A stretch of DNA of 64,000 bases from an uncultured Lachnospiraceae bacterium (lineage in GTDB: Bacteria > Bacillota > Clostridia > Lachnospirales > Lachnospiraceae), in the NCBI GenBank assembly GCA_947623185.1, contig CANQGL010000002.1, forward strand, positions 1-64,000, read 5' to 3'. Positions 1-64,000 of this stretch are shown here, piece after piece (position 1 is the stretch's first letter; each line of letters begins with the position of its first letter). Below the pieces are notes generated by a model, which made no database searches, was not told the DNA's origin, and worked only from the letters and a program-made list of their open reading frames with translations. The position numbers and the translations under genes were made by a program.

Positions 1-200
1 AATAAAAAAAGCAAGGAAAACCTTGCAGAATAAGGAAAAAATTTAATTGGGATTAGTCAGCAAGTGGCAAACTCGGGTGGAAATCGGGCCCCGCGCCGCA
101 ATGATCTTTGAAGAACCCGCCGGAACGGAAAAAAGCGCTTGATTTTTAAGGATATTTATGTTATTATTTTGTCTTGTCAGAGTGACTGACAGGACAATAT

Positions 201-282
201 GGGTGGATTCCCGAGTGGCCAAAGGGGACAGACTGTAAATCTGCTGCAACTTGCTTCGGTGGTTCGAATCCACCTCCGCCCA
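201..282 (+). tRNA. tRNA-Tyr (GTA)
   Basis: Acceptor arms GGGTGGA/TCCGCCC, long variable arm, GGTTCGAATC T-loop, anticodon loop ACTGTAAAT. Confidence 0.95.
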
Positions 283-328
283 TTTGAGGAAGATGCGCGC
301 GGCCTTTGCGCCCGTACCTTTTTCCTGC

Positions 329-401
<73 letters not shown>

Positions 402-405
402 GTCC

Positions 406-476
406 GCAGGTGTGGTTCAATGGTAGAACACCAGCCTTCCAAGCTGGAAACGTGGGTTCGATTCCCATCACCTGCT
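406..476 (+). tRNA. tRNA-Gly (TCC)
   Basis: Acceptor GCAGGTG/CACCTGC, D-arm GGTTCAATGGTAGAAC, anticodon loop CTTCCAA, GGTTCGATTCC. Confidence 0.95.
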
Positions 477-505
477 GTACCAAAAGACCCGTGAGTGTGC
501 GGTTT

Positions 506-532
506 CCCGCATGGCTGCGGGCTTTTCTTATT
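506..532 (+). terminator. intrinsic terminator after tRNA cluster
   Basis: CCCGCATGGCTGCGGG hairpin followed by a T-rich run. Confidence 0.65.
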
Positions 533-647
533 TATCTTTTTTGTCTGCTTCGCCGCCCCATGTCTATGACGTTTCGCGGAGCGTGGTTCATCTCGTTTAA
601 AAAGTTGTGGAAATTGCATAAATATTCAATCTACATGAATTACTTTC

Positions 648-676
648 TTGACATTTTGCCCAAAATCCCATATAAT
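648..676 (+). promoter_or_regulatory. sigma-A type promoter of tdh-kbl
   Basis: TTGACA, 17 bp spacer, TATAAT. Confidence 0.85.
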
Positions 677-729
677 GTCTGTGTATCAGGAACCCATATT
701 CGCAAATTATTAGAAAACGGAGGAAAACT

Positions 730-1770
730 ATGGCACGTCTTATGGACGCATTGGTAAAGCCGGTCGCAGGTCCGGGCTTGGAGCTGAGGCAGGTTCCCGT
801 TCCGGTTCCGGGACCGGGCGAAGTGCTCATTAAGATCCACAAGACCGCGATCTGCGGTACGGATGTACATATCTATAACTGGGATCCCTGGGCGAGGGAA
901 CACATCTGCCCGCCTATGGTGATCGGCCACGAATATGTGGGCGAGGTCGCCGAGCTCGGCGCAGGCGTCACCGGCCTGCATGTGGGGCAGCGGGTCAGCG
1001 GCGAGGGCCACATCACCTGCGGACGCTGCCGCAACTGTCACAGCGGAAATATCCAGTGGTGTAAGGATACCAAGGGAGTGGGAGTCGACCGTGACGGCGC
1101 TTTTGCCGAGTACGTCTGCATCCCGCAGAGCAACGTCATCATCATCGACGAGTCTCTGCCGGAGGATGTCGTGGCATTTTTCGACGCGTTCGGGAACGCC
1201 ACCCATACCGCGCTCATGTGGAATCTGGTGGGCGAGGACGTTCTAATTACCGGCGCGGGCCCGATCGGCATCATCGCCGCCGGGATCTGTAAATATGCCG
1301 GCGCGCGCCGGGTCGTGATCACCGACGTAAACGAGTACCGTCTTGATCTGGCAAGAAAGATGGGAGCCGACGCCGCCGTCAACGTGGGAAAAGAAGATCT
1401 TCACGAGATCATGAACAAACAGGGACTGGTAGAGGGATTCGACATCGGTCTGGAGATGAGCGGAAACGGAGCCGCGCTCAGCCAGATGTTCTCCGTGATG
1501 CGTAACGGCGGCAAGATCAGCCTTCTGGGCATTTCCAACCTGCCGGTATCCATCAACATGAACCAGATCATCACCAAGGGACTTACCCTGCAGGGCATCT
1601 ATGGCCGGAAGATGGACAACTGGCACCAGATGAGCTACATGGTGCAGGGCGGCCTGGATCTGACGCCGGTCATCACGCACCGGTTCCACTATACACAGTT
1701 CGAGGAGGGATTCGCCGCCATGAACAGCGGAAAGTCCGGCAAGGTCATCCTGAACTGGGAAAAAGAATGA
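730..1770 (+). CDS. tdh: L-threonine 3-dehydrogenase
   Basis: 346 aa zinc alcohol dehydrogenase: CGTDVHIYNWD, GHEYVGEV, CGRCRNC Zn motif, GAGPIG; followed by kbl. Confidence 0.93.
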   Translation: MARLMDALVKPVAGPGLELRQVPVPVPGPGEVLIKIHKTAICGTDVHIYNWDPWAREHICPPMVIGHEYVGEVAELGAGVTGLHVGQRVSGEGHITCGRCRNCHSGNIQWCKDTKGVGVDRDGAFAEYVCIPQSNVIIIDESLPEDVVAFFDAFGNATHTALMWNLVGEDVLITGAGPIGIIAAGICKYAGARRVVITDVNEYRLDLARKMGADAAVNVGKEDLHEIMNKQGLVEGFDIGLEMSGNGAALSQMFSVMRNGGKISLLGISNLPVSINMNQIITKGLTLQGIYGRKMDNWHQMSYMVQGGLDLTPVITHRFHYTQFEEGFAAMNSGKSGKVILNWEKE

Positions 1771-1783
1771 AGGAGGATGAGAG

Positions 1784-2971
1784 ATGAAAAAAGCTTATGA
1801 ACATTACCGCGCCGAGCTTGAAGCGATCCGCGAGGCCGGAACATGGAAGGACGAGCGCATCATCATTACCCCGCAGCGCTCCCGCATCGACACGACGGCG
1901 GCCAAGCGCGTGGTGAACCTGTGCGCCAACAATTATCTCGGCCTGTCCGATAACAGGGAGCTGATCGAGGCGGCGAAAGCCAGTTACGACGAGTGGGGAT
2001 TCGGGCTCAGCTCGGTCCGCTTTATCTGCGGAACTCAGGATATCCACAAGCAGCTGGAGCGTAAGATCGCCGAATTCCTGGGCATGGAGGACGCGATCCT
2101 CTATTCGTCTTGTTTCGACGCGAACGGCGGCCTGTTCGAGACGCTGCTGGGACCGGATGACGCCATCATTTCCGACGAGCTGAACCACGCCTCCATCATC
2201 GACGGGGTCCGGCTTTGCCGCGCAAAACGCTACCGTTACAAAAACAACAACATGGAAGATCTGCGCGTCCAGCTTGAAGCCGCGGACGCCGCGGGCGCAA
2301 AGATCAAGATGATCGCCACGGACGGCGTATTCTCCATGGATGGCTACATCGCGAACCTTCAGGGCATTTGCGATCTGGCCGACGAGTTCGACGCGCTGGT
2401 GATGGTGGACGACAGCCACGCAGTCGGCTTTATGGGCGATACCGGCCGCGGGACGCCGGAATTCTGCGGCGTCCAGGACCGGGTGGACATTCTTACGGGT
2501 ACGCTGGGGAAAGCCCTGGGAGGGGCGTCCGGCGGATATACGGCGGCGAAGAAGGAGGTCGTGGATCTTCTCCGGCAGAGGAGCCGTCCATATCTTTTCT
2601 CCAACACGCTGGCTCCGGCCATCTGCGCCGCCAGCATAAAGACTCTGGAACTGCTTACCGCTTCTACCGCGCTGCGTGACAAGGTCCATGAAAACGCGGC
2701 CTACTTCCGTGAGCAGCTGGGCAAGGTCGGATTCGACGTTCTTCCGGGTCATCATCCCATCGTCGTCGTCATGCTTTACGACGCCAAGGTCGCCGGGGAA
2801 TTTGCGGCGCGGATGCTGAAGAAGGGCGTTTATGTGGTCGGATTCTCCTATCCGGTGGTGCCGCAGGGCAAGGCGCGTATCCGCACGCAGGTCTCCGCGG
2901 GCCACAGCAGAGAGGATCTGGATTTTGCCGTTCAGTGCTTTGCTGAGGTCAAGGCAGAGATGGGACTTTAA
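1784..2971 (+). CDS. kbl: glycine C-acetyltransferase (2-amino-3-ketobutyrate CoA ligase)
   Basis: 395 aa alpha-oxoamine synthase: [37 protein letters not shown]. Confidence 0.94.
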
Positions 2972-2983
2972 AGAAAAAAACGG

Positions 2984-3014
2984 GGCGCCTGCCGGAGACG
3001 GCGGGCGCCTTTTT
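2984..3014 (+). terminator. intrinsic terminator after kbl
   Basis: GGCGCCtGCC-loop-GGCgGGCGCC hairpin followed by TTTTT. Confidence 0.8.
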
Positions 3015-3068
3015 GGAATACTCTGAAAAACGGGAAAAATACACCCGCAAAAAACGGGAAAAAAGTCC

Positions 3069-3097
3069 TTGACAATTCAGGAGCGTTGAGATATAAT
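3069..3097 (+). promoter_or_regulatory. consensus sigma-A promoter for tRNA-Gly(GCC)
   Basis: TTGACA, 17 bp spacer, TATAAT, about 27 bp upstream of the tRNA. Confidence 0.88.
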
Positions 3098-3123
3098 GTC
3101 TTTGCTGAACGGAAACAGCACAT

Positions 3124-3195
3124 GCACGAGTGGCTCAGTGGTGGAGTATCGCCTTGCCAAGGCGAGGGTCGCGGGTTCGAATCCCGTCTCGTGCT
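3124..3195 (+). tRNA. tRNA-Gly (GCC)
   Basis: Acceptor GCACGAG/CTCGTGC, anticodon loop TTGCCAA, GGGTTCGAATCCC T-arm. Confidence 0.95.
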
Positions 3196-3208
3196 CTTTC
3201 CGAAAGGT

Positions 3209-3243
3209 GGGAAACCTCGATTTTACGAGGTTTCCCTTTTTTT
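3209..3243 (+). terminator. intrinsic terminator after tRNA-Gly(GCC)
   Basis: GGGAAACCTCG-atttta-CGAGGTTTCCC followed by T8. Confidence 0.92.
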
Positions 3244-3397
3244 TGTGTCTTGCATTTGTACTACAAAGTACTACAACTCAAATTGCATTAGATTTTAACG
3301 CATATGTCGTTTCACTGTCGTATGCGTTATAAAGGTAACCTAGAGTAGTTGTAAGTTCCGCATGACTACAGTTTGACTACAGGTCATACAGCACCGG

Positions 3398-3490
3398 CCT
3401 TCCGGTCGTATAACTTCTCAGTCATAGGACTTTCCGGCCATACGCTTTCCGGTCATACGCTTTCCGACCGTATGACTTTCCGGCCATATG
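3398..3490. repeat. degenerate tandem repeat, six copies of a 15-16 bp unit (consensus about CTTTCCGGTCATACG)
   Basis: Manual alignment: CCTTCCGGTCGTATAA / CTTCTCAGTCATAGGA / CTTTCCGGCCATACG / CTTTCCGGTCATACG / CTTTCCGACCGTATGA / CTTTCCGGCCATATG. Confidence 0.85.
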
Positions 3491-3502
3491 CCGTCCCGCC
3501 TG

Positions 3503-4816
3503 TCAATAGAATACCTTCGCCTGTCCCTGACCGCGAGCCAGGATCTTTTTCTGTATCGCCGCGCCCTCGTCGAGCAGGGCGGCCTCGTCCATCACAAGTT
3601 TTCCGTTCTCTTTTAGGAACACGCCGTCGACCATCGTGTAAAGCACATTGGATGGCTCGCTGCTGTAAAGGATCGAGGTGACCGGATCATAGACCGGCCA
3701 TGTATTCGGCTTTTTGAGATCCCAGATGACGAGGTCGGCCGCGTATCCGGGTTCGATACGGCCGGAATGGAAGGAGAACGCCTGATGGCCGTGCATCAGA
3801 GCGCGCCAGACGTCGTTCGTCAGGTAGGTGCAGGGATCGTTCTCGGTGAACTTTCCGAGCAGGGCGAAATACCGCGCCTGTTCGCAGGTGTTTAACGTGT
3901 TGGAGCTCGCCGCGCCGTCGGTACCGAAACTGAAATTGAGCTGCTCATGCTTTTTGAAGACCAGCCCGGTCCCCATGGCGAGTTTCTCGTATGTCTTCGG
4001 ACAAAGGCCGAACCATGTATCCGGACCGAGTAACGGAAGATCGTCCTCGGTGATCCAGAGCCCGTGCGCGATCACGACGTTCAGATCGAAAGCGCCGCTC
4101 TCGGCCAGCATGACGAAAGGCGTTTTCCCATAGGCGGCAAGGCTTTGCTCGACCTGTTCGCGCGTTTCGGAGACGTGCAGGTGCAGGTTCAGCTTCAGGT
4201 CTTTTGCCCGGTCCACGATCCGCTTCAGAGTGGGCGGCGGGCAGGTGTAGGGCGCGTGCGGCCCCATGCGGAAGGAAACGCGGCCGGAGACGTTACGGTT
4301 CTTCTCAAAGAAATCGCTGACTTCGTCGAGCCGCGCCTCAAAATTCGGCGCCGTGCCGAATACGGTCGGAGCGAGGTCCGCGCGGATCCCTGTGTCCAAC
4401 ACCGCCTGCAGAACGGCCTTTTCCTCAAAGTAGTGGTCGACGAAAGCGGTCACGCCGCAATTCAACATTTCCGCGATCCCGAGTTTGGTCCCGACGTAGA
4501 CGTCCTCGGCCTCCAGCTTGCTTTCATAGGGGAAGATCCGCTCGTTGAACCATGCGTCGGCGTCGACGTCCTCCGCGATCCCCTTGAAAATGTTCATCGC
4601 GCAGTGACAGTGGAGATTTGTAAGGCCGGGCGTCACATAATAGGAGTCGCAGTCCACGACCCGGTCGAAGTTTCCGGACGCGGGATCCGTATCCGGCGAC
4701 GGCGCGCCGACGGATACGATCTTGCCGTCCGCGATAACGATGTCCCGGTTTTTGAGGATCTCACCCGTTTCCGTGATAACGGAAGCGTTTTTTAAGAGAA
4801 TTTTCTTTGATGCCAA
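3503..4816 (-). CDS. amidohydrolase family protein (MTA/SAH deaminase-like)
   Basis: 437 aa; PGLTNLHCHCAMN, LHLHVSETREQ, AHGLWITEDDL, FGTDGAASSN metal-site motifs. Confidence 0.87.
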   Translation of the reverse strand: MASKKILLKNASVITETGEILKNRDIVIADGKIVSVGAPSPDTDPASGNFDRVVDCDSYYVTPGLTNLHCHCAMNIFKGIAEDVDADAWFNERIFPYESKLEAEDVYVGTKLGIAEMLNCGVTAFVDHYFEEKAVLQAVLDTGIRADLAPTVFGTAPNFEARLDEVSDFFEKNRNVSGRVSFRMGPHAPYTCPPPTLKRIVDRAKDLKLNLHLHVSETREQVEQSLAAYGKTPFVMLAESGAFDLNVVIAHGLWITEDDLPLLGPDTWFGLCPKTYEKLAMGTGLVFKKHEQLNFSFGTDGAASSNTLNTCEQARYFALLGKFTENDPCTYLTNDVWRALMHGHQAFSFHSGRIEPGYAADLVIWDLKKPNTWPVYDPVTSILYSSEPSNVLYTMVDGVFLKENGKLVMDEAALLDEGAAIQKKILARGQGQAKVFY

Positions 4817-4941
4817 GCTATCACCTTCTTTTCATTTGATTGTGTATGTGTTAAAATGTATCGTGTCAGAGGGAGAACAGGCGGCCGCGGAGCGGACCTG
4901 TGTTTCCGCCGGACACTAACTTTTTTACCGGAGATGCGATT

Positions 4942-5856
4942 ATGAAACAAATACTTGTCATTGGCTCCACCGTGGTGGACGTTACGATCCGCCTTGACCG
5001 ACTGCCGAAAACGAGCGAGGACGTTCATGTGCTGAAACAGAGCATGTCGCTCGGCGGCTGCGCTTACAACATTTCGGATACCATCCGCAAGTTCGGCGCG
5101 CCCTATATCCTGTTCTCGCCGGTCGGGACCGGCGCGTACGGCCAGTATGTCGAAAAAGCGCTGGCGGAAAGAGGGCTTAAAAGCCCGCTCCCGAAACCCG
5201 ATCAGGAAAACGGCTGCTGTTACTGCTTTATCGAGGATGGCGGCGAGCGGACCTTTATCTGCTATCACGGGGCGGAATATCTGTTTTATCCGGAATGGTT
5301 CGACCGGATCGATGCGGATACGATCGACAGCGTCTACATCTGCGGACTTGAGATCGAAGAGACCACCGGCCCGAATATCGTCGATTATCTCGAAAAGCAT
5401 CCGGAATTTCGGATCTTCTTCGCGCCCGGCCCGCGCATCTTAAAGATCTCGGAGGAACTGCTGGAGCGGCTTTTTAAGCTGCACCCGATCATCCATCTGA
5501 ACGATACCGAAGTCATGCAGTACACCGGGGAAGCGACGATCGAGGACGCAGCCCGCAAACTCTTCGGGCGCACGGGAAATACGGTCATCGTGACGCTCGG
5601 TGAGAATGGGGCCTATTACGAAGCCGGAACGGAGCGCGGCCATATCGCCGGCGTCAAGGCGCACCAAATCGATACGAACGGAGCCGGGGATTCCCATGTG
5701 GGCGCGGTCATGGCCCGCATGTATCAGGGCTATTCCGTCAAAGACGCGATCGCCGACGCGAACCGGGTGGCGGCTGCCGTGGTGGAAACGAGCGGCACGC
5801 TGCTTTCGGATGAGGCGTTCGCCAGGCTGGGGCTTTCGGACGTCGGGGAACGCTAA
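4942..5856 (+). CDS. PfkB family carbohydrate/nucleoside kinase
   Basis: VIGSTVVDVTIRLD N-motif, GGCAYNIS, DTNGAGDSHVGAVMA C-terminal PfkB signature; start chosen at MKQILVIG. Confidence 0.9.
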   Translation: MKQILVIGSTVVDVTIRLDRLPKTSEDVHVLKQSMSLGGCAYNISDTIRKFGAPYILFSPVGTGAYGQYVEKALAERGLKSPLPKPDQENGCCYCFIEDGGERTFICYHGAEYLFYPEWFDRIDADTIDSVYICGLEIEETTGPNIVDYLEKHPEFRIFFAPGPRILKISEELLERLFKLHPIIHLNDTEVMQYTGEATIEDAARKLFGRTGNTVIVTLGENGAYYEAGTERGHIAGVKAHQIDTNGAGDSHVGAVMARMYQGYSVKDAIADANRVAAAVVETSGTLLSDEAFARLGLSDVGER

Positions 5857-5987
5857 ACTCGTCCGTTTCGCCGGGGCTCGTGTTTCGCCGGGACACTCGG
5901 GAAACTTCGTTTCCCTCGTTCGCTTCCATTATATCGCATTTATAGATCCGCGTCGAGAGCGAAATCAAAAACAGAAAGAGGCAGTCT

Positions 5988-6569
5988 GTGAAGGTTTGTA
6001 TTTTGCTGGGGAGTCCCAGAAAGAACGGAAATACGGAACGGCTTACGGAGCCGTTTTTCAGGAGGATGGAGGAGCGGGGCAATACCTGCGTCAGGATCCG
6101 ACTGTACGATAAGACGCTGAACCCCTGCCTGGCCTGCCGGAGCTGCCAGCGCGACTGGTCCGTGTTCGGCTGCCCGCAGCGCGACGATATGCAGGAGATC
6201 TTCGACCGGGTCGCGGAGTGCGATCTTCTGGTGCTTGCGACGCCGATCTACTCGTGGTACTGCACACCTCCGATGAAGGCGGTCCTGGACCGGCTCGTCT
6301 ACGGCATGAACAAATACTACGGGGAAAAGAGAGGACCTTCCCTGTGGGCCGGAAAGCATGTGGCTCTGATCACGACCTGCGGCTACCGTCCGGAGCGGGG
6401 AGCGGATCTGTGGGAAGAGGGGATCCGTCGCTACTGCAAGCATTCGGCGCTCGTTTACGAGGGGATGCTGGCGGAACGGCATCTGGGCTATAATACGGAA
6501 TTTATGGACGCGGAGAAGGAGAAACACGCGGCGGAGTTTGCGGACCGTCTTTGCGCGATTTGTAAATAA
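5988..6569 (+). CDS. flavodoxin family / NADPH-dependent FMN reductase
   Basis: GSPRKNGNTERL, CLACRSCQRDWSVFGCPQRDDM, ATPIYSWYCTPPMKAVLDR; GTG start. Confidence 0.87.
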   Translation: MKVCILLGSPRKNGNTERLTEPFFRRMEERGNTCVRIRLYDKTLNPCLACRSCQRDWSVFGCPQRDDMQEIFDRVAECDLLVLATPIYSWYCTPPMKAVLDRLVYGMNKYYGEKRGPSLWAGKHVALITTCGYRPERGADLWEEGIRRYCKHSALVYEGMLAERHLGYNTEFMDAEKEKHAAEFADRLCAICK

Positions 6570-6662
6570 TCGGACATAAAAACGTAAGAAAAAAGATAAA
6601 GGAACGAAAGGAACCCCTGCTATAATGAGACCTGTCAGAAAATGGAACGGAGGAGACAGGTT

Positions 6663-7454
6663 ATGAAAAAGAGAAACATTCTGGCGGCGATCGGATGTGT
6701 TCTGGCAGGGATCACGGCGCTTTCCGGCTGTTCGTCCACGGTGACTGCGACGCCGGTCCCGGATGTTATCCAGGTCCGGACGGTGGAAGACGGGGCGAAT
6801 ACGATCACGATAAACAGCACCGAGACCGTGGAGGTCGTTCCGGACATGGCGCAGGTCACGTTCACCGTCATGACGGAAAACAGAGACGCCGAGGAGTGCC
6901 AGCAGGAGAACGCGGAGAACCTTGACCGGCTCCTGGCGCATCTTGCGGAGCTCGGCTTTAAGGAGAATTCGATCCGGACTTCCGGATTTTCCCTTGATCC
7001 GCAGTACGACTGGAGCGGAAATACGCGCAGGCTCACGGGCTATGAGATGCGCACGCAGGTGACGGTGACGGACATTCCGCTGGATACGGTCGGCAGCCTT
7101 TTGACGAGCGGCATCGCGAACGGTGCGAACGAGATCGATTCGGTGTCATATTTTTCAAGCAAATACGACGAGGCGTATGAGGAGGCCCTTGCAAAGGCCG
7201 TGGAGCTCGCGCGCGGCAAGGCGGAGGCTCTCGCAGAGGCGAGCGGACGCGCGACCGGTGCGGTCGTCGGCATCGAGGAGCACAACGACAGCCAGAGCGG
7301 ACGCTACGTTTTCGCGGATATGGACCGCGCGGTAAAGAACATGGCGACGGAGGACGCGGCGGCTTCGGGAGCTTCGATGAATGTCATGCCCGGAGAAATG
7401 CAGGTCCAGGCCTCCATCACGGTCGAATTCGGGCTCGTGGATGCGCAGCCGTGA
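6663..7454 (+). CDS. SIMPL domain (DUF541) lipoprotein
   Basis: Lipobox-like ALSGCSS, INSTETVEVVPDMAQVTFTV, TGYEMRTQVTVTD; start at MKKRN. Confidence 0.85.
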   Translation: MKKRNILAAIGCVLAGITALSGCSSTVTATPVPDVIQVRTVEDGANTITINSTETVEVVPDMAQVTFTVMTENRDAEECQQENAENLDRLLAHLAELGFKENSIRTSGFSLDPQYDWSGNTRRLTGYEMRTQVTVTDIPLDTVGSLLTSGIANGANEIDSVSYFSSKYDEAYEEALAKAVELARGKAEALAEASGRATGAVVGIEEHNDSQSGRYVFADMDRAVKNMATEDAAASGASMNVMPGEMQVQASITVEFGLVDAQP

Positions 7455-7571
7455 CCGCGGCGTTGCCATTTGACAAAACGCCGGTCATCTTGTATCATGA
7501 TCTCATAGGCACAGAGTGCAGAAACCCCGCGAACGGCGGGGCATCATAAAGGACCAGAAGGAGACGGCGAA

Positions 7572-8090
7572 ATGAAAAATCCTGTTATTACGATCGAAAT
7601 GATGAACGGCGACGTGATCAAAGCGGAGCTTTATCCGGATGTCGCGCCGAATACGGTAAATAACTTTATAAGCCTGGTAAAGAAGGGATTCTACGACGGT
7701 CTGATCTTTCACCGCGTGATCAAGGGCTTTATGATCCAGGGCGGCTGCCCGAACGGGAACGGGATGGGAGGCCCCGGATATTCGATCAAAGGCGAATTTA
7801 CGCACAACGGTTTCCAGAACGATTTGGCGCACACGCCGGGTGTGCTCTCGATGGCGCGCGCGATGAACCCCAACTCGGCGGGTTCCCAGTTCTTCATTAT
7901 GCACGCGGACGCTCCGTATCTGAACGGGGAATATGCGGCGTTCGGCCAGGTGATCGAGGGCATGGACGCGGTCAATAAGATCGCGGAGGTCCGCACGGAT
8001 TACAACGACCGTCCGATGAAGGAGCAGAAGATCAAAACGATCACGGTCGAGACGTTCGGCGAGGAATATCCGGAGCCGGAGAAGTGCTGA
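7572..8090 (+). CDS. peptidyl-prolyl cis-trans isomerase, cyclophilin type
   Basis: FHRVIKGFMIQGG, NSAGSQFFI, AFGQVIEGMDAV. Confidence 0.94.
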   Translation: MKNPVITIEMMNGDVIKAELYPDVAPNTVNNFISLVKKGFYDGLIFHRVIKGFMIQGGCPNGNGMGGPGYSIKGEFTHNGFQNDLAHTPGVLSMARAMNPNSAGSQFFIMHADAPYLNGEYAAFGQVIEGMDAVNKIAEVRTDYNDRPMKEQKIKTITVETFGEEYPEPEKC

Positions 8091-8881
8091 TGCAGGAGAT
8101 CAGATATACGGAAATAAACGGGAAGAAAACGGAGATTTTGATCTCCGACGACAGGGAGGCTCTCCTGGCCGCGAAGGCGGCCGGGAGGGCCATTATTGGC
8201 GTTGGGCCAAATACGTTTGGGATCGCGCCGTATGCGGTGCAGGATCCCGGGGATGCGGACGATACGTTTCTGGAACGGACCGCGCGGCGGCACCTCGGGC
8301 TCCCGTGGCGGATCTGCGAGACAAAACGGCTCCTGATCCGGGAGATCTACAAGGACGATTTTGACGTGATCTGGCAGGAGAGGATCGGGCGCGGTTTCGG
8401 AACGGTCGAGGAACTCGAGGCGTATACCGAAAACCACTATAAATTTTATGAATTCGGATTCTGGGCGGTCGTCGAGAAGGAAAGCGGGGAACTGGCCGGA
8501 GTCGCGGGCCTGACGGTGCCGCGGGGCAAAGACGGAGAGCAGGAAGAAGATTTCGTGCGGCTCGTCCGTCCGTGGCCCGGGCCCACGGAACAGGAAGCGG
8601 GAAACAGTCCGGGATCTGCGCCTGCCCGTCACGCGGGCCCGGAAGCGGGAAACAGCCCGGATTTGGAACTTGCCTATCACATTTTCCCGCGGTTCAGGCG
8701 GAAGGGCTATGCGCATGAGAGCTGTCTTGCGATCATGGAATACGGGCACAGGGAACTGGGCGCGGAAAGATACCTCGTGCGGATCCGCCGCACGAACGCC
8801 GCCTCGCTTGCTCTGGCGGAAACGCTCGGATTTTCGGAAGAAACGGATGAAAAAAACAAAAAAGTATTGCAAAAGGGGTGA
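8084..8881 (+). CDS. GNAT family N-acetyltransferase
   Basis: C-terminal GNAT pattern ELAYHIFPRFRRKGYAHESCLAIMEYG / IRRTNAASLALAETLGF; N-terminal ~80 aa unassigned. Confidence 0.8.
   Translation: MLMQEIRYTEINGKKTEILISDDREALLAAKAAGRAIIGVGPNTFGIAPYAVQDPGDADDTFLERTARRHLGLPWRICETKRLLIREIYKDDFDVIWQERIGRGFGTVEELEAYTENHYKFYEFGFWAVVEKESGELAGVAGLTVPRGKDGEQEEDFVRLVRPWPGPTEQEAGNSPGSAPARHAGPEAGNSPDLELAYHIFPRFRRKGYAHESCLAIMEYGHRELGAERYLVRIRRTNAASLALAETLGFSEETDEKNKKVLQKG
8593..8662 (+). repeat. in-frame direct repeat inside the GNAT gene (about 22 bp unit, 48 bp period)
   Basis: GGAAGCGGGAAACAGTCCGGGAT and GGAAGCGGGAAACAGCCCGGAT encode EAGNSPG / EAGNSPD. Confidence 0.85.
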
Positions 8882-8968
8882 GGAATACTGTATATTAGAT
8901 ACAGTATACAAACACAGGATCAGGAACCTGTGAGAAAACCTGCGTTTCCCTTCTGAAACGACCGCCGC

Positions 8969-9016
8969 GGACACATGACGAAGCGGACACACGGCGGAGT
9001 GGACACACGGCGGAGC
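8969..9016 (+). repeat. three tandem copies of a 16-bp unit upstream of ispE
   Basis: GGACACATGACGAAGC / GGACACACGGCGGAGT / GGACACACGGCGGAGC. Confidence 0.85.
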
Positions 9017-9039
9017 GGGAAGACGTGCCGGGAGGAATC

Positions 9040-9954
9040 ATGATCGATTATTTGGAACTGAAAGCCCACGGAAAGATCAATCTTGGTCTTGACGTGGTCC
9101 GAAAGCGCGAGGATGGCTATCACGAAGTCCGCATGATCATGCAGACGGTCGGACTTTACGACCGCATCACGATGGAGCGGCGTATGGGCCCGGGGATCCG
9201 CGTGGAGACGAACCTGTCCTATGTGCCGAACGGCGAAGGCAATCTGGCCTATAAGGCGGCCAGCCTTCTGACTGATGAATTCGGTCTGACGGAAGGCGTG
9301 CGGATCACGATCAGCAAGCGCATCCCGGTCGCCGCCGGTATGGCGGGCGGAAGCTCGGACGCGGCAGCCGTTCTGGTCGGCATGAACCGCATGTTCCGGC
9401 TCGGCCTGACGACGGAGGGACTGATGGAGCGCGGCGTAAAACTCGGAGCGGACGTTCCTTACTGCGTGATGCGCGGGACCGCCCTGGCCGAGGGGATCGG
9501 CGAGATCCTTACGGAACTGCCCCCGGCTCCCGACTGCCACCTTCTTTTAGCGAAACCGCCCGTTTCGGTCTCCACGAAAGCGGTCTACGGAAAACTCAAA
9601 GCGGGGGAACTTCTGCCGGAACAGCATCCCGATATCGACGGGATCATAAGCGCGATCAAGGATCAGGACATCGCGGGGATCGCGGGGAGGCTCGGAAACG
9701 TTCTGGAGACGGTGACGATACCGGATCACCCGCAGATCGGCAGGATCAAGCGGATCATGACGGAGAACGGAGCGCTTGGGGCACTGATGAGCGGGAGCGG
9801 CCCGACCGTATTCGGGATCTTTACGGACCGCGGGCAGGCGGAAGCGGCCCGCACGGCATTACATAACGCGGAGGACGGACGTCTGGCCCGACAGGTCTTT
9901 TTGACGGATTTCTTTCGGAAAAAGGCCGGACGCGAAGGGGGAGAAAACAAATGA
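9040..9954 (+). CDS. ispE: 4-(cytidine 5'-diphospho)-2-C-methyl-D-erythritol kinase
   Basis: KAHGKINLGLDVVRKREDGYHEV, PVAAGMAGGSSDAAA, LMSGSGPTVFGIF GHMP kinase motifs. Confidence 0.94.
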   Translation: MIDYLELKAHGKINLGLDVVRKREDGYHEVRMIMQTVGLYDRITMERRMGPGIRVETNLSYVPNGEGNLAYKAASLLTDEFGLTEGVRITISKRIPVAAGMAGGSSDAAAVLVGMNRMFRLGLTTEGLMERGVKLGADVPYCVMRGTALAEGIGEILTELPPAPDCHLLLAKPPVSVSTKAVYGKLKAGELLPEQHPDIDGIISAIKDQDIAGIAGRLGNVLETVTIPDHPQIGRIKRIMTENGALGALMSGSGPTVFGIFTDRGQAEAARTALHNAEDGRLARQVFLTDFFRKKAGREGGENK

Positions 9955-10667
9955 CGAATCAGTTTGAAGTCAATATGGATGAGTATATGCCGCTGCGGGA
10001 TGTGGTATTCAAGACGCTGCGCCAGGCGATCTTAAAGGGGGAACTGGAACCGGGCGAGCGCCTGATGGAAGTCCAGCTCGCGGAGCGGCTGGGCGTCAGC
10101 CGTACTCCGATCCGGGAGGCGATCCGGAAACTGGAGCTCGAGGGGCTCGTTCTCATGATCCCGCGCAAGGGCGCGGAGGTCGCAAAGATCTCGGAACATA
10201 ACCTGCGCGACGTTCTCGAGGTGCGCCGCTCGCTGGAGGAACTGGCGATCGATCTCGCCTGCCAGCGCATGACGCCGGAGGAGCTCGAATCGCTCAAGGA
10301 GACGGAAGACCTGTTTGCGCGCGCGATCAAGGAAGGCGACGCAATGAAGATCGCCCAGACGGATGAGCGCTACCACGAGATCATCTACAACAGCACCAAG
10401 AACCAAAAGCTGGTCCAGGTCCTCAACAACCTGCGGGAGCAGATGTACCGCTACCGCCTGGAATATATAAAGGACGCGGACAAGCGTCAGATCCTTTTGA
10501 TCGAGCACGGCCAGATCATCAAGGCGCTGGAGCTGCGCCATGTGCAGGAGGCGAAGATAGCGGTCCGCGAGCACATCGACAACCAGGAGATCACGATCTT
10601 AAAGAACCTGCACGAGCAGGAAAACGACGCACAGAAGAAAAATTCCGGTCGCAGGCCGCGCGGCTGA
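9951..10667 (+). CDS. GntR family transcriptional regulator (FCD domain)
   Basis: LKGELEPGERLMEVQLAERLGVSRTPIREAIRKLELEGLV wHTH; C-terminal FCD-like helices with DERYHEI. Confidence 0.92.
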   Translation: MTNQFEVNMDEYMPLRDVVFKTLRQAILKGELEPGERLMEVQLAERLGVSRTPIREAIRKLELEGLVLMIPRKGAEVAKISEHNLRDVLEVRRSLEELAIDLACQRMTPEELESLKETEDLFARAIKEGDAMKIAQTDERYHEIIYNSTKNQKLVQVLNNLREQMYRYRLEYIKDADKRQILLIEHGQIIKALELRHVQEAKIAVREHIDNQEITILKNLHEQENDAQKKNSGRRPRG

Positions 10668-10723
10668 ACCGGAATGGAACGATCCGGATACGGATCTTCA
10701 TATGAGAAAGGGGCGAATAAAAC

Positions 10724-11761
10724 ATGACAACGGTAACACTGGGGCGGACCGGGATCACGGTCAACAAAAACGGTTTCGGAGCGCTTCCGATCCAGAGGAT
10801 CACGAAGGAGGAGGCCGCGAAGCTGCTCAAAAAAGCCTACGAGGGCGGAATGGATATGTTCGACACGGCTCGGTATTATTCCGACAGCGAAGAAAAACTG
10901 GGCTATGCCTTAAGCGGAGTGCGGAACCACATCACGATCACCACGAAGACGGGCGCGAAGACGGCCGACGTGTTCTGGAAGGAGCTGGAGACCAGTCTTA
11001 CGCTCTTAAAGACGGACCATGTCGACGTTTATCAGTTTCACAATCCTCCGTTCTGCCCGAAGCCGGACGACGGGACGGGACTTTACGAAGCGGCGCTCAA
11101 GGCGAAGGAACAGGGAAAGATCCGCTTTATCGGCATCACGAACCACCGTCTTTCCGTGGCGCACGAGGCGCTGGAGTCCGGCCTTTACGATACGCTGCAG
11201 TTCCCGTTCAGCTATCTCTGCAGCGAGCAGGATATCGAGCTGGTCGAGGAATGCAAGCGGCGCAACGTCGGCTTCATCGCGATGAAAGCGCTTTCCGGCG
11301 GGCTGATCAACAATTCGGCGGCGGCGTACGCGTTTCTGGCGCAGTACGACAACGTGCTTCCGATCTGGGGGATCCAGCGCGAGAATGAACTGGATGAATT
11401 CTTAAGCTACATCACGGAGCCACCGGCGCTCACGGATGAGCTGAGATCTGTGATCGAGGCGGACCGGAACCAGCTTGTCGGCAGCTTTTGCCGCGGATGC
11501 GGATACTGTATGCCGTGCCCGGCCGGGATCCAGATCAACGACTGCGCCCGGATGTCCCTGCTTTTGCGCCGCGCTCCGGTCAGCGCGCAGCTTTCTCCCG
11601 AGATGCAGGCGAAGATGCAGCAGATCAAGAAGTGCCTCCACTGCAACCAGTGCAAGTCGAAATGTCCGTACAACCTTGACACACCGGCGCTGCTTGCCAG
11701 AAACCTGAAGGACTATGAAGAGGTGCTTGCGGGCAAGGTCATGACTCCGACGAACTTCTGA
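10724..11761 (+). CDS. aldo/keto reductase with C-terminal 4Fe-4S motifs
   Basis: GRTGITVNKNGFGALPIQ, DTARYYSDSEEKLG; CRGCGYCMPCPAGI and CLHCNQCKSKCPYNL. Confidence 0.9.
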   Translation: MTTVTLGRTGITVNKNGFGALPIQRITKEEAAKLLKKAYEGGMDMFDTARYYSDSEEKLGYALSGVRNHITITTKTGAKTADVFWKELETSLTLLKTDHVDVYQFHNPPFCPKPDDGTGLYEAALKAKEQGKIRFIGITNHRLSVAHEALESGLYDTLQFPFSYLCSEQDIELVEECKRRNVGFIAMKALSGGLINNSAAAYAFLAQYDNVLPIWGIQRENELDEFLSYITEPPALTDELRSVIEADRNQLVGSFCRGCGYCMPCPAGIQINDCARMSLLLRRAPVSAQLSPEMQAKMQQIKKCLHCNQCKSKCPYNLDTPALLARNLKDYEEVLAGKVMTPTNF

Positions 11762-11801
11762 TCTTCGGAAGACGGATTTTACAGACGGGTGGGATCGCAT
11801 T

Positions 11802-12692
11802 ATGATAAGTATTGAACGGACAGGACTCAGGTTTTCTTTTGACAGGCAGGCCGAGCCTGCCGCGCACGCCCACAGCGGCGATACCGTGGTCTTTCACTGC
11901 GAAGACTGCTACAACGGCCAGCTTTCGGAAGACGGATACGCGTATTCCGCGATGGATATGCGCTGGAACAATCCCATAACCGGGCCTCTGTACGTTGAGG
12001 AGGCGGCCCCGGGGGACGTGCTCCGGGTCGATATAAAACGGATCGCTCTGCCGGACAGCGGATGCGCGTGCGTGCGCACCGGAGCCGGGATCTATGAGAT
12101 CGAGGGCTCTCATTGCAGGCGGTTTTCGATCCGCGACGGGGAAGTGATGTTTGACGGCGGGATCCGCATCCCGGTCCGGCCGATGATCGGAACGATCGGA
12201 ACGGCGCCCGCGGCGGGCACTCCAAAGACCCAGGTCCCCGGAGAACACGGCGGCAACATGGATATCCGCGAGATGGGGGAGGGCGTCAGCCTGTACCTGC
12301 CGGTCAGCGTGCCGGGCGCTCTGCTTTCCATGGGCGATCTGCACGCCGTCCAGGGGGACGGGGAAACGGTCATCTGCGCTCTGGAGATCCGGGGCGAGGT
12401 GACGGTGCAGGTAACGGTCCTGAAGGACCGCGCCGATATCCCGACGCCGTTCCTTGTGACGCTGGACCGCTACATCACCACGGCCGCGGATGTTTCTCTG
12501 GACGTCTGCAGCGTGGCCGCGGCGCGGAAAATGCACCGGTTCCTGCAGGAGCATACCGGGCTTAACGACATGCAAAGCGGACTGCTTTTAAGTCTGGCCG
12601 GGAACCTTCGGATCAGCCAGGTGGTGAACCCGTTAAAGGGCTGCTACATGGAGTTTCCGATCGGACTGGCCGGCGAGAGATTTGTCCGGTAA
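11802..12692 (+). CDS. acetamidase/formamidase family protein
   Basis: NPITGPLYVEEAAPGDVLRVDI, GEHGGNMDIREMGEGVSLYLPV, MGDLHAVQGDGE. Confidence 0.9.
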   Translation: MISIERTGLRFSFDRQAEPAAHAHSGDTVVFHCEDCYNGQLSEDGYAYSAMDMRWNNPITGPLYVEEAAPGDVLRVDIKRIALPDSGCACVRTGAGIYEIEGSHCRRFSIRDGEVMFDGGIRIPVRPMIGTIGTAPAAGTPKTQVPGEHGGNMDIREMGEGVSLYLPVSVPGALLSMGDLHAVQGDGETVICALEIRGEVTVQVTVLKDRADIPTPFLVTLDRYITTAADVSLDVCSVAAARKMHRFLQEHTGLNDMQSGLLLSLAGNLRISQVVNPLKGCYMEFPIGLAGERFVR

Positions 12693-12727
12693 CGGATCCG
12701 CGCTTTGCAAATACGGATAAAAAACAA

Positions 12728-12763
12728 GGGGGCCGCCGCACCGATGCGGCAGCCCCCTTTTCA
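12728..12763. terminator. bidirectional intrinsic terminator
   Basis: GGGGGcCGCCGCA-ccga-TGCGGCAGCCCCC flanked by an A-rich run and TTTT; lies between convergent genes. Confidence 0.8.
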
Positions 12764-12778
12764 CCGTGCTCCCCGCGG

Positions 12779-13237
12779 TCAACCTTCGATCGCGATATAA
12801 TTGGGAGTTTCTACCTTTTTCTGTTCGTCGACTTTCGGAACGGTCAGATCCAGAATGCCGTTCTCGAATTTCGCCTTGATATCTTCCTGCTTTACTTCCT
12901 CGCCGACGTAGAAGCTTCTGCTGACGGAACCGGAATAGCGCTCTCTGCGGATATAGCGGCCGTCCTCGTCCTTTTCGTTGTTGTCCACGTTCTTCGAGGC
13001 GCTTATGGTCAGGTAACCGTCCTTAAGCTCTGCCTTCACATCGTCTTTCTTGTAGCCGGGCAGGTCGATCGCGATCTCATAATTTCCGTCGAGTTCCTTG
13101 ATATCGGTCTTCATGATCTGCGCCGCCTGCTTTCCGTAAACCGGAGCGAACGTGCGTCTTTCAAAGAAGTCGTCGTCAAACGGGAACCGCATCATCTCAT
13201 CAAATAAATTCTCACCAAAAATACTGGGCATCAACAT
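12779..13237 (-). CDS. Hsp20/alpha-crystallin family small heat shock protein
   Basis: IKELDGNYEIAIDLPGYKKDDVKAELKDGYLTISA, ENGILDLTVPK. Confidence 0.95.
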   Translation of the reverse strand: MLMPSIFGENLFDEMMRFPFDDDFFERRTFAPVYGKQAAQIMKTDIKELDGNYEIAIDLPGYKKDDVKAELKDGYLTISASKNVDNNEKDEDGRYIRRERYSGSVSRSFYVGEEVKQEDIKAKFENGILDLTVPKVDEQKKVETPNYIAIEG

Positions 13238-13368
13238 AATTCATTCCTCCATTCGATCTATTAATATTATTTTTACCGCTTTTTCGGAACACTGGGAAGG
13301 AAACTTCCGGCAACTGCCGATCTGTTTTATCTTCTCTATCTGTTCTATATGCAATATAGCACATATTA

Positions 13369-13395
13369 TTAGCCAAGTCAAGCCCTGAGTGCTAA
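13369..13395 (-). promoter_or_regulatory. CIRCE-like HrcA operator, half degenerate, overlapping the hsp20 promoter
   Basis: Minus strand TTAGCACTC-N9-CTTGGCTAA: one perfect 9-bp half-site and a 5/9 second half; overlaps TTGACT-17-TATATT promoter. Confidence 0.65.
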
Positions 13396-13557
13396 AAATG
13401 TGTGAACTTTTTGTGAATTTATTTTCGGGACACGGACCGGACCACGGCTTTTTCGTGCGTTCTGTCCCGGCTTTTTTGTGCAATCGGACTTTACCGCGCC
13501 GCCGGAAGGTGATATACTGTACTCATGTCGGAAAATCTGTAACATGGAGGAAAAGCC

Positions 13558-14121
13558 ATGATCAAAATGATAGGGAACCATGTCTGTCCGCACTGTGCGG
13601 CTGCGCTGGCGGAGATCGAGCGCGAACATCTTCCGATCGAATTCCGCGATATGTCAAAGAGCACGGCGTATATCAAAGAATTTCTCGCGATCCGGGAAGG
13701 ACATCCGGAACTGTTTGACGAGAAACGGGCAAACAACAAGGTCGGCGTGCCGGTTTTTGTCCTTTCCGACGGGACCGTTACGTTTGACAGGGAGGCCGCG
13801 TTCGCGGCGGCCCGCCTTGAGAAAGCGCCCGTCGTGAAGGTCGTCGGGAGCAGCGTATGCCCGGACTGCCGCGAGGTGACGGCGGCGGTGCGCGCGGAAA
13901 AACTGCCGGTCGAGTTTTACGATATGGTGGAGAACATGAACAATATGCGGATGTTCCTTGCGATCCGCGAAGGAAACCCGGAACTGTACGCTCCGGTGCG
14001 CGAGGCCGGCGGCATCGGGATCCCGGTGTTCGTACTGCCGGACGGGACCGTGACGCTCGATACCGAAGAGGGACTTGCGGCGGCGAGAGCCCTGAAGGAA
14101 AAGGAGGAAACGGGCGCATGA
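13558..14121 (+). CDS. tandem glutaredoxin/thioredoxin-like protein (two domains)
   Basis: Two homologous halves: VCPHC...FLAIREGHPEL...GVPVFVLSDGTVTFD and VCPDC...FLAIREGNPEL...GIPVFVLPDGTVTLD. Confidence 0.85.
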   Translation: MIKMIGNHVCPHCAAALAEIEREHLPIEFRDMSKSTAYIKEFLAIREGHPELFDEKRANNKVGVPVFVLSDGTVTFDREAAFAAARLEKAPVVKVVGSSVCPDCREVTAAVRAEKLPVEFYDMVENMNNMRMFLAIREGNPELYAPVREAGGIGIPVFVLPDGTVTLDTEEGLAAARALKEKEETGA

Positions 14122-14402
14122 AAAAAGCAAAACTGTTTTATCTGGAGAACTGCCCCTACTGCCACAATGCGCGCAGGGCGTTAAAGGAACTTATAGCGGG
14201 AAACCCCGCGTACGGCGAAGTGGAGATCGAATGGATCGAGGAGAGCCGCCAGCCGGAGCTTGCGGAGACGTTCGATTATTACTATGTGCCGTCGGTCTAC
14301 ACGGACGACGGCAAAAAGCTCTATGAGGCAAGCCCCTCCGAGAGCTACGAAGACTGCCGGGAGAACGTGAAGGCGGCGCTCGATAAGATCCTTTCGGCGT
14401 AG
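14118..14402 (+). CDS. glutaredoxin-like protein
   Basis: AKLFYLENCPYCHNARRAL; overlaps upstream stop by ATGA. Confidence 0.85.
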   Translation: MKKAKLFYLENCPYCHNARRALKELIAGNPAYGEVEIEWIEESRQPELAETFDYYYVPSVYTDDGKKLYEASPSESYEDCRENVKAALDKILSA

Positions 14403-14435
14403 GAGAGCCGCGCTTTCGGACATATTTTTTGCGCA

Positions 14436-14478
14436 CAAAAAGAACAGGCATGACGAAGATCACGCCTGTTCTTTCTTA
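14436..14478. terminator. bidirectional intrinsic terminator
   Basis: AAAGAACAGGC-loop-GCCTGTTCTTT between convergent genes. Confidence 0.8.
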
Positions 14479-14490
14479 CTGCCTGTTTTC

Positions 14491-15870
14491 TTATTTGTCG
14501 ACTTTCGGGATCCCCGCGAAGCCCTTTGCCAGGTCTTCGTCGGTCGGGATATAGTCGGTCATTTCGCCGTTGTGGAACTTCTCATAGGCGACCAGATCGA
14601 AGTAACCGGTTCCGGTAAGGCCGAAGAGGATCGTCTTCTCTTCGCCGGTCTCCTTGCACTTTAACGCCTCGTCGATCGCAACGCGGATCGCGTGAGCGCT
14701 CTCCGGCGCGGGAAGGATGCCTTCGACTCTCGCGAACTGTTCGGCCGCCTCGAATACCGAGGTCTGCTCCACGGAGGTCGCCTCCATGTAGCCGTCGTGG
14801 TACAGCTGGGACAGGATCGTGCTCATTCCGTGGAAACGGAGGCCGCCCGCATGGTTCGGGGACGGGATAAAGCCGCTTCCGAGCGTGTACATCTTGGCGA
14901 GCGGGCAGATCATGCCGGTATCGCAGAAGTCGTACGCGAATTTACCGCGGGTAAAGCTCGGGCAGGACGCCGGCTCTACGGCGACGATGCGGTAGTCTTT
15001 CTCACCACGCAGTTTCTGACCCATGAAGGGCGCGATCAGACCGCCCAGGTTGGAACCGCCGCCCGCGCAACCGATGATGATATCCGGAACGATGCCGTAT
15101 TTGTCCATCGCGGCCTTGGTCTCCAGACCGATCACGGACTGGTGAAGGAGCACCTGGTTGAGCACGCTGCCCAGAACGTAGCGGTATCCCTCATTCGTCG
15201 TCGCGACCTCAACGGCCTCGGAGATGGCGCATCCAAGGCTGCCCGTCGTTCCGGGATGCTCGGCGAGGATCTTGCGGCCGACATTCGTCGTCTCGGAGGG
15301 AGAAGGTGTAACGGAAGCGCCGTAGGTCCGCATGACTTCGCGGCGGAACGGCTTCTGCTCATAGGAGACCTTTACCATATATACCTTGCAGTCCAGCCCG
15401 AGGTATGCGCACGCCATGGAGAGAGCCGTGCCCCACTGGCCGGCGCCGGTCTCGGTCGTTACGCCCTTGAGCCCCTGCTTCTTCGCGTAGTAAGCCTGCG
15501 CGATCGCGGAGTTCAGTTTATGGCTGCCGCTGGTGTTGTTGCCTTCGAACTTGTAATAGATCTTTGCCGGGGTCTGGAGCTTTTCCTCGAGGCAGTAAGC
15601 CCGAACGAGCGGTGACGGACGGTACATCTTATAGAAATCCCGGATCTCTTTCGGGATCTCGACGAAAGCGGTATCGTCATCGAGTTCCTGCCTGACAAGA
15701 TCGTCGCAGAAAACTCCGGTGAGTTCCTCAAAGGTCATCGGCTGCAGCGTTCCCGGATTCAGGAGCGGGGCCGGTTTTACCTTCATGTCGGCGCGCATGT
15801 TGTACCATGCCGTCGGCATCTCGCTCTCCTCCAGATAGATTTTGTAGGGGATGTTTTTCTCCTGATTCAT
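14491..15870 (-). CDS. TrpB-like pyridoxal-phosphate dependent enzyme (TrpB2-type tryptophan synthase beta)
   Basis: 459 aa; GSHKLNSA, TETGAGQWGTAL, VGCAGGGSNLGG-like IIGCAGGGSNLGGLIAPF; extended N-terminus typical of TrpB2. Confidence 0.9.
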   Translation of the reverse strand: MNQEKNIPYKIYLEESEMPTAWYNMRADMKVKPAPLLNPGTLQPMTFEELTGVFCDDLVRQELDDDTAFVEIPKEIRDFYKMYRPSPLVRAYCLEEKLQTPAKIYYKFEGNNTSGSHKLNSAIAQAYYAKKQGLKGVTTETGAGQWGTALSMACAYLGLDCKVYMVKVSYEQKPFRREVMRTYGASVTPSPSETTNVGRKILAEHPGTTGSLGCAISEAVEVATTNEGYRYVLGSVLNQVLLHQSVIGLETKAAMDKYGIVPDIIIGCAGGGSNLGGLIAPFMGQKLRGEKDYRIVAVEPASCPSFTRGKFAYDFCDTGMICPLAKMYTLGSGFIPSPNHAGGLRFHGMSTILSQLYHDGYMEATSVEQTSVFEAAEQFARVEGILPAPESAHAIRVAIDEALKCKETGEEKTILFGLTGTGYFDLVAYEKFHNGEMTDYIPTDEDLAKGFAGIPKVDK

Positions 15871-15904
15871 GGTTTACCTCCACATGATAAAATTTTTTCC
15901 GACT

Positions 15905-16217
15905 GCCCCGATAACGACAAAAAAGCCCTTATCGCTGCAATCAACTTTGCAGGGACAAGAGCATTAACTCCTGCGGTGCCACCCGGCTTGGTACATCGGT
16001 ACCCACTCTGCGCATACAAAAATATGCTGGTTTTGGTAACGGAGTACCTTCTCCGGCTCGCGTACTGGATTCAGCTCGCCCTCAGGAGTCCATTCCCCGC
16101 CGTTTCCCATACCGCCTTTCCACCACCGGCGGCTCTCTGTGACGTTATCGCGACGCGTACTTACTCTCCCTCAACGGTTTATACAATACTTATAGCACTT
16201 TGACGCACGGAAGTCAA
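15905..16217 (-). promoter_or_regulatory. T-box leader (probably Trp-responsive) upstream of the TrpB-like gene
   Basis: Minus strand: TTGACT-17-TATAAG promoter, GGGAATGGACTCCTGAGG specifier region, T-box GGGTGGCACCGC, then a hairpin followed by TTTTTT. Confidence 0.88.
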
Positions 16218-16396
16218 GTGGGTATTTTTGGGCGTTTCGACATTTATCGACGAAAAATGGATCATTTTCCTTTACATTCCCGCGTTTTTATAGTATAGTT
16301 GGATAAAATGCACATCTAAAGTCTGTTTTTTAGGCGGCGTCTGAAAGCCTGTCCGCGGCAACCCGAAAACGATCGACTCAAGACAGGAGGATATCT

Positions 16397-16855
16397 ATGA
16401 AACCCAACGCGCTGGAAATCGACATTGACAAGATGATCCCGCTCCGGATGCCGCTCAGCAACCGGAATCCGGGCATGACGGTCCACGTCTCGGTAAAGGG
16501 GATCCTGCACATGAACAGTGTGCTGCTTCGTGCGGTCCAGGAACGGAACCCCGGCATGGAGATGGACTTTTACCACTCGGACGATTACCGCGTCATTGTT
16601 CTGACGGACCACAAAAAGAGCGGAAACCCCTTCTGGTTCCACAAGGACGGACGGATCCGCCACCGCGAATTCGTGTCGGAACTGAGAGAACGGGGATACA
16701 TGATCCCCACAAGATACATCGTAGAATGGAACCCCGGCGCGAACGCGTGGGTCGGGATGTTGGAGGAGGTACCAAAGCTGAATGATCCGAGCGACATCGT
16801 CAGGAAAGCGATCTCAAAAAACGACGCGAAAAACAAAAAGAATAGTGATGTCTGA
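16397..16855 (+). CDS. hypothetical protein
   Basis: 152 aa ORF after AGGAGG-type SD; 8-bp overlap with the next ORF. Confidence 0.7.
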   Translation: MKPNALEIDIDKMIPLRMPLSNRNPGMTVHVSVKGILHMNSVLLRAVQERNPGMEMDFYHSDDYRVIVLTDHKKSGNPFWFHKDGRIRHREFVSELRERGYMIPTRYIVEWNPGANAWVGMLEEVPKLNDPSDIVRKAISKNDAKNKKNSDV

Positions 16856-17345
16856 ATATGAGAGGGATCAGGTGGCGAGCCTGATCGACGAGGTCTGCCG
16901 ACAGTGCGGCGGCGGACTTGACGGGGAGGAACTGCGGTCGAACTGCTGGCTGGCTTATTTTGAAATGAAAAAGAAACTGGCCGGGTGCAGTTCCTTTTAT
17001 TTCTGGCCGGTCGCGGCCGAACACATGATCCGCGCGGCGGAAGAGATGCGCGCGGCCCGAAACGACCGGTATTCGCTGGAGAGCAGGATGTCGCTGAACC
17101 AGATCGCCCGAAACTGCGGAAAGGAGATCGGGGACGCGATCTTTCCGAAAGGAAACGATTTCACGCGCGGCGTGGCGCTCTGGGATTACGCGAGAAGACT
17201 GGGCGAGACGAAATACCGCATCATCTGCTACCTGGCGCAGGGCGAGGAGGACGACTATATCATAGAGAAGATGGCGATAAGCGAGAGCCGGTATCTCGAG
17301 ATCATGGCCGAGCTCCGTGAAGATCTTAAAGATTATATCAACTGA
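16848..17345 (+). CDS. hypothetical protein with sigma-factor / HTH-like C-terminus
   Basis: YSLESRMSLNQ and LGETKYRIICYLAQGEEDDYIIEKMAISESRYLEIMAELREDL resemble sigma region 4-type HTH. Confidence 0.65.
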   Translation: MSEYERDQVASLIDEVCRQCGGGLDGEELRSNCWLAYFEMKKKLAGCSSFYFWPVAAEHMIRAAEEMRAARNDRYSLESRMSLNQIARNCGKEIGDAIFPKGNDFTRGVALWDYARRLGETKYRIICYLAQGEEDDYIIEKMAISESRYLEIMAELREDLKDYIN

Positions 17346-17494
17346 ATCCGGGCGTCCTGTCCTTAGCACGGGGCGGGAAGGCAGATCATGGCGGAACGGG
17401 ATCCGCGGGGACCGGTGCGAAACGGCGGACACGCTCATAATACGCGTTCCGGGCCGCATATAATGCGGATGACGGATCCCGGGACGGGTATGCC

Positions 17495-18202
17495 ATGAAT
17501 TTTCGGAAAAAACTTGCGCTCCTTTTTGCGGTGCTGATAACGGATGCTTTCCTCGGATACGGGCTGTCCGTGATGCTGCGGGCGGACGGAACGGCCCGCG
17601 AACGGCACACTGGGACTGCCGTTTCCGCGAAGGCCCGGATCCGGTCCGGCGGCGTCCTTGCCCTGACGTTCGACGACGGTCCCAACGCGGCGTATACGGA
17701 GCCGCTTCTCGACGGACTTAGGGAGCGCGGGGTCAGGGCGTCGTTTTTCCTTCTCGGCGACTGCATCCGGGGGAACGAAGCGATCGTGAAGCGGATGTGC
17801 GACGAGGGGCACCTGATCGGCGTTCACGGGATGAGCCATACCGACCTCACGCGCGAGAGCACGGAGGAGGCGCTGGAACAGATCGCCGAAACGCGCGCGA
17901 TGATCGAAGCGATCACTGGAAAAACGCCGGAATATGTGCGCCCGCCATACGGGAACTGGAACGAAGAACTGAATGAGGCGACGGACATGACGCCGGTCTT
18001 CTGGAGCGTGGATTCCCTCGACTGGAAGCTCCGGGACACATGGCAGATCGTCCGAAGCGTGGAGAAAGACGCGGAAAACGGAGCGGTGATCCTGATGCAC
18101 GACGAGTTCGATACCTCGGTGGAAGCGGCCCTGCAGCTTGTTGACAATCTGACGGCGAGCGGGTATACTTTTGTTACGGTAGACGAACTGACAGTCGATT
18201 AG
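17495..18202 (+). CDS. polysaccharide deacetylase family protein
   Basis: N-terminal TM; LALTFDDGPNAAYTEPLLDGL, GVHGMSHTDLT, VRPPYGNWN, VILMHDEFDTSVEA. Confidence 0.92.
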   Translation: MNFRKKLALLFAVLITDAFLGYGLSVMLRADGTARERHTGTAVSAKARIRSGGVLALTFDDGPNAAYTEPLLDGLRERGVRASFFLLGDCIRGNEAIVKRMCDEGHLIGVHGMSHTDLTRESTEEALEQIAETRAMIEAITGKTPEYVRPPYGNWNEELNEATDMTPVFWSVDSLDWKLRDTWQIVRSVEKDAENGAVILMHDEFDTSVEAALQLVDNLTASGYTFVTVDELTVD

Positions 18203-18211
18203 AGGGATACT

Positions 18212-19543
18212 ATGGATCTGTTTGATTATATGCGCGGCAACACGCTTAAAAAGGAATCGCCTCTCGCCTCGCGGATGCGGCCGGAGACCCTCGACGAGGT
18301 GGTGGGACAGAAACATATCATCGGAAAGGACAAGCTGCTGTACCGGGCGATCCGGGCGGACAAGCTCGGCTCCGTGATCTTTTACGGCCCGCCCGGGACG
18401 GGGAAGACCACGCTCGCCAAAGTCATCGCCAACACGACCAGCGCGCGTTTCGAGCAGATCAACGCGACGGTCGCCGGCAAGAAGGACATGGAGGAGATCG
18501 TAAAGAACGCGAAGGACGCGCTCGGCATGTACGGGAAAAAGACGATCCTGTTCATCGACGAGATCCACCGCTTCAACAAGGGGCAGCAGGACTATTTACT
18601 CCCGTTCGTCGAGGACGGAACGGTGACGCTGATCGGCGCGACCACGGAGAATCCGTACTTTGAAGTCAACGGGGCGCTTCTGTCCCGTTCCCTGATCTTT
18701 GAGCTGAAACCGCTGGAGAAGGAGGATATCCGCGAGCTGATCATGCGGGCGGTGACCGATCGGGAAAAAGGGATGGGTGCATACAACGCTCTAATCACGG
18801 ACGACGCGGCCGATTTTCTGGCAGACGTGGCGAACGGAGACGCCCGCGCGGCGCTAAACGCCGTCGAACTGGGCGTCCTGACGACGGAGCGTTCGGACGA
18901 CGGGAAGATCCGCATCACGCTGCCGGTGGCGGCGGAGTGCATCCAGAAACGCGCCGTCCGCTACGACCGGGACGGCGACAACCACTACGACACGGTCTCG
19001 GCCTTCATCAAGAGCATGCGCGGTTCCGATCCGGACGCGGCGCTCTATTATCTCGCAAGGATGCTGTACGCGGGCGAGGATGTAAAGTTCATCGCGCGGC
19101 GGATCATGATCTGCGCGTCGGAGGACGTCGGAAACGCGGATCCGAATGCCCTGACGGTGGCGGTGAGCGCGGCTCTGGCGGTCGAGCGGATCGGGATGCC
19201 GGAGGGACAGCTCGCCCTTGCACAGGCGGTGACCTACGTCGCGACCGCGCCGAAGAGCAACGCGGCCTGTCTCGGCATTTCCGCGGCGACGGCGGCCGTG
19301 CGCGATCTCGGAACGCCTCCGGTCCCGGCGCATCTGCAGGACAAACACTATAAGGGCGCGGAAAAACTCGGCCACGGTCTCGGCTATAAATACGCCCACG
19401 ATTATCCGAATCATTATGTGAAACAACAATATCTGCCGGATGGGCTGGAAAACGAAGTCTTTTACCGCCCGACGGAGATCGGTTACGAGAAACGGATCGG
19501 GCAGTATATGAAATGGCTGCGCGAAGATGCGGAACGGAAATAA
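18212..19543 (+). CDS. rarA: replication-associated recombination protein A (RarA/MgsA AAA+ ATPase)
   Basis: ASRMRPETLDEVVGQKHI, GPPGTGKTTLA, FIDEIHRFNKGQQD, GATTENPYFEVN. Confidence 0.94.
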   Translation: MDLFDYMRGNTLKKESPLASRMRPETLDEVVGQKHIIGKDKLLYRAIRADKLGSVIFYGPPGTGKTTLAKVIANTTSARFEQINATVAGKKDMEEIVKNAKDALGMYGKKTILFIDEIHRFNKGQQDYLLPFVEDGTVTLIGATTENPYFEVNGALLSRSLIFELKPLEKEDIRELIMRAVTDREKGMGAYNALITDDAADFLADVANGDARAALNAVELGVLTTERSDDGKIRITLPVAAECIQKRAVRYDRDGDNHYDTVSAFIKSMRGSDPDAALYYLARMLYAGEDVKFIARRIMICASEDVGNADPNALTVAVSAALAVERIGMPEGQLALAQAVTYVATAPKSNAACLGISAATAAVRDLGTPPVPAHLQDKHYKGAEKLGHGLGYKYAHDYPNHYVKQQYLPDGLENEVFYRPTEIGYEKRIGQYMKWLREDAERK

Positions 19544-19671
19544 AAAACCGTTTGCAAATGCGAAAAAATGCGTTATAATAACTATATTATCTCTGATGTC
19601 TTTATGTGATTATCTTGAGAATACCCCCTGTACCCCTGTATTAGGAATGAGAGCGAATAAGGAGAATGTAT

Positions 19672-21150
19672 ATGCGTGAAAAGCTGCAAACCCTACCGTT
19701 ACTACAGCTAAGAGAACTGGCGAAAAGCCAGGGGATCAAAAATATCACCGTGATGCGGAAAGCGGACCTGATCGATAAACTCTGCGAAGTCGCGGAGCAG
19801 ATGGAGAAACAGAGAGCGGAGAAGGAAAAAGCCGACCGGGAGAAGCTTGAGAAAGAGCGGCAGGAACGGATCGAGCGCGAACGTCAGGAGCGGATCGAGC
19901 GGGACCGGGAACGGGCCGCCGCATATGAGCGCTCCGACCGGACCATGACGCAGTCGCAGATCAACGCCGCCGCGCAGGCGGCCTCCGACGATCCGAAGAA
20001 CGAGCTGCGGGAACTGGACAGCGGGATCGAAGCGCACGGGATCCTCGAGGTTATGCCGGACGGATTCGGTTTTATCCGCTGCGAGAACTTCCTTCCGGGC
20101 GACAACGACGTCTACGTCGCGCCGTCCCAGATCCGCCGCTTCAATATGAAGACCGGCGATATGATCCGCGGGAACCGGAGAGTCAAAACGGCCACCGAAA
20201 AATTCGCGGCGCTTCTCTATGTGACCGACATCAACGGATACTCGACGCAGATCGTCGAGCGCAGGCCGAATTTTGAGGACCTGACCCCGATCTTTCCGAA
20301 TCAGCGCCTGAGCCTTGAGGTGCGCGGCGGAAAAAACACGACGGCGATGCGGGTCATGGACCTGCTGGCCCCGATCGGCAAGGGACAGCGCGGTATGATC
20401 GTGTCCCCGCCGAAAGCCGGAAAGACGACGCTGTTAAAGCAGGTGGCGAAGGCCATTACGTCGAATTATCCGGGTATGCATCTGATCATCCTTCTGATCG
20501 ACGAACGTCCCGAGGAAGTCACGGACATCAAGGAATCCGTAACGGGACCGAACGTCGAAGTCATCTATTCAACGTTTGACGAACTGCCGGACCGCCATAA
20601 ACGCGTATCCGAGATGGTGATCGAGCGCGCCCGCCGCCTTGTCGAGCACGGACGCGACGTCACGATCCTGTTGGACAGCATCACGCGTCTGGCCCGCGCC
20701 TACAACCTTGTCGTTCCGCCGAGCGGACGCACGCTTTCCGGCGGTCTTGACCCGGCCGCCCTGCATATGCCGAAGCGCTTCTTCGGCGCGGCCCGGAACA
20801 TGCGCGAGGGCGGGAGCCTTACCATCCTCGCCACCGCTCTGGTCGATACCGGAAGCCGTATGGACGACGTGATCTACGAGGAATTCAAGGGGACCGGCAA
20901 TATGGAGCTCGTGCTCGACCGGAAGCTGTCCGAGAAGCGGATCTTCCCCGCGATCGATATTTTAAAATCCGGAACGCGGCGCGACGATCTTCTGCTTTCG
21001 CCGGACGAGGCGGAGGCCGTCGACAACATCCGCAAGGCGACAAATTCCATGAAGGCGGACGAGGCGGTGGAGCGGATCCTGGATCTCTTCAGCCGCACGC
21101 GGACCAACCGGGAGTTTGTGGAGAATGCAAAGAAAATGAGATTTTTCTAA
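19672..21150 (+). CDS. rho: transcription termination factor Rho
   Basis: Rho N domain; [63 protein letters not shown]. Confidence 0.96.
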
Positions 21151-21171
21151 AACCGGAGGACTGGCATAGGT

Positions 21172-21948
21172 ATGGATGACGTGTCGAAAAATCCGATCCA
21201 GGTCGCGGAGCGCCTGTTTCAGGTGATCGAGACATTGGCGGAAAACGGTCCCATGGGGATCATGGAACTGAGCAACTCACTGGGCTTCCACAAGAGTACG
21301 ACACACCGGCTGGTGATGTCCCTGCAGCATATGGGATATATCCGCCAGGATGAGGATTCTCTGAAATATATGCTGTCGTTTCGGATCCTGGAGATCGGCA
21401 GCAAGATCTTAAATCAGACAAGCATAGCGGCGCTGGTCCATCCTTCGCTTAAAAAATTTTCGGAGCAGGTGGGAGAGACGGTCCATCTGGTGCGGCGTGA
21501 AGGGAACGAGGGCGTTTACATCGACAAGGTGGAATCGAGCGTCGGTTCGATCCGCATGGTCTCGCGCGTCGGCAGCCGGATCCCGCTCTACTGTTCCGGC
21601 GTCGGAAAAGCGCTGCTGGCGGAGCTTACGGATGAGGAGATACGCGAGATCTGGATCTCTTCCGACATCCGCCCGCTGACGCCGAACACGATCGTGACCT
21701 TGGACGCGCTCATGCAGAGGATCGGGGAGATCCGCCGGATCGGCTATGCGCTCGATAACGAGGAAAATGAGGAGGGCGTGCGCTGCATCGCCGTCAGTCT
21801 GAAGGATTATCACAGGAAGCCGGTCTATGCGCTCAGCATCTCGGCTCCGGTCGGACGGATGACCGATGAGCGGATCCGGGAGCTTGCCGTCCGCGTCCTC
21901 GACTTTAAGCGGGAGCTGACGGCGACGATGGGATTTACGGCAGAATAG
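21172..21948 (+). CDS. IclR family transcriptional regulator
   Basis: RLFQVIETLAENGPMGIMELSNSLGFHKSTTHRLV wHTH; IPLYCSGVGKALLAEL effector domain. Confidence 0.94.
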   Translation: MDDVSKNPIQVAERLFQVIETLAENGPMGIMELSNSLGFHKSTTHRLVMSLQHMGYIRQDEDSLKYMLSFRILEIGSKILNQTSIAALVHPSLKKFSEQVGETVHLVRREGNEGVYIDKVESSVGSIRMVSRVGSRIPLYCSGVGKALLAELTDEEIREIWISSDIRPLTPNTIVTLDALMQRIGEIRRIGYALDNEENEEGVRCIAVSLKDYHRKPVYALSISAPVGRMTDERIRELAVRVLDFKRELTATMGFTAE

Positions 21949-21960
21949 ACGGTCAAAAAA

Positions 21961-21995
21961 GAGGGCATCCCGTTCGGGATACCCTCCTGATTTTA
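21961..21995. terminator. intrinsic terminator between iclR-type gene and hpf
   Basis: GAGGGcATCCCGttCGGGATaCCCTC hairpin with A-run and T-rich flanks. Confidence 0.8.
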
Positions 21996-22019
21996 TGGTT
22001 TTTGTCTTTGACGGCGGGA

Positions 22020-22547
22020 TCAGAATTCCGGTTCGATCAGCCCGTAAGAGTTCGCCTTCCTCTTGTAGACGACGTTTACCTCTTCGGTCTCGGAGTTGAG
22101 GAACATAAAGAAATTATGGCCCAGAAGTTCCATCTGGACGCAGGCTTCCTCGGGATCCATCGGCTTCATCGCGAAACGTTTGGTCTTTACGATCTTCACC
22201 GGCTCCTCGTGATCCGCTTCCTCCTGAAGGAAAGCCTCACTGAAGGAAAGTGCGCTCTGCTTTTTGTCGATGAGTTTGGTCCTGTATCGCTTGATCTGAC
22301 GTTCGATGATCTCCTCGACAAGGTCGATCGACACATACATGTCGGTGGAATCCTGCTCCGCGCGGATAATGGTGCCCTTGACGGGGATCGTCACCTCGAT
22401 CTTCTGGCGGCCCCTTTCAATGCTCATGGTCGCCACGACCTCGGTATCCGGCGAAAAGTAGCGTTCCAGTTTTCCGATCTTGTTCTCTACGGCTTCTCTC
22501 AAACCGTCCGTTACGTCGATGTTTTTGCCACTGATCGTATAACGCAT
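22020..22547 (-). CDS. hpf: ribosome hibernation-promoting factor, HPF/YfiA family (long form)
   Basis: MRYTISGKNIDVTDGLREAVENKIGKLERYF; C-terminal RFAMKPMDPEEACVQMELLGHNFFMFLNSETEEVNVVYKRK. Confidence 0.95.
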   Translation of the reverse strand: MRYTISGKNIDVTDGLREAVENKIGKLERYFSPDTEVVATMSIERGRQKIEVTIPVKGTIIRAEQDSTDMYVSIDLVEEIIERQIKRYRTKLIDKKQSALSFSEAFLQEEADHEEPVKIVKTKRFAMKPMDPEEACVQMELLGHNFFMFLNSETEEVNVVYKRKANSYGLIEPEF

Positions 22548-22845
22548 AAAACCACTCCTTACTTAATATTGTTAGAATTTCACGCCAGAGGACGTGTTAT
22601 GCACCGTTTATTATAGTTCCATCATACCATATATTTCTGTAAAATACAACTGCAATCTTAAAAAGTTGCGACAATTTATCCGGGGACGTCAATTATTAAA
22701 ACGATATCGTTCTATAGACAGGATCCAACATTTGTCAACCTTTTTTTGCGAAAAAGTTGTCGGGAAATCAAATTTTATGAGATGTGTACAAAAATCAGTA
22801 AAAGACGCTTTAACCGGCGAAAAGGGAAAACCGGGTGCCGAAACG

Positions 22846-22960
22846 TGTGGATAATGTGGATAAATCTGTGTATAAATGGTTTTCCACGCAAAAAAGCCAC
22901 CTGCGGGGGTGGACAAGTTTCAACAATCCTGTGGTAAAAAACGGTGGATAATGTGGATAA
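22846..22960. promoter_or_regulatory. DnaA-box cluster
   Basis: Perfect TGTGGATAA at 22846-22854, 22855-22863, 22952-22960; one-mismatch sites at 22867-22875 and 22943-22951; weaker TTTTCCACG at 22880-22888. Confidence 0.8.
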
Positions 22961-23193
22961 ATAAAAAATCGAACCTATGGTTTGTGCAAATTGTCTGGTT
23001 GACGATAATAATACATATTATGTCACTAACAGATCCAATTTGACAAAAAGTCCATTTTGTAACAGAACTATGTACAAATTATAAAAAATGTGGGAAGGCA
23101 TTGAATAAAAGCCGCGAAGATGTTAAAATAGACTGGATTATGAAAATAGGTAAGTATGCTGATCTTTAGATTTTAGGTTTAGGAGCGAGCAGA

Positions 23194-25773
23194 ATGAGTC
23201 TTGTTGAAAAGATATTTGGAACGCACAGTGACAGAGAACTGAAGCTGATCTATCCGATCGTCGATAAGATCGAGAAGATGCGCCCGGACATGATGGCGAT
23301 GAGCGACGGGGAACTGAGGGACCAGACGAGGAAATTCCGTGAACGTCTGGCCGGAGGGGAGACGCTCGACGACATTTTGCCGGAGGCGTTTGCCACGGTG
23401 CGCGAGGCCGCCCGGAGAACGCTGGATATGGAACATTACCCGGTACAGCTGATCGGCGGTATCGTGCTGCATCAGGGCCGTATCGCGGAGATGAAGACCG
23501 GTGAAGGAAAGACCCTCGTCTCGACCTGCCCGGCCTATCTGAACGCGCTGGCCGGAAAAGGCGTCCAGATCGTAACGGTCAACGACTACCTGGCAAAGCG
23601 TGACGCGGAGTGGATGGGACAGGTCCATGAATTTCTCGGCTTAAAGGTCGGCGTGGTCTTAAACTCGATGACGACGGAGGAGAGAAAGGCCGCCTACAAC
23701 TGCGACATCACTTATGTGACGAACAATGAGCTCGGATTCGACTATCTGCGCGACAACATGGCGATCTACAAGGAACAGATGGTGCTGCGCAGTCTGGATT
23801 ACTGCATCATCGACGAGGTCGACTCGGTCCTGATCGATGAGGCGCGTACGCCGCTCATCATTTCCGGACAGAGCGGAAAATCGACGAAGCTCTATGAGGT
23901 CTGCGATGTGTTGGCGAGGCAGTTGAAGCGCGGCGAGGAGTCCGCCGAGTTTACGAAGCTCAACGCGATCATGGGCGAGGAGATCGAGGAGACCGGAGAT
24001 TTCATCGTCAACGAGAAGGACAAGATCGTCAACCTGACCGCGGAGGGCGTCAAAAAGGTCGAGGACTTCTTCCACATCGAGAACCTGGCGGATCCGGAGA
24101 ACCTGGAGATCCAGCACAACATTATTCTCGCCCTGCGGGCCAATTACCTGATGTTCCGCGACAAGGATTACGTCGTAAAGGACGACGAGGTCCTGATCGT
24201 CGACGAGTTCACCGGCCGTATCATGCCGGGGCGCCGCTATTCGGACGGCCTGCATCAGGCGATCGAGGCGAAGGAGCACGTCAAGGTCAAGAGAGAGTCG
24301 AAGACGCTGGCAACGATCACGTTCCAGAACTTCTTCAATAAATACCGCAAGAAAGCCGGCATGACCGGTACCGCCCAGACCGAGGAACAGGAGTTCCGCA
24401 ATATCTACGAGATGGACGTTATCGTGATCCCCACCAACAAGCCGGTGATCCGTCAGGATCTCAACGACGCGGTCTATAAGACCAAGCGCGAGAAATTCCA
24501 CGCGGTGGTCGAGGACATCGCGCAGAGCCATGCGACGGGCCAGCCGATCCTTGTCGGCACGATCACCATCGAGACGTCCGAGATGCTGAGCCAGATGTTA
24601 AGACGACGCGGGATCCCGCACAAGGTCTTAAACGCGAAGTTCCACGAGATGGAGGCGGAGATCGTAGCCGGAGCCGGGATCCACGGCGCGGTGACGATCG
24701 CCACCAACATGGCCGGCCGCGGTACCGATATCAAGCTTGACGATGAGTCCCGCGCGGCGGGCGGTTTGAAGATCATCGGAACCGAGCGCCATGAGTCCAG
24801 ACGTATCGACAACCAGCTGCGCGGCCGTTCCGGCCGCCAGGGCGATCCGGGCGAATCAAGGTTCTACCTCTCGCTGGAGGACGATCTGATGCGTCTGTTC
24901 GGCTCCGACAAGCTGATGGGCATGTTCAACGCGATCGGCGTGCCGGAAAACGAGCAGATCGAGCACAAGATGCTGTCGACCGCCATCGAGAAGGCGCAGA
25001 AGAAGATCGAGACGAACAACTACGGCATCCGTGAGAACCTGTTAAAATACGACGAGGTCATGAACGAGCAGCGCGAGGTCGTCTACGCGGAGCGTCTTCA
25101 GGTGCTGAACGGCGAGAACATGCGCGGCGTGGTTATGAAGATGCTGACCGACATCGTCGAGGGCGCGGTCGATATGTCGATCGGAGACGAGCAGTCCCCG
25201 GACAAGTGGGATTTCAAGGAGCTGAATGATCTGCTTCTTCCTGTTATTCCGTTAAAGCCGGTCGAGCTGACCGACGAGGTCCGCGGAATGAAGAAGGAAG
25301 AGCTCAAGCATTCCTTAAAGGAGGCCGCGATCAAGTTCTACGAGTCGAAGGAAGCGGAGTTCCCGGATTCCGAACAGATCCGTGAGATCGAGCGCGTGGT
25401 CCTTCTTAAGGTGATCGACAACAAGTGGATGTCCCATATCGACGACATGGAACAGCTCAAACAGGGGATCGGTCTCCAGGCCTACGGGAACCGCGATCCG
25501 CTCGTGGAGTACAAGATGAGCGGGTATGAGATGTTCGACGATATGACGGCGGCGATCCGCGAGGACACCATCCGCATCCTCTGCCATATCCGCGTGGAGC
25601 AGAAGGTGGAGAGAGAACCGGCCGCGAAGGTAACGGGAACGAACCGTGACGACTCCGCCGCAAGGATGCCGCAGAGACGCACGGTGCAGAAGATCTATCC
25701 GAACGATCCCTGCCCCTGCGGTTCCGGAAAGAAATTCAAACAGTGCCACGGCAGAAAGCCGATGGGCGCATAG
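23194..25773 (+). CDS. secA: preprotein translocase subunit SecA
   Basis: 859 aa; [54 protein letters not shown]-terminal [14 protein letters not shown]. Confidence 0.97.
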
Positions 25774-25787
25774 AGAGGACGGATCAT

Positions 25788-26927
25788 ATGGTTGAACTCG
25801 ACCAGTTCAAATACACCCTGTCGACTTACGAGGAGCCGCTCCGCGAAGTGCGCGATTCCCTGAATCTTGACGCCAAGATCCGGCGGATCGACGAGCTCGA
25901 CAAGACGATGGAGGAGCCGAGTTTCTGGGAGGACGCGGAGAAGTCTACCCGCCTAGTCAAGGAAGCGAAGAACCTGAAAGATACCGTCGCGGAGTTCAAC
26001 AAACTCCAGAATCAGTACGAGGAGATCGAGCTGATGCTGGAGATGGGTTATGAGGAAAACGATCCGGCGGTCATCCCGGAGATCCAGCAGATGATGGACG
26101 AATTCACTTCGGAGCTCGACGCGCTGCGCCTCCGCACGCTGCTGACCGGCGAATACGACAGCAACAACGCGATCCTGCGCCTGAACGCGGGCGCGGGCGG
26201 GACGGAATCCTGCGACTGGTGCAGCATGCTGTACCGCATGTACTGCCGCTGGGCCGAGAGCCGCGGCTACTCGGTCGAGGTGCTCGATTATCTGGACGGC
26301 GAGGAAGCCGGGATCAAGTCGGTCACGATCCAGATCAACGGCGAGAACGTGTTCGGCTATCTGAAATCGGAGCGCGGCGTCCACCGTCTGGTCCGCATCT
26401 CCCCGTTCAACGCGAACGGGAAACGCCAGACTTCGTTTGTTTCCTGCGACGTCATGCCGGATATCGAGGAGGATCTGGACGTGGAGATCAATCCCGACGA
26501 TCTGCGCGTCGACACCTACCGCTCAAGCGGAGCGGGCGGCCAGCACATCAATAAGACCTCCTCGGCGGTCCGCATCACGCATATCCCGACCGGGATCGTC
26601 GTACAGTGCCAGAACGAGCGCTCGCAGTTCCAGAACAAGGATAAGGCGATGCAGATGCTGAAGGCCAAGCTGTACATGTTAAAGCAGCAGGAGAACGCGG
26701 AGAAGGTCTCCGATATCCGCGGCGAGGTAAAGGAGATCGGCTGGGGGAACCAGATCCGCTCCTATGTCCTGCAGCCGTATACGATGGTGAAGGACCACCG
26801 CACGGGCTATGAGAGCGGCAACGTAAACAGTGTGCTGGACGGAGGGCTGGACGGTTTCATCAGCGCGTTCTTAAAGTGGGAGAGCCTCGGACGGCCGAAC
26901 GTAAAGGGCGGCCAGGATATGGACTGA
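25788..26927 (+). CDS. prfB: peptide chain release factor 2
   Basis: [40 protein letters not shown] (GGQ motif), [14 protein letters not shown]; single continuous frame. Confidence 0.95.
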
Positions 26928-26960
26928 CGGAAAATAAGGAATACGGTCAATACGGAATAC

Positions 26961-26998
26961 GATAAACGGAATGCGATAAACGGAATGCGATAAACGGA
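26961..26998 (+). repeat. tandem 14-bp repeat (GATAAACGGAATGC, about 2.7 copies)
   Basis: gataaacggaatgc gataaacggaatgc gataaacgga, directly before a terminator hairpin. Confidence 0.85.
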
Positions 26999-27000
26999 AA

Positions 27001-27033
27001 AGCAGCAGGTTCCCTTTCGGGGGCCTGCTGCTT
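27001..27033. terminator. intrinsic terminator
   Basis: AGCAGCAGG-loop-CCTGCTGCTTT between convergent genes. Confidence 0.75.
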
Positions 27034-27082
27034 TCCTGTGTTGTATGTTGTAAAAAGAAAGATGTAAGCCGGTCATGAACGA

Positions 27083-28477
27083 TCAGTGCTTTTCCTCACA
27101 CTTATCGTCGAGCGGTCCGTGGAGAAGCGTTCCGTCGCTGCTCGAGCAGTAGTAGTATCCGTCCGCGTCCTTGACGTTCTTTTTCTTCTTCTGGATCGAA
27201 CCGGTCTCGTTGAGAAGATATTCCTTGTCGCCGTATGCGACGACCTGGTATTTGGTCCCGTCGTCCGCCTGCAGGCGTCTTCCGTGATCGTAGATGTGGT
27301 TGTCCGAGATCCCGGTCGTTCCGCCGCCCTTCGGGGTGCCGTTGGACTTAAAGTTGAAGGTGTACGCCGTCCCGTCGATCGTGACGGTCTGGCTGCCGGT
27401 CTTGACAGCGCCGTTTCCCTCGGTAAAGTAGTAGACGTTGGTGGTGTCCGTGTCCCCGGTCGGCAGATCATCCAGCGTTTCCACATTGGAGATGCTGTCG
27501 ATGGATTTGGAATTTGCCGCGGCCAGCGTAATGACTTTCAGGCCCGAGATCATCTCGCCACGCTCGTTGAACGCGTAGGTGGACGAACCGACCGTCTTGA
27601 ATTCGCTCATCGCAATGTCGCCGCGCGAGGAAGCGTAATACCAGTACTCGGTGCCGACGGCGTTTGCGTCGGCGTTCAGATCCTCATCCGGAACGGCCTG
27701 GAACCAGCCGGTGTGCAGGTAGGGATCCTCAAGGTCTCCGTAATACGCCCAGCTTCCGTCCGTCTGGAGCCAGCCGTACGTTGCGACGCCGCGCTCGTCG
27801 AAATGGTATTTCTTGTCCCCGATCGTCTTGTCGGTATTGGCGGCCTTCTTTCCGTTGGAACCGAAGAAGAAGTGGTACATGGGCTCCGGATTGGCTTCGT
27901 TGTCTTCATCCGGAACATTGATCAGGACCCATGAATCCGTCACGATGTTTCCCGCGCCGCCCGCGTCGCCGTAATACATTGCGTTCTGCCATTCCTCGGC
28001 CGGGAGTTCTTCTCCGCCCTCGGAGACCCAGCCGGTCAGCATCCTGCCGTATACGTCGAAGGCGTATTTCTTATCTCCAATCGTCTGGAGCTGCACGGTG
28101 CCGTTCGAGGTCACGAACGCGCGCCCGCTGGGCCCGAAGTAGTACCAGTTCGATTCGTCCGGCGAGCCGCCCTGCCATGAGGCATTCGGAAGATAGCGCC
28201 ATTCGTTGACGACCATCTCGCCCGCGGAGTTTACATAATAATAACTGCCGTTATAGTCAAGAAGAGTACTGCGCACCATGAAACCGTCGCTCCCGAGATA
28301 ATACTGTTTCCCGGACGCGTCCGATTTCCAGACGTCGCGCATATACTCCCCGTTGCTGTCCAGATATACCCACTCGCTGCCTACCTGCGTCCATTCCGCG
28401 GCAGAGACGGTAAACGCGGAGCCGAGCATAAGGGCCGCGGCCGCAAGTACCGTACAGCAGATACTTCTTTTTTTCAT
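27083..28477 (-). CDS. secreted cell-wall-binding repeat (choline-binding-like) protein
   Basis: Signal peptide MKKRSICCTVLAAAALMLGSAFTVSAAEW; repeats such as WVYLDSNGEYMRDVWKSDASGKQYYLGSDGFMV and WYYFGPSGRAFVTSNGTVQLQTIGDKKYAFDVYGRMLTGW. Confidence 0.85.
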   Translation of the reverse strand: MKKRSICCTVLAAAALMLGSAFTVSAAEWTQVGSEWVYLDSNGEYMRDVWKSDASGKQYYLGSDGFMVRSTLLDYNGSYYYVNSAGEMVVNEWRYLPNASWQGGSPDESNWYYFGPSGRAFVTSNGTVQLQTIGDKKYAFDVYGRMLTGWVSEGGEELPAEEWQNAMYYGDAGGAGNIVTDSWVLINVPDEDNEANPEPMYHFFFGSNGKKAANTDKTIGDKKYHFDERGVATYGWLQTDGSWAYYGDLEDPYLHTGWFQAVPDEDLNADANAVGTEYWYYASSRGDIAMSEFKTVGSSTYAFNERGEMISGLKVITLAAANSKSIDSISNVETLDDLPTGDTDTTNVYYFTEGNGAVKTGSQTVTIDGTAYTFNFKSNGTPKGGGTTGISDNHIYDHGRRLQADDGTKYQVVAYGDKEYLLNETGSIQKKKKNVKDADGYYYCSSSDGTLLHGPLDDKCEEKH

Positions 28478-28728
28478 AACCTCAATGCCTCCTTGTATTC
28501 AGACTGATATCTTTTCACCCCTACATTATAATACAAAGTGACACAAAATGGCAACGGATTTCCGCGGCTAAGGTGAGGTAAAAATGTGGCAGTCCGCTTA
28601 CAAAATAATTACGGGGAAAAATTGACGGCGATCAGCAGGATCAGCTATGAATTTTAGTAATAATGATTGAAGACGGAGCAAAATTGTGCTAAAATATGAT
28701 AAACACTTTTGACAGGAGGAAAGACAGT

Positions 28729-29868
28729 ATGAAACGAAGCGGAAGAAAACTTGCCGGACTCGCACTCGCTGTCGCGCTTGCGGCGTCCACGGCATTCACC
28801 TCGTTCGGTTTTTATCAGGAGCCCGCGAGTAAAAAGGGACTTCTGTTCCACCCGACGCAGGAGATGTTAAACGATTTCATGGAACTCGGCTGCAAACAGG
28901 CGGAGATCTGCGCTTCGAGCGCGAATATCGCAGGCTATGCTCCCTGGGCCGAGCAGCTCAAGAACAACGGAATCACGGTAACGATGATCGTGCTCAACGA
29001 TTTCAACGTCGGGGACCGCAATCTCCTTCCGGTGAGCGAACCGCAGGCCGGCGTCGGCAGATACGCGTTCAACTCGGCGACGCCGGAGGGCGAAGCGGCC
29101 GTCCGCGCGTTCGCGAGACAGGCGGCAAGCGTCTATAAGGACACGGTCTCCAACTGGATCATCGGCAACGAGGTAAACGACGCGAGCACATGGGATTACG
29201 ACGGAACGACCACGATCGACGCGCATGCGGACGTTTACGCGAAGACATTCCGTATCTTTTACGAGGAGATCAAGGCGGCCAACCCGGATGCGCGGGTGTT
29301 TATCCCCTTTGACCATAACTGGACTGTCCCGGACAAGAACATTACGAACGGCGGCGCTACGCCGTACCGCTACCGCTCGAAAGACTTCCTTCTCCGTCTG
29401 AACGACCGTCTGAAGGATCTGAGCTACGGCGTCGCATGGCATCCGTATCCGCTCGATATGACGAGACCGGAGCTCGACACCCCGGATGAGCGGAAATATT
29501 CGACCGACGACGAAAACGCGCTTATCGTCGATATGTTCAACCTGCATGTGCTGACCGATTACCTGCAGAGACCCGAGATGCTGGCTCCGGACGGAAGCGT
29601 CCGCCGCGTCATTCTCTCGGAGCAGGGATTCTCGTCCTCCAGCGCGAGCGGAGAGGCGGGAGCGGCCGCTGCGATCACGCAGGCTTACGAGATCGCGAAG
29701 GCGAATCCGTATGTGGACGCATTCCTTCTTCATCGCCAGGTCGATTCCAAGAGCCAGGTAAGCGCCGGATACGCATACGGTCTCTGGACGAGCGACCCGA
29801 ATTCGAGCGAGGATGAAGCGCCGCTCAGCAAGAAGTCGACATGGGCCGTTTACCAGTCGCTTCAGTAA
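28729..29868 (+). CDS. secreted glycosidase-like protein (probable DUF5722-type TIM barrel)
   Basis: Signal peptide; SNWIIGNEVNDASTWDY, VAWHPYPLDMTRPEL, VILSEQGFSS resemble GH-A active-site strands. Confidence 0.7.
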   Translation: MKRSGRKLAGLALAVALAASTAFTSFGFYQEPASKKGLLFHPTQEMLNDFMELGCKQAEICASSANIAGYAPWAEQLKNNGITVTMIVLNDFNVGDRNLLPVSEPQAGVGRYAFNSATPEGEAAVRAFARQAASVYKDTVSNWIIGNEVNDASTWDYDGTTTIDAHADVYAKTFRIFYEEIKAANPDARVFIPFDHNWTVPDKNITNGGATPYRYRSKDFLLRLNDRLKDLSYGVAWHPYPLDMTRPELDTPDERKYSTDDENALIVDMFNLHVLTDYLQRPEMLAPDGSVRRVILSEQGFSSSSASGEAGAAAAITQAYEIAKANPYVDAFLLHRQVDSKSQVSAGYAYGLWTSDPNSSEDEAPLSKKSTWAVYQSLQ

Positions 29869-29913
29869 TACCGGCCGGTCAGGCAAGTCGCAAATAACAG
29901 TAAACGAACGGAA

Positions 29914-29950
29914 AAATCCCCGTTTCCGAAACCGGAAGCGGGGATCTTTC
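29914..29950 (+). terminator. intrinsic terminator
   Basis: AAAATCCCCG...CGGGGATCTTT hairpin. Confidence 0.75.
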
Positions 29951-30000
29951 ATATTGAAAATAAAGAGAAAACAAATTAATAAGATTCTTCGGACCGTCGC

Positions 30001-30054
30001 TTAGTCGAGCGGTTCACAATTCTCCCAGAGGTCTCTTAATGTAGTTTCGATCAT
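30001..30054 (-). CDS. candidate small ORF, 17 aa (MIETTLRDLWENCEPLD)
   Basis: ATG with AGGAG SD 8 nt upstream; otherwise unannotated intergenic DNA. Confidence 0.35.
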   Translation of the reverse strand: MIETTLRDLWENCEPLD

Positions 30055-30317
30055 TTTTCATTCTCCTCTCTGTCGTGGACTTTCATAATCATGCACCTTT
30101 TCGAATATCGATTCGGTGCTCTCCTCATTTGCCCATAGTTTATCACAACGGGATATAATTGTAAAATGATTATTTTTTTGATATAATATTAATAAATATT
30201 AACATTTCGGCAGAGGGGTGATGCTTTGGCGATTTATATCCGGATGTAAAATATACTTGACAAACCCTGAATCATGATGTAAGATATAATTAACATTTTG
30301 CAATGGGAGTATGATAA

Positions 30318-30518
30318 ATGAAAAATCTGAAACTGAATGCGGCCCGGGCGGAGAAGGATATGTCGCAGTCGGATCTGGCGGCAGCGGCCGGTGTGACCCG
30401 TCAGACGATCGGGATGATCGAGGCGGGAGATTATAATCCGACGCTCAATCTCTGTCTCAGGATCTGCCGCGCGCTGGACAAAACGCTTGACGAACTTTTC
30501 TGGGAGGAGGAATCATAA
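30318..30518 (+). CDS. helix-turn-helix (XRE/Cro-type) transcriptional regulator
   Basis: 66 aa; NAARAEKDMSQSDLAAAAGVTRQTIGMIEAGDYNPTLNLCLRICRALDKTLDELFW. Confidence 0.94.
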   Translation: MKNLKLNAARAEKDMSQSDLAAAAGVTRQTIGMIEAGDYNPTLNLCLRICRALDKTLDELFWEEES

Positions 30519-30943
30519 TGGATGAGAGAGTGCAGGGCGAATACAGGAAGATCTATTCCGAACTGCTCAGTCTGGTCATGACCGTTACGGCGGTCTCGCT
30601 GCTGGTAAAATTCCTGTGTTTCGATTACGGCCTTAAGGAGTGTGCGACCGAGTTTATCATCCTGATCGGCGGCACGCTTTATCTGGCGGTACGCCAGTGT
30701 ATGCTCGGCCTGGGTCCGGAGGACTCGATGCCGAAGGAAAAGAGACGGAAGCGGATGCTGGTCTCCTTCATCGGGGCGCTCTGCGGCTATGCGGTCGCCT
30801 ACGCGGTAAAGAGCGGGGAGGTATCCGGTCATCTGTGGACCGATCTTCTGTGTTTCGCCGCGGTGTATGTGTTTGTGTATTTTCTCGCCGGACGCCTGAC
30901 TTCCCTGTTTTCCGCCTGCCGGGAGAAAAAATACGGGGACTGA
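30518..30943 (+). CDS. small integral membrane protein co-transcribed with the HTH regulator
   Basis: 141 aa, several hydrophobic segments, start overlaps the upstream stop. Confidence 0.75.
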   Translation: MDERVQGEYRKIYSELLSLVMTVTAVSLLVKFLCFDYGLKECATEFIILIGGTLYLAVRQCMLGLGPEDSMPKEKRRKRMLVSFIGALCGYAVAYAVKSGEVSGHLWTDLLCFAAVYVFVYFLAGRLTSLFSACREKKYGD

Positions 30944-31121
30944 CGGAGAAGGCGGACCGTACGGCTTTGAAATCTTTTCCGCAAGCGCGGCGCGGCTTAA
31001 GAAAAACAGGCGAAAAGGCAAAACTTTATATTGTATGAAAGCTCCGTTTCGATTATAATTATGTATATACAAATAACGTTCCACGGGGCTTGTGGAACGA
31101 ATCATCACAGGAGGTCACGAT

Positions 31122-32402
31122 ATGAAGGCATATGCCGAAATGACAAAGCAGGAGCTTGCTTCCTTAAAGGAGCAGCTGGAGGCGGTCTACAGAGAGTATC
31201 AGGGGAAGAACCTGAAACTGAACATGGCACGCGGAAAGCCGAGTTCGGAGCAGCTTGACCTTTCTCTCCCGATGCTGGATGTGTTAAACAGCAAGAGCGA
31301 TTTTATGAGCGTGGACGGCGACGTGAGAAACTACGGCGTGCTGACCGGTATCCAGGAGGCCAAGGAGCTGATGGGCGGAATGATGGATGCTCCGGCCGAG
31401 AATATCGTTATGTACGGGAGCTCGAGCCTGACGCTCATGTACGACACGGTATCCCGCTCGTACTCGCACGGCGTGATGGGGAATACGCCGTGGTGCAGGC
31501 TGGATTCGGTGAAATTCCTCTGCCCGGTCCCCGGATATGACCGCCATTTTTCCATCACGGAGTTTTTCGGGATCGAAATGATCCCCATCCCGCTGCACGA
31601 CGACGGACCCGACATGGATATGGTCGAGAATTATGTAAACAATGACGAGGCGGTAAAGGGGATCTGGTGCGTGCCGCTTTATTCCAACCCGTCCGGTCAG
31701 TCCTATTCGGATGAGGTCGTGAAACGGTTCGCGAACCTGAAGCCGGCGGCGAAGGATTTCCGCATTTTCTGGGACAATGCGTACTGCGTGCACCATCTGT
31801 ACCCGGACCATCCGGACCATGTGCTCGACATCCTCTCCGAGTGCGCGAAGGCCGGAAATCCCGATATGGTCTACAAATTCGGTTCCACTTCCAAGGTGAC
31901 GTTCCCGGGAGCCGGGATCTCCGCGATCGCGACGTCGAAGGCCAATATCGAGGATATGAAGAAGCAGATGAACAATCAGCTCATCAGCCATGACAAGATG
32001 AACCAGCTCCGCCATGTCCGTTTCTTCGGAAACGCCGACGGGCTGAAGGCTCATATGGCAAAACACGCCGCGATCCTGCGCCCGAGATTCGAGGCTGTCG
32101 ACGAGATCTTAAACCGCGAGCTCGGCGGTCTCGGGATCGGGACATGGACGAAGCCGAACGGCGGCTATTTTGTCGCGTTCGATTCGCTGGAAGGATGCGC
32201 GAAGGCCATCGTCCAGAAGTGCAGGGAAGCCGGCGTCGTGATGACCGGCGCGGGCGCGACCTGGCCTTACGGCAAGGACCCGAAGGACAGCAACATCCGG
32301 ATCGCTCCGTCCTTCCCGACGCTTGACGAGCTGAAACTGGCGGCCGAGATCTTCTGCGTCTGCGTGAAACTGGTCAGCGTGGAGAAGCTTCTGGAGGCGT
32401 GA
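31122..32402 (+). CDS. PLP-dependent aminotransferase class I/II (MocR/alanine aminotransferase-like)
   Basis: LNMARGKPSSEQLDLS, IWCVPLYSNPSGQSYSDE, FGSTSKVTFPGAGISAIATS PLP-lysine region. Confidence 0.9.
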   Translation: MKAYAEMTKQELASLKEQLEAVYREYQGKNLKLNMARGKPSSEQLDLSLPMLDVLNSKSDFMSVDGDVRNYGVLTGIQEAKELMGGMMDAPAENIVMYGSSSLTLMYDTVSRSYSHGVMGNTPWCRLDSVKFLCPVPGYDRHFSITEFFGIEMIPIPLHDDGPDMDMVENYVNNDEAVKGIWCVPLYSNPSGQSYSDEVVKRFANLKPAAKDFRIFWDNAYCVHHLYPDHPDHVLDILSECAKAGNPDMVYKFGSTSKVTFPGAGISAIATSKANIEDMKKQMNNQLISHDKMNQLRHVRFFGNADGLKAHMAKHAAILRPRFEAVDEILNRELGGLGIGTWTKPNGGYFVAFDSLEGCAKAIVQKCREAGVVMTGAGATWPYGKDPKDSNIRIAPSFPTLDELKLAAEIFCVCVKLVSVEKLLEA

Positions 32403-32454
32403 CCGCATACCGGCAATAAAAGAAGACAGGAAAGGCAATAAATAATTAAAGCGC

Positions 32455-32490
32455 AAAGGGGCTGTTTCGGAAACAGTCCCTTTACTTTTT
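32455..32490 (+). terminator. intrinsic terminator
   Basis: AAAGGGgCTGTTTcggAAACAGtCCCTTT then T-rich run. Confidence 0.75.
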
Positions 32491-32582
32491 ACGGAAGTTA
32501 TTATAGAATGATACAAGGGTCAAAAGGCCGGCGCTTCAAAACGGGAAGACGCCGCGCGGCCCGCAGGGAGGAACGTACGGAA

Positions 32583-32999
32583 GTGAAAATGGAAAACGGC
32601 GCGCTTCGCGAAGGGATCGTTTATATTATCGTGGGAGTCATGACGACGGCGATCGACTATATCGTTTCGAATGCGCTTTACTATCTGGCCGATATGAGCT
32701 CGGTGCCCGCCCAGACGATCTCGTTCATCGCGGCGGTGCTGTTCGCGTTCGTCGCCAACAAGTGGTGGGTGTTCCGCAGCTATACGCTCGCGCCGAAAGC
32801 GGTCTGGAAGGAATTTTATTCGTTCGTGATCTGCCGGATCGCGACGTTTCTGTTCAGTCTGGCGGCGACGTTTATCCTCGTGGACCTGATGGGGAACGAA
32901 TTTTTTATCTGCAAACTGCTGGTCTCGGTAGTGGTGATGGTTCTCAATTATGTATTCAGCAAGCTGCTGATCTTTTCACATAAAAAGGACGGAGACTAA
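32583..32999 (+). CDS. GtrA family protein
   Basis: GVMTTAIDYIVSNALYYL, FVANKWWVFRS, FSKLLIFSHK; start ambiguous (GTG 32583 or upstream ATG 32508). Confidence 0.88.
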   Translation: MKMENGALREGIVYIIVGVMTTAIDYIVSNALYYLADMSSVPAQTISFIAAVLFAFVANKWWVFRSYTLAPKAVWKEFYSFVICRIATFLFSLAATFILVDLMGNEFFICKLLVSVVVMVLNYVFSKLLIFSHKKDGD

Positions 33000-33014
33000 A
33001 GGAGCATCGTTTCA

Positions 33015-35636
33015 ATGGAACAGGAAAATACAGCCGGAAGAAGATCGCTGATCCGCCCGCGGGACGGCCTCTGGACAGCGTTTCTGGTTCCGGTCGTAAT
33101 TATGATCGTGATCTTTATCCAGCGGGGGATCTTCCCGTTCGGCGAGGAATGCTATTTAAGAACGGACTTGTATCATCAGTATGCGCCGTTCTTTTCCGAA
33201 TTCCAGCATAAACTTCGCACCGGCGGGAGCCTGCTTTACAGCTGGGACGTGGGTCTCGGCGTCAATTTTTCGGCCCTCTACGCCTATTATCTTGCCAGCC
33301 CGTTCAACTGGCTTCTGATCCTGTGCCCGAAGGCGTATATCATCGAGTTCATGACCGGGCTGATCGTACTAAAGACCGGTCTTGCCGGTCTGAGTTTCGC
33401 CTGGTATCTGCGGAAGAAACTGAAGACGGACTCGATCGCGACCGGATTTTTCGGGATCTTTTACGCCCTGTCGGGCTATATGGCCGCCTACAGCTGGAAC
33501 ATCATGTGGCTCGACTGCATCGTGCTCTTTCCGCTGATCGTTCTCGGGCTGGAGCAGCTCGTCCACAGGAAACGCGGATTCCTTTACTGCGCGGCGCTGG
33601 GGATGTCGATCCTCTCCAACTATTATATCTCGATCATGATCTGCCTGTTCATGATCCTCTATTTTGTGGCGCTCCTGATCCTCGAAAAGCCCGGCCATCC
33701 GAAGAAATACCTGATGGCCTGCGTGCGGTTCGGGGTCTATTCGCTGCTCGCGGGAGGGCTTGCCGCCTGCCTGCTGCTCCCGGTGATCCATGCGCTCCAG
33801 GCGACGGCCGCGAGCGATTCCACCTTCCCGGCGACCGCGTCGTCCTACTTTTCGATCATCGACATGGTCGCGCGGCATATCGGGAACGTCGAGACGGAGA
33901 TCGGGCTCGATCACTGGCCGAACATCTACTGCGGCGTGGCGGTCCTGATCTTTTTCCCGCTGTATCTGGCGTGCAAAAAGATCCCTCTGAAAGAAAAGAT
34001 CGTCTATTGCGGGATGCTACTGATCTTTTACGCCAGCTTTTCGATCAACATGCTGAACTTTATCTGGCACGGGTTCCACTATCCCAATAGTCTGCCCTGC
34101 CGCCAGTCGTTCATCTATATTTTTATCATGCTGTATATGTGTTTCTGCGCGTTCCGGCACCTGCGGAGCACGCCGAGGAAACACATTGCGATCGCGTTCT
34201 GGGCGAGCGTCTGCTTCGTGCTCCTCGCGGAAAAGGTGGTCGAACAGGAACATTTCCACTTCATCGTCTACTATGTGGCGATCCTTTTCCTCGCGGCGTA
34301 CACCGGCATCATCTATCTCTGGCGCGGGAAACAGCGCGGTCCGGCCGTTTTTCTGGCGCTGATTACTGTCTCGATCGAGGCCGCGGTCAATACGACGGTG
34401 ACGAGCGTCCCCACGACCAGCCGCGAGGCGTATGTGCGCGACAACGCGGACGTGATCCGGCTCGTGGAGTCGCTTGACGACGCGGATCTGTACCGGTTCG
34501 AGAAGAAAAGCAGCAAAACGCGGAACGACGGGGCGTGGATGAACTTCCCCTCCGTGTCGCTGTTCTCGTCGACGGCCAACGCCGATCTTACGGCGTTCTT
34601 TAAGCGCATGGGATGCGAGGCGTCGACGAACGCCTACGGGATCCCCGGCAGCACGCCGCTGGTGGACAGTATGATGGCGGTGAAATACGCACTTTACTCC
34701 GAGGCGGTCCCGGATACGGAACTGATGCAGTACCGCGACGAGAGCGGGACGACGTTCCTGTACGAGAATCTTTACACGCTGCCGCTCGGCTTTGTGGTCC
34801 CGTATGATCTGAATGCGAACTGGCAGTACGAGATGGACAGCCCGGCTGACGTCCAGAACGACCTCTGCCTGCTGCTCGGCGCAAACGACGTGCTCGTGCA
34901 GGTCGAGGGGGATATAAACGGAAACACGCTGCGCTTTACGCCGGATATGGACGGCGAATATTATGTGTTCGTCCGCAACAAGCGGATCCGGGACGTCAAG
35001 GCGTCCCTGCCGGCGGGAACAAAGTCTTACAGCAACGTGGACCGCGGGTATTTCCTGGAGATGGGAAACGTCCTTGCGGGGAACGAGATCGTTCTTACCG
35101 CCGACGAATCCAACGAAACGCTGAACGCGACGGTATACCGGTTTTCGGAGACCGCGATGCTCTCGGTCTATGACGCGCTTGCCCGGATGCCGCTCGTCAT
35201 AACGGAAAAGAGCGATACAAAGATCCGGGGGGTCGTAGACGCGGCGGAGGGCGGGACCCTGTTCCTGTCGATCCCGTACGACGAAGGCTGGACGGTCACG
35301 GTGGACGGGAAACCGGCCGACCGGAAAAAGCTGTTCGACGCCTTCCTGGGAGTCAATCTTACGGAGGGCGAGCATGAGATCGCGCTGAGCTATTATCCGG
35401 TGGGCCTGGCGCACGGAAACATGATCTCGGCGGCGTCGCTTATCATACTGATCCTTTTGTACTTCTGGCGGCGCAGGTCCGACGGAAAGCGCGCGGCGGC
35501 CAGAGAGGAAAAACGGCGGCACAATACGGAGCCCGGGGAACCGATCGTCCGGGACATAACAGGAGAGGAGAAGACAGATGAAACTTTGGGGCGGAAGATT
35601 TACGAAGGAGACGAATCAGCTGGTCCACAACTTTAA
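33015..35636 (+). CDS. YfhO family membrane protein
   Basis: 873 aa polytopic; DLYHQYAPFFSEFQHKL, YSWDVGLGVNF, C-terminal SIPYDEGWTVTVDGKP...VNLTEGEHEIALSYYPVGL. Confidence 0.92.
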   Translation: MEQENTAGRRSLIRPRDGLWTAFLVPVVIMIVIFIQRGIFPFGEECYLRTDLYHQYAPFFSEFQHKLRTGGSLLYSWDVGLGVNFSALYAYYLASPFNWLLILCPKAYIIEFMTGLIVLKTGLAGLSFAWYLRKKLKTDSIATGFFGIFYALSGYMAAYSWNIMWLDCIVLFPLIVLGLEQLVHRKRGFLYCAALGMSILSNYYISIMICLFMILYFVALLILEKPGHPKKYLMACVRFGVYSLLAGGLAACLLLPVIHALQATAASDSTFPATASSYFSIIDMVARHIGNVETEIGLDHWPNIYCGVAVLIFFPLYLACKKIPLKEKIVYCGMLLIFYASFSINMLNFIWHGFHYPNSLPCRQSFIYIFIMLYMCFCAFRHLRSTPRKHIAIAFWASVCFVLLAEKVVEQEHFHFIVYYVAILFLAAYTGIIYLWRGKQRGPAVFLALITVSIEAAVNTTVTSVPTTSREAYVRDNADVIRLVESLDDADLYRFEKKSSKTRNDGAWMNFPSVSLFSSTANADLTAFFKRMGCEASTNAYGIPGSTPLVDSMMAVKYALYSEAVPDTELMQYRDESGTTFLYENLYTLPLGFVVPYDLNANWQYEMDSPADVQNDLCLLLGANDVLVQVEGDINGNTLRFTPDMDGEYYVFVRNKRIRDVKASLPAGTKSYSNVDRGYFLEMGNVLAGNEIVLTADESNETLNATVYRFSETAMLSVYDALARMPLVITEKSDTKIRGVVDAAEGGTLFLSIPYDEGWTVTVDGKPADRKKLFDAFLGVNLTEGEHEIALSYYPVGLAHGNMISAASLIILILLYFWRRRSDGKRAAAREEKRRHNTEPGEPIVRDITGEEKTDETLGRKIYEGDESAGPQL

Positions 35637-36966
35637 CGAATCGATCTCGTTCGACCGGAAATTTTACAGACAGGACATTGCGGGGAGCATCGCGCATGTG
35701 ACGATGCTCGCGAAACAGGGGATCCTCTCGGAGGCGGACAGGGACGCGATTGTCGCCGGGCTCAACGGGATCCGCGAGGACATCGACTCCGGAAAGCTGG
35801 AGATCACGACGGAGTACGAGGATATCCACTCTTTTGTGGAAGCGGTGCTCACGGAGCGCGTCGGCGACGCCGGAAAACGTCTCCACACGGGCCGCAGCCG
35901 CAACGATCAGGTCGCGCTCGACATGCGCCTCTATATCAGGGATGAGATCGACGAGACCGACGGCCTGCTTTTTGAGCTCTTAAAGGTCCTGCTGGGGCTG
36001 ATGGAGGAGAACCTCCATACCTATATGCCGGGCTTTACGCACCTGCAGAAAGCGCAGCCGGTCACGCTCGCGCACCATCTCGGCGCGTATTATGAGATGT
36101 TCCGCCGCGACCGCGGGCGTCTAGCCGATATCAGAAAACGCATGAATTACTGCCCACTCGGTTCGGGCGCTCTGGCGGGGACGACGTATCCGCTCGACCG
36201 CGCGTACACGGCCGAATTGCTCGGATTCGACGGCCCGACCCTCAACAGCATGGATTCGGTCTCGGACCGGGACTATCTGATCGAGCTTCTGTCGGCGCTT
36301 TCGATCATCGCCATGCACCTGAGCCGCTTCTCGGAGGAGATCATCATCTGGAACAGCAACGAGTACCGTTTCGTGGAGATGGACGATTCGTACAGCACCG
36401 GAAGCAGCATCATGCCGCAGAAGAAAAATCCGGATATCGCCGAGCTGATCCGCGGAAAGACCGGACGCGTCTACGGCGCTCTGATGTCGATGCTGACGGT
36501 CATGAAGGGGATCCCGCTGGCTTACGATAAGGACCTCCAGGAGGACAAGGAACTCACCTTCGACGCGATCGATACGGTAAAGGGATGCCTGGCGCTGTTT
36601 ACCGGGATGGTATCCTCGATGAGTTTCCGCAAGGATGTGATGGAGGAGAGCGCGAAAAAGGGCTTTACGAACGCGACCGACGCAGCCGACTATCTGGTCG
36701 GGCGCGGCGTGCCGTTCCGCGACGCGCACGGCGTGATCGGACGGCTGGTGTTAAAGTGCATCGACGAGGGGAAAGCGCTCGACGATCTGACGCTTGAGGA
36801 ATTCAAGGCGGAATGCCCCGCCTTTGAGAGCGATATCTACGAGGCGATCTCGATGAAGACCTGCGTGGAGCGCCGCACGACGGACGGAGCGCCCGGAGCG
36901 GAGGCGATGCGCCGGGTGATCGAAATTTATAAAAAGGAACTGGAACAGGGGGTATCCCATGCCTGA
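35578..36966 (+). CDS. argH: argininosuccinate lyase
   Basis: MKLWGGRFTKETNQLVHNFN, HTGRSRNDQVALD, GSSIMPQKKNPD. Confidence 0.97.
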   Translation: MKLWGGRFTKETNQLVHNFNESISFDRKFYRQDIAGSIAHVTMLAKQGILSEADRDAIVAGLNGIREDIDSGKLEITTEYEDIHSFVEAVLTERVGDAGKRLHTGRSRNDQVALDMRLYIRDEIDETDGLLFELLKVLLGLMEENLHTYMPGFTHLQKAQPVTLAHHLGAYYEMFRRDRGRLADIRKRMNYCPLGSGALAGTTYPLDRAYTAELLGFDGPTLNSMDSVSDRDYLIELLSALSIIAMHLSRFSEEIIIWNSNEYRFVEMDDSYSTGSSIMPQKKNPDIAELIRGKTGRVYGALMSMLTVMKGIPLAYDKDLQEDKELTFDAIDTVKGCLALFTGMVSSMSFRKDVMEESAKKGFTNATDAADYLVGRGVPFRDAHGVIGRLVLKCIDEGKALDDLTLEEFKAECPAFESDIYEAISMKTCVERRTTDGAPGAEAMRRVIEIYKKELEQGVSHA

Positions 36967-37414
36967 CGACAGGATCGTGAGCGCGCTGGTCGGTCTGGCC
37001 GGCGCCTGCAACAACAATGCGAAGACGGAAAATACGGATGCGCTGGTGATAAAGGCGCTTTCGCTTCCGAATGACGGCTCCTGCGAGGCCGGTATCCGGG
37101 AAACGGCGGAGGAGATCCGAAACGAAAAGTTCGCCGTGGCGCCCGGATGCGCGATATGCGCAGCCCCGTGCGGGAACACGTCCGATTACGATATGACGCG
37201 GCTTTACCGGGCGGAACCTAAGATCCGCGAGGCAAAACAAAGCCTTCTGGCGGGACTCGCGGAGCTGGCGGGGAAGCTGAAAAAAGACCGGAACCGGGAT
37301 CCGGAGGCCGTAAAGTTCCTCTATAAAGGTCTTTCCTATATCGGATACGATTTGGAACCGGCCGATTTTGCGGAGGTCCTCGCGGAAATGCGGGAGCTTG
37401 TGAAAACCATATGA
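36959..37414 (+). CDS. hypothetical protein with Cys cluster
   Basis: 151 aa, overlaps argH end by 8 bp; GCAICAAPCGNTSDYDM. Confidence 0.75.
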   Translation: MPDDRIVSALVGLAGACNNNAKTENTDALVIKALSLPNDGSCEAGIRETAEEIRNEKFAVAPGCAICAAPCGNTSDYDMTRLYRAEPKIREAKQSLLAGLAELAGKLKKDRNRDPEAVKFLYKGLSYIGYDLEPADFAEVLAEMRELVKTI

Positions 37415-37427
37415 ATACGGAATGAGT

Positions 37428-37461
37428 GAACGAACCTGCGGGATATCCCGCAGGTTCGTTC
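37428..37461. repeat. 34-bp perfect palindrome
   Basis: GAACGAACCTGCGGGAT|ATCCCGCAGGTTCGTTC with zero-length loop, between convergent genes. Confidence 0.9.
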
Positions 37462-37481
37462 GGCTAAGAAAATAGGAGCAA

Positions 37482-38285
37482 TTATGTTGTAAAGGCAAGG
37501 CATCTTGCCACTTCGTACCAGTCGGTGCTCTCGAACCGCACGGTGTACGGATCGATCTTTTGGCAGCCCGGATAAAAGCTGTAGACATGTGCGTCCTGGT
37601 GCCATTTGTAGACGAGGTCGACGGTGAAATGCTCGGGGAGCGTCATCAGGCACCGGTCCAGCGGCCCCTGGGTGAGCGCCGCCGTCACGGCTTCGCGGAT
37701 CCGGTCGCACGCGGTCTCGGAGGAGACGCTTGCCATGAGCGCGCCTCTGCCTTCCTTGATAACGGCCGTTTTGAGCCCCGGGACCAGCCGGCGGCTTTCC
37801 TCGCAGACTTCCCGGTCGCCGCTCAGCATGACGCTCGGCACTCCGTAATAGGAGGCCAGATTGTTGTGCAGATAAAATTCGGAGACCGGTTCCCCGTTGA
37901 CCCGGATCGAGTGCAGCTTTACGCTGGACATGGAATGTGCCAGACTGTTCCCCTCCGATCCGCCTTTGGAGTGATAACCGATATACAGGACGGCGTCGAA
38001 GCTCTCGTCGAGCCCGTCCACCATGTTCCGCGGATCCCCGCTCCAGTCGCGGAGCAGGATAACGCCTTTCGGCATACGCTCCGGATATATGTTCAGCCCG
38101 CTGCCGTGCGCGTCCTTGACATGGATCTCCGTGGCTCCGGCCTCCCGGGCCGCCTCGCAGGCCGCGACGACCTCGCGCGTCATCTGTTCGCGGCTGGCGG
38201 AATAATCGTGTCCCCCGATCGTTACCGAAGGTTTTGCGGTAACGCCGGCGCAGCCTTCAATATCGGCGCTGATAAACAGTTTCAT
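37482..38285 (-). CDS. M55 family metallopeptidase (D-aminopeptidase, DppA-like)
   Basis: MKLFISADIEGCAGVT, EIHVKDAHGSGLNI, YIGYHSKGGSEGNSLAHSMSS; SD AAGGAGGGG before start. Confidence 0.93.
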   Translation of the reverse strand: MKLFISADIEGCAGVTAKPSVTIGGHDYSASREQMTREVVAACEAAREAGATEIHVKDAHGSGLNIYPERMPKGVILLRDWSGDPRNMVDGLDESFDAVLYIGYHSKGGSEGNSLAHSMSSVKLHSIRVNGEPVSEFYLHNNLASYYGVPSVMLSGDREVCEESRRLVPGLKTAVIKEGRGALMASVSSETACDRIREAVTAALTQGPLDRCLMTLPEHFTVDLVYKWHQDAHVYSFYPGCQKIDPYTVRFESTDWYEVARCLAFTT

Positions 38286-38325
38286 TGCATTCCCCTCCTT
38301 ATAAGATCTCATCGTATCAAAAATC

Positions 38326-39540
38326 TCACCGGATCAGGACCGGTATCATAAACGAGGCAAGGACCAGGCTCAGCTTGCTGCTGACGGATCCGATCACCAG
38401 AAACGGGGGCGAGATCCTTTCTTTCAGATAAGCGCGTTCTTCGTCATTCCTGGCGTAACTCCGCAGCACGTTCTCCATAACGAGCGTTATGCTCGGGAAG
38501 AGATAGAACATTCCGGCGCAGGCGCTCGCGCCGAGAAGCATATCCTGTCTGAACAGCTTCGCCGTAAGCGCGCCGCCCGCCATCAGTCCGGTCATGGCAA
38601 GGCCGATGATGACGAGGATCGGGATCAGCTTCATGAAGAAAGTGTTCATGTCGAAATCGTTCATGAACGACGCGGCCATGACCATGACGGCCACGTCGAC
38701 GAAACCCGCCGAGCCGGTCCGCGACATCATGTTCAGGCGGAAGAATCCGGTCAGGACCATGAGGGCGGAGAGCGCGAAGGTGAGCACGACGCTGGGGATG
38801 GGGATATACTCCGCAAGAACGGTCCCGAGCATGGCTATGATCGCGAGCTGTGCGAGCGAGACGGCTTCGGTCTGGGCGAAAGCGGGGATCCACGAGCGGA
38901 AGAACGGGCTGGGATTCTCGCGGGTGTTCAGCCCGGTATCCGATGCCGGCACGTCATCCTTCCGCTTTATGAGCGGTTCGTGCAGATAGGCGTCCCGGGC
39001 CACGAGCTGTTTTACATAGGCGGTCACGGGAAACGCGCCGATCAGCGGACCGATCACGTCCTGGAACGCGACGATCGCGAGAGGGACCATGACGAAGTCC
39101 TCGTATCCGAGCTCCTTCAGACGTCTCAGACCGACCATGCCGCTCGAAAAGCCGCCGCCGGTGACGATCCCGGAGCTCGCGATGACCTCCTTCGGATCGA
39201 AGAGCAGGCAGCCGATCCCGAGAACGAGGACGTAAGCGCAGACGACCCCGCCGAAACCGATAAAGACGGCCTTCCACTCCTTTACGATCATCATGGGAAT
39301 GATGTTGGTAAAGATGCTGACGATGTAAAGATTGAACAGCAGATCCCCCATAAAGCCCAGCTGGCTTTCGTCGGGAAAGAAGCGGGGCATCCCGAGCTGG
39401 ATCAGGACCGTGTAGATCAGGATCGAGCCCGCGATGGCCGGGATCTTCGCTTTGGTGACGATCGCGAGCACGTCCGCCAGCGCGACGATCACCACGCACA
39501 CGGTAAAACAGAACAGCGGCGACGCAATGATTTCCGCCAT
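38326..39540 (-). CDS. polytopic membrane protein, putative transporter
   Basis: About 10 hydrophobic segments, symmetric GG motifs (SSGIVTGGGFSSGMVGL); SD AAGGAGGA before ATG. Confidence 0.75.
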   Translation of the reverse strand: MAEIIASPLFCFTVCVVIVALADVLAIVTKAKIPAIAGSILIYTVLIQLGMPRFFPDESQLGFMGDLLFNLYIVSIFTNIIPMMIVKEWKAVFIGFGGVVCAYVLVLGIGCLLFDPKEVIASSGIVTGGGFSSGMVGLRRLKELGYEDFVMVPLAIVAFQDVIGPLIGAFPVTAYVKQLVARDAYLHEPLIKRKDDVPASDTGLNTRENPSPFFRSWIPAFAQTEAVSLAQLAIIAMLGTVLAEYIPIPSVVLTFALSALMVLTGFFRLNMMSRTGSAGFVDVAVMVMAASFMNDFDMNTFFMKLIPILVIIGLAMTGLMAGGALTAKLFRQDMLLGASACAGMFYLFPSITLVMENVLRSYARNDEERAYLKERISPPFLVIGSVSSKLSLVLASFMIPVLIR

Positions 39541-39709
39541 AAGTGATTCCTCCTTCCGTACCTGAAACGGATATGGGGATCCGCATATTGACAGAATCCC
39601 CAAACTGTGTTAAAAGAGAGTACAGTACATTTCCTGTTGTCATGTTACCATCCCATCGTCACTAAGGTAAAATAACAGTTTCTACCGATATATAACCAGG
39701 AGGAATATT

Positions 39710-40624
39710 TTGAATACGGATTTTCTGAAGTACGTTTTTGTCGCCTGCGCGTACCGATGCGGGAGCCTGTCGAAAACGGCGGAAATATGCAACTATACCC
39801 AGCCGTATGTCAGCAAGACGATCCAGCGGTTCGAGGAAGAACTGGGGATCCGTCTTTTTGAGCGCTACAAGCACGGCGTGCGGCCCCGCGAGGAGGCGAT
39901 GCCGGTCATCCGCAGGATCGTGGCCTTCCTTGAGGACTACGAGCGGTTCGAGAACGAGCTGTTCCGCCGGGCGGACGACAGCTGCGTGACCGTCGCCCTG
40001 ACCGCGAGCTTCTCGTGTTTCCGTATGCCGGCGTGCATGAGGGAGTTTAAGGCGCTGCACCCGGATATCCGGATCGAGCTGAAGGTCGGGACCTACAGCG
40101 GGATCGAGGAGATGATCGAGGAGTCCGCGGTGGATTTCGGGATCTCCTCCCTGCCGATGAGAAAGGGGATCGTGACCGTCCCGCTGATGCCGGAACCGGA
40201 CGTCGTGATCTGCGGGAAAACGCATCCGCTGGCGGAAAAGCGGATCTTTCCGCCCGACGGTTTCAGGGGCGAGACGCTGATCGCCACGCGGGAGGGCGAC
40301 GACAAATACATCCGGGAGCTCTACGGGAACACGGAGTGCGAACCGGAAACGATCACGGTGATCAACAACGACCAGACGCTGATCCATATGGTGCGCCAGG
40401 GACTGGGGATCAGCGTGCTGCCCGAGATCATGGTGCGGGAATACGCGGACCAGATCGCGGTCCTGGATTTCTCCGGATACCTTTCCAGAAAGATCGGGAT
40501 CGGGACCCTGCGCGGCAGGCGCCTCAGGGCGGAGGCGGCGCTTCTGGCCGGTTACCTGCTCGAGACGTTCTCGGACGCTCCGGCGCGCAAAAATTCCTTT
40601 GCGCATGTCCGGGATGTGTGGTAA
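39710..40624 (+). CDS. LysR family transcriptional regulator
   Basis: FVACAYRCGSLSKTAEICNYTQPYVSKTIQRFEEELGIRLFERYKHGVRP; TTG start; divergent from transporter. Confidence 0.92.
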   Translation: MNTDFLKYVFVACAYRCGSLSKTAEICNYTQPYVSKTIQRFEEELGIRLFERYKHGVRPREEAMPVIRRIVAFLEDYERFENELFRRADDSCVTVALTASFSCFRMPACMREFKALHPDIRIELKVGTYSGIEEMIEESAVDFGISSLPMRKGIVTVPLMPEPDVVICGKTHPLAEKRIFPPDGFRGETLIATREGDDKYIRELYGNTECEPETITVINNDQTLIHMVRQGLGISVLPEIMVREYADQIAVLDFSGYLSRKIGIGTLRGRRLRAEAALLAGYLLETFSDAPARKNSFAHVRDVW

Positions 40625-40652
40625 GATGGAGGTGCATAAAAGCAGAAGGGAG

Positions 40653-41714
40653 ATGCGGCTTATGGCAGGGAGATATATGGCGTACGTCGGTTCCTACTCG
40701 TATACGGGAAAGGCCAGGGGGATCACGGTCTACGACGTGGACGTCGAGGCGGGGACATTCGTCTACCGCTGCGAGGTCGAGGTAGACAATTCTTCCTATG
40801 TGCAGGCCTCCCGCGACGGGAAGACGCTGTATTCGATCGCGGACGAGGGCGTCGTTGCGTTCCGGATCCTTGAGAACGGGAGCCTTTCGCGGTTCGACAG
40901 CGCCAAGATCAAGGGGATGCGCGGCTGCCACCTCTCGACGAGCGACGACGATAAATACATTTTCGTATCGGGGTACCATGACGGGAAACTCACGGTCCTC
41001 AGACTGAACAAGGACGGATCGATCGGCCGGATCACCGACGGCGTATTCCACAAGGGTCTCGGCAGCATCGCCGAGCGGACATTCCGCCCGCATGTGAGCT
41101 GCAGCCGCCTGACGCCGGACGGAAAGTTCCTGATGGTGGCGGATCTCGGGATCGACCAGATCAAGGTCTACCGTTTCGACAGGGAGAGCGGAAAGATCTA
41201 CGAGGTGGACTCCATCCACAGCGAGCTGGAATCGGCGCCCCGGCGCTTCATATTCAGCAGCGACGGCCGCTTCTTCTATGTGATCCACGAGCTCAAAAAC
41301 ACGATCGACGTATACTCCTACGAGTCCGGCGAACGGACTCCGGTGGTTGAAAAGCTGCAGACCGTATCCACGACGGGCAAACGGGCCAGCAAGGAGACGG
41401 CGGCCTGCGCGATGCGCTTCGGGCCGGACGAGCGTTACCTGTTCTGCAGCAACGCCGGCGACGACACGATCTCCATGTATGACCGCGACGAAAAGACGGG
41501 GCTGCTCACCCAGCGCTTCTGCCTGCCGGTCAGCGGCGATTATCCGAAGGACATCGCCATCTTCCCGGACGGGAAACACATCGCGGCGATCAACCACGCC
41601 GGCAGCATCACCTTCTTTAAGATCGATTACGAAAAGGGACTGCTGGTGATGTGCAGCCGCAGCGTTTCGGTCAACGAGCCGAACAGCTGTGAGATCGTAA
41701 AGATAGGAGACTGA
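40653..41714 (+). CDS. lactonase family protein (7-bladed beta-propeller, Pgl-like)
   Basis: YVGSYSYTGKARGITVYDVD, RPHVSCSRLTPDGKFLMVADLGIDQIKVY, PKDIAIFPDGKHIAAINH. Confidence 0.9.
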   Translation: MRLMAGRYMAYVGSYSYTGKARGITVYDVDVEAGTFVYRCEVEVDNSSYVQASRDGKTLYSIADEGVVAFRILENGSLSRFDSAKIKGMRGCHLSTSDDDKYIFVSGYHDGKLTVLRLNKDGSIGRITDGVFHKGLGSIAERTFRPHVSCSRLTPDGKFLMVADLGIDQIKVYRFDRESGKIYEVDSIHSELESAPRRFIFSSDGRFFYVIHELKNTIDVYSYESGERTPVVEKLQTVSTTGKRASKETAACAMRFGPDERYLFCSNAGDDTISMYDRDEKTGLLTQRFCLPVSGDYPKDIAIFPDGKHIAAINHAGSITFFKIDYEKGLLVMCSRSVSVNEPNSCEIVKIGD

Positions 41715-41718
41715 TGAT

Positions 41719-42858
41719 ATGGCGGCCGGTTCAACGATCGGAACGATACTGAAAGTGACAACATGGGGGGAATCCCACGGGAAGGCGATCGGCGCGGTCG
41801 TCGACGGCTGCCCGGCGGGGATCGCCCTTTCGGAGGACGATATCCAGGCGATGCTGGACCGGAGGCGGCCGGGACAGAGCCGGTATACGACGCAGCGCAG
41901 CGAGGAGGACAGGGTCGGGATCCTGTCCGGCGTCTTTGAGGGGAAAACGACGGGAACGCCGGTCTCGATGATCATCTTCAACAAAGATCAGCGCTCAAAG
42001 GACTATTCGCAGATCGCCTCCTGCTACCGCCCGGGACACGCGGACTACACGTTTGACCGGAAGTTCGGATTCCGCGATTACCGCGGCGGGGGCCGCGCAT
42101 CCGCGCGCGAGACGGCCGGCCGTGTGGCGGCGGGCGCGGTGGCCGAAAAGATCCTCTCGGAGCTGGGGATCACGGTCACGGCCTACACGAGGTCGATCGG
42201 GCCGGTTTCCGTCGACGCGGACCGGTTCGACTTGAGCGAGGCGGCAAACAACAGGCTGTGGATGCCGGATCCCGTCGCCGCGAAGGAAGCGGAGCGGTTT
42301 CTGGAGGAAAAGATGGCTGCCTGCGATTCCGCGGGCGGCGTGGTGGAATGTGTGATATCGGGGCTCCCGGCGGGACTGGGAGAGCCGGTCTTTGACAAGC
42401 TGGATGCGGAGCTCGCGAAGGCCATCCTCTCGATCGGAGCCGTCAAGGGATTCGAGATCGGCGACGGCTTTGCGGCGGCGCGGTCCTGCGGATCCGCAAA
42501 CAACGACGCGTTTGCGGTGCGGGACGGAAGGACCGTAAAGACGACGAATCATTCCGGCGGAGTGCTCGGCGGGATCAGCGACGGCAGCGACGTGGTGTTC
42601 CGCGCGGCGTTCAAGCCGACCCCGTCCATCGCGCAGGCACAGAGAACGGTAACCAGAGACGGGGAAGAAACGGAACTTGTGATCCATGGACGCCATGATC
42701 CGGTCGTCGTGCCGCGCGCCGTCGTGGTGGTCGAGGCAATGGCGGCGCTTGTGGCCGCGGACCTTCTGCTGGTCTCCATGACCTCCAGAATCGACAGGAT
42801 CCGCGGGTTTTTCGGGAGGCAGAAAGAAAATGGCTGTGAAGATCGCGATCGGAAATGA
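41719..42858 (+). CDS. aroC: chorismate synthase
   Basis: TTWGESHGKAIGAVVDGCPAG, RRPGQSRYTTQRSEEDRV, YRGGGRASARETAGRVAAGA, HDPVVVPRAVVVVEAM. Confidence 0.97.
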   Translation: MAAGSTIGTILKVTTWGESHGKAIGAVVDGCPAGIALSEDDIQAMLDRRRPGQSRYTTQRSEEDRVGILSGVFEGKTTGTPVSMIIFNKDQRSKDYSQIASCYRPGHADYTFDRKFGFRDYRGGGRASARETAGRVAAGAVAEKILSELGITVTAYTRSIGPVSVDADRFDLSEAANNRLWMPDPVAAKEAERFLEEKMAACDSAGGVVECVISGLPAGLGEPVFDKLDAELAKAILSIGAVKGFEIGDGFAAARSCGSANNDAFAVRDGRTVKTTNHSGGVLGGISDGSDVVFRAAFKPTPSIAQAQRTVTRDGEETELVIHGRHDPVVVPRAVVVVEAMAALVAADLLLVSMTSRIDRIRGFFGRQKENGCEDRDRK

Positions 42859-43282
42859 CCACTCTGCGGTGGAAATGAAAAATGAGATCATGGAACATCT
42901 GAAGGCAAAGGGATACGAGGTCATCAACCTCGGGACGGACTCGCATGAGAGCTGCGATTATCCGGTTTACGGAGAGAAGGTCGGGCGCGCAGTCGTCTCC
43001 GGGGAGGCCGATCTCGGGATCGCGATCTGCGGTACGGGGCTCGGGATCTCCCTTGCGGCGAACAAGGTAAAGGGCGTCCGCGCCTGCGTCTGCAGCGAGC
43101 CGTACACGGCCCGCATGTCGAGGCTCCACAACAACGCCAACGTACTGGCGTTCGGCGCGCGCGTGATCGGGCCCGAGCTTGCCAAGATGATCGTCGACGT
43201 GTGGCTGGAAACGGAGTTTGAAGGCGAACGCCATCAGAGGCGCGTGAACATGATCATGGATATCGAAAAGCGGGGAGGCTGA
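42830..43282 (+). CDS. rpiB: ribose 5-phosphate isomerase B / LacAB family
   Basis: IAIGNDHSAVEMKNEIMEHL, GIAICGTGLGISLAANKVKGVRACVCSEPYTA, HNNANVLAFGARVIG. Confidence 0.94.
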   Translation: MAVKIAIGNDHSAVEMKNEIMEHLKAKGYEVINLGTDSHESCDYPVYGEKVGRAVVSGEADLGIAICGTGLGISLAANKVKGVRACVCSEPYTARMSRLHNNANVLAFGARVIGPELAKMIVDVWLETEFEGERHQRRVNMIMDIEKRGG

Positions 43283-43318
43283 GCGCTTCCCGGCGGATGG
43301 CATAAAAAGACACGAAAA

Positions 43319-43358
43319 AAAGACGGTACGTCTCCGGACAGGAGGTACCGTCTTTCCC
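43319..43358. terminator. intrinsic terminator between convergent genes
   Basis: AAAGACGGTAC...GTACCGTCTTT hairpin. Confidence 0.8.
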
Positions 43359-43368
43359 TTATACGGTT

Positions 43369-44688
43369 TTATAGTTCGGTCTGGACAAAGATGTCGTAGA
43401 TCGCACGGATCGCGTTCTCAAAGTCCTCGTTCTTGACGCCGATGATGATGTTCAGCTCGCTGGAGCCCTGATCGATCATCTTGACGTTGATCCGCGCGTG
43501 GGCCAGCGCCGAGAAGATCCGGCCGGCTGTCCCGCGGTTGGCCTTCATGCCGCGGCCGACAACGGCTACCAGGGCGAGGTCCGATTCCAGCTCGATGGAG
43601 TCCGGTCTGACGGCCCGGTTGATCCCGGCGATCACGGCCTGCTCCTTTTCCTGAAATTCGTCCTGGTGGATCAGGATGGACATGGTGTCGATCCCGGACG
43701 GCATATGCTCGAAGGAGATCATGTTCTTCTCAAAGACTTCCAGCACCTTGCGGCCGAACCCGATCTCCGAGTTCATCATCGCCTTGTCGATGGTAACGGT
43801 GCAGAACCCTTTCTTTCCCGCGACGCCGGTGATCGTATAGAGCGGACGCTTGGTGGTGGTCTCGACGATCATGGTCCCGGGGTCCTTCGGGCGGTTCGTA
43901 TTGCGGATGTTGATCGGGATCCCCGCTCTGCGGACCGGGAAGATCGCGTCCTCGTGAAGGACGTTGGCGCCCATGTAGGCGAGCTCGCGCAGTTCGCGGT
44001 AAGTGATCGTTTCGATCGGCGCCGGATCCTTTACGATGTGCGGATCCGCCACCAGGAAACCGGACACGTCGGTCCAGTTCTCGTAGAGATCGGCCTGTAC
44101 GGCGCGCGCCACGATCGAACCGGTAATGTCGGAGCCGCCCCGCGAAAAGGTGACGATGGTGCCGTCCGGCGCGGAGCCGTAAAACCCGGGGATCACGGCC
44201 TGCTTCATGGTGGACAGGTGTTCCGCAAGCTCGGCGTTCGTCTCCTCGGCGAGGAAATGGCCGTTTTCGTCAAAGCGGACGACGTCCGCGGCGTCCACGA
44301 ACGGGAAACCGAGATAATCGGCCATGACGAGGGCGTTCAAGTATTCTCCGCGGGAGGCGGCGTAATCGCGGCCGGCCTTTTTGAGAAAGTTTTCCTCGAT
44401 CCGGCTGAACTCAAAGTCAAGGTTCAGATCCAGACCGAGGCCGTCGATGATGTCCGTAAAGCGCTTTTTGATCTGGTCGAGGATCGGGCCGTAGGGACGG
44501 CCCTCCGACGCCTCGTCGTAGCATCTGTAGAGCAGGTCCGTTACCTTCGTGTCCTTGGAGTCGCGCTTTCCCGGCGCGGAGGGGATCACGAAACACCGGG
44601 TGCGGTCGGCGGTAACGATGGCCTTTACCTTTCTGTACTGGCGGGCGTTCGCAAGGGAGCTGCCGCCGAATTTTACAACTTTTTTCAT
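43369..44688 (-). CDS. aspartate kinase
   Basis: VVKFGGSSLANARQYRKVKAIV, FSRGGSDITGSIVARAV, YENWTDVSGFLVADP, two ACT-like C-terminal repeats. Confidence 0.94.
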   Translation of the reverse strand: MKKVVKFGGSSLANARQYRKVKAIVTADRTRCFVIPSAPGKRDSKDTKVTDLLYRCYDEASEGRPYGPILDQIKKRFTDIIDGLGLDLNLDFEFSRIEENFLKKAGRDYAASRGEYLNALVMADYLGFPFVDAADVVRFDENGHFLAEETNAELAEHLSTMKQAVIPGFYGSAPDGTIVTFSRGGSDITGSIVARAVQADLYENWTDVSGFLVADPHIVKDPAPIETITYRELRELAYMGANVLHEDAIFPVRRAGIPINIRNTNRPKDPGTMIVETTTKRPLYTITGVAGKKGFCTVTIDKAMMNSEIGFGRKVLEVFEKNMISFEHMPSGIDTMSILIHQDEFQEKEQAVIAGINRAVRPDSIELESDLALVAVVGRGMKANRGTAGRIFSALAHARINVKMIDQGSSELNIIIGVKNEDFENAIRAIYDIFVQTEL

Positions 44689-44721
44689 TTCAATACTTCT
44701 CCTGTGCTGTTCTGATCTCGG

Positions 44722-45348
44722 TCAGCGGATGATCTTCGGGGTCGGGAAATACTCGAACAGTACTTTTGCGACCATTTTATCCTTTGAAATATAGTGATTG
44801 GCCCAATATCTGGCGTCCAGCGAATAGTTGCGGTTGTCGCCCATCATGAAGTAGCAGTCCTCCGGCACTTCAAAGTGGAAGGTCTCGCCGGGATTCATCG
44901 GCTCGGCAAGATAAGGCTCCGAAAGGGGCTCGTCGGAGCCGTTCAGATAAACCTTGTCGTCCACGATGTCGATCACGTCGCCCGGCACTCCGATGACACG
45001 CTTCACATAGTAGACCGTCGAGGCCCGTCTGCCGGCGGCAGCCTGGCAGCGCGGACAGACGTCCGGCTTTTCGCCCTCGCCGATCGCACCGCACCGTCTG
45101 CACTGCCATCCGAAAACAAAGATGGCTACGTCGCCACGCTGCGGCTCGGAAAACGTGTAGTGGAGACGGGAGCCGATCACACGGCTGTGCGCCATGATCG
45201 TGTTCTCCATCGAGCCGGTCGGTACTTCGCTGTTCGCTATAATAAAGGTCGTGAGAACGAAAGCGATGACGGCTGCGGAGAGGATGACCTGCGCCCAGCT
45301 TATCAGTTCTTCGACCCACCCTGATTGTTCCTGCTGTTCTTTTTTCAT
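44722..45348 (-). CDS. lepB: signal peptidase I with internal CxxC...CxxC insertion
   Basis: EVPTGSMENTIMAHS catalytic Ser box, VYYVKRVIGVPGD Lys box, FMMGDNRNYSLDARYW; C83RRC...CPRC101. Confidence 0.93.
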   Translation of the reverse strand: MKKEQQEQSGWVEELISWAQVILSAAVIAFVLTTFIIANSEVPTGSMENTIMAHSRVIGSRLHYTFSEPQRGDVAIFVFGWQCRRCGAIGEGEKPDVCPRCQAAAGRRASTVYYVKRVIGVPGDVIDIVDDKVYLNGSDEPLSEPYLAEPMNPGETFHFEVPEDCYFMMGDNRNYSLDARYWANHYISKDKMVAKVLFEYFPTPKIIR

Positions 45349-45484
45349 GATTTTCCTCTAAACCTCATTTGACTTAGGGTACCAATAGGAAATATAATGG
45401 GTTTGGGATACTTTGTCAAGTTCTGCAGGATTTTTTTACAACGTTTTCACAATTCACGGCGGAAAACCGAAGGGATGGATCCAT

Positions 45485-46600
45485 ATGGAAAAACGAAACA
45501 ATCGAGCTCCGCGCATCCTGGGCCTGGCGGGGGCCGTTCTGCTCGCGGGAACCGGGGCGCTTCTGTGGTCTGCGCGGAGAGTTCCCAGGTTCGCGACCTG
45601 GTACGCGGAGGCGGTCTATCCGGTGCTTGTCGGGAGCATCGGGCGGTTTTTCGGGCTGTTTCCGTTTTCGGTCGTTGAGATCGGACTTTATCTGCTCGTT
45701 CCGGGGCTTTTGCTGGTCCTTTTCAGGTTCCGCAAAAGGCCGTCCGTCGCGCTGTCCGCCTGCTTTTTCACCGTGTCGGCGCTGCTGTTTTCCTATGCGG
45801 TATGCTGCGGCGTGAACTATTACCGTTTTCCGTTCTCTTCCTATTATGTAGAGGAGCTGTCCCGGACGGAAGAGGCCGGGACGGATGATCCGGAAGAGAC
45901 TTATACTGGCGCGGAACCGGACGGCGACGAGGACCTGAAAGGGCTCTGTGCATGGCTTACGGAGGGGCTGTGCAATGCGCGTGCGGAGTTTGAACGGGCC
46001 GGGGGAAACTATGAAGGGATGCAGGAGAAAGGTATTGCGGCCATGAAAAAGCTCGCCGAAACGTATCCGGCGCTCGCGGGCTATTATCCGCGTCCGAAAC
46101 CGGTCGCGGTCTCCCTGATCCTTTCGGTGCAGCAGTGTTCCGGCGTTTATTCGCCGTTTACGGTGGAGGCCAATTACAACCGCGATATGGAGGACTACAA
46201 CATCCCCCATACGATCTGCCATGAGATGTCGCATCTGCGCGGTTTCATGCGCGAGGATGAGGCGAATTTCATCGGCTATCTTGCCTGTCTGAACTCGGAT
46301 GATCCGGATTTTCGCTACAGCGGGTTCATGCTGGGATGGATCTACGCGGGGAACGCGCTGGCGAAAACCGACCAGAGGGAGTATGCCCGGCTCCACGCGA
46401 TGCTGCCGGAGGCGGTGCGGGAGGAATTCGCGGAAAACAACGCGTTCTGGGACCGCTATGAGGGAACGGTCGCCGAGGCGGCGGATAAGGTGAACGACAC
46501 TTATCTGAAGGTCAACGGCCAGGCCGAAGGGGTCCGGACATACGGGCGGGTCGTCGATCTGATGCTGCTCGATTACAGGAAAAATTGTGCGAAAAATTAG
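45485..46600 (+). CDS. DUF3810-type membrane protein with HEXXH-like motif
   Basis: N-terminal TM segments; NIPHTICHEMSHLRGFMREDEANFIGYLAC zincin-like motif. Confidence 0.85.
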   Translation: MEKRNNRAPRILGLAGAVLLAGTGALLWSARRVPRFATWYAEAVYPVLVGSIGRFFGLFPFSVVEIGLYLLVPGLLLVLFRFRKRPSVALSACFFTVSALLFSYAVCCGVNYYRFPFSSYYVEELSRTEEAGTDDPEETYTGAEPDGDEDLKGLCAWLTEGLCNARAEFERAGGNYEGMQEKGIAAMKKLAETYPALAGYYPRPKPVAVSLILSVQQCSGVYSPFTVEANYNRDMEDYNIPHTICHEMSHLRGFMREDEANFIGYLACLNSDDPDFRYSGFMLGWIYAGNALAKTDQREYARLHAMLPEAVREEFAENNAFWDRYEGTVAEAADKVNDTYLKVNGQAEGVRTYGRVVDLMLLDYRKNCAKN

Positions 46601-46671
46601 CAAACTGACTTGTATCGTCTGCCACAAAATGGTAAAATATATGAAGAAATATCGTCAGAGGAGGAAGCGGT

Positions 46672-49020
46672 ATGGAAAAGACTTTATATGATTTGATGGA
46701 CTGGGCAGGGATCAAAGAGATCGTATGTTCGGAAGCTGCCGATCCCCGCCGTCTTTTGGGTATGCATGCCGTCCGGCAGGGTCTCCTTGTTCAGGCGTAT
46801 CTGCCAGATGCGAAGGAAGCCGTACTTCTGTACGAAGGCGGGGAAACGCCGATGGAACTGGCCGATGAGGGCGGTTTTTTTGCGGTTCTGATCCGGGACC
46901 GGCACGAGGCGTTCTCCTACCGGTTCCGCGTCCGGTACGCGGACGGCGTCTGGCACGAGACGGAAGACCCGTACTCTTACCGTTTCTGTTCCCGCTTTAC
47001 GGGTGAGGAACTCAGGAAGTTCGCGGCGGGGATCTATTACGACTCCTATGAAAAGCTGGGCGCGCATCCCGTCAGGATCGACGGGGTGGAAGGCGTGGAC
47101 TTCGCGGTATGGGCCCCGGAAGCGATGCGCGTGAGCGTGGTCGGGGATTTCAACCTCTGGGACGGAAGAAAGGATCAGATGTGCCGCCTCGGCGATTCCG
47201 GTATCTTTGAACTCTTTATTCCCGGCCTTAAGGCGGGAGCGGTCTATAAATACGAGATCAAGACAAAAGCGCGGCTGCCGATGCTCAAGGCCGATCCCTA
47301 TGCGCGCTACGCCGAGCTCCGTCCGAACACGGCCTCGATCGTGTGGGACACCTCCGGCAGCTATCCGTGGACCGACGCGAAATGGCTCGCCGCGCGCGAT
47401 AAGGCCGAAAGGGGCCGCGGCCCGATGTCGGTCTACGAGGTCCATCTCGGTTCGTGGAAGCAGAAAGAGCCGGTCCTGGACGCGGACGGCAAAGAGGTGA
47501 ACGGGAGCCGGTTCTGCAATTACCGGGAGATCGCCGTGCCGCTTGCGAAGTATGTGAAGGAGATGGGCTATACGCACATCGAGATCCTTCCGGTGATGGA
47601 ACATCCGCTCGACGCTTCGTGGGGCTATCAGGTAACGGGATACTACGCGCCGACGAGCCGCTACGGGACGCCGGACGACTTTAAGGCGTTCGTGGATCAC
47701 ATGCACGGCCAGGGGATCGGCGTGATCCTGGACTGGGTGCCGGCCCATTTTCCGCGCGACGCGCACGGACTGGCGGCCTTTGACGGGACATGCCTTTACG
47801 AGCACAGGGACCCGAGGCAGGGAGCGCACCCGCACTGGGGCACGCTGATCTACAATTACGGGCGGCCGCAGGTCTCAAATTTCCTGATCTCCAACGCGCT
47901 GTTCTGGGCCAGGGAGTATCACGCGGACGGCATCCGCATGGACGCGGTGGCTTCCATGCTTTATCTCGATTACGGAAAGAACGCAGGGGAATGGATCGCC
48001 AACATCTACGGCGGCCACGAGAACCTCGACGCGGTGGAGTTCCTTAAGCACCTGAGTTCGGTTTTCCGCAGGGAAACGGGCGGCGCGGTTCTGATCGCGG
48101 AGGAATCGACGGCGTGGCCGCAGGTCACGGGCGATCTGAAGAACGGCAGCCTCGGCTTCGACTATAAATGGAACATGGGCTGGATGAACGATTTCCTGAG
48201 ATACATGCGGTGCGACCCGTATTTCAGGAACCAGCACTACAATAATCTCACGTTCGGGATGCTCTACGCGTACAGCGAAAACTTTATCCTCGTCTTCTCG
48301 CACGACGAGGTCGTTCACGGCAAGGCGTCGATGGCGGGCAAGATGCCGGGCGACACGCAGGAGAAGAAGTTTGCCAATCTGCGCGCGGCCTACGGCTTTT
48401 TCATGGGACATCCGGGCAAGAAGCTCCTGTTCATGGGACAGGATTTCGGCCAGATGGATGAGTGGAACGAGAACGTGAGCCTGGAGTGGGATCTCCTGCA
48501 GTATCCGGTCCACAGCCGGCTGCGGGACTATGTGAAGGCTCTGAACCACCTGTACGTTTCCCATCCCGCCATGTACGAGCACGACCGCGAACCGGAGGGG
48601 TTCGAGTGGATCAACTGCACCTACGACCGGGAGAATATCGTGATCTTTATCCGCAAGAGCGACAGGCCGGAAGAGACGCTCCTGTTCGTCTGCAATTTCG
48701 TTCCGGTCGCGCATGAAAAATTCCGGATCGGCGTGCCGTTTGCCGGAAAATACAAGGAGATCCTGAACAGCGACGCGGAGAAATTCGGCGGCGGCGGAAT
48801 GACGAACCCGCGCGTGAAGACGTCGAAGAAGATGGAGTGGGACGGGCGCGCCGATTCGATCGAGATCGACCTTGCCCCGATGAGCACCTGCATATTCCGC
48901 TGCACTCCGGCGGCCGAAAAACCGGTAACCGGAAAGCGCGCCGTTTCAAAGTCTGTTTCCGGGGGAGCGGGAAAGAGAGCGCGGACCGCGGGCAAAACAG
49001 ACGATAAAAGGAAAGTATGA
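46672..49020 (+). CDS. glgB: 1,4-alpha-glucan branching enzyme
   Basis: YEVHLGSWKQKE, GYTHIEILPVMEHPLDASWGYQVTGYYAPTSRYG, ADGIRMDAVASMLYLDYG, SHDEVVHGK. Confidence 0.96.
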   Translation: MEKTLYDLMDWAGIKEIVCSEAADPRRLLGMHAVRQGLLVQAYLPDAKEAVLLYEGGETPMELADEGGFFAVLIRDRHEAFSYRFRVRYADGVWHETEDPYSYRFCSRFTGEELRKFAAGIYYDSYEKLGAHPVRIDGVEGVDFAVWAPEAMRVSVVGDFNLWDGRKDQMCRLGDSGIFELFIPGLKAGAVYKYEIKTKARLPMLKADPYARYAELRPNTASIVWDTSGSYPWTDAKWLAARDKAERGRGPMSVYEVHLGSWKQKEPVLDADGKEVNGSRFCNYREIAVPLAKYVKEMGYTHIEILPVMEHPLDASWGYQVTGYYAPTSRYGTPDDFKAFVDHMHGQGIGVILDWVPAHFPRDAHGLAAFDGTCLYEHRDPRQGAHPHWGTLIYNYGRPQVSNFLISNALFWAREYHADGIRMDAVASMLYLDYGKNAGEWIANIYGGHENLDAVEFLKHLSSVFRRETGGAVLIAEESTAWPQVTGDLKNGSLGFDYKWNMGWMNDFLRYMRCDPYFRNQHYNNLTFGMLYAYSENFILVFSHDEVVHGKASMAGKMPGDTQEKKFANLRAAYGFFMGHPGKKLLFMGQDFGQMDEWNENVSLEWDLLQYPVHSRLRDYVKALNHLYVSHPAMYEHDREPEGFEWINCTYDRENIVIFIRKSDRPEETLLFVCNFVPVAHEKFRIGVPFAGKYKEILNSDAEKFGGGGMTNPRVKTSKKMEWDGRADSIEIDLAPMSTCIFRCTPAAEKPVTGKRAVSKSVSGGAGKRARTAGKTDDKRKV

Positions 49021-49940
49021 TGGGAGAGACCGCAGGAGTTCAGGAAGTAATGGAAACGGCGGTCGATACCGCCATGAATAAAGGCATCGGTACCGCGATG
49101 AACGAGATCGGCCGGCTGGTTTCCGATCTTCTTCCGTGGATGGCGCACAACGTCACGCGTCTGATCGTGGCGATCGTCCTGCTGGTCGTGGGGGTCCGCG
49201 TCATCCGGACCCTGCGGAAGAGCGTCAGACGGTCCATGGAGCGGGCCGGACTGGAGATCACGCTGCGCAAGTTTCTGGACGCCCTATTCTATGCGGCGTC
49301 GTTGGGCCTGCTGTGCGTGATCGCGGCGGAGACGCTGGGGATCAATACGACCTCGGTCGTGGCGGCGGTCGGCGCGGTCGGTCTGGCGATGGGCCTGGCG
49401 ATGCAGGACACGCTGGCGAATTTCGCGGGCGGCGTGCTGATCCTGTTTTTAAAGCCCTTCAAGGTCGGCGACTATATCGTCACGGCGGCGGGAGAAGGAA
49501 ACGTGGAGTCGATCGGGCTCGTCTATACGACGATCATGACGATCGACAACCGCAAGATCGTGGTCCCGAACAATACGGTGGCGAATTCGCCGCTCACCAA
49601 TACGACCGGAGCCGAAAAGAGACGCCTGATCCTTGACATCGGCATTTCCTACGATTCCGATATCCGGAAGGCGAAGGAAGTGCTGGAGCGGCTCTGCGGG
49701 GAGTATCCGGCCGTGCTGAAGGATGAGGGGATCGCCACGATGGTCACGGAGCTCGGCACGCACGGCGTGAACGTCAGCGTCCGCGCATGGGTGAACACCA
49801 CGGATTACTGGCAGACGAGATGGGACCTTCTGGAACGCGTCAAGCTCGCCTTCGACGAGGAGAACATCGACATCACCTATAATAGGCTGAACGTCCATGT
49901 GAAAGAACTGCCTGAAAGGACAGATGACATACATAAATAA
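49017..49940 (+). CDS. mechanosensitive ion channel family protein (MscS)
   Basis: AVGAVGLAMGLAMQDTLANFAGGVLILFLKPFKVGDYI pore and beta-domain signature. Confidence 0.95.
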   Translation: MMGETAGVQEVMETAVDTAMNKGIGTAMNEIGRLVSDLLPWMAHNVTRLIVAIVLLVVGVRVIRTLRKSVRRSMERAGLEITLRKFLDALFYAASLGLLCVIAAETLGINTTSVVAAVGAVGLAMGLAMQDTLANFAGGVLILFLKPFKVGDYIVTAAGEGNVESIGLVYTTIMTIDNRKIVVPNNTVANSPLTNTTGAEKRRLILDIGISYDSDIRKAKEVLERLCGEYPAVLKDEGIATMVTELGTHGVNVSVRAWVNTTDYWQTRWDLLERVKLAFDEENIDITYNRLNVHVKELPERTDDIHK

Positions 49941-49977
49941 AGCCGCGTAGAGCGGCAGTCACAAGGGGGTAAAGATC

Positions 49978-51147
49978 ATGAAGACCACAAAAGCGAAGAG
50001 CAGGCTGCTCCGGCTGGCCGTTACGGCGGCGCTTGCGGCGGTACTTTCTTCGGCGGCATTCCCAGCCTACGCCGATGAGGCGATGGAAGCGCTCTACTGT
50101 ACGTTCCAGCACGGCAGGGGATGGACGGACAACATTGCCGACAACACGCTGGCCCAGGCTCCGGCCGACAGCTATGTGACCGCGCTCAAGGCCACGCTGT
50201 CGAACCAGCCGGAAGGCATGACCGGCACGATCGCCTATCAGGTGAACCTGAGCGGTTCCGGATGGCTCGCGTGGGAGGAAAATTACGCCCAGACGGGAAC
50301 GACGACGACCGACATGCCGCTCGAGGCGGTGCGTTTCGTACTTACCGGCCAGCTGGCGGACAACTATGACATATACTATTCGGTGCTCCAGAGCGGCGTC
50401 TGGACCGATCTCGTGATGAACGGTCAGACGGCGGGCGTCGAGGGACACGGGCTCCGGGTGGACGGCGTTCGGATCGCCGTGACCGCAAAGGGGCAGGTCC
50501 CCGCGGAACCGAAAACGCTTGGCCGCGTAATCGATCCCACAAAACCGATGGTGGCGCTGACGTTCGACGACGGTCCTTCCCCCTATACGGCGCAGATACT
50601 GGACAGCCTGGAGGCCAACGGCGGCCGCGCGACTTTCTTTATGGTCGGGAACCGCATGGCGAACTATTCGTCGACCGTCAGGCGGATGGTGGAGATGGGA
50701 TGCGAACCGGCCAGCCACACATGGGGGCATAACACGATCACGGGCCTTTCGGAGAGCGCTCTGATCTCGAACCTCGATCAGTTTGACAACACGCTCCAGT
50801 CCCTGACCGGAGCCCGCAGCGTGGTCATGCGCCCGCCGGGAGGAGCGATCAACGAAACGAGCAAAAACGCTCTCGCGAGGCGCGGGACGCCGGCGATCCT
50901 CTGGTCGATCGATACGCTGGATTGGAAGACCAAGAACACGCAGCAGACGATCAATGTGGTACTGGGACAGGTCCAGGACGGCGACATCGTCCTCATGCAC
51001 GATCTGCATCAGCCGACGGCGGCCGCGGCCGTGGTGATCATCCCCGAACTCACGAAGCGCGGCTATCAGCTGGTGACGGTGAGCGAGCTGGCGGCGTACC
51101 GCGGAGGCATGCAGGGCGGACATACCTATTCGAAATTCCGCCCGTAA
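49978..51147 (+). CDS. secreted polysaccharide deacetylase with N-terminal ChW-like repeats
   Basis: Signal peptide; QVNLSGSGWLAWEENYAQTGTTTTDMPLEAVRFVL ChW-type; VALTFDDGPSPYTAQILDSL, SHTWGHNTI, RPPGGAIN. Confidence 0.9.
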   Translation: MKTTKAKSRLLRLAVTAALAAVLSSAAFPAYADEAMEALYCTFQHGRGWTDNIADNTLAQAPADSYVTALKATLSNQPEGMTGTIAYQVNLSGSGWLAWEENYAQTGTTTTDMPLEAVRFVLTGQLADNYDIYYSVLQSGVWTDLVMNGQTAGVEGHGLRVDGVRIAVTAKGQVPAEPKTLGRVIDPTKPMVALTFDDGPSPYTAQILDSLEANGGRATFFMVGNRMANYSSTVRRMVEMGCEPASHTWGHNTITGLSESALISNLDQFDNTLQSLTGARSVVMRPPGGAINETSKNALARRGTPAILWSIDTLDWKTKNTQQTINVVLGQVQDGDIVLMHDLHQPTAAAAVVIIPELTKRGYQLVTVSELAAYRGGMQGGHTYSKFRP

Positions 51148-51208
51148 CACGGGACCGATAATATGAATATTTAATCAGAGGGGCGGCGAAACGCCCCTCC
51201 GACGGACA

Positions 51209-51253
51209 GCAGGCGCAAAGGAACGCAAAGAAGCGGGCATTGCGCCTGCTTTT
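51209..51253 (+). terminator. intrinsic terminator
   Basis: GCAGGCGCAA...TTGCGCCTGC followed by TTTT. Confidence 0.7.
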
Positions 51254-51296
51254 GCACATTTCAGGCAGTATCCCGAATGTCAAAATGACGGATATG

Positions 51297-51319
51297 TAAT
51301 ATATCAGTTAATATATCAG
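51297..51319. repeat. direct repeat TAATATATCAG x2 (12-bp period)
   Basis: taatatatcag t taatatatcag, upstream of the M20/YfcC genes. Confidence 0.8.
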
Positions 51320-51451
51320 GTGTATTTTTTGATTGCATTCTGAAAGAATATATGCTATCATGTTTATAAATTGTAAATTTTCAGGGAAGAGAGTAAAAAA
51401 ATTATAAACTGAATACTATAAAATATGATAAACAGAAGGAGGTATGTCTGT

Positions 51452-52630
51452 ATGGACACCAAAAAACTGGTGCAGCAGTATGCGGCCGAGTTCGTCGAGA
51501 TCCGCCGCCATATCCACCGCCATCCGGAGCTTTCGAATCAGGAATTCGAGACGACGAAGCTGATCCGGGAAAAGCTGACGGAATACGGCGTGGAGATCTG
51601 TGAGATCGGCTTAAAGACCGGCGTCCTTGGTCTGATCCATGGCGGAAAACCGGGAAAGACGGTCGCCATCCGCGAGGACATCGACGCGCTGCCGATGCCG
51701 GAACTCACCGGACTTCCCTATGCGTCCGAAGTCGAAGGCGTATGCCATTCCTGCGGCCATGACATTCACACGACGACGCTGCTCTGCTGTGCGAAGGTCC
51801 TCTCGGAGATCAAAGACGAACTGGCCGGAAACGTGGCTCTGATCTTCCAGCCCGCGGAGGAGAAAGGAACGGGCGCGCAGCAGTTCGTCGACTGCAGATT
51901 CTATGAGGCCGTCAGGCCGGATGTGTTTGTCGGACTTCATGTATCGCCCGAATTCCCCGCAGGTTCCATCGGACTTAAAAAGGGACCGGCGAACGCTTCC
52001 AGCGATATGTTCAGCGTTCATGTGACCGGAAAAGGCGGCCACGGCGCGCATCCGGAAAACTTCATCGATCCGATCGCGATCAGCGCGTATATGATCACGC
52101 AGCTCCAGACGGTGGTCTCCCGCGAGAACTATCCGGTCTACGCGGCAGTCCTTACGATCGGCAGTATCCACGGCGGAAAAGCCGGCAACGTCGTTCCGGA
52201 TTTCGTGGATTTCTCCGGCACGCTGCGCAGCCTGAACCATGAATACCGCATGAAGATGGTGGAAGCCATCAAACGGATCGTGAAGTCCTGCGCGGAGGGA
52301 ATGCGCGGATCGGCCGAGATCACCTGGGAGAGCGGACTTCCGCCGCTGGTGAACAATGACGAAGTGATCGACGGCCTGCGTGCGGCGGCCGAGAAGACGA
52401 TCGGCGCGGATCATATCGTTATGGTCGCGAACCCGTCGGTCGGCTCGGAGGACTTTTCCGTCTTCTTCCCGGAGTACGGCCCCGGCGCCCAGTTCCGCCT
52501 CGGTTCCGGAAACGACGACCCGAATTCGAGAAACGGTCTCCACAACTCGAAGAACATCTTCGACGACAGCTGCATCGAGACCGGCGCCTCCGTTCTGGTT
52601 CAGTATGTGCGCGATTTCCTGAGCGCGTAG
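51452..52630 (+). CDS. M20 family amidohydrolase / metallopeptidase
   Basis: RRHIHRHPELSNQEFETTKLI, CHSCGHDIHTTTLLC, FQPAEEKGTGAQQFV, GGHGAHPENFIDPI. Confidence 0.94.
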   Translation: MDTKKLVQQYAAEFVEIRRHIHRHPELSNQEFETTKLIREKLTEYGVEICEIGLKTGVLGLIHGGKPGKTVAIREDIDALPMPELTGLPYASEVEGVCHSCGHDIHTTTLLCCAKVLSEIKDELAGNVALIFQPAEEKGTGAQQFVDCRFYEAVRPDVFVGLHVSPEFPAGSIGLKKGPANASSDMFSVHVTGKGGHGAHPENFIDPIAISAYMITQLQTVVSRENYPVYAAVLTIGSIHGGKAGNVVPDFVDFSGTLRSLNHEYRMKMVEAIKRIVKSCAEGMRGSAEITWESGLPPLVNNDEVIDGLRAAAEKTIGADHIVMVANPSVGSEDFSVFFPEYGPGAQFRLGSGNDDPNSRNGLHNSKNIFDDSCIETGASVLVQYVRDFLSA

Positions 52631-52724
52631 CATACCTTATGAAGTAATATCCGGCGCGTCCGGGCGGACAGAACGGATTTACTTATAACCAACCCCATAT
52701 CCATATAGAAAAGGAGAAATGCAT

Positions 52725-54128
52725 ATGGAAAAGAAAAAGAAACTTCAGATTCCCACCACATGCGCTCTGCTGTTCATGCTGCTGCTGTTCTGCGCGGTCA
52801 TGACGTGGATCGTTCCGGCGGGCGCGTACGACACCGAAACGGTCGACAACGTGACGAAGGTCATCGCGGGAACCTATCATACCGTTGAGAGGACCCCGGT
52901 CGGCCCGTGGCATGCGATCATGGCTGTGACATCCGGATTCTACAAATCCGCCAAGCTGATGACGATGGTCATGTTCTGCGGCGGCGCGGTTGCGATCCTG
53001 GAGAAGAGCGGAGCTCTTCACGCCGTTTTCGGCAAACTGATGTCCAAGAACCTGAACGCGACGGCTCTTGCCCTGATCGTCATGGCTTTCATGTCCATCG
53101 GCGGCGCGGCGGGCGTTTTCGCGAACCCGGTCGTTGCTCTTGTCCCTATCGGGATCATTCTTGCGACCAACCTCGGTTACGACGCGTTTACGGGATTCCT
53201 GTTCATCTACATGGGCGCGTACTCCGGCTTTAACGTAGGCTGGGCGAACGCATCCACCATCGGTACGGCGCAGCCGTTCGCGGAACTGCCGATCTTCTCC
53301 GGCTTTACCGTCCGTGTCGTGCTGAACATCATCAACTTTGCACTTTGCTTCTGGTTCACGATGCGCTACATGAAGAGCATCAAGAAGGATCCGTACAAGA
53401 GCCTGAACTACGAGGAAGGCATGTCCGTTTCCGAGTTCATGGGAAGCGGCGATGAAGGAAAGACCATCGAGGATCATATGACGACCGGTCATATCGTCGG
53501 CATTGTCGGACTGCTGATCGCGATCGCCGCGATCGTTATCGGTTCCGTACAGTTCGGTTGGAGCTATGATCAGATGTCCGCGACCTACCTGGTCCTGGCA
53601 ATCGTTGTCGGTCTTGCGAACGGAATGGGCGTCAACGGCACCACGAAGGAATTCCTGGCCGGTTGCGCGAAGCTCGTCAACGCGGCGTTCATCATCGGTT
53701 TTGCGAACGGCGTAGGCGTTGTCCTCACCGACGGCAATATCCTGAATACCATCGTTTACTGGCTGTCCATCCCGATGGAGCACCTCAGTTCCGTCCTGTG
53801 CGCGAACTTCATGTTCTTTGCGAACCTGCTGATCAACTTCCTTGTACCGTCCGGATCCGGCCAGGCGGCGGCTGTTATGCCGATCATGGTCCCGATGGGC
53901 GACCTTGCGGGACTGACCCGTCAGGTAACGGTACAGGCGTTCCAGTTCGGCGACGGTTTCTCCAACTGTATCTTCCCGACCGCGGGAACTCTGATGGGTT
54001 CTCTGGCTATCGCGAAGGTCGACTGGACGAAGTACGCGAAGTGGATGATGCCGCTTCTCGGCTGCCAGATCGTTCTTTCCTGCGTTGCCCTTACGGTACT
54101 GCAGATGATCGGCTGGACCGGTCTGTAA
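52725..54128 (+). CDS. YfcC family (DcuC-like) membrane transporter
   Basis: MTWIVPAGAYDTETVDN, GGAVAILEKSGALHAVFGKL, VPSGSGQAAAVMPIMVPMGDLAGLTRQVTVQAFQFGDGFSN. Confidence 0.92.
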   Translation: MEKKKKLQIPTTCALLFMLLLFCAVMTWIVPAGAYDTETVDNVTKVIAGTYHTVERTPVGPWHAIMAVTSGFYKSAKLMTMVMFCGGAVAILEKSGALHAVFGKLMSKNLNATALALIVMAFMSIGGAAGVFANPVVALVPIGIILATNLGYDAFTGFLFIYMGAYSGFNVGWANASTIGTAQPFAELPIFSGFTVRVVLNIINFALCFWFTMRYMKSIKKDPYKSLNYEEGMSVSEFMGSGDEGKTIEDHMTTGHIVGIVGLLIAIAAIVIGSVQFGWSYDQMSATYLVLAIVVGLANGMGVNGTTKEFLAGCAKLVNAAFIIGFANGVGVVLTDGNILNTIVYWLSIPMEHLSSVLCANFMFFANLLINFLVPSGSGQAAAVMPIMVPMGDLAGLTRQVTVQAFQFGDGFSNCIFPTAGTLMGSLAIAKVDWTKYAKWMMPLLGCQIVLSCVALTVLQMIGWTGL

Positions 54129-54195
54129 AGAGAACGCTTTGCCCGAATGCAGGACTGCAAACGGGGAAGAGCCTTTTAACAGCATAATGATCAAG

Positions 54196-54237
54196 AACAG
54201 CCATATTCGGACACGGATCCGGGTATGGCTGTTTTTT
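54196..54237 (+). terminator. intrinsic terminator after YfcC gene
   Basis: AACAGCCATA...TATGGCTGTTTTTT. Confidence 0.88.
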
Positions 54238-54322
54238 CGCGGGGAAGTATTTTGTCCGCGGCCCGTACCATGTCCGTGCCTTCTGCATAGTTTAATATCA
54301 GAAAGATAAAAGGAGACCTGAT

Positions 54323-54733
54323 ATGAGCTATAATTATAATTGTAATTGCGGCTCGGGAATGATGGAGACGGATATGCCGTGGCCGGGGATGCCCATCCCG
54401 CAGATGTATCCGGCGGGCGCGCCGTGCGACGGCGGCGCATATGCCCCGGCGGTACGTCCGGTCCCGTCTGCTTCTCCCGCGCCTTTATCGCCGAGAGCGT
54501 CCGTACAGGCAGATCAGATGCCGGTCCTTCCGGCGCCTTCCATTCCGGCTGTGCCCGAAACAGAGAGCGCGCAGCCCCAGGCTGTGACGTCGTTTTGCCC
54601 CGACCGTTTTCCGGTCGGCATGGGCTATGTGCCGGTCCAGAAGTGGGAGGCCGTATATTCGGCCGACCGCGCGTTGAAACAGGGAACGATATTCCCGGCG
54701 CTGGATCTGGAATTTATGAGGAGGTGCGGATAA
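54323..54733 (+). CDS. cotJA: spore coat associated protein CotJA, extended
   Basis: C-terminal PVGMGYVPVQKWEAVYSADRALKQGTIFPALDLEF is CotJA-like; Pro/Ala-rich N-terminal part. Confidence 0.85.
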   Translation: MSYNYNCNCGSGMMETDMPWPGMPIPQMYPAGAPCDGGAYAPAVRPVPSASPAPLSPRASVQADQMPVLPAPSIPAVPETESAQPQAVTSFCPDRFPVGMGYVPVQKWEAVYSADRALKQGTIFPALDLEFMRRCG

Positions 54734-55071
54734 TGACGGACAATGTGTCATACGGAAATGTTGCTGCCGCGAACTGCGGACAGGACACGGTGAAGATCCC
54801 GGCTGCCGATATGACGGCAAACATCTCCAAGGCGGCTTTAATGAAACAGCTGAACGAAGTCAGCTTTGCGATGGACGACGCAAAACTGTTTCTCGATACG
54901 CATCCGGGCGATATGAAAGCCCTCGCGTACTTCGAGAACATGGCGGGTCTGCGAAACAGCGCGCTCGCGGCGTACGAGAGCCAGTACGGACCGCTGTTCG
55001 CGGAACATGTGACAAGCGGCAAGGCGTGGACATGGGAAACCGAATTCTGGCCGTGGGAAGGGGGATGCTGA
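54733..55071 (+). CDS. cotJB: spore coat protein CotJB
   Basis: LMKQLNEVSFAMDDAKLFLDTHPGDMKALAYFENMAGLRNSALAAYESQYGPL...WTWETEFWPWEGGC. Confidence 0.9.
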   Translation: MTDNVSYGNVAAANCGQDTVKIPAADMTANISKAALMKQLNEVSFAMDDAKLFLDTHPGDMKALAYFENMAGLRNSALAAYESQYGPLFAEHVTSGKAWTWETEFWPWEGGC

Positions 55072-55074
55072 TCT

Positions 55075-55188
55075 ATGTGGAGATATGAAAAGAGACTGCA
55101 GTTTCCGGTCAACATCAAAGAGCCAAATGCAAAGCTTGCAAAATATATCATGAGTCAGTACGGCGGGCCGGATGGCAAAACCGGATAG
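55075..55188 (+). pseudogene. truncated cotJC (spore coat, Mn-catalase family): N-terminal 37 aa only
   Basis: MWRYEKRLQFPVNIKEPNAKLAKYIMSQYGGPDGKTG* matches the CotJC N-terminal pattern and then stops; next gene is convergent. Confidence 0.8.
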
Positions 55189-55220
55189 ACTTTAAAGGGC
55201 GCGGTCCCGGCCTGTGCCGG

Positions 55221-55826
55221 TCATTTTTGCGGCGGCGCGACCTCGAACACATATTTCTCATATGCGTTTATGATCTTCGTCTCACCCCGCTCCCGGATCC
55301 GGGGCATGGTGGGGTTATAATTCAGATGGACGTGGCCGTGGATAAAATAAGCCGGATGGAACGCGTCGATCAGGCTGACGAACGCCTTAAAGCCGGTGTG
55401 TGCGAGGCCGGGCTCGTCCCCGATGCCGAACGCCGGAGCGTGTGCGGCGAGAACGTCGACCCCGTGCGCGGCCCGGATCCGCGGCCAGAGCTTTAACGCC
55501 CGAAGGTCCATCTCGCGCTGCGTGTACTGGTGATTCCCCTTTTTATAGCGCATGGAACCGCCAAGGCCGGCAAAGCGCACGCCCTGATAGGTGAACACCT
55601 TGTCCTCGATGCATATGCAGCCGTCGGGCGGCGTTTTCTCATAGCGGTCGTCGTGATTGCCGTAAACATAAAGAAGCGGGCCATGGAAAAACGTGACCAG
55701 AAACGAAAGATATTCAGGAGCGAGATCGCCGCAGGAGAGGATCACGTCGATCCCCTCCAGGCGGCTCTTGTCAAAGTAATCCCACAAAGTTGGGGATTCA
55801 TGGTCCGAAATTGCCAGAACCTTCAT
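55221..55826 (-). CDS. metallophosphoesterase family protein
   Basis: LAISDHESPTLWDYFD, VILSCGDLAPEYLSFL, YVYGNHDDRYE, HGHVHLNYNP. Confidence 0.93.
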   Translation of the reverse strand: MKVLAISDHESPTLWDYFDKSRLEGIDVILSCGDLAPEYLSFLVTFFHGPLLYVYGNHDDRYEKTPPDGCICIEDKVFTYQGVRFAGLGGSMRYKKGNHQYTQREMDLRALKLWPRIRAAHGVDVLAAHAPAFGIGDEPGLAHTGFKAFVSLIDAFHPAYFIHGHVHLNYNPTMPRIRERGETKIINAYEKYVFEVAPPQK

Positions 55827-55870
55827 AAATATTTATCCTTTGAAGCAATATAAAACTAATTAGGCGGTGA

Positions 55871-56064
55871 GCGGACAGTCTGCAGTCTCGTTTGCAGGTT
55901 TCGGCCCTTGAACTTCTAAGCGTGCGGGAATCTGCTAAAGGCAGGAAGGAAAATCGCAAACTCGCTTCGCTCAGACAGCGCGATTTTCCTTCCCAACGCA
56001 AATTCCCACGCGCCAAGAAGTTTGGTCGGGCCTGCAAATGCAAACGGACCTGCAGACCGTCCGC
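55871..56064. repeat. long imperfect inverted repeat (~194 bp, possible MITE-like or structured element)
   Basis: Ends GCGGACAGTCTGCAG / CTGCAGACCGTCCGC; inner arms AAGGAAAATCGC / GCGATTTTCCTT; many intermediate paired blocks. Confidence 0.85.
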
Positions 56065-56088
56065 GCCTGCCTGTGTTGCGTCCCTGCT

Positions 56089-58086
56089 TTAAAACAATCC
56101 GTCGCGGTCGCTGTAGATCCCCTGGATCCGCACCATCGGGATCGCCGCCTCCGCCAGCTCATCCTCGGCTGGGATATGTCCGATCACGTTCTGGGCCAGC
56201 CAGTCCATGCGGATGATCTCCTCGGGCGTTAAGACGCCGCTTCCGGAATCCCGGAGCGTCCCTTCCTGATCGATGAGATCGCCGGAAAAGATCCGGAACT
56301 CACCGTTTTCGATCTGGCGGCGGACAAGCTCGATGAGCGTCCGGGTGCGCTCGGGGACCGTTTTCGAGACGATCATGTCGATCATGCCCGATGAGATCCC
56401 CCACCAGTAGTTGATGGAACCGCCCATGCCGGGTTTCCTTCCGGCGGGAAGGAACGTCGTGCGGTTCCAGCCGCCGTTTAGGATCGTGAGAAGGATCCGC
56501 TGATAGAATTTCCCCCAGTGCCAGATCGACGCGGCGAGGACGGCGCCCTTTTTGTCGCGGGCGTCGTAAAGCCCGTAAAGCCGGGACTCGTTCTTCGGAG
56601 CGATGGAATCGCTGCCGCAAATGTGGCTGACGGGGACATCCCCGAACATATCCGCGCGGTCAAAGTCCTTCATCGAGGTCCACGCAAGATGGACGCGGGC
56701 GGAAGGATTCACCATCTTTACGCCAAGAGCGAAGGCGTTGATGCTGGCCGGAGTCCCGAAGACCGGGAAATCCGCGACATAGCCGATCCGGTCGGTATCG
56801 GTCAGGATGCCCGCCAGCATTCCGACGAGGAACTTCGCCTCGTAGAGACGTCCGTAATAGGTGCGCAGGTGGCCGCTGTAGGAATTTAAGGAGCAGTTTA
56901 ACAGATAGATTTGCGGCTGCTTCATCCCGGCCTTGATGCTGGGGCCGAGGAAGCGCGGCGAGGTGGTAAAGATCACCGTGCACCCGTCCGCGATCGCGGT
57001 CTCGATGGCGGTCAGACATTCCTCATCGGTCATGACCCCGTCGTAGACGCGGATCTTCACGCGGCCCTTCAGGTTTTCCTCGAGATAGAGCCTGCCGAGA
57101 TCGTGGGAGTACGTCCAGCTCGAGGTCTCGGCGGTCTTGTAGTAGATAAAGCCGACGGTGAGGACGGAGGAGGGGACGAGCCTGCGGATCGGCGAGGCTT
57201 CGACTGCCGAACCGGCCGCCTGCGGGACGGCCCGCACCAGCCGGTCGATCACGGAAGGCTCCGGCTCTTTTTCGGGCTGCAGGACGACGTTGACTTTCGT
57301 CTCCTCCGAGAGCGCCTCAAGATCGTTCCAGAGCGGCACCAGCTCTTTTCGGATCGTCTCGCGGGACTTGTCGGCCAGTCCCGCGTACCCGTATACGTTC
57401 AGATAGACCAGGAACGCGTCCCCGGCCGTGATCGGCAGGCGCGCGCCGCCGCGGTCGTTGTAGGCCTGCGTAAAGTACAGGAACGAGGAGGTAAAGAGCA
57501 TACGGTCGTCGTCGCTCCACGGCGCGCCGAACTCCTTGCCGACCAGCCTGCAGAGATCGTGGAAGCTGCCGGGTTTTGTGAAATAGACCGTATTGATGCC
57601 GGTGGAGCGGAAAAACTCGGTGAATTCATAATACACGCGCACCTCGCGCGTCCCGTTCTGTACCGGCAGGTAACGGGTGACGTAGCCCAGGACGTTTACG
57701 GCCCCGGAATATTTCAGGACGCTTACGCGCTTGTTTCCCTCTATAATATAGTAGGAGTTCATAAACTCGCAGGCGATGACGGGTTCGCGGATCCCCTCCT
57801 CGATATGGGAATCGTAGAGCGCGGACCACTTGGTCGCGAACTCGGTCCCGCCTTCCAGAAGAGGCATAAAATCGCTGGAAAAGGCCCTTGTGCGCCCTGC
57901 GGTCTTGGTCCCGGCGATACGGTCGATCGGGATCTCGATCAGTCCGAGGTCCTGTTCGCCCGCCGTCTCGGAAAAAGTCAGCAGTTCGTCAAGGACCTGA
58001 AGATACGGAAATTTTCCGGCCGAAACATCCTGTCGGAACGTTTTCTGTGCGAGCTTGTGAGCCCGCGAATAATCCGATGCAGACAT
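56089..58086 (-). CDS. ParB/Srx-like N-domain fused to BMP/PnrA-type ligand-binding domain
   Basis: 665 aa; LIEIPIDRIAGTKTAGRTRAFS ... YYIIEGNKRVSVLKYSGAVNVLGYV (ParB-like), then VLTVGFIYYKTAETSSWTYSHDLGRLYLEE...GYVADFPVFGTPASINAFALGVKMVNP (BMP-like); no signal peptide. Confidence 0.82.
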   Translation of the reverse strand: MSASDYSRAHKLAQKTFRQDVSAGKFPYLQVLDELLTFSETAGEQDLGLIEIPIDRIAGTKTAGRTRAFSSDFMPLLEGGTEFATKWSALYDSHIEEGIREPVIACEFMNSYYIIEGNKRVSVLKYSGAVNVLGYVTRYLPVQNGTREVRVYYEFTEFFRSTGINTVYFTKPGSFHDLCRLVGKEFGAPWSDDDRMLFTSSFLYFTQAYNDRGGARLPITAGDAFLVYLNVYGYAGLADKSRETIRKELVPLWNDLEALSEETKVNVVLQPEKEPEPSVIDRLVRAVPQAAGSAVEASPIRRLVPSSVLTVGFIYYKTAETSSWTYSHDLGRLYLEENLKGRVKIRVYDGVMTDEECLTAIETAIADGCTVIFTTSPRFLGPSIKAGMKQPQIYLLNCSLNSYSGHLRTYYGRLYEAKFLVGMLAGILTDTDRIGYVADFPVFGTPASINAFALGVKMVNPSARVHLAWTSMKDFDRADMFGDVPVSHICGSDSIAPKNESRLYGLYDARDKKGAVLAASIWHWGKFYQRILLTILNGGWNRTTFLPAGRKPGMGGSINYWWGISSGMIDMIVSKTVPERTRTLIELVRRQIENGEFRIFSGDLIDQEGTLRDSGSGVLTPEEIIRMDWLAQNVIGHIPAEDELAEAAIPMVRIQGIYSDRDGLF

Positions 58087-58095
58087 GGCTCCTCC

Positions 58096-58947
58096 TTAAA
58101 ATGATTTGTTCGTCTTTCTCCAGTTGTCGGGAGAGACGCCGAAAATGTTTTTGAACGCTCTGGAAAAATGAAGCTGGTTCTGGTAGCCGCAGAGCTTTCC
58201 GATCTCGTTGACCGTCATGTCGGACAGCTTTAGATACTCGGCCGCCCGGCTCATGCGGTAATAGATCAGGAAGTGCTGCACGGTCTGGCCGGTGCTGTCC
58301 TTGAACAGCTTCCCCAGATAGTTGCGGTTCAGGTTGCAGTAGCTGGCGATGTCCTCGACGGTGATCGCGTAGCTGTAATTCGATTCAATAAAGGATATGA
58401 CCTCCTTGACGTAGAAATCCTTGAGATTCCCGACGGGCAGCAGCCGCCTGGTCGCAGAGGAGCGGATCAGGGCGTCGAAGAACAGGTACATGTGGCCGAT
58501 CTGGTTGATCGGCGAGCTGTACGGATTGTCGATGATGTTCATGATCTCGTCCTTGATGAGGGAGGCGTATTCCTTTTTCCGGATGCGGTAGACCGGCTGG
58601 TCGAAGTTTAGGCCGGCCATTTCCATGAACTCCAGCGCGCGGACGCCGTCGAACTCTACCCACGCGTATTCCCACGGGAGGTGTTCGTCCGCATAGTAGG
58701 TCGTGACCTGCCCCGGGCAGATCAAAAAGCCCTGCGACGCCTCAAGGTGATAGATCTTTGCGATCCCCGAGGAATCGGTCGAGTCCAGCGTGCCCTTTCC
58801 CGAGAAAACATAATGGAATAAGTAATGATTCCGCTTTGCGGGGCCGAAGGAATGCAGCGGCGCGCATTGTTCCCATCCGTACTGAAACAGCGTCGCGTCG
58901 ATGTTCTTATCGTTCTGAAAGGTGTTGAATTTGACTTTTTTATCCAT
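58096..58947 (-). CDS. AraC family transcriptional regulator
   Basis: Cupin-like N-domain (KGTLDSTDSSGIAKIYHLEASQGFLICPGQVTTY); C-terminal ITVEDIASYCNLNRNYLGKLFKDSTGQTVQHFLIYYRMSRAAEYLK...GYQNQLHFSRAFKNIFGVSPDNWRK. Confidence 0.94.
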   Translation of the reverse strand: MDKKVKFNTFQNDKNIDATLFQYGWEQCAPLHSFGPAKRNHYLFHYVFSGKGTLDSTDSSGIAKIYHLEASQGFLICPGQVTTYYADEHLPWEYAWVEFDGVRALEFMEMAGLNFDQPVYRIRKKEYASLIKDEIMNIIDNPYSSPINQIGHMYLFFDALIRSSATRRLLPVGNLKDFYVKEVISFIESNYSYAITVEDIASYCNLNRNYLGKLFKDSTGQTVQHFLIYYRMSRAAEYLKLSDMTVNEIGKLCGYQNQLHFSRAFKNIFGVSPDNWRKTNKSF

Positions 58948-59175
58948 TTCGGCTCCCCCTGCGGGCGCGTGATATCCGGTCCGGCGAAGCCGGCGCGCGG
59001 AAAACCGCCCGATATATACCCAAATGATACCACATCTTGCAAAAAATGTACATATGCTACATATTGGTATACAGGAAGTTTTTTTATTCATAGGAAAGAC
59101 AATCGGTAAATTGGTATAATTTCTTTGCCTGTGATTCAGGTATTTTATACTATTTAACCAAAAGGAGGGAAGCTT

Positions 59176-60471
59176 GTGAAAAAGCTCAAAAAAGCGGTAT
59201 TACTGTTAGCGGTATGCCTGATCGCAACGCTCATCGGCGGCTGCGGAAGCGGCGCCTCCGCCGACGGTAAGACCCATCTCACATTCCAGATCTGGGACGT
59301 CAACCAGAGAGACGGAATGCAGGCCATGTGCGATGCTTATACGGCTCAGCACCCGGACGTCGTGATCGAAGTCCAGGTTACGAGCTGGGATGAGTATTGG
59401 ACCAAGCTCGAGGCCACGGCGATCTCCAACCAGATGCCGGATATTTTCTGGATGCATACGAACGAGATCTTAAAGTATGCGGATTACGGAAAAATCGCCG
59501 ACCTCACGGACCTCTACGACGACGTGGATCCCGGTTTCTACCAGGAGCACTTCTCGGAGGTATCCTTAAAGAACATCCAGGGGAGCGACGGCAGGTATTA
59601 CGGCGTTCCGAAGGACAAGGACACCATCGGACTTGTCTACAACAAGGAGATGTTCGACCAGGCGGGCGTCGCCTATCCGGATGAAAGCTGGACATGGGAC
59701 GACCTCTGCGAGGCTTCGCAGAAGATCTACGATGCGACCGGTTACTACGGTTACATGGCTTACGGCGACGATCAGCTCGGTTACTGGAACTTCGTGTACC
59801 AGAACGGCGGCAGCATCCTTGCCGACAACGGGATCAACGGCGGATTCAACCTCCCCGCCACGCAGGACGCGATGCGTTTCTACATCGACCTGCAGAAGAA
59901 CAACTGGTGCCCGGACCAGAACTATTTCGCGGAGACCTCTCCCGGAACGGCCTTCTTCTCCGGCCAGGGCGCGATGTTCTTCGAGGGAGACTGGAACATC
60001 CTCTCCGAGATGCAGAACTATCCGAACATGATCGGCAAGTGGGATGTTGCGGTCCTGCCGAAATGCCCGAACCCGGCAAACGGCGACGGCAGAGCATCCA
60101 TCTCCAACGGCCTCTGCTACGCGACTTCCCCGACCGGGAAACACTATGAGACTGTAAAGGACGTTCTCCGCTTCTTCGGCTCCGAGGAGGGCCAGAGGAT
60201 CCAGGGCGAATCCGGCGCGGCGATCCCGGCCTACATCGGACTTGAGGACACCTGGGTCGGCGTATTCGACCAGTTCGACTACCGTCTGAACGTCGAATGC
60301 TTCGTCGATATGTTCGACTACGGCGTACAGTCCGTCAACAACAAGTTCCGTCCGACATGGAAGCCCGACGTTTCCGACGCGCTGCTCAAGATCTATTCCG
60401 GCCAGATCTCGTTCGAGGATGGCATGAACATCATGCAGCAGGCGGTCGACGAGGCGGCTCTGGAAGACTAA
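59176..60471 (+). CDS. sugar ABC transporter, extracellular substrate-binding lipoprotein
   Basis: Lipobox LIGGCGSG; family 1 SBP motifs, DIFWMHTNEILKYADYGKIADLTDLYDD. Confidence 0.94.
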   Translation: MKKLKKAVLLLAVCLIATLIGGCGSGASADGKTHLTFQIWDVNQRDGMQAMCDAYTAQHPDVVIEVQVTSWDEYWTKLEATAISNQMPDIFWMHTNEILKYADYGKIADLTDLYDDVDPGFYQEHFSEVSLKNIQGSDGRYYGVPKDKDTIGLVYNKEMFDQAGVAYPDESWTWDDLCEASQKIYDATGYYGYMAYGDDQLGYWNFVYQNGGSILADNGINGGFNLPATQDAMRFYIDLQKNNWCPDQNYFAETSPGTAFFSGQGAMFFEGDWNILSEMQNYPNMIGKWDVAVLPKCPNPANGDGRASISNGLCYATSPTGKHYETVKDVLRFFGSEEGQRIQGESGAAIPAYIGLEDTWVGVFDQFDYRLNVECFVDMFDYGVQSVNNKFRPTWKPDVSDALLKIYSGQISFEDGMNIMQQAVDEAALED

Positions 60472-60486
60472 GAGAGGAGGATCATC

Positions 60487-61374
60487 ATGAAAGAAAAAGC
60501 CAGTAAGCGCTCAAGGTCTGAGAGCATGTGGGGCTATATCATGATCGCCCCCACGATTATCGGACTGCTGGTATTGAATATTTATCCATTTCTTGATACA
60601 ATAAAACTCAGCTTCTCGAAGACGCTGCCGTTCGGCCTCTACGAGCTTCGGGGAGTCCAGAACTACGTCAAGATGTTCGCAAGCGCGGAGTTCTGGCGCG
60701 CGAACATGAACACGATCTACTTCTGCGTGCTGACGGTCCCGATCGGCCTGTTTCTGGCCCTCGTCGTCGCCGTCATGCTGAACACGAAGATCAAGGGAAG
60801 AACCTTCTTCCGCGCGGTCTTCTTCCTTCCGATGGTCGTTGCTCCGGCTGCGGTCGCCATGGTATGGAAGTGGATCTTCAACACCGAGTACGGTATCTTA
60901 AATACCCTGCTCATGCACCACATCAACTGGATCACGGATCCCAACATCGTGATCGTGACCTGCGCGATCGTCGCGATCTGGTCCAACATCGGTTATGACG
61001 CGGTGCTCCTTCTTTCCGGACTTCAGAATATTTCTCAGTCCTACTACGAGGCGGCCAGCCTTGACGGCGCGACCAAGCTGCAGCAGTTCTTCCACATCAC
61101 GCTGCCGATGGTCTCCCCGACGCTGTTTGTCGTCCTGATCATGCGCCTGATGTCCTCGATCAAGGTCTACGACCTGATCTACATGATGATCGAGCAGTCG
61201 AACCCGGCTCTGACAAGCGCGCAGTCGCTGATGTACCTGTTCTTCCGCGAGTCCTTCGTGACCGGCGACCGCGGCCTCGGTTCCGCAGTCGTGATCTGGA
61301 CCGTCGCCTTCATCGGCGTCGTGACGCTCGTGCAGTTCTGGGGACAGAAGAAGTGGGTCAATTACGAGGTCTAA
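60487..61374 (+). CDS. sugar ABC transporter permease (MalF-like)
   Basis: MWGYIMIAPTIIGLLVLNIYPFLDTIKLSF; EAASLDGATKLQQFFHITLPMVSP EAA motif. Confidence 0.94.
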   Translation: MKEKASKRSRSESMWGYIMIAPTIIGLLVLNIYPFLDTIKLSFSKTLPFGLYELRGVQNYVKMFASAEFWRANMNTIYFCVLTVPIGLFLALVVAVMLNTKIKGRTFFRAVFFLPMVVAPAAVAMVWKWIFNTEYGILNTLLMHHINWITDPNIVIVTCAIVAIWSNIGYDAVLLLSGLQNISQSYYEAASLDGATKLQQFFHITLPMVSPTLFVVLIMRLMSSIKVYDLIYMMIEQSNPALTSAQSLMYLFFRESFVTGDRGLGSAVVIWTVAFIGVVTLVQFWGQKKWVNYEV

Positions 61375-61389
61375 GGAAAGGAGGAAACT

Positions 61390-62229
61390 ATGAACAATTC
61401 ATCATTGGAAAGAGCAAGAAAAATCAGAACGGCCGGTATCTACGCGTTCTTCATTATCGGTTCGATCGTGATGATCTTCCCGTTCGTCTGGATGCTCCTT
61501 ACGAGCTTCAAGACCGTGGAAGAGAGCATGATGGTTCCTCCGACGATCCTGCCGGCCGCATGGCAGCTTAAGAACTTTACGGATGCGATGGCGTCCCTGC
61601 CGTTCGGCGCGCTGTACAAAAACACGCTGCTCATGATCTTCTGGCGCGTGGTGTGTGCGGTCGTATTTTCGTCGATGGCGGGCTACGCGTTCGCGAAGCT
61701 GAACTTTAAGGGAAAGGATCTTCTGTTCTCGATCGTTCTGGTCCAGCAGATGCTTCCGTCCCAGATCTTCATTACGCCGCAGTACCAGATGCTGGCAAAG
61801 GTCGGCCTCACCAACTCCATCTTCGGTCTGGTGTTCCCGGGTCTGGTCAGCGCCTTCGGTACGTTCTTCATGCGTCAGGCGTACCTCGGGATCCCGAACG
61901 AGATCGCCGAGGCGGCTTACCTGGACGGCTGCAACCAGTGGCAGTCCTTCGTGAAGGTCATGGCTCCGCTTACCACCGCTTCCATGGCGGCTCTGGCGGT
62001 CTTCACCGCGGTATTCGCTTACGGAGACCTGATGTGGCCGCTGATCGTAAACACGGACCTGAACCTGATGACGCTTTCCTCCGGTCTTGCCACCCTGAGA
62101 GGACAGTTCAGCACCAACTTCCCGGTAATGATGGCCGGCTCGCTGCTCGCCATGATCCCGATGGTCGTCCTGTATCTGTTCTTCCAGAAGCAGTTCATCG
62201 AAGGCGTTGCCATGACAGGCGGAAAATAA
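61390..62229 (+). CDS. carbohydrate ABC transporter permease (MalG-like)
   Basis: IFPFVWMLLTSFKTVEESMMVPPTILP; EAAYLDGCNQWQSFVKVMAPLTTASMAALAVFTAV. Confidence 0.94.
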   Translation: MNNSSLERARKIRTAGIYAFFIIGSIVMIFPFVWMLLTSFKTVEESMMVPPTILPAAWQLKNFTDAMASLPFGALYKNTLLMIFWRVVCAVVFSSMAGYAFAKLNFKGKDLLFSIVLVQQMLPSQIFITPQYQMLAKVGLTNSIFGLVFPGLVSAFGTFFMRQAYLGIPNEIAEAAYLDGCNQWQSFVKVMAPLTTASMAALAVFTAVFAYGDLMWPLIVNTDLNLMTLSSGLATLRGQFSTNFPVMMAGSLLAMIPMVVLYLFFQKQFIEGVAMTGGK

Positions 62230-62247
62230 TTAAAGGATAATACCAAC

Positions 62248-64000
62248 ATGTCAATCAGATATAATACAGGCAGCAGAACATTCATACTTGAGACGCGGGA
62301 CAGTTCGTACCTGATGAAGATCAGCAGATACGGGAACCTGTTGCATTTATATTATGGGGACCGGATCCCCGACACCGACCTCGACTACCTGATCCAGAAC
62401 CAGGACAGGGGTTTTTCGCCGAATCCGAACGAGGCCGGAAACGACAGGGCGTTTTCCCTCGACTTTCTGGCGCAGGAGTTCTCGACGGAAGGAAAAGGCG
62501 ATTACCGGACGCCAAGCATCTCGGTAGTCAACGGCGACGGGAGCAGGATTTTTTCCGGTAAGGTTGACGGTTACACGATTTACAAAGGAAAATACAGTTT
62601 AGAGGGAATGCCCTCCCTGCGGGCCGGGGCGAAGGATTCGGTGGAAACGCTGGAGATCTCGCTTCGCGATACGGAGAGCGGCGCGGAGGCAGTGCTCTGC
62701 TACAGTGTGTTTGAGGAAAAGAACATCATCACCCGCACGACGCGGTTCGTAAACGGCGGGAGCGCGGACATCAGGCTCACGAAGCTCATGTCTGCCACCG
62801 TGGACTACCATGTGTCGGACTACGATCTGGTGTACTTTGCCGGAAGGCACCTGATGGAGCGTGAGTTCACAAGAATTCCGGTGAGCCGCGGACTCCATTC
62901 GATCGGAAGCAGCCGCGGGGCTTCCTCCCATCAGTACAATCCGTTCCTGATCGTCTGCGAGAAGAGAGCGGATGAGGACATGGGAAAGTGCTACGGATAT
63001 TCCCTCGTTTACAGCGGAAACTTCATCATCGAGGCCGAGAAGGACCAGTTCAGCAGACTGCGGATCAACGCCGGCATCAATCCCAGAGGCTTTGAGTTTG
63101 TGATCGGACCGGGGGAGAAATTCCAGGCCCCCGAGGTCGTGATGGCTTACTCGAAGCACGGTTTTACGGGACTGTCGCATCTGTACCACGACGTTTACCG
63201 TGAAAACCTCTGCCGTTCGCCTTATGCGAAAAAGGCGCGGCCGGTCCTGATCAACAGCTGGGAGGCCGCATACTTCGACTTTGACGATGAAAAGCTTCTT
63301 GATATCGCAAAAGATGCCGTCGGAATGGGCGTCGATCTGTTCGTGCTCGACGACGGCTGGTTCGGAAAACGCGACGACGACAATTCCGGACTCGGAGACT
63401 GGACGGAGAACCGCAAAAAGATCAAATGCGGGCTGTCCGGACTTTCCGACAGGATCCACGAACTGGGACTTCAGTTCGGGATCTGGATCGAGCCGGAGAT
63501 GATCTCCGAGGACAGCGATCTCTACCGTGCCCACCCGGACTGGCGCCTTGCGGCGGCGGGACGGCCGATGAGCCGCGGAAGAAATCAGCTCGTTTTGGAT
63601 CTCTCCCGCGCGGACGTGTGCGATTACCTGATCGATTCGATCAACACGCTCTTAAACAGCGCGAAGATCGAATACATCAAATGGGACATGAACCGCAGCA
63701 TCAGCGACGTGTGGTCGGCCCTGCTTCCCGCCGAGCGGGAAGGCGAGGTGTTCCACCGCTATGTGCTCGGCCTGTACCGTGTGATGGATGAGGTGATCCT
63801 AAAGCACCCGGAGGTCCTCTACTGCGGCTGCTGCGGCGGCGGCGGAAGATTCGACCCGGCGATGCTTTACTACGAGCCGCAGATCTGGTGCAGCGACAAC
63901 TCGGACGCGAAGGCCAGACTGAAGATCCAGTACGGGACCTCGTTCGCCTATCCGGTCAATACGCTCGAAGCGCATGTCTCGGTCTGCCCGAACCATCAGA
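62248..64000 (+). CDS. alpha-galactosidase (GH36), truncated by window end
   Basis: Open frame to the edge; VLDDGWFGKRDDDNSGLGDW, FGIWIEPEMISEDSDLYRAHPDW, EYIKWDMNRSISD, YEPQIWCSDNSDA. Confidence 0.93.
   Translation, partial: MSIRYNTGSRTFILETRDSSYLMKISRYGNLLHLYYGDRIPDTDLDYLIQNQDRGFSPNPNEAGNDRAFSLDFLAQEFSTEGKGDYRTPSISVVNGDGSRIFSGKVDGYTIYKGKYSLEGMPSLRAGAKDSVETLEISLRDTESGAEAVLCYSVFEEKNIITRTTRFVNGGSADIRLTKLMSATVDYHVSDYDLVYFAGRHLMEREFTRIPVSRGLHSIGSSRGASSHQYNPFLIVCEKRADEDMGKCYGYSLVYSGNFIIEAEKDQFSRLRINAGINPRGFEFVIGPGEKFQAPEVVMAYSKHGFTGLSHLYHDVYRENLCRSPYAKKARPVLINSWEAAYFDFDDEKLLDIAKDAVGMGVDLFVLDDGWFGKRDDDNSGLGDWTENRKKIKCGLSGLSDRIHELGLQFGIWIEPEMISEDSDLYRAHPDWRLAAAGRPMSRGRNQLVLDLSRADVCDYLIDSINTLLNSAKIEYIKWDMNRSISDVWSALLPAEREGEVFHRYVLGLYRVMDEVILKHPEVLYCGCCGGGGRFDPAMLYYEPQIWCSDNSDAKARLKIQYGTSFAYPVNTLEAHVSVCPNHQ

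Follow-up and report, generated by a model that had tools for sequence, protein, structure and literature searches.

The conserved partner of the ParB-BMP fusion protein encoded in the window (the 64,000-nucleotide stretch of Lachnospiraceae DNA analyzed here) is a metallophosphoesterase, a gene left out of the earlier note on this DNA. The near-invariable co-inheritance of the two genes suggests that they form an undescribed two-protein module. The fusion and AraC open reading frames are genuine, and their coordinates bear out the earlier placement of a 665-aa frame 9 bp after the AraC stop on the same strand. The features of the region are listed below.

58096-58947, minus strand: AraC-family regulator, a clade-specific neighbor that goes with the divergent SBP operon
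56089-58086, minus strand: ParB/sulfiredoxin (Srx)-like and BMP/PnrA fusion protein, 665 aa, lacking an export signal
57664-57966, minus strand: predicted ParB/sulfiredoxin-fold core, residues about 41-141 (AlphaFold2, Foldseek, and hhalign to the Fe-S variant family)
57727-57741, minus strand: P-motif-like GxxR sequence E116-G-N-K-R120, unchanged across 24 homologues
57313-57648, minus strand: helical domain, residues about 147-258, from the AlphaFold2 model
56167-57165, minus strand: BMP/PnrA domain with an AtzT-like fold and a changed pocket, residues about 308-640
55871-56064, no strand assigned: near-perfect hairpin of about 200 nt between the fusion and phosphoesterase genes, unusual for the pair
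55221-55826, minus strand: calcineurin-like metallophosphoesterase, 201 aa (PF00149, E = 1.2e-8), linked to the fusion by adjacency and co-occurrence

Co-occurrence was scored in 299 Lachnospiraceae genomes representing 298 genera. The phosphoesterase is present in 113 of 113 genomes with a full fusion and in 1 of 186 without one, that one being a partial match (Fisher p about 2e-83, kinship ignored). The association persists where the assembly separates the two genes (G013, G030, G044, G109, and G238) and where gene order or strand is altered (G128 and G175). The phosphoesterase lies directly downstream of the fusion in nearly every relative, and the genes are neighbors on one strand in 93 of the 94 loci holding the pair, a set that includes some loci twice. 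Spacing over the linked loci has a median of 1 bp; 84 pairs are separated by ≤50 bp and 44 overlap, mostly by 4 bp. The genes of this conserved operon are apparently co-transcribed, and the frequent short overlap suggests translational coupling. The same pair occurs in Erysipelotrichaceae (L068, L069, and L074). It is also present in Collinsella aerofaciens, a member of the Actinomycetota; the two products there carry the RefSeq names 'BMP family ABC transporter substrate-binding protein' and 'metallophosphoesterase'. The pairing of the fusion with the phosphoesterase is well supported.

The 262-bp gap between the two genes in the window is the widest of the 93 linked pairs and holds the hairpin. 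The 249-nt stretch bearing it has a minimum free energy of -130 kcal/mol and a z score of -9.5. A repeat family was considered for the hairpin and rejected, as it is single copy in the genome.

The phosphoesterase scores 36 bits against PF00149 (threshold 21.5) and 19.4 bits against TIGR00040, which is under the 56.25 cut-off. Conserved residues in the family are D8, D34, N57-H58-D59, H129, H163, H165, and H167. These proteins have the D, GD, GNHD, H, and GHxH metal motifs in common with YfcE-type calcineurin-like phosphodiesterases (PF00149, TIGR00040), but differ in the sub-cut-off TIGR00040 score and in the metal-binding histidine of D-x-H, which is replaced (E/V/I/P/C) in every member with a readable motif; the other metal motifs are invariant. 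With the D-x-H histidine missing, the protein is a putative phosphoesterase.

The fusion domain order is kept across homologues from 100% down to about 33% identity, which argues that the fusion did not arise by chance. Homologues share the same fusion start context, are 630-673 aa long, and are usually present in one copy per genome. A hydropathy scan found no hydrophobic N-terminus or transmembrane-like stretch in 24 fusion homologues, with a top 19-residue Kyte-Doolittle mean of 1.72. The lack of an export signal recorded in the earlier note thus extends to the family, and the fusion protein is predicted to be cytoplasmic. One full-length relative with 36% identity (L167, NZ_OY725717.1 569269-571892) is named an ABC transporter substrate-binding protein in RefSeq despite belonging to this signal-less family.

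The AlphaFold2 model of fusion residues 1-262 has a pLDDT of 92.7. Foldseek matches the model to ParB, Noc, KorB, sulfiredoxin, SbnI, and SerK structures, and nearly all of the 50 matches listed are of the ParB/Srx/SerK/SbnI type. Sulfiredoxin (6ky4) aligns over 88 columns with a TMt of 0.67 and an rmsd of 2.9 Å, and Noc (7ol9) matches at E = 3e-4. The modeled N-terminal core belongs to the ParB/sulfiredoxin fold, in agreement with the assignment previously made by eye. Sequence profiles do not reach this region: PF02195 (ParB) hits 0 of 24 fusion homologues at E up to 1, Pfam and NCBIfam profiles give no match to the fusion N-terminus, and the N-terminal profile matched nothing when run against PDB sequences. 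EGNKR (residues 116-120), invariant in the 24 homologues, occupies the position of the GxxR P motif defined for ParB-fold proteins in the survey of Kaljevic et al. 2025 (PMC12704722).

The window protein resembles the ParB-CTPase fold fusions described in the text of that survey in having a ParB/Srx-type fold, a GxxR P motif, and an extra domain. It differs in being too diverged for Pfam ParB_N and in having no ParA among the conserved neighbors found; distant loci have no recurring neighbor except the phosphoesterase. The parA neighbor expected of a canonical ParB of a ParABS system does not recur in the distant loci. The ParB-like domain may bind NTP, but the survey text reports that 17 of 28 purified ParB-fold proteins bound none (PMC12704722). 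The N-terminus also has its core fold in common with sulfiredoxin and the SerK/SbnI free-serine kinases. The P motif of SerK is DGHHR; the fusion instead has EGNKR, added helical and BMP domains, and a phosphoesterase partner.

The BMP/PnrA assignment of the C-terminal region holds. PF02608 matches fusion residues 310-470 with E = 2e-17 (63.6 bits against a gathering score of 24.1), and a PDB search identifies AtzT (6pi5) as the closest solved relative with E = 9e-34 over residues 308-639, together with the Brucella protein 3s99. Identity to these structures is about 28% over the whole domain, and Foldseek confirms the BMP fold on the full fusion model (TMt 0.80). The guanine contacts in AtzT are Tyr45, Ser97, Phe98 (backbone), Glu165, Trp194, Asn218, and Asn220 (PMC6834077). 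By sequence alignment, Ser97, Glu165, and Trp194 are retained in 18 of 18 standalone BMPs from this phylum, which also have an aromatic residue at position 45. The fused family keeps the position-45 aromatic (W324 in the window fusion) and mostly keeps Ser97, whereas Phe98 is mostly Pro, Glu165 is Gly in 24 of 24 homologues, and Trp194 falls in a gap of the sequence alignment in 24 of 24. The fused pocket appears rebuilt, and with Glu165 and Trp194 lost it is unlikely to bind a purine base in the manner of AtzT. The nucleoside ligand proposed earlier is weakened by these losses, as is a purine-binding reading of the domain in general. The window protein therefore has the BMP fold in common with the AtzT/BMP-PnrA SBPs, but is predicted to be non-exported, is fused to a ParB-like domain, and has a changed pocket.

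A search of the phylum with the N-terminal domain alone identified relatives in which the BMP domain is exchanged for a different tail. Other families have 308-361-aa proteins that join the ParB-like domain to ferredoxin-like Cys motifs (a 2[4Fe-4S]-like tail) in place of BMP; the motifs are degenerate in f61 members. The Fe-S variant family aligns to fusion residues 27-183 with an hhalign probability of 98.5%. Its members give weak matches to DUF1015 and to ParB_N (PF02195, best value 0.0064), and the region equivalent to the helical domain gives a weak DUF4032 match. The P motif is DGN/HHR in the Fe-S group versus EGNKR in the BMP group and Box I also differs, so catalysis has possibly been lost in the BMP group.

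A phosphoesterase of the same family adjoins the Fe-S-tailed gene in nine of the nine examined loci with full-length proteins, and a short ParB-like protein, a minimal version of the family, lies beside the same phosphoesterase at L162. The phosphoesterase was found in 17 of 300 genomes of the phylum. Coordinates read by eye place a ParB-like gene next to it in 15 of these; of the remaining two, G314 has a ParB-like gene on another contig and G299 shows none. The presence of the same phosphoesterase beside Fe-S-tailed proteins argues that the conserved core is the ParB-like domain plus the phosphoesterase and that the C-terminal, sensor-like input is exchangeable. The BMP-partnered phosphoesterases form a single clade in the phosphoesterase tree (support 98/91), as would be expected had the BMP domain been acquired once. 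Examples of ParB-like/ferredoxin-tail genes adjoining the phosphoesterase are L132:3685-4632, L133:5932-6933, and L143:5870-6889, which have a middle region weakly similar to DUF4032. By eye, the gene that follows in L132 and L133 resembles endonuclease III.

Proximity of the fusion to AraC and the sugar operon is incidental and particular to the window's clade. The earlier note had treated the fusion and AraC as a candidate one-operon ligand-sensing system, a model in which they would control the SBP/GH36 galactoside operon. The pair is indeed divergent from the SBP, permease, and GH36 genes, and the 9-bp, same-strand arrangement speaks for that model. The GH36 alpha-galactosidase (Melibiase) gene at 62248-63999 is part of this SBP operon and runs past the window end. 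Neighborhoods were compared at 44 loci chosen by similarity and at 20 more spread over the family. The AraC, SBP, permease, and GH36 genes adjoin the fusion in the closest clade only (about 25 loci, with fusion identities of 52% or more), and this linkage is absent at every more distant fusion locus; the conserved neighbor is instead the phosphoesterase. Within the clade, adjacency is broken in L035, L041, and L043 by 1.4-2.5 kb of intervening DNA. Divergent AraC-SBP orthologues also occur without a nearby fusion among 200 family genomes, G110 being fusion-less and G149 and G183 carrying the fusion on another contig, so AraC belongs with the sugar operon. Joint control of the galactoside genes by AraC and the fusion is therefore very improbable.

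The reading we prefer, to which we give an even chance, is that the fusion is a cytoplasmic regulatory sensor, a ligand-controlled NTP-binding switch that works with the phosphoesterase. The C-terminal BMP domain would close on a small intracellular ligand, and closure would control the N-terminal ParB/Srx-like nucleotide-binding domain. We infer that the output would be exerted jointly with the phosphoesterase, either by regulating it or by opposite action on a shared phosphorylated or nucleotide substrate. Points against this reading are the survey's ParB-fold proteins without NTP binding, the divergent P motif and Box I of the BMP group, the missing D-x-H histidine of the phosphoesterase, and the wide, hairpin-bearing gap in the window. 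The intracellular sensor of the earlier note survives in part: nucleotide binding and ligand sensing remain the best available model, and the AraC partnership falls with its clade-limited linkage. A broader scheme is offered tentatively and is less probable than the switch itself. It would be a modular control system in which a nucleotide-driven ParB/Srx-type domain acts near-obligately with the metallophosphoesterase and takes exchangeable inputs, namely BMP as a cytosolic receptor (Lachnospiraceae and some others) or, in other families, a redox-type 2[4Fe-4S] tail, in a signal-controlled cycle of synthesis and removal or of phosphorylation and dephosphorylation.

A kinase/phosphatase pair is an unlikely alternative. 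The ParB/Srx-like domain would be a SerK/SbnI-type small-molecule kinase, the phosphoesterase would remove the phosphate, and either tail, BMP or Fe-S, would serve as an allosteric sensor. The structural matches include SbnI and SerK, the Fe-S variants carry DGN/HHR and weakly match DUF1015 and ParB_N, the phosphoesterase pairing is near-obligate, and SerK was once annotated as ParB (PMC5120207). The structural match is nevertheless limited to a shared core of about 95 residues with a TMt of about 0.25, EGNKR stands in place of DGxHR in the BMP group, and the SerK catalytic glutamate was not located in the fusion. Even less probable is a one-component transcription or DNA-binding regulator, made up of the BMP sensor and a ParB-like/helical part that binds DNA, for which the phosphoesterase would be the main target gene. 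LacI-type regulators similarly couple a cytosolic PBP-fold sensor to an output domain, the full-model matches include Cra and PurR, and the Noc and KorB matches reach over the helical region. Those long alignments superpose poorly (rmsd about 16 Å), the output domain is ParB/Srx-like and not a LacI HTH, and Pfam detects no HTH in 24 homologues. The phosphoesterase also appears to be co-transcribed and translationally coupled, not a separate target.

That the fusion is simply the exported BMP solute-binding component of an ABC importer is scarcely credible. The RefSeq name of the Collinsella relative and the PF02608 match point that way, but the 24 homologues lack a signal or transmembrane segment, the N-terminus is extended by 300 residues, and there is no conserved ABC or permease neighbor beyond the AraC clade. 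An anti-phage defense module is highly doubtful. The phosphoesterase (55221-55826) matches the PADLOC candidate PDC-S10 with E = 1.5e-16, but the fusion has no PADLOC match, one copy per genome is the rule, and no defense system was recognized among the recurring neighbor clusters. A mobile-element origin was also rejected. Phage and plasmid collections yield few full-length matches, in unannotated fecal phage records and in 'plasmid' records, the latter maybe chromosomal pieces, and IMG/VR gave matches to the BMP part only. Relatives of the fusion are found in metagenome-derived 'phage' records (BFVD A0A8S5LUW4; MT836456.1), which perhaps hold bacterial DNA assigned to phage during binning.

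It is already known that the ParB fold can be fused to other domains. A literature search found no description of the BMP-ParB fusion or of the fusion/phosphoesterase pair, and the main text of the ParB-fold survey mentions neither a BMP nor a metallophosphoesterase partner (PMC12704722). ParB-fold proteins that act beyond chromosome segregation are a newly recognized, wide class of NTP switches whose partners are mostly unknown. The fused sensor and its co-inherited phosphoesterase provide a concrete partner and input in about 38% of the sampled genera of a major gut family. These results suggest that cytoplasmic sensors have been annotated as exported nutrient-binding proteins, with consequences for the annotation of transporters in gut genomes.
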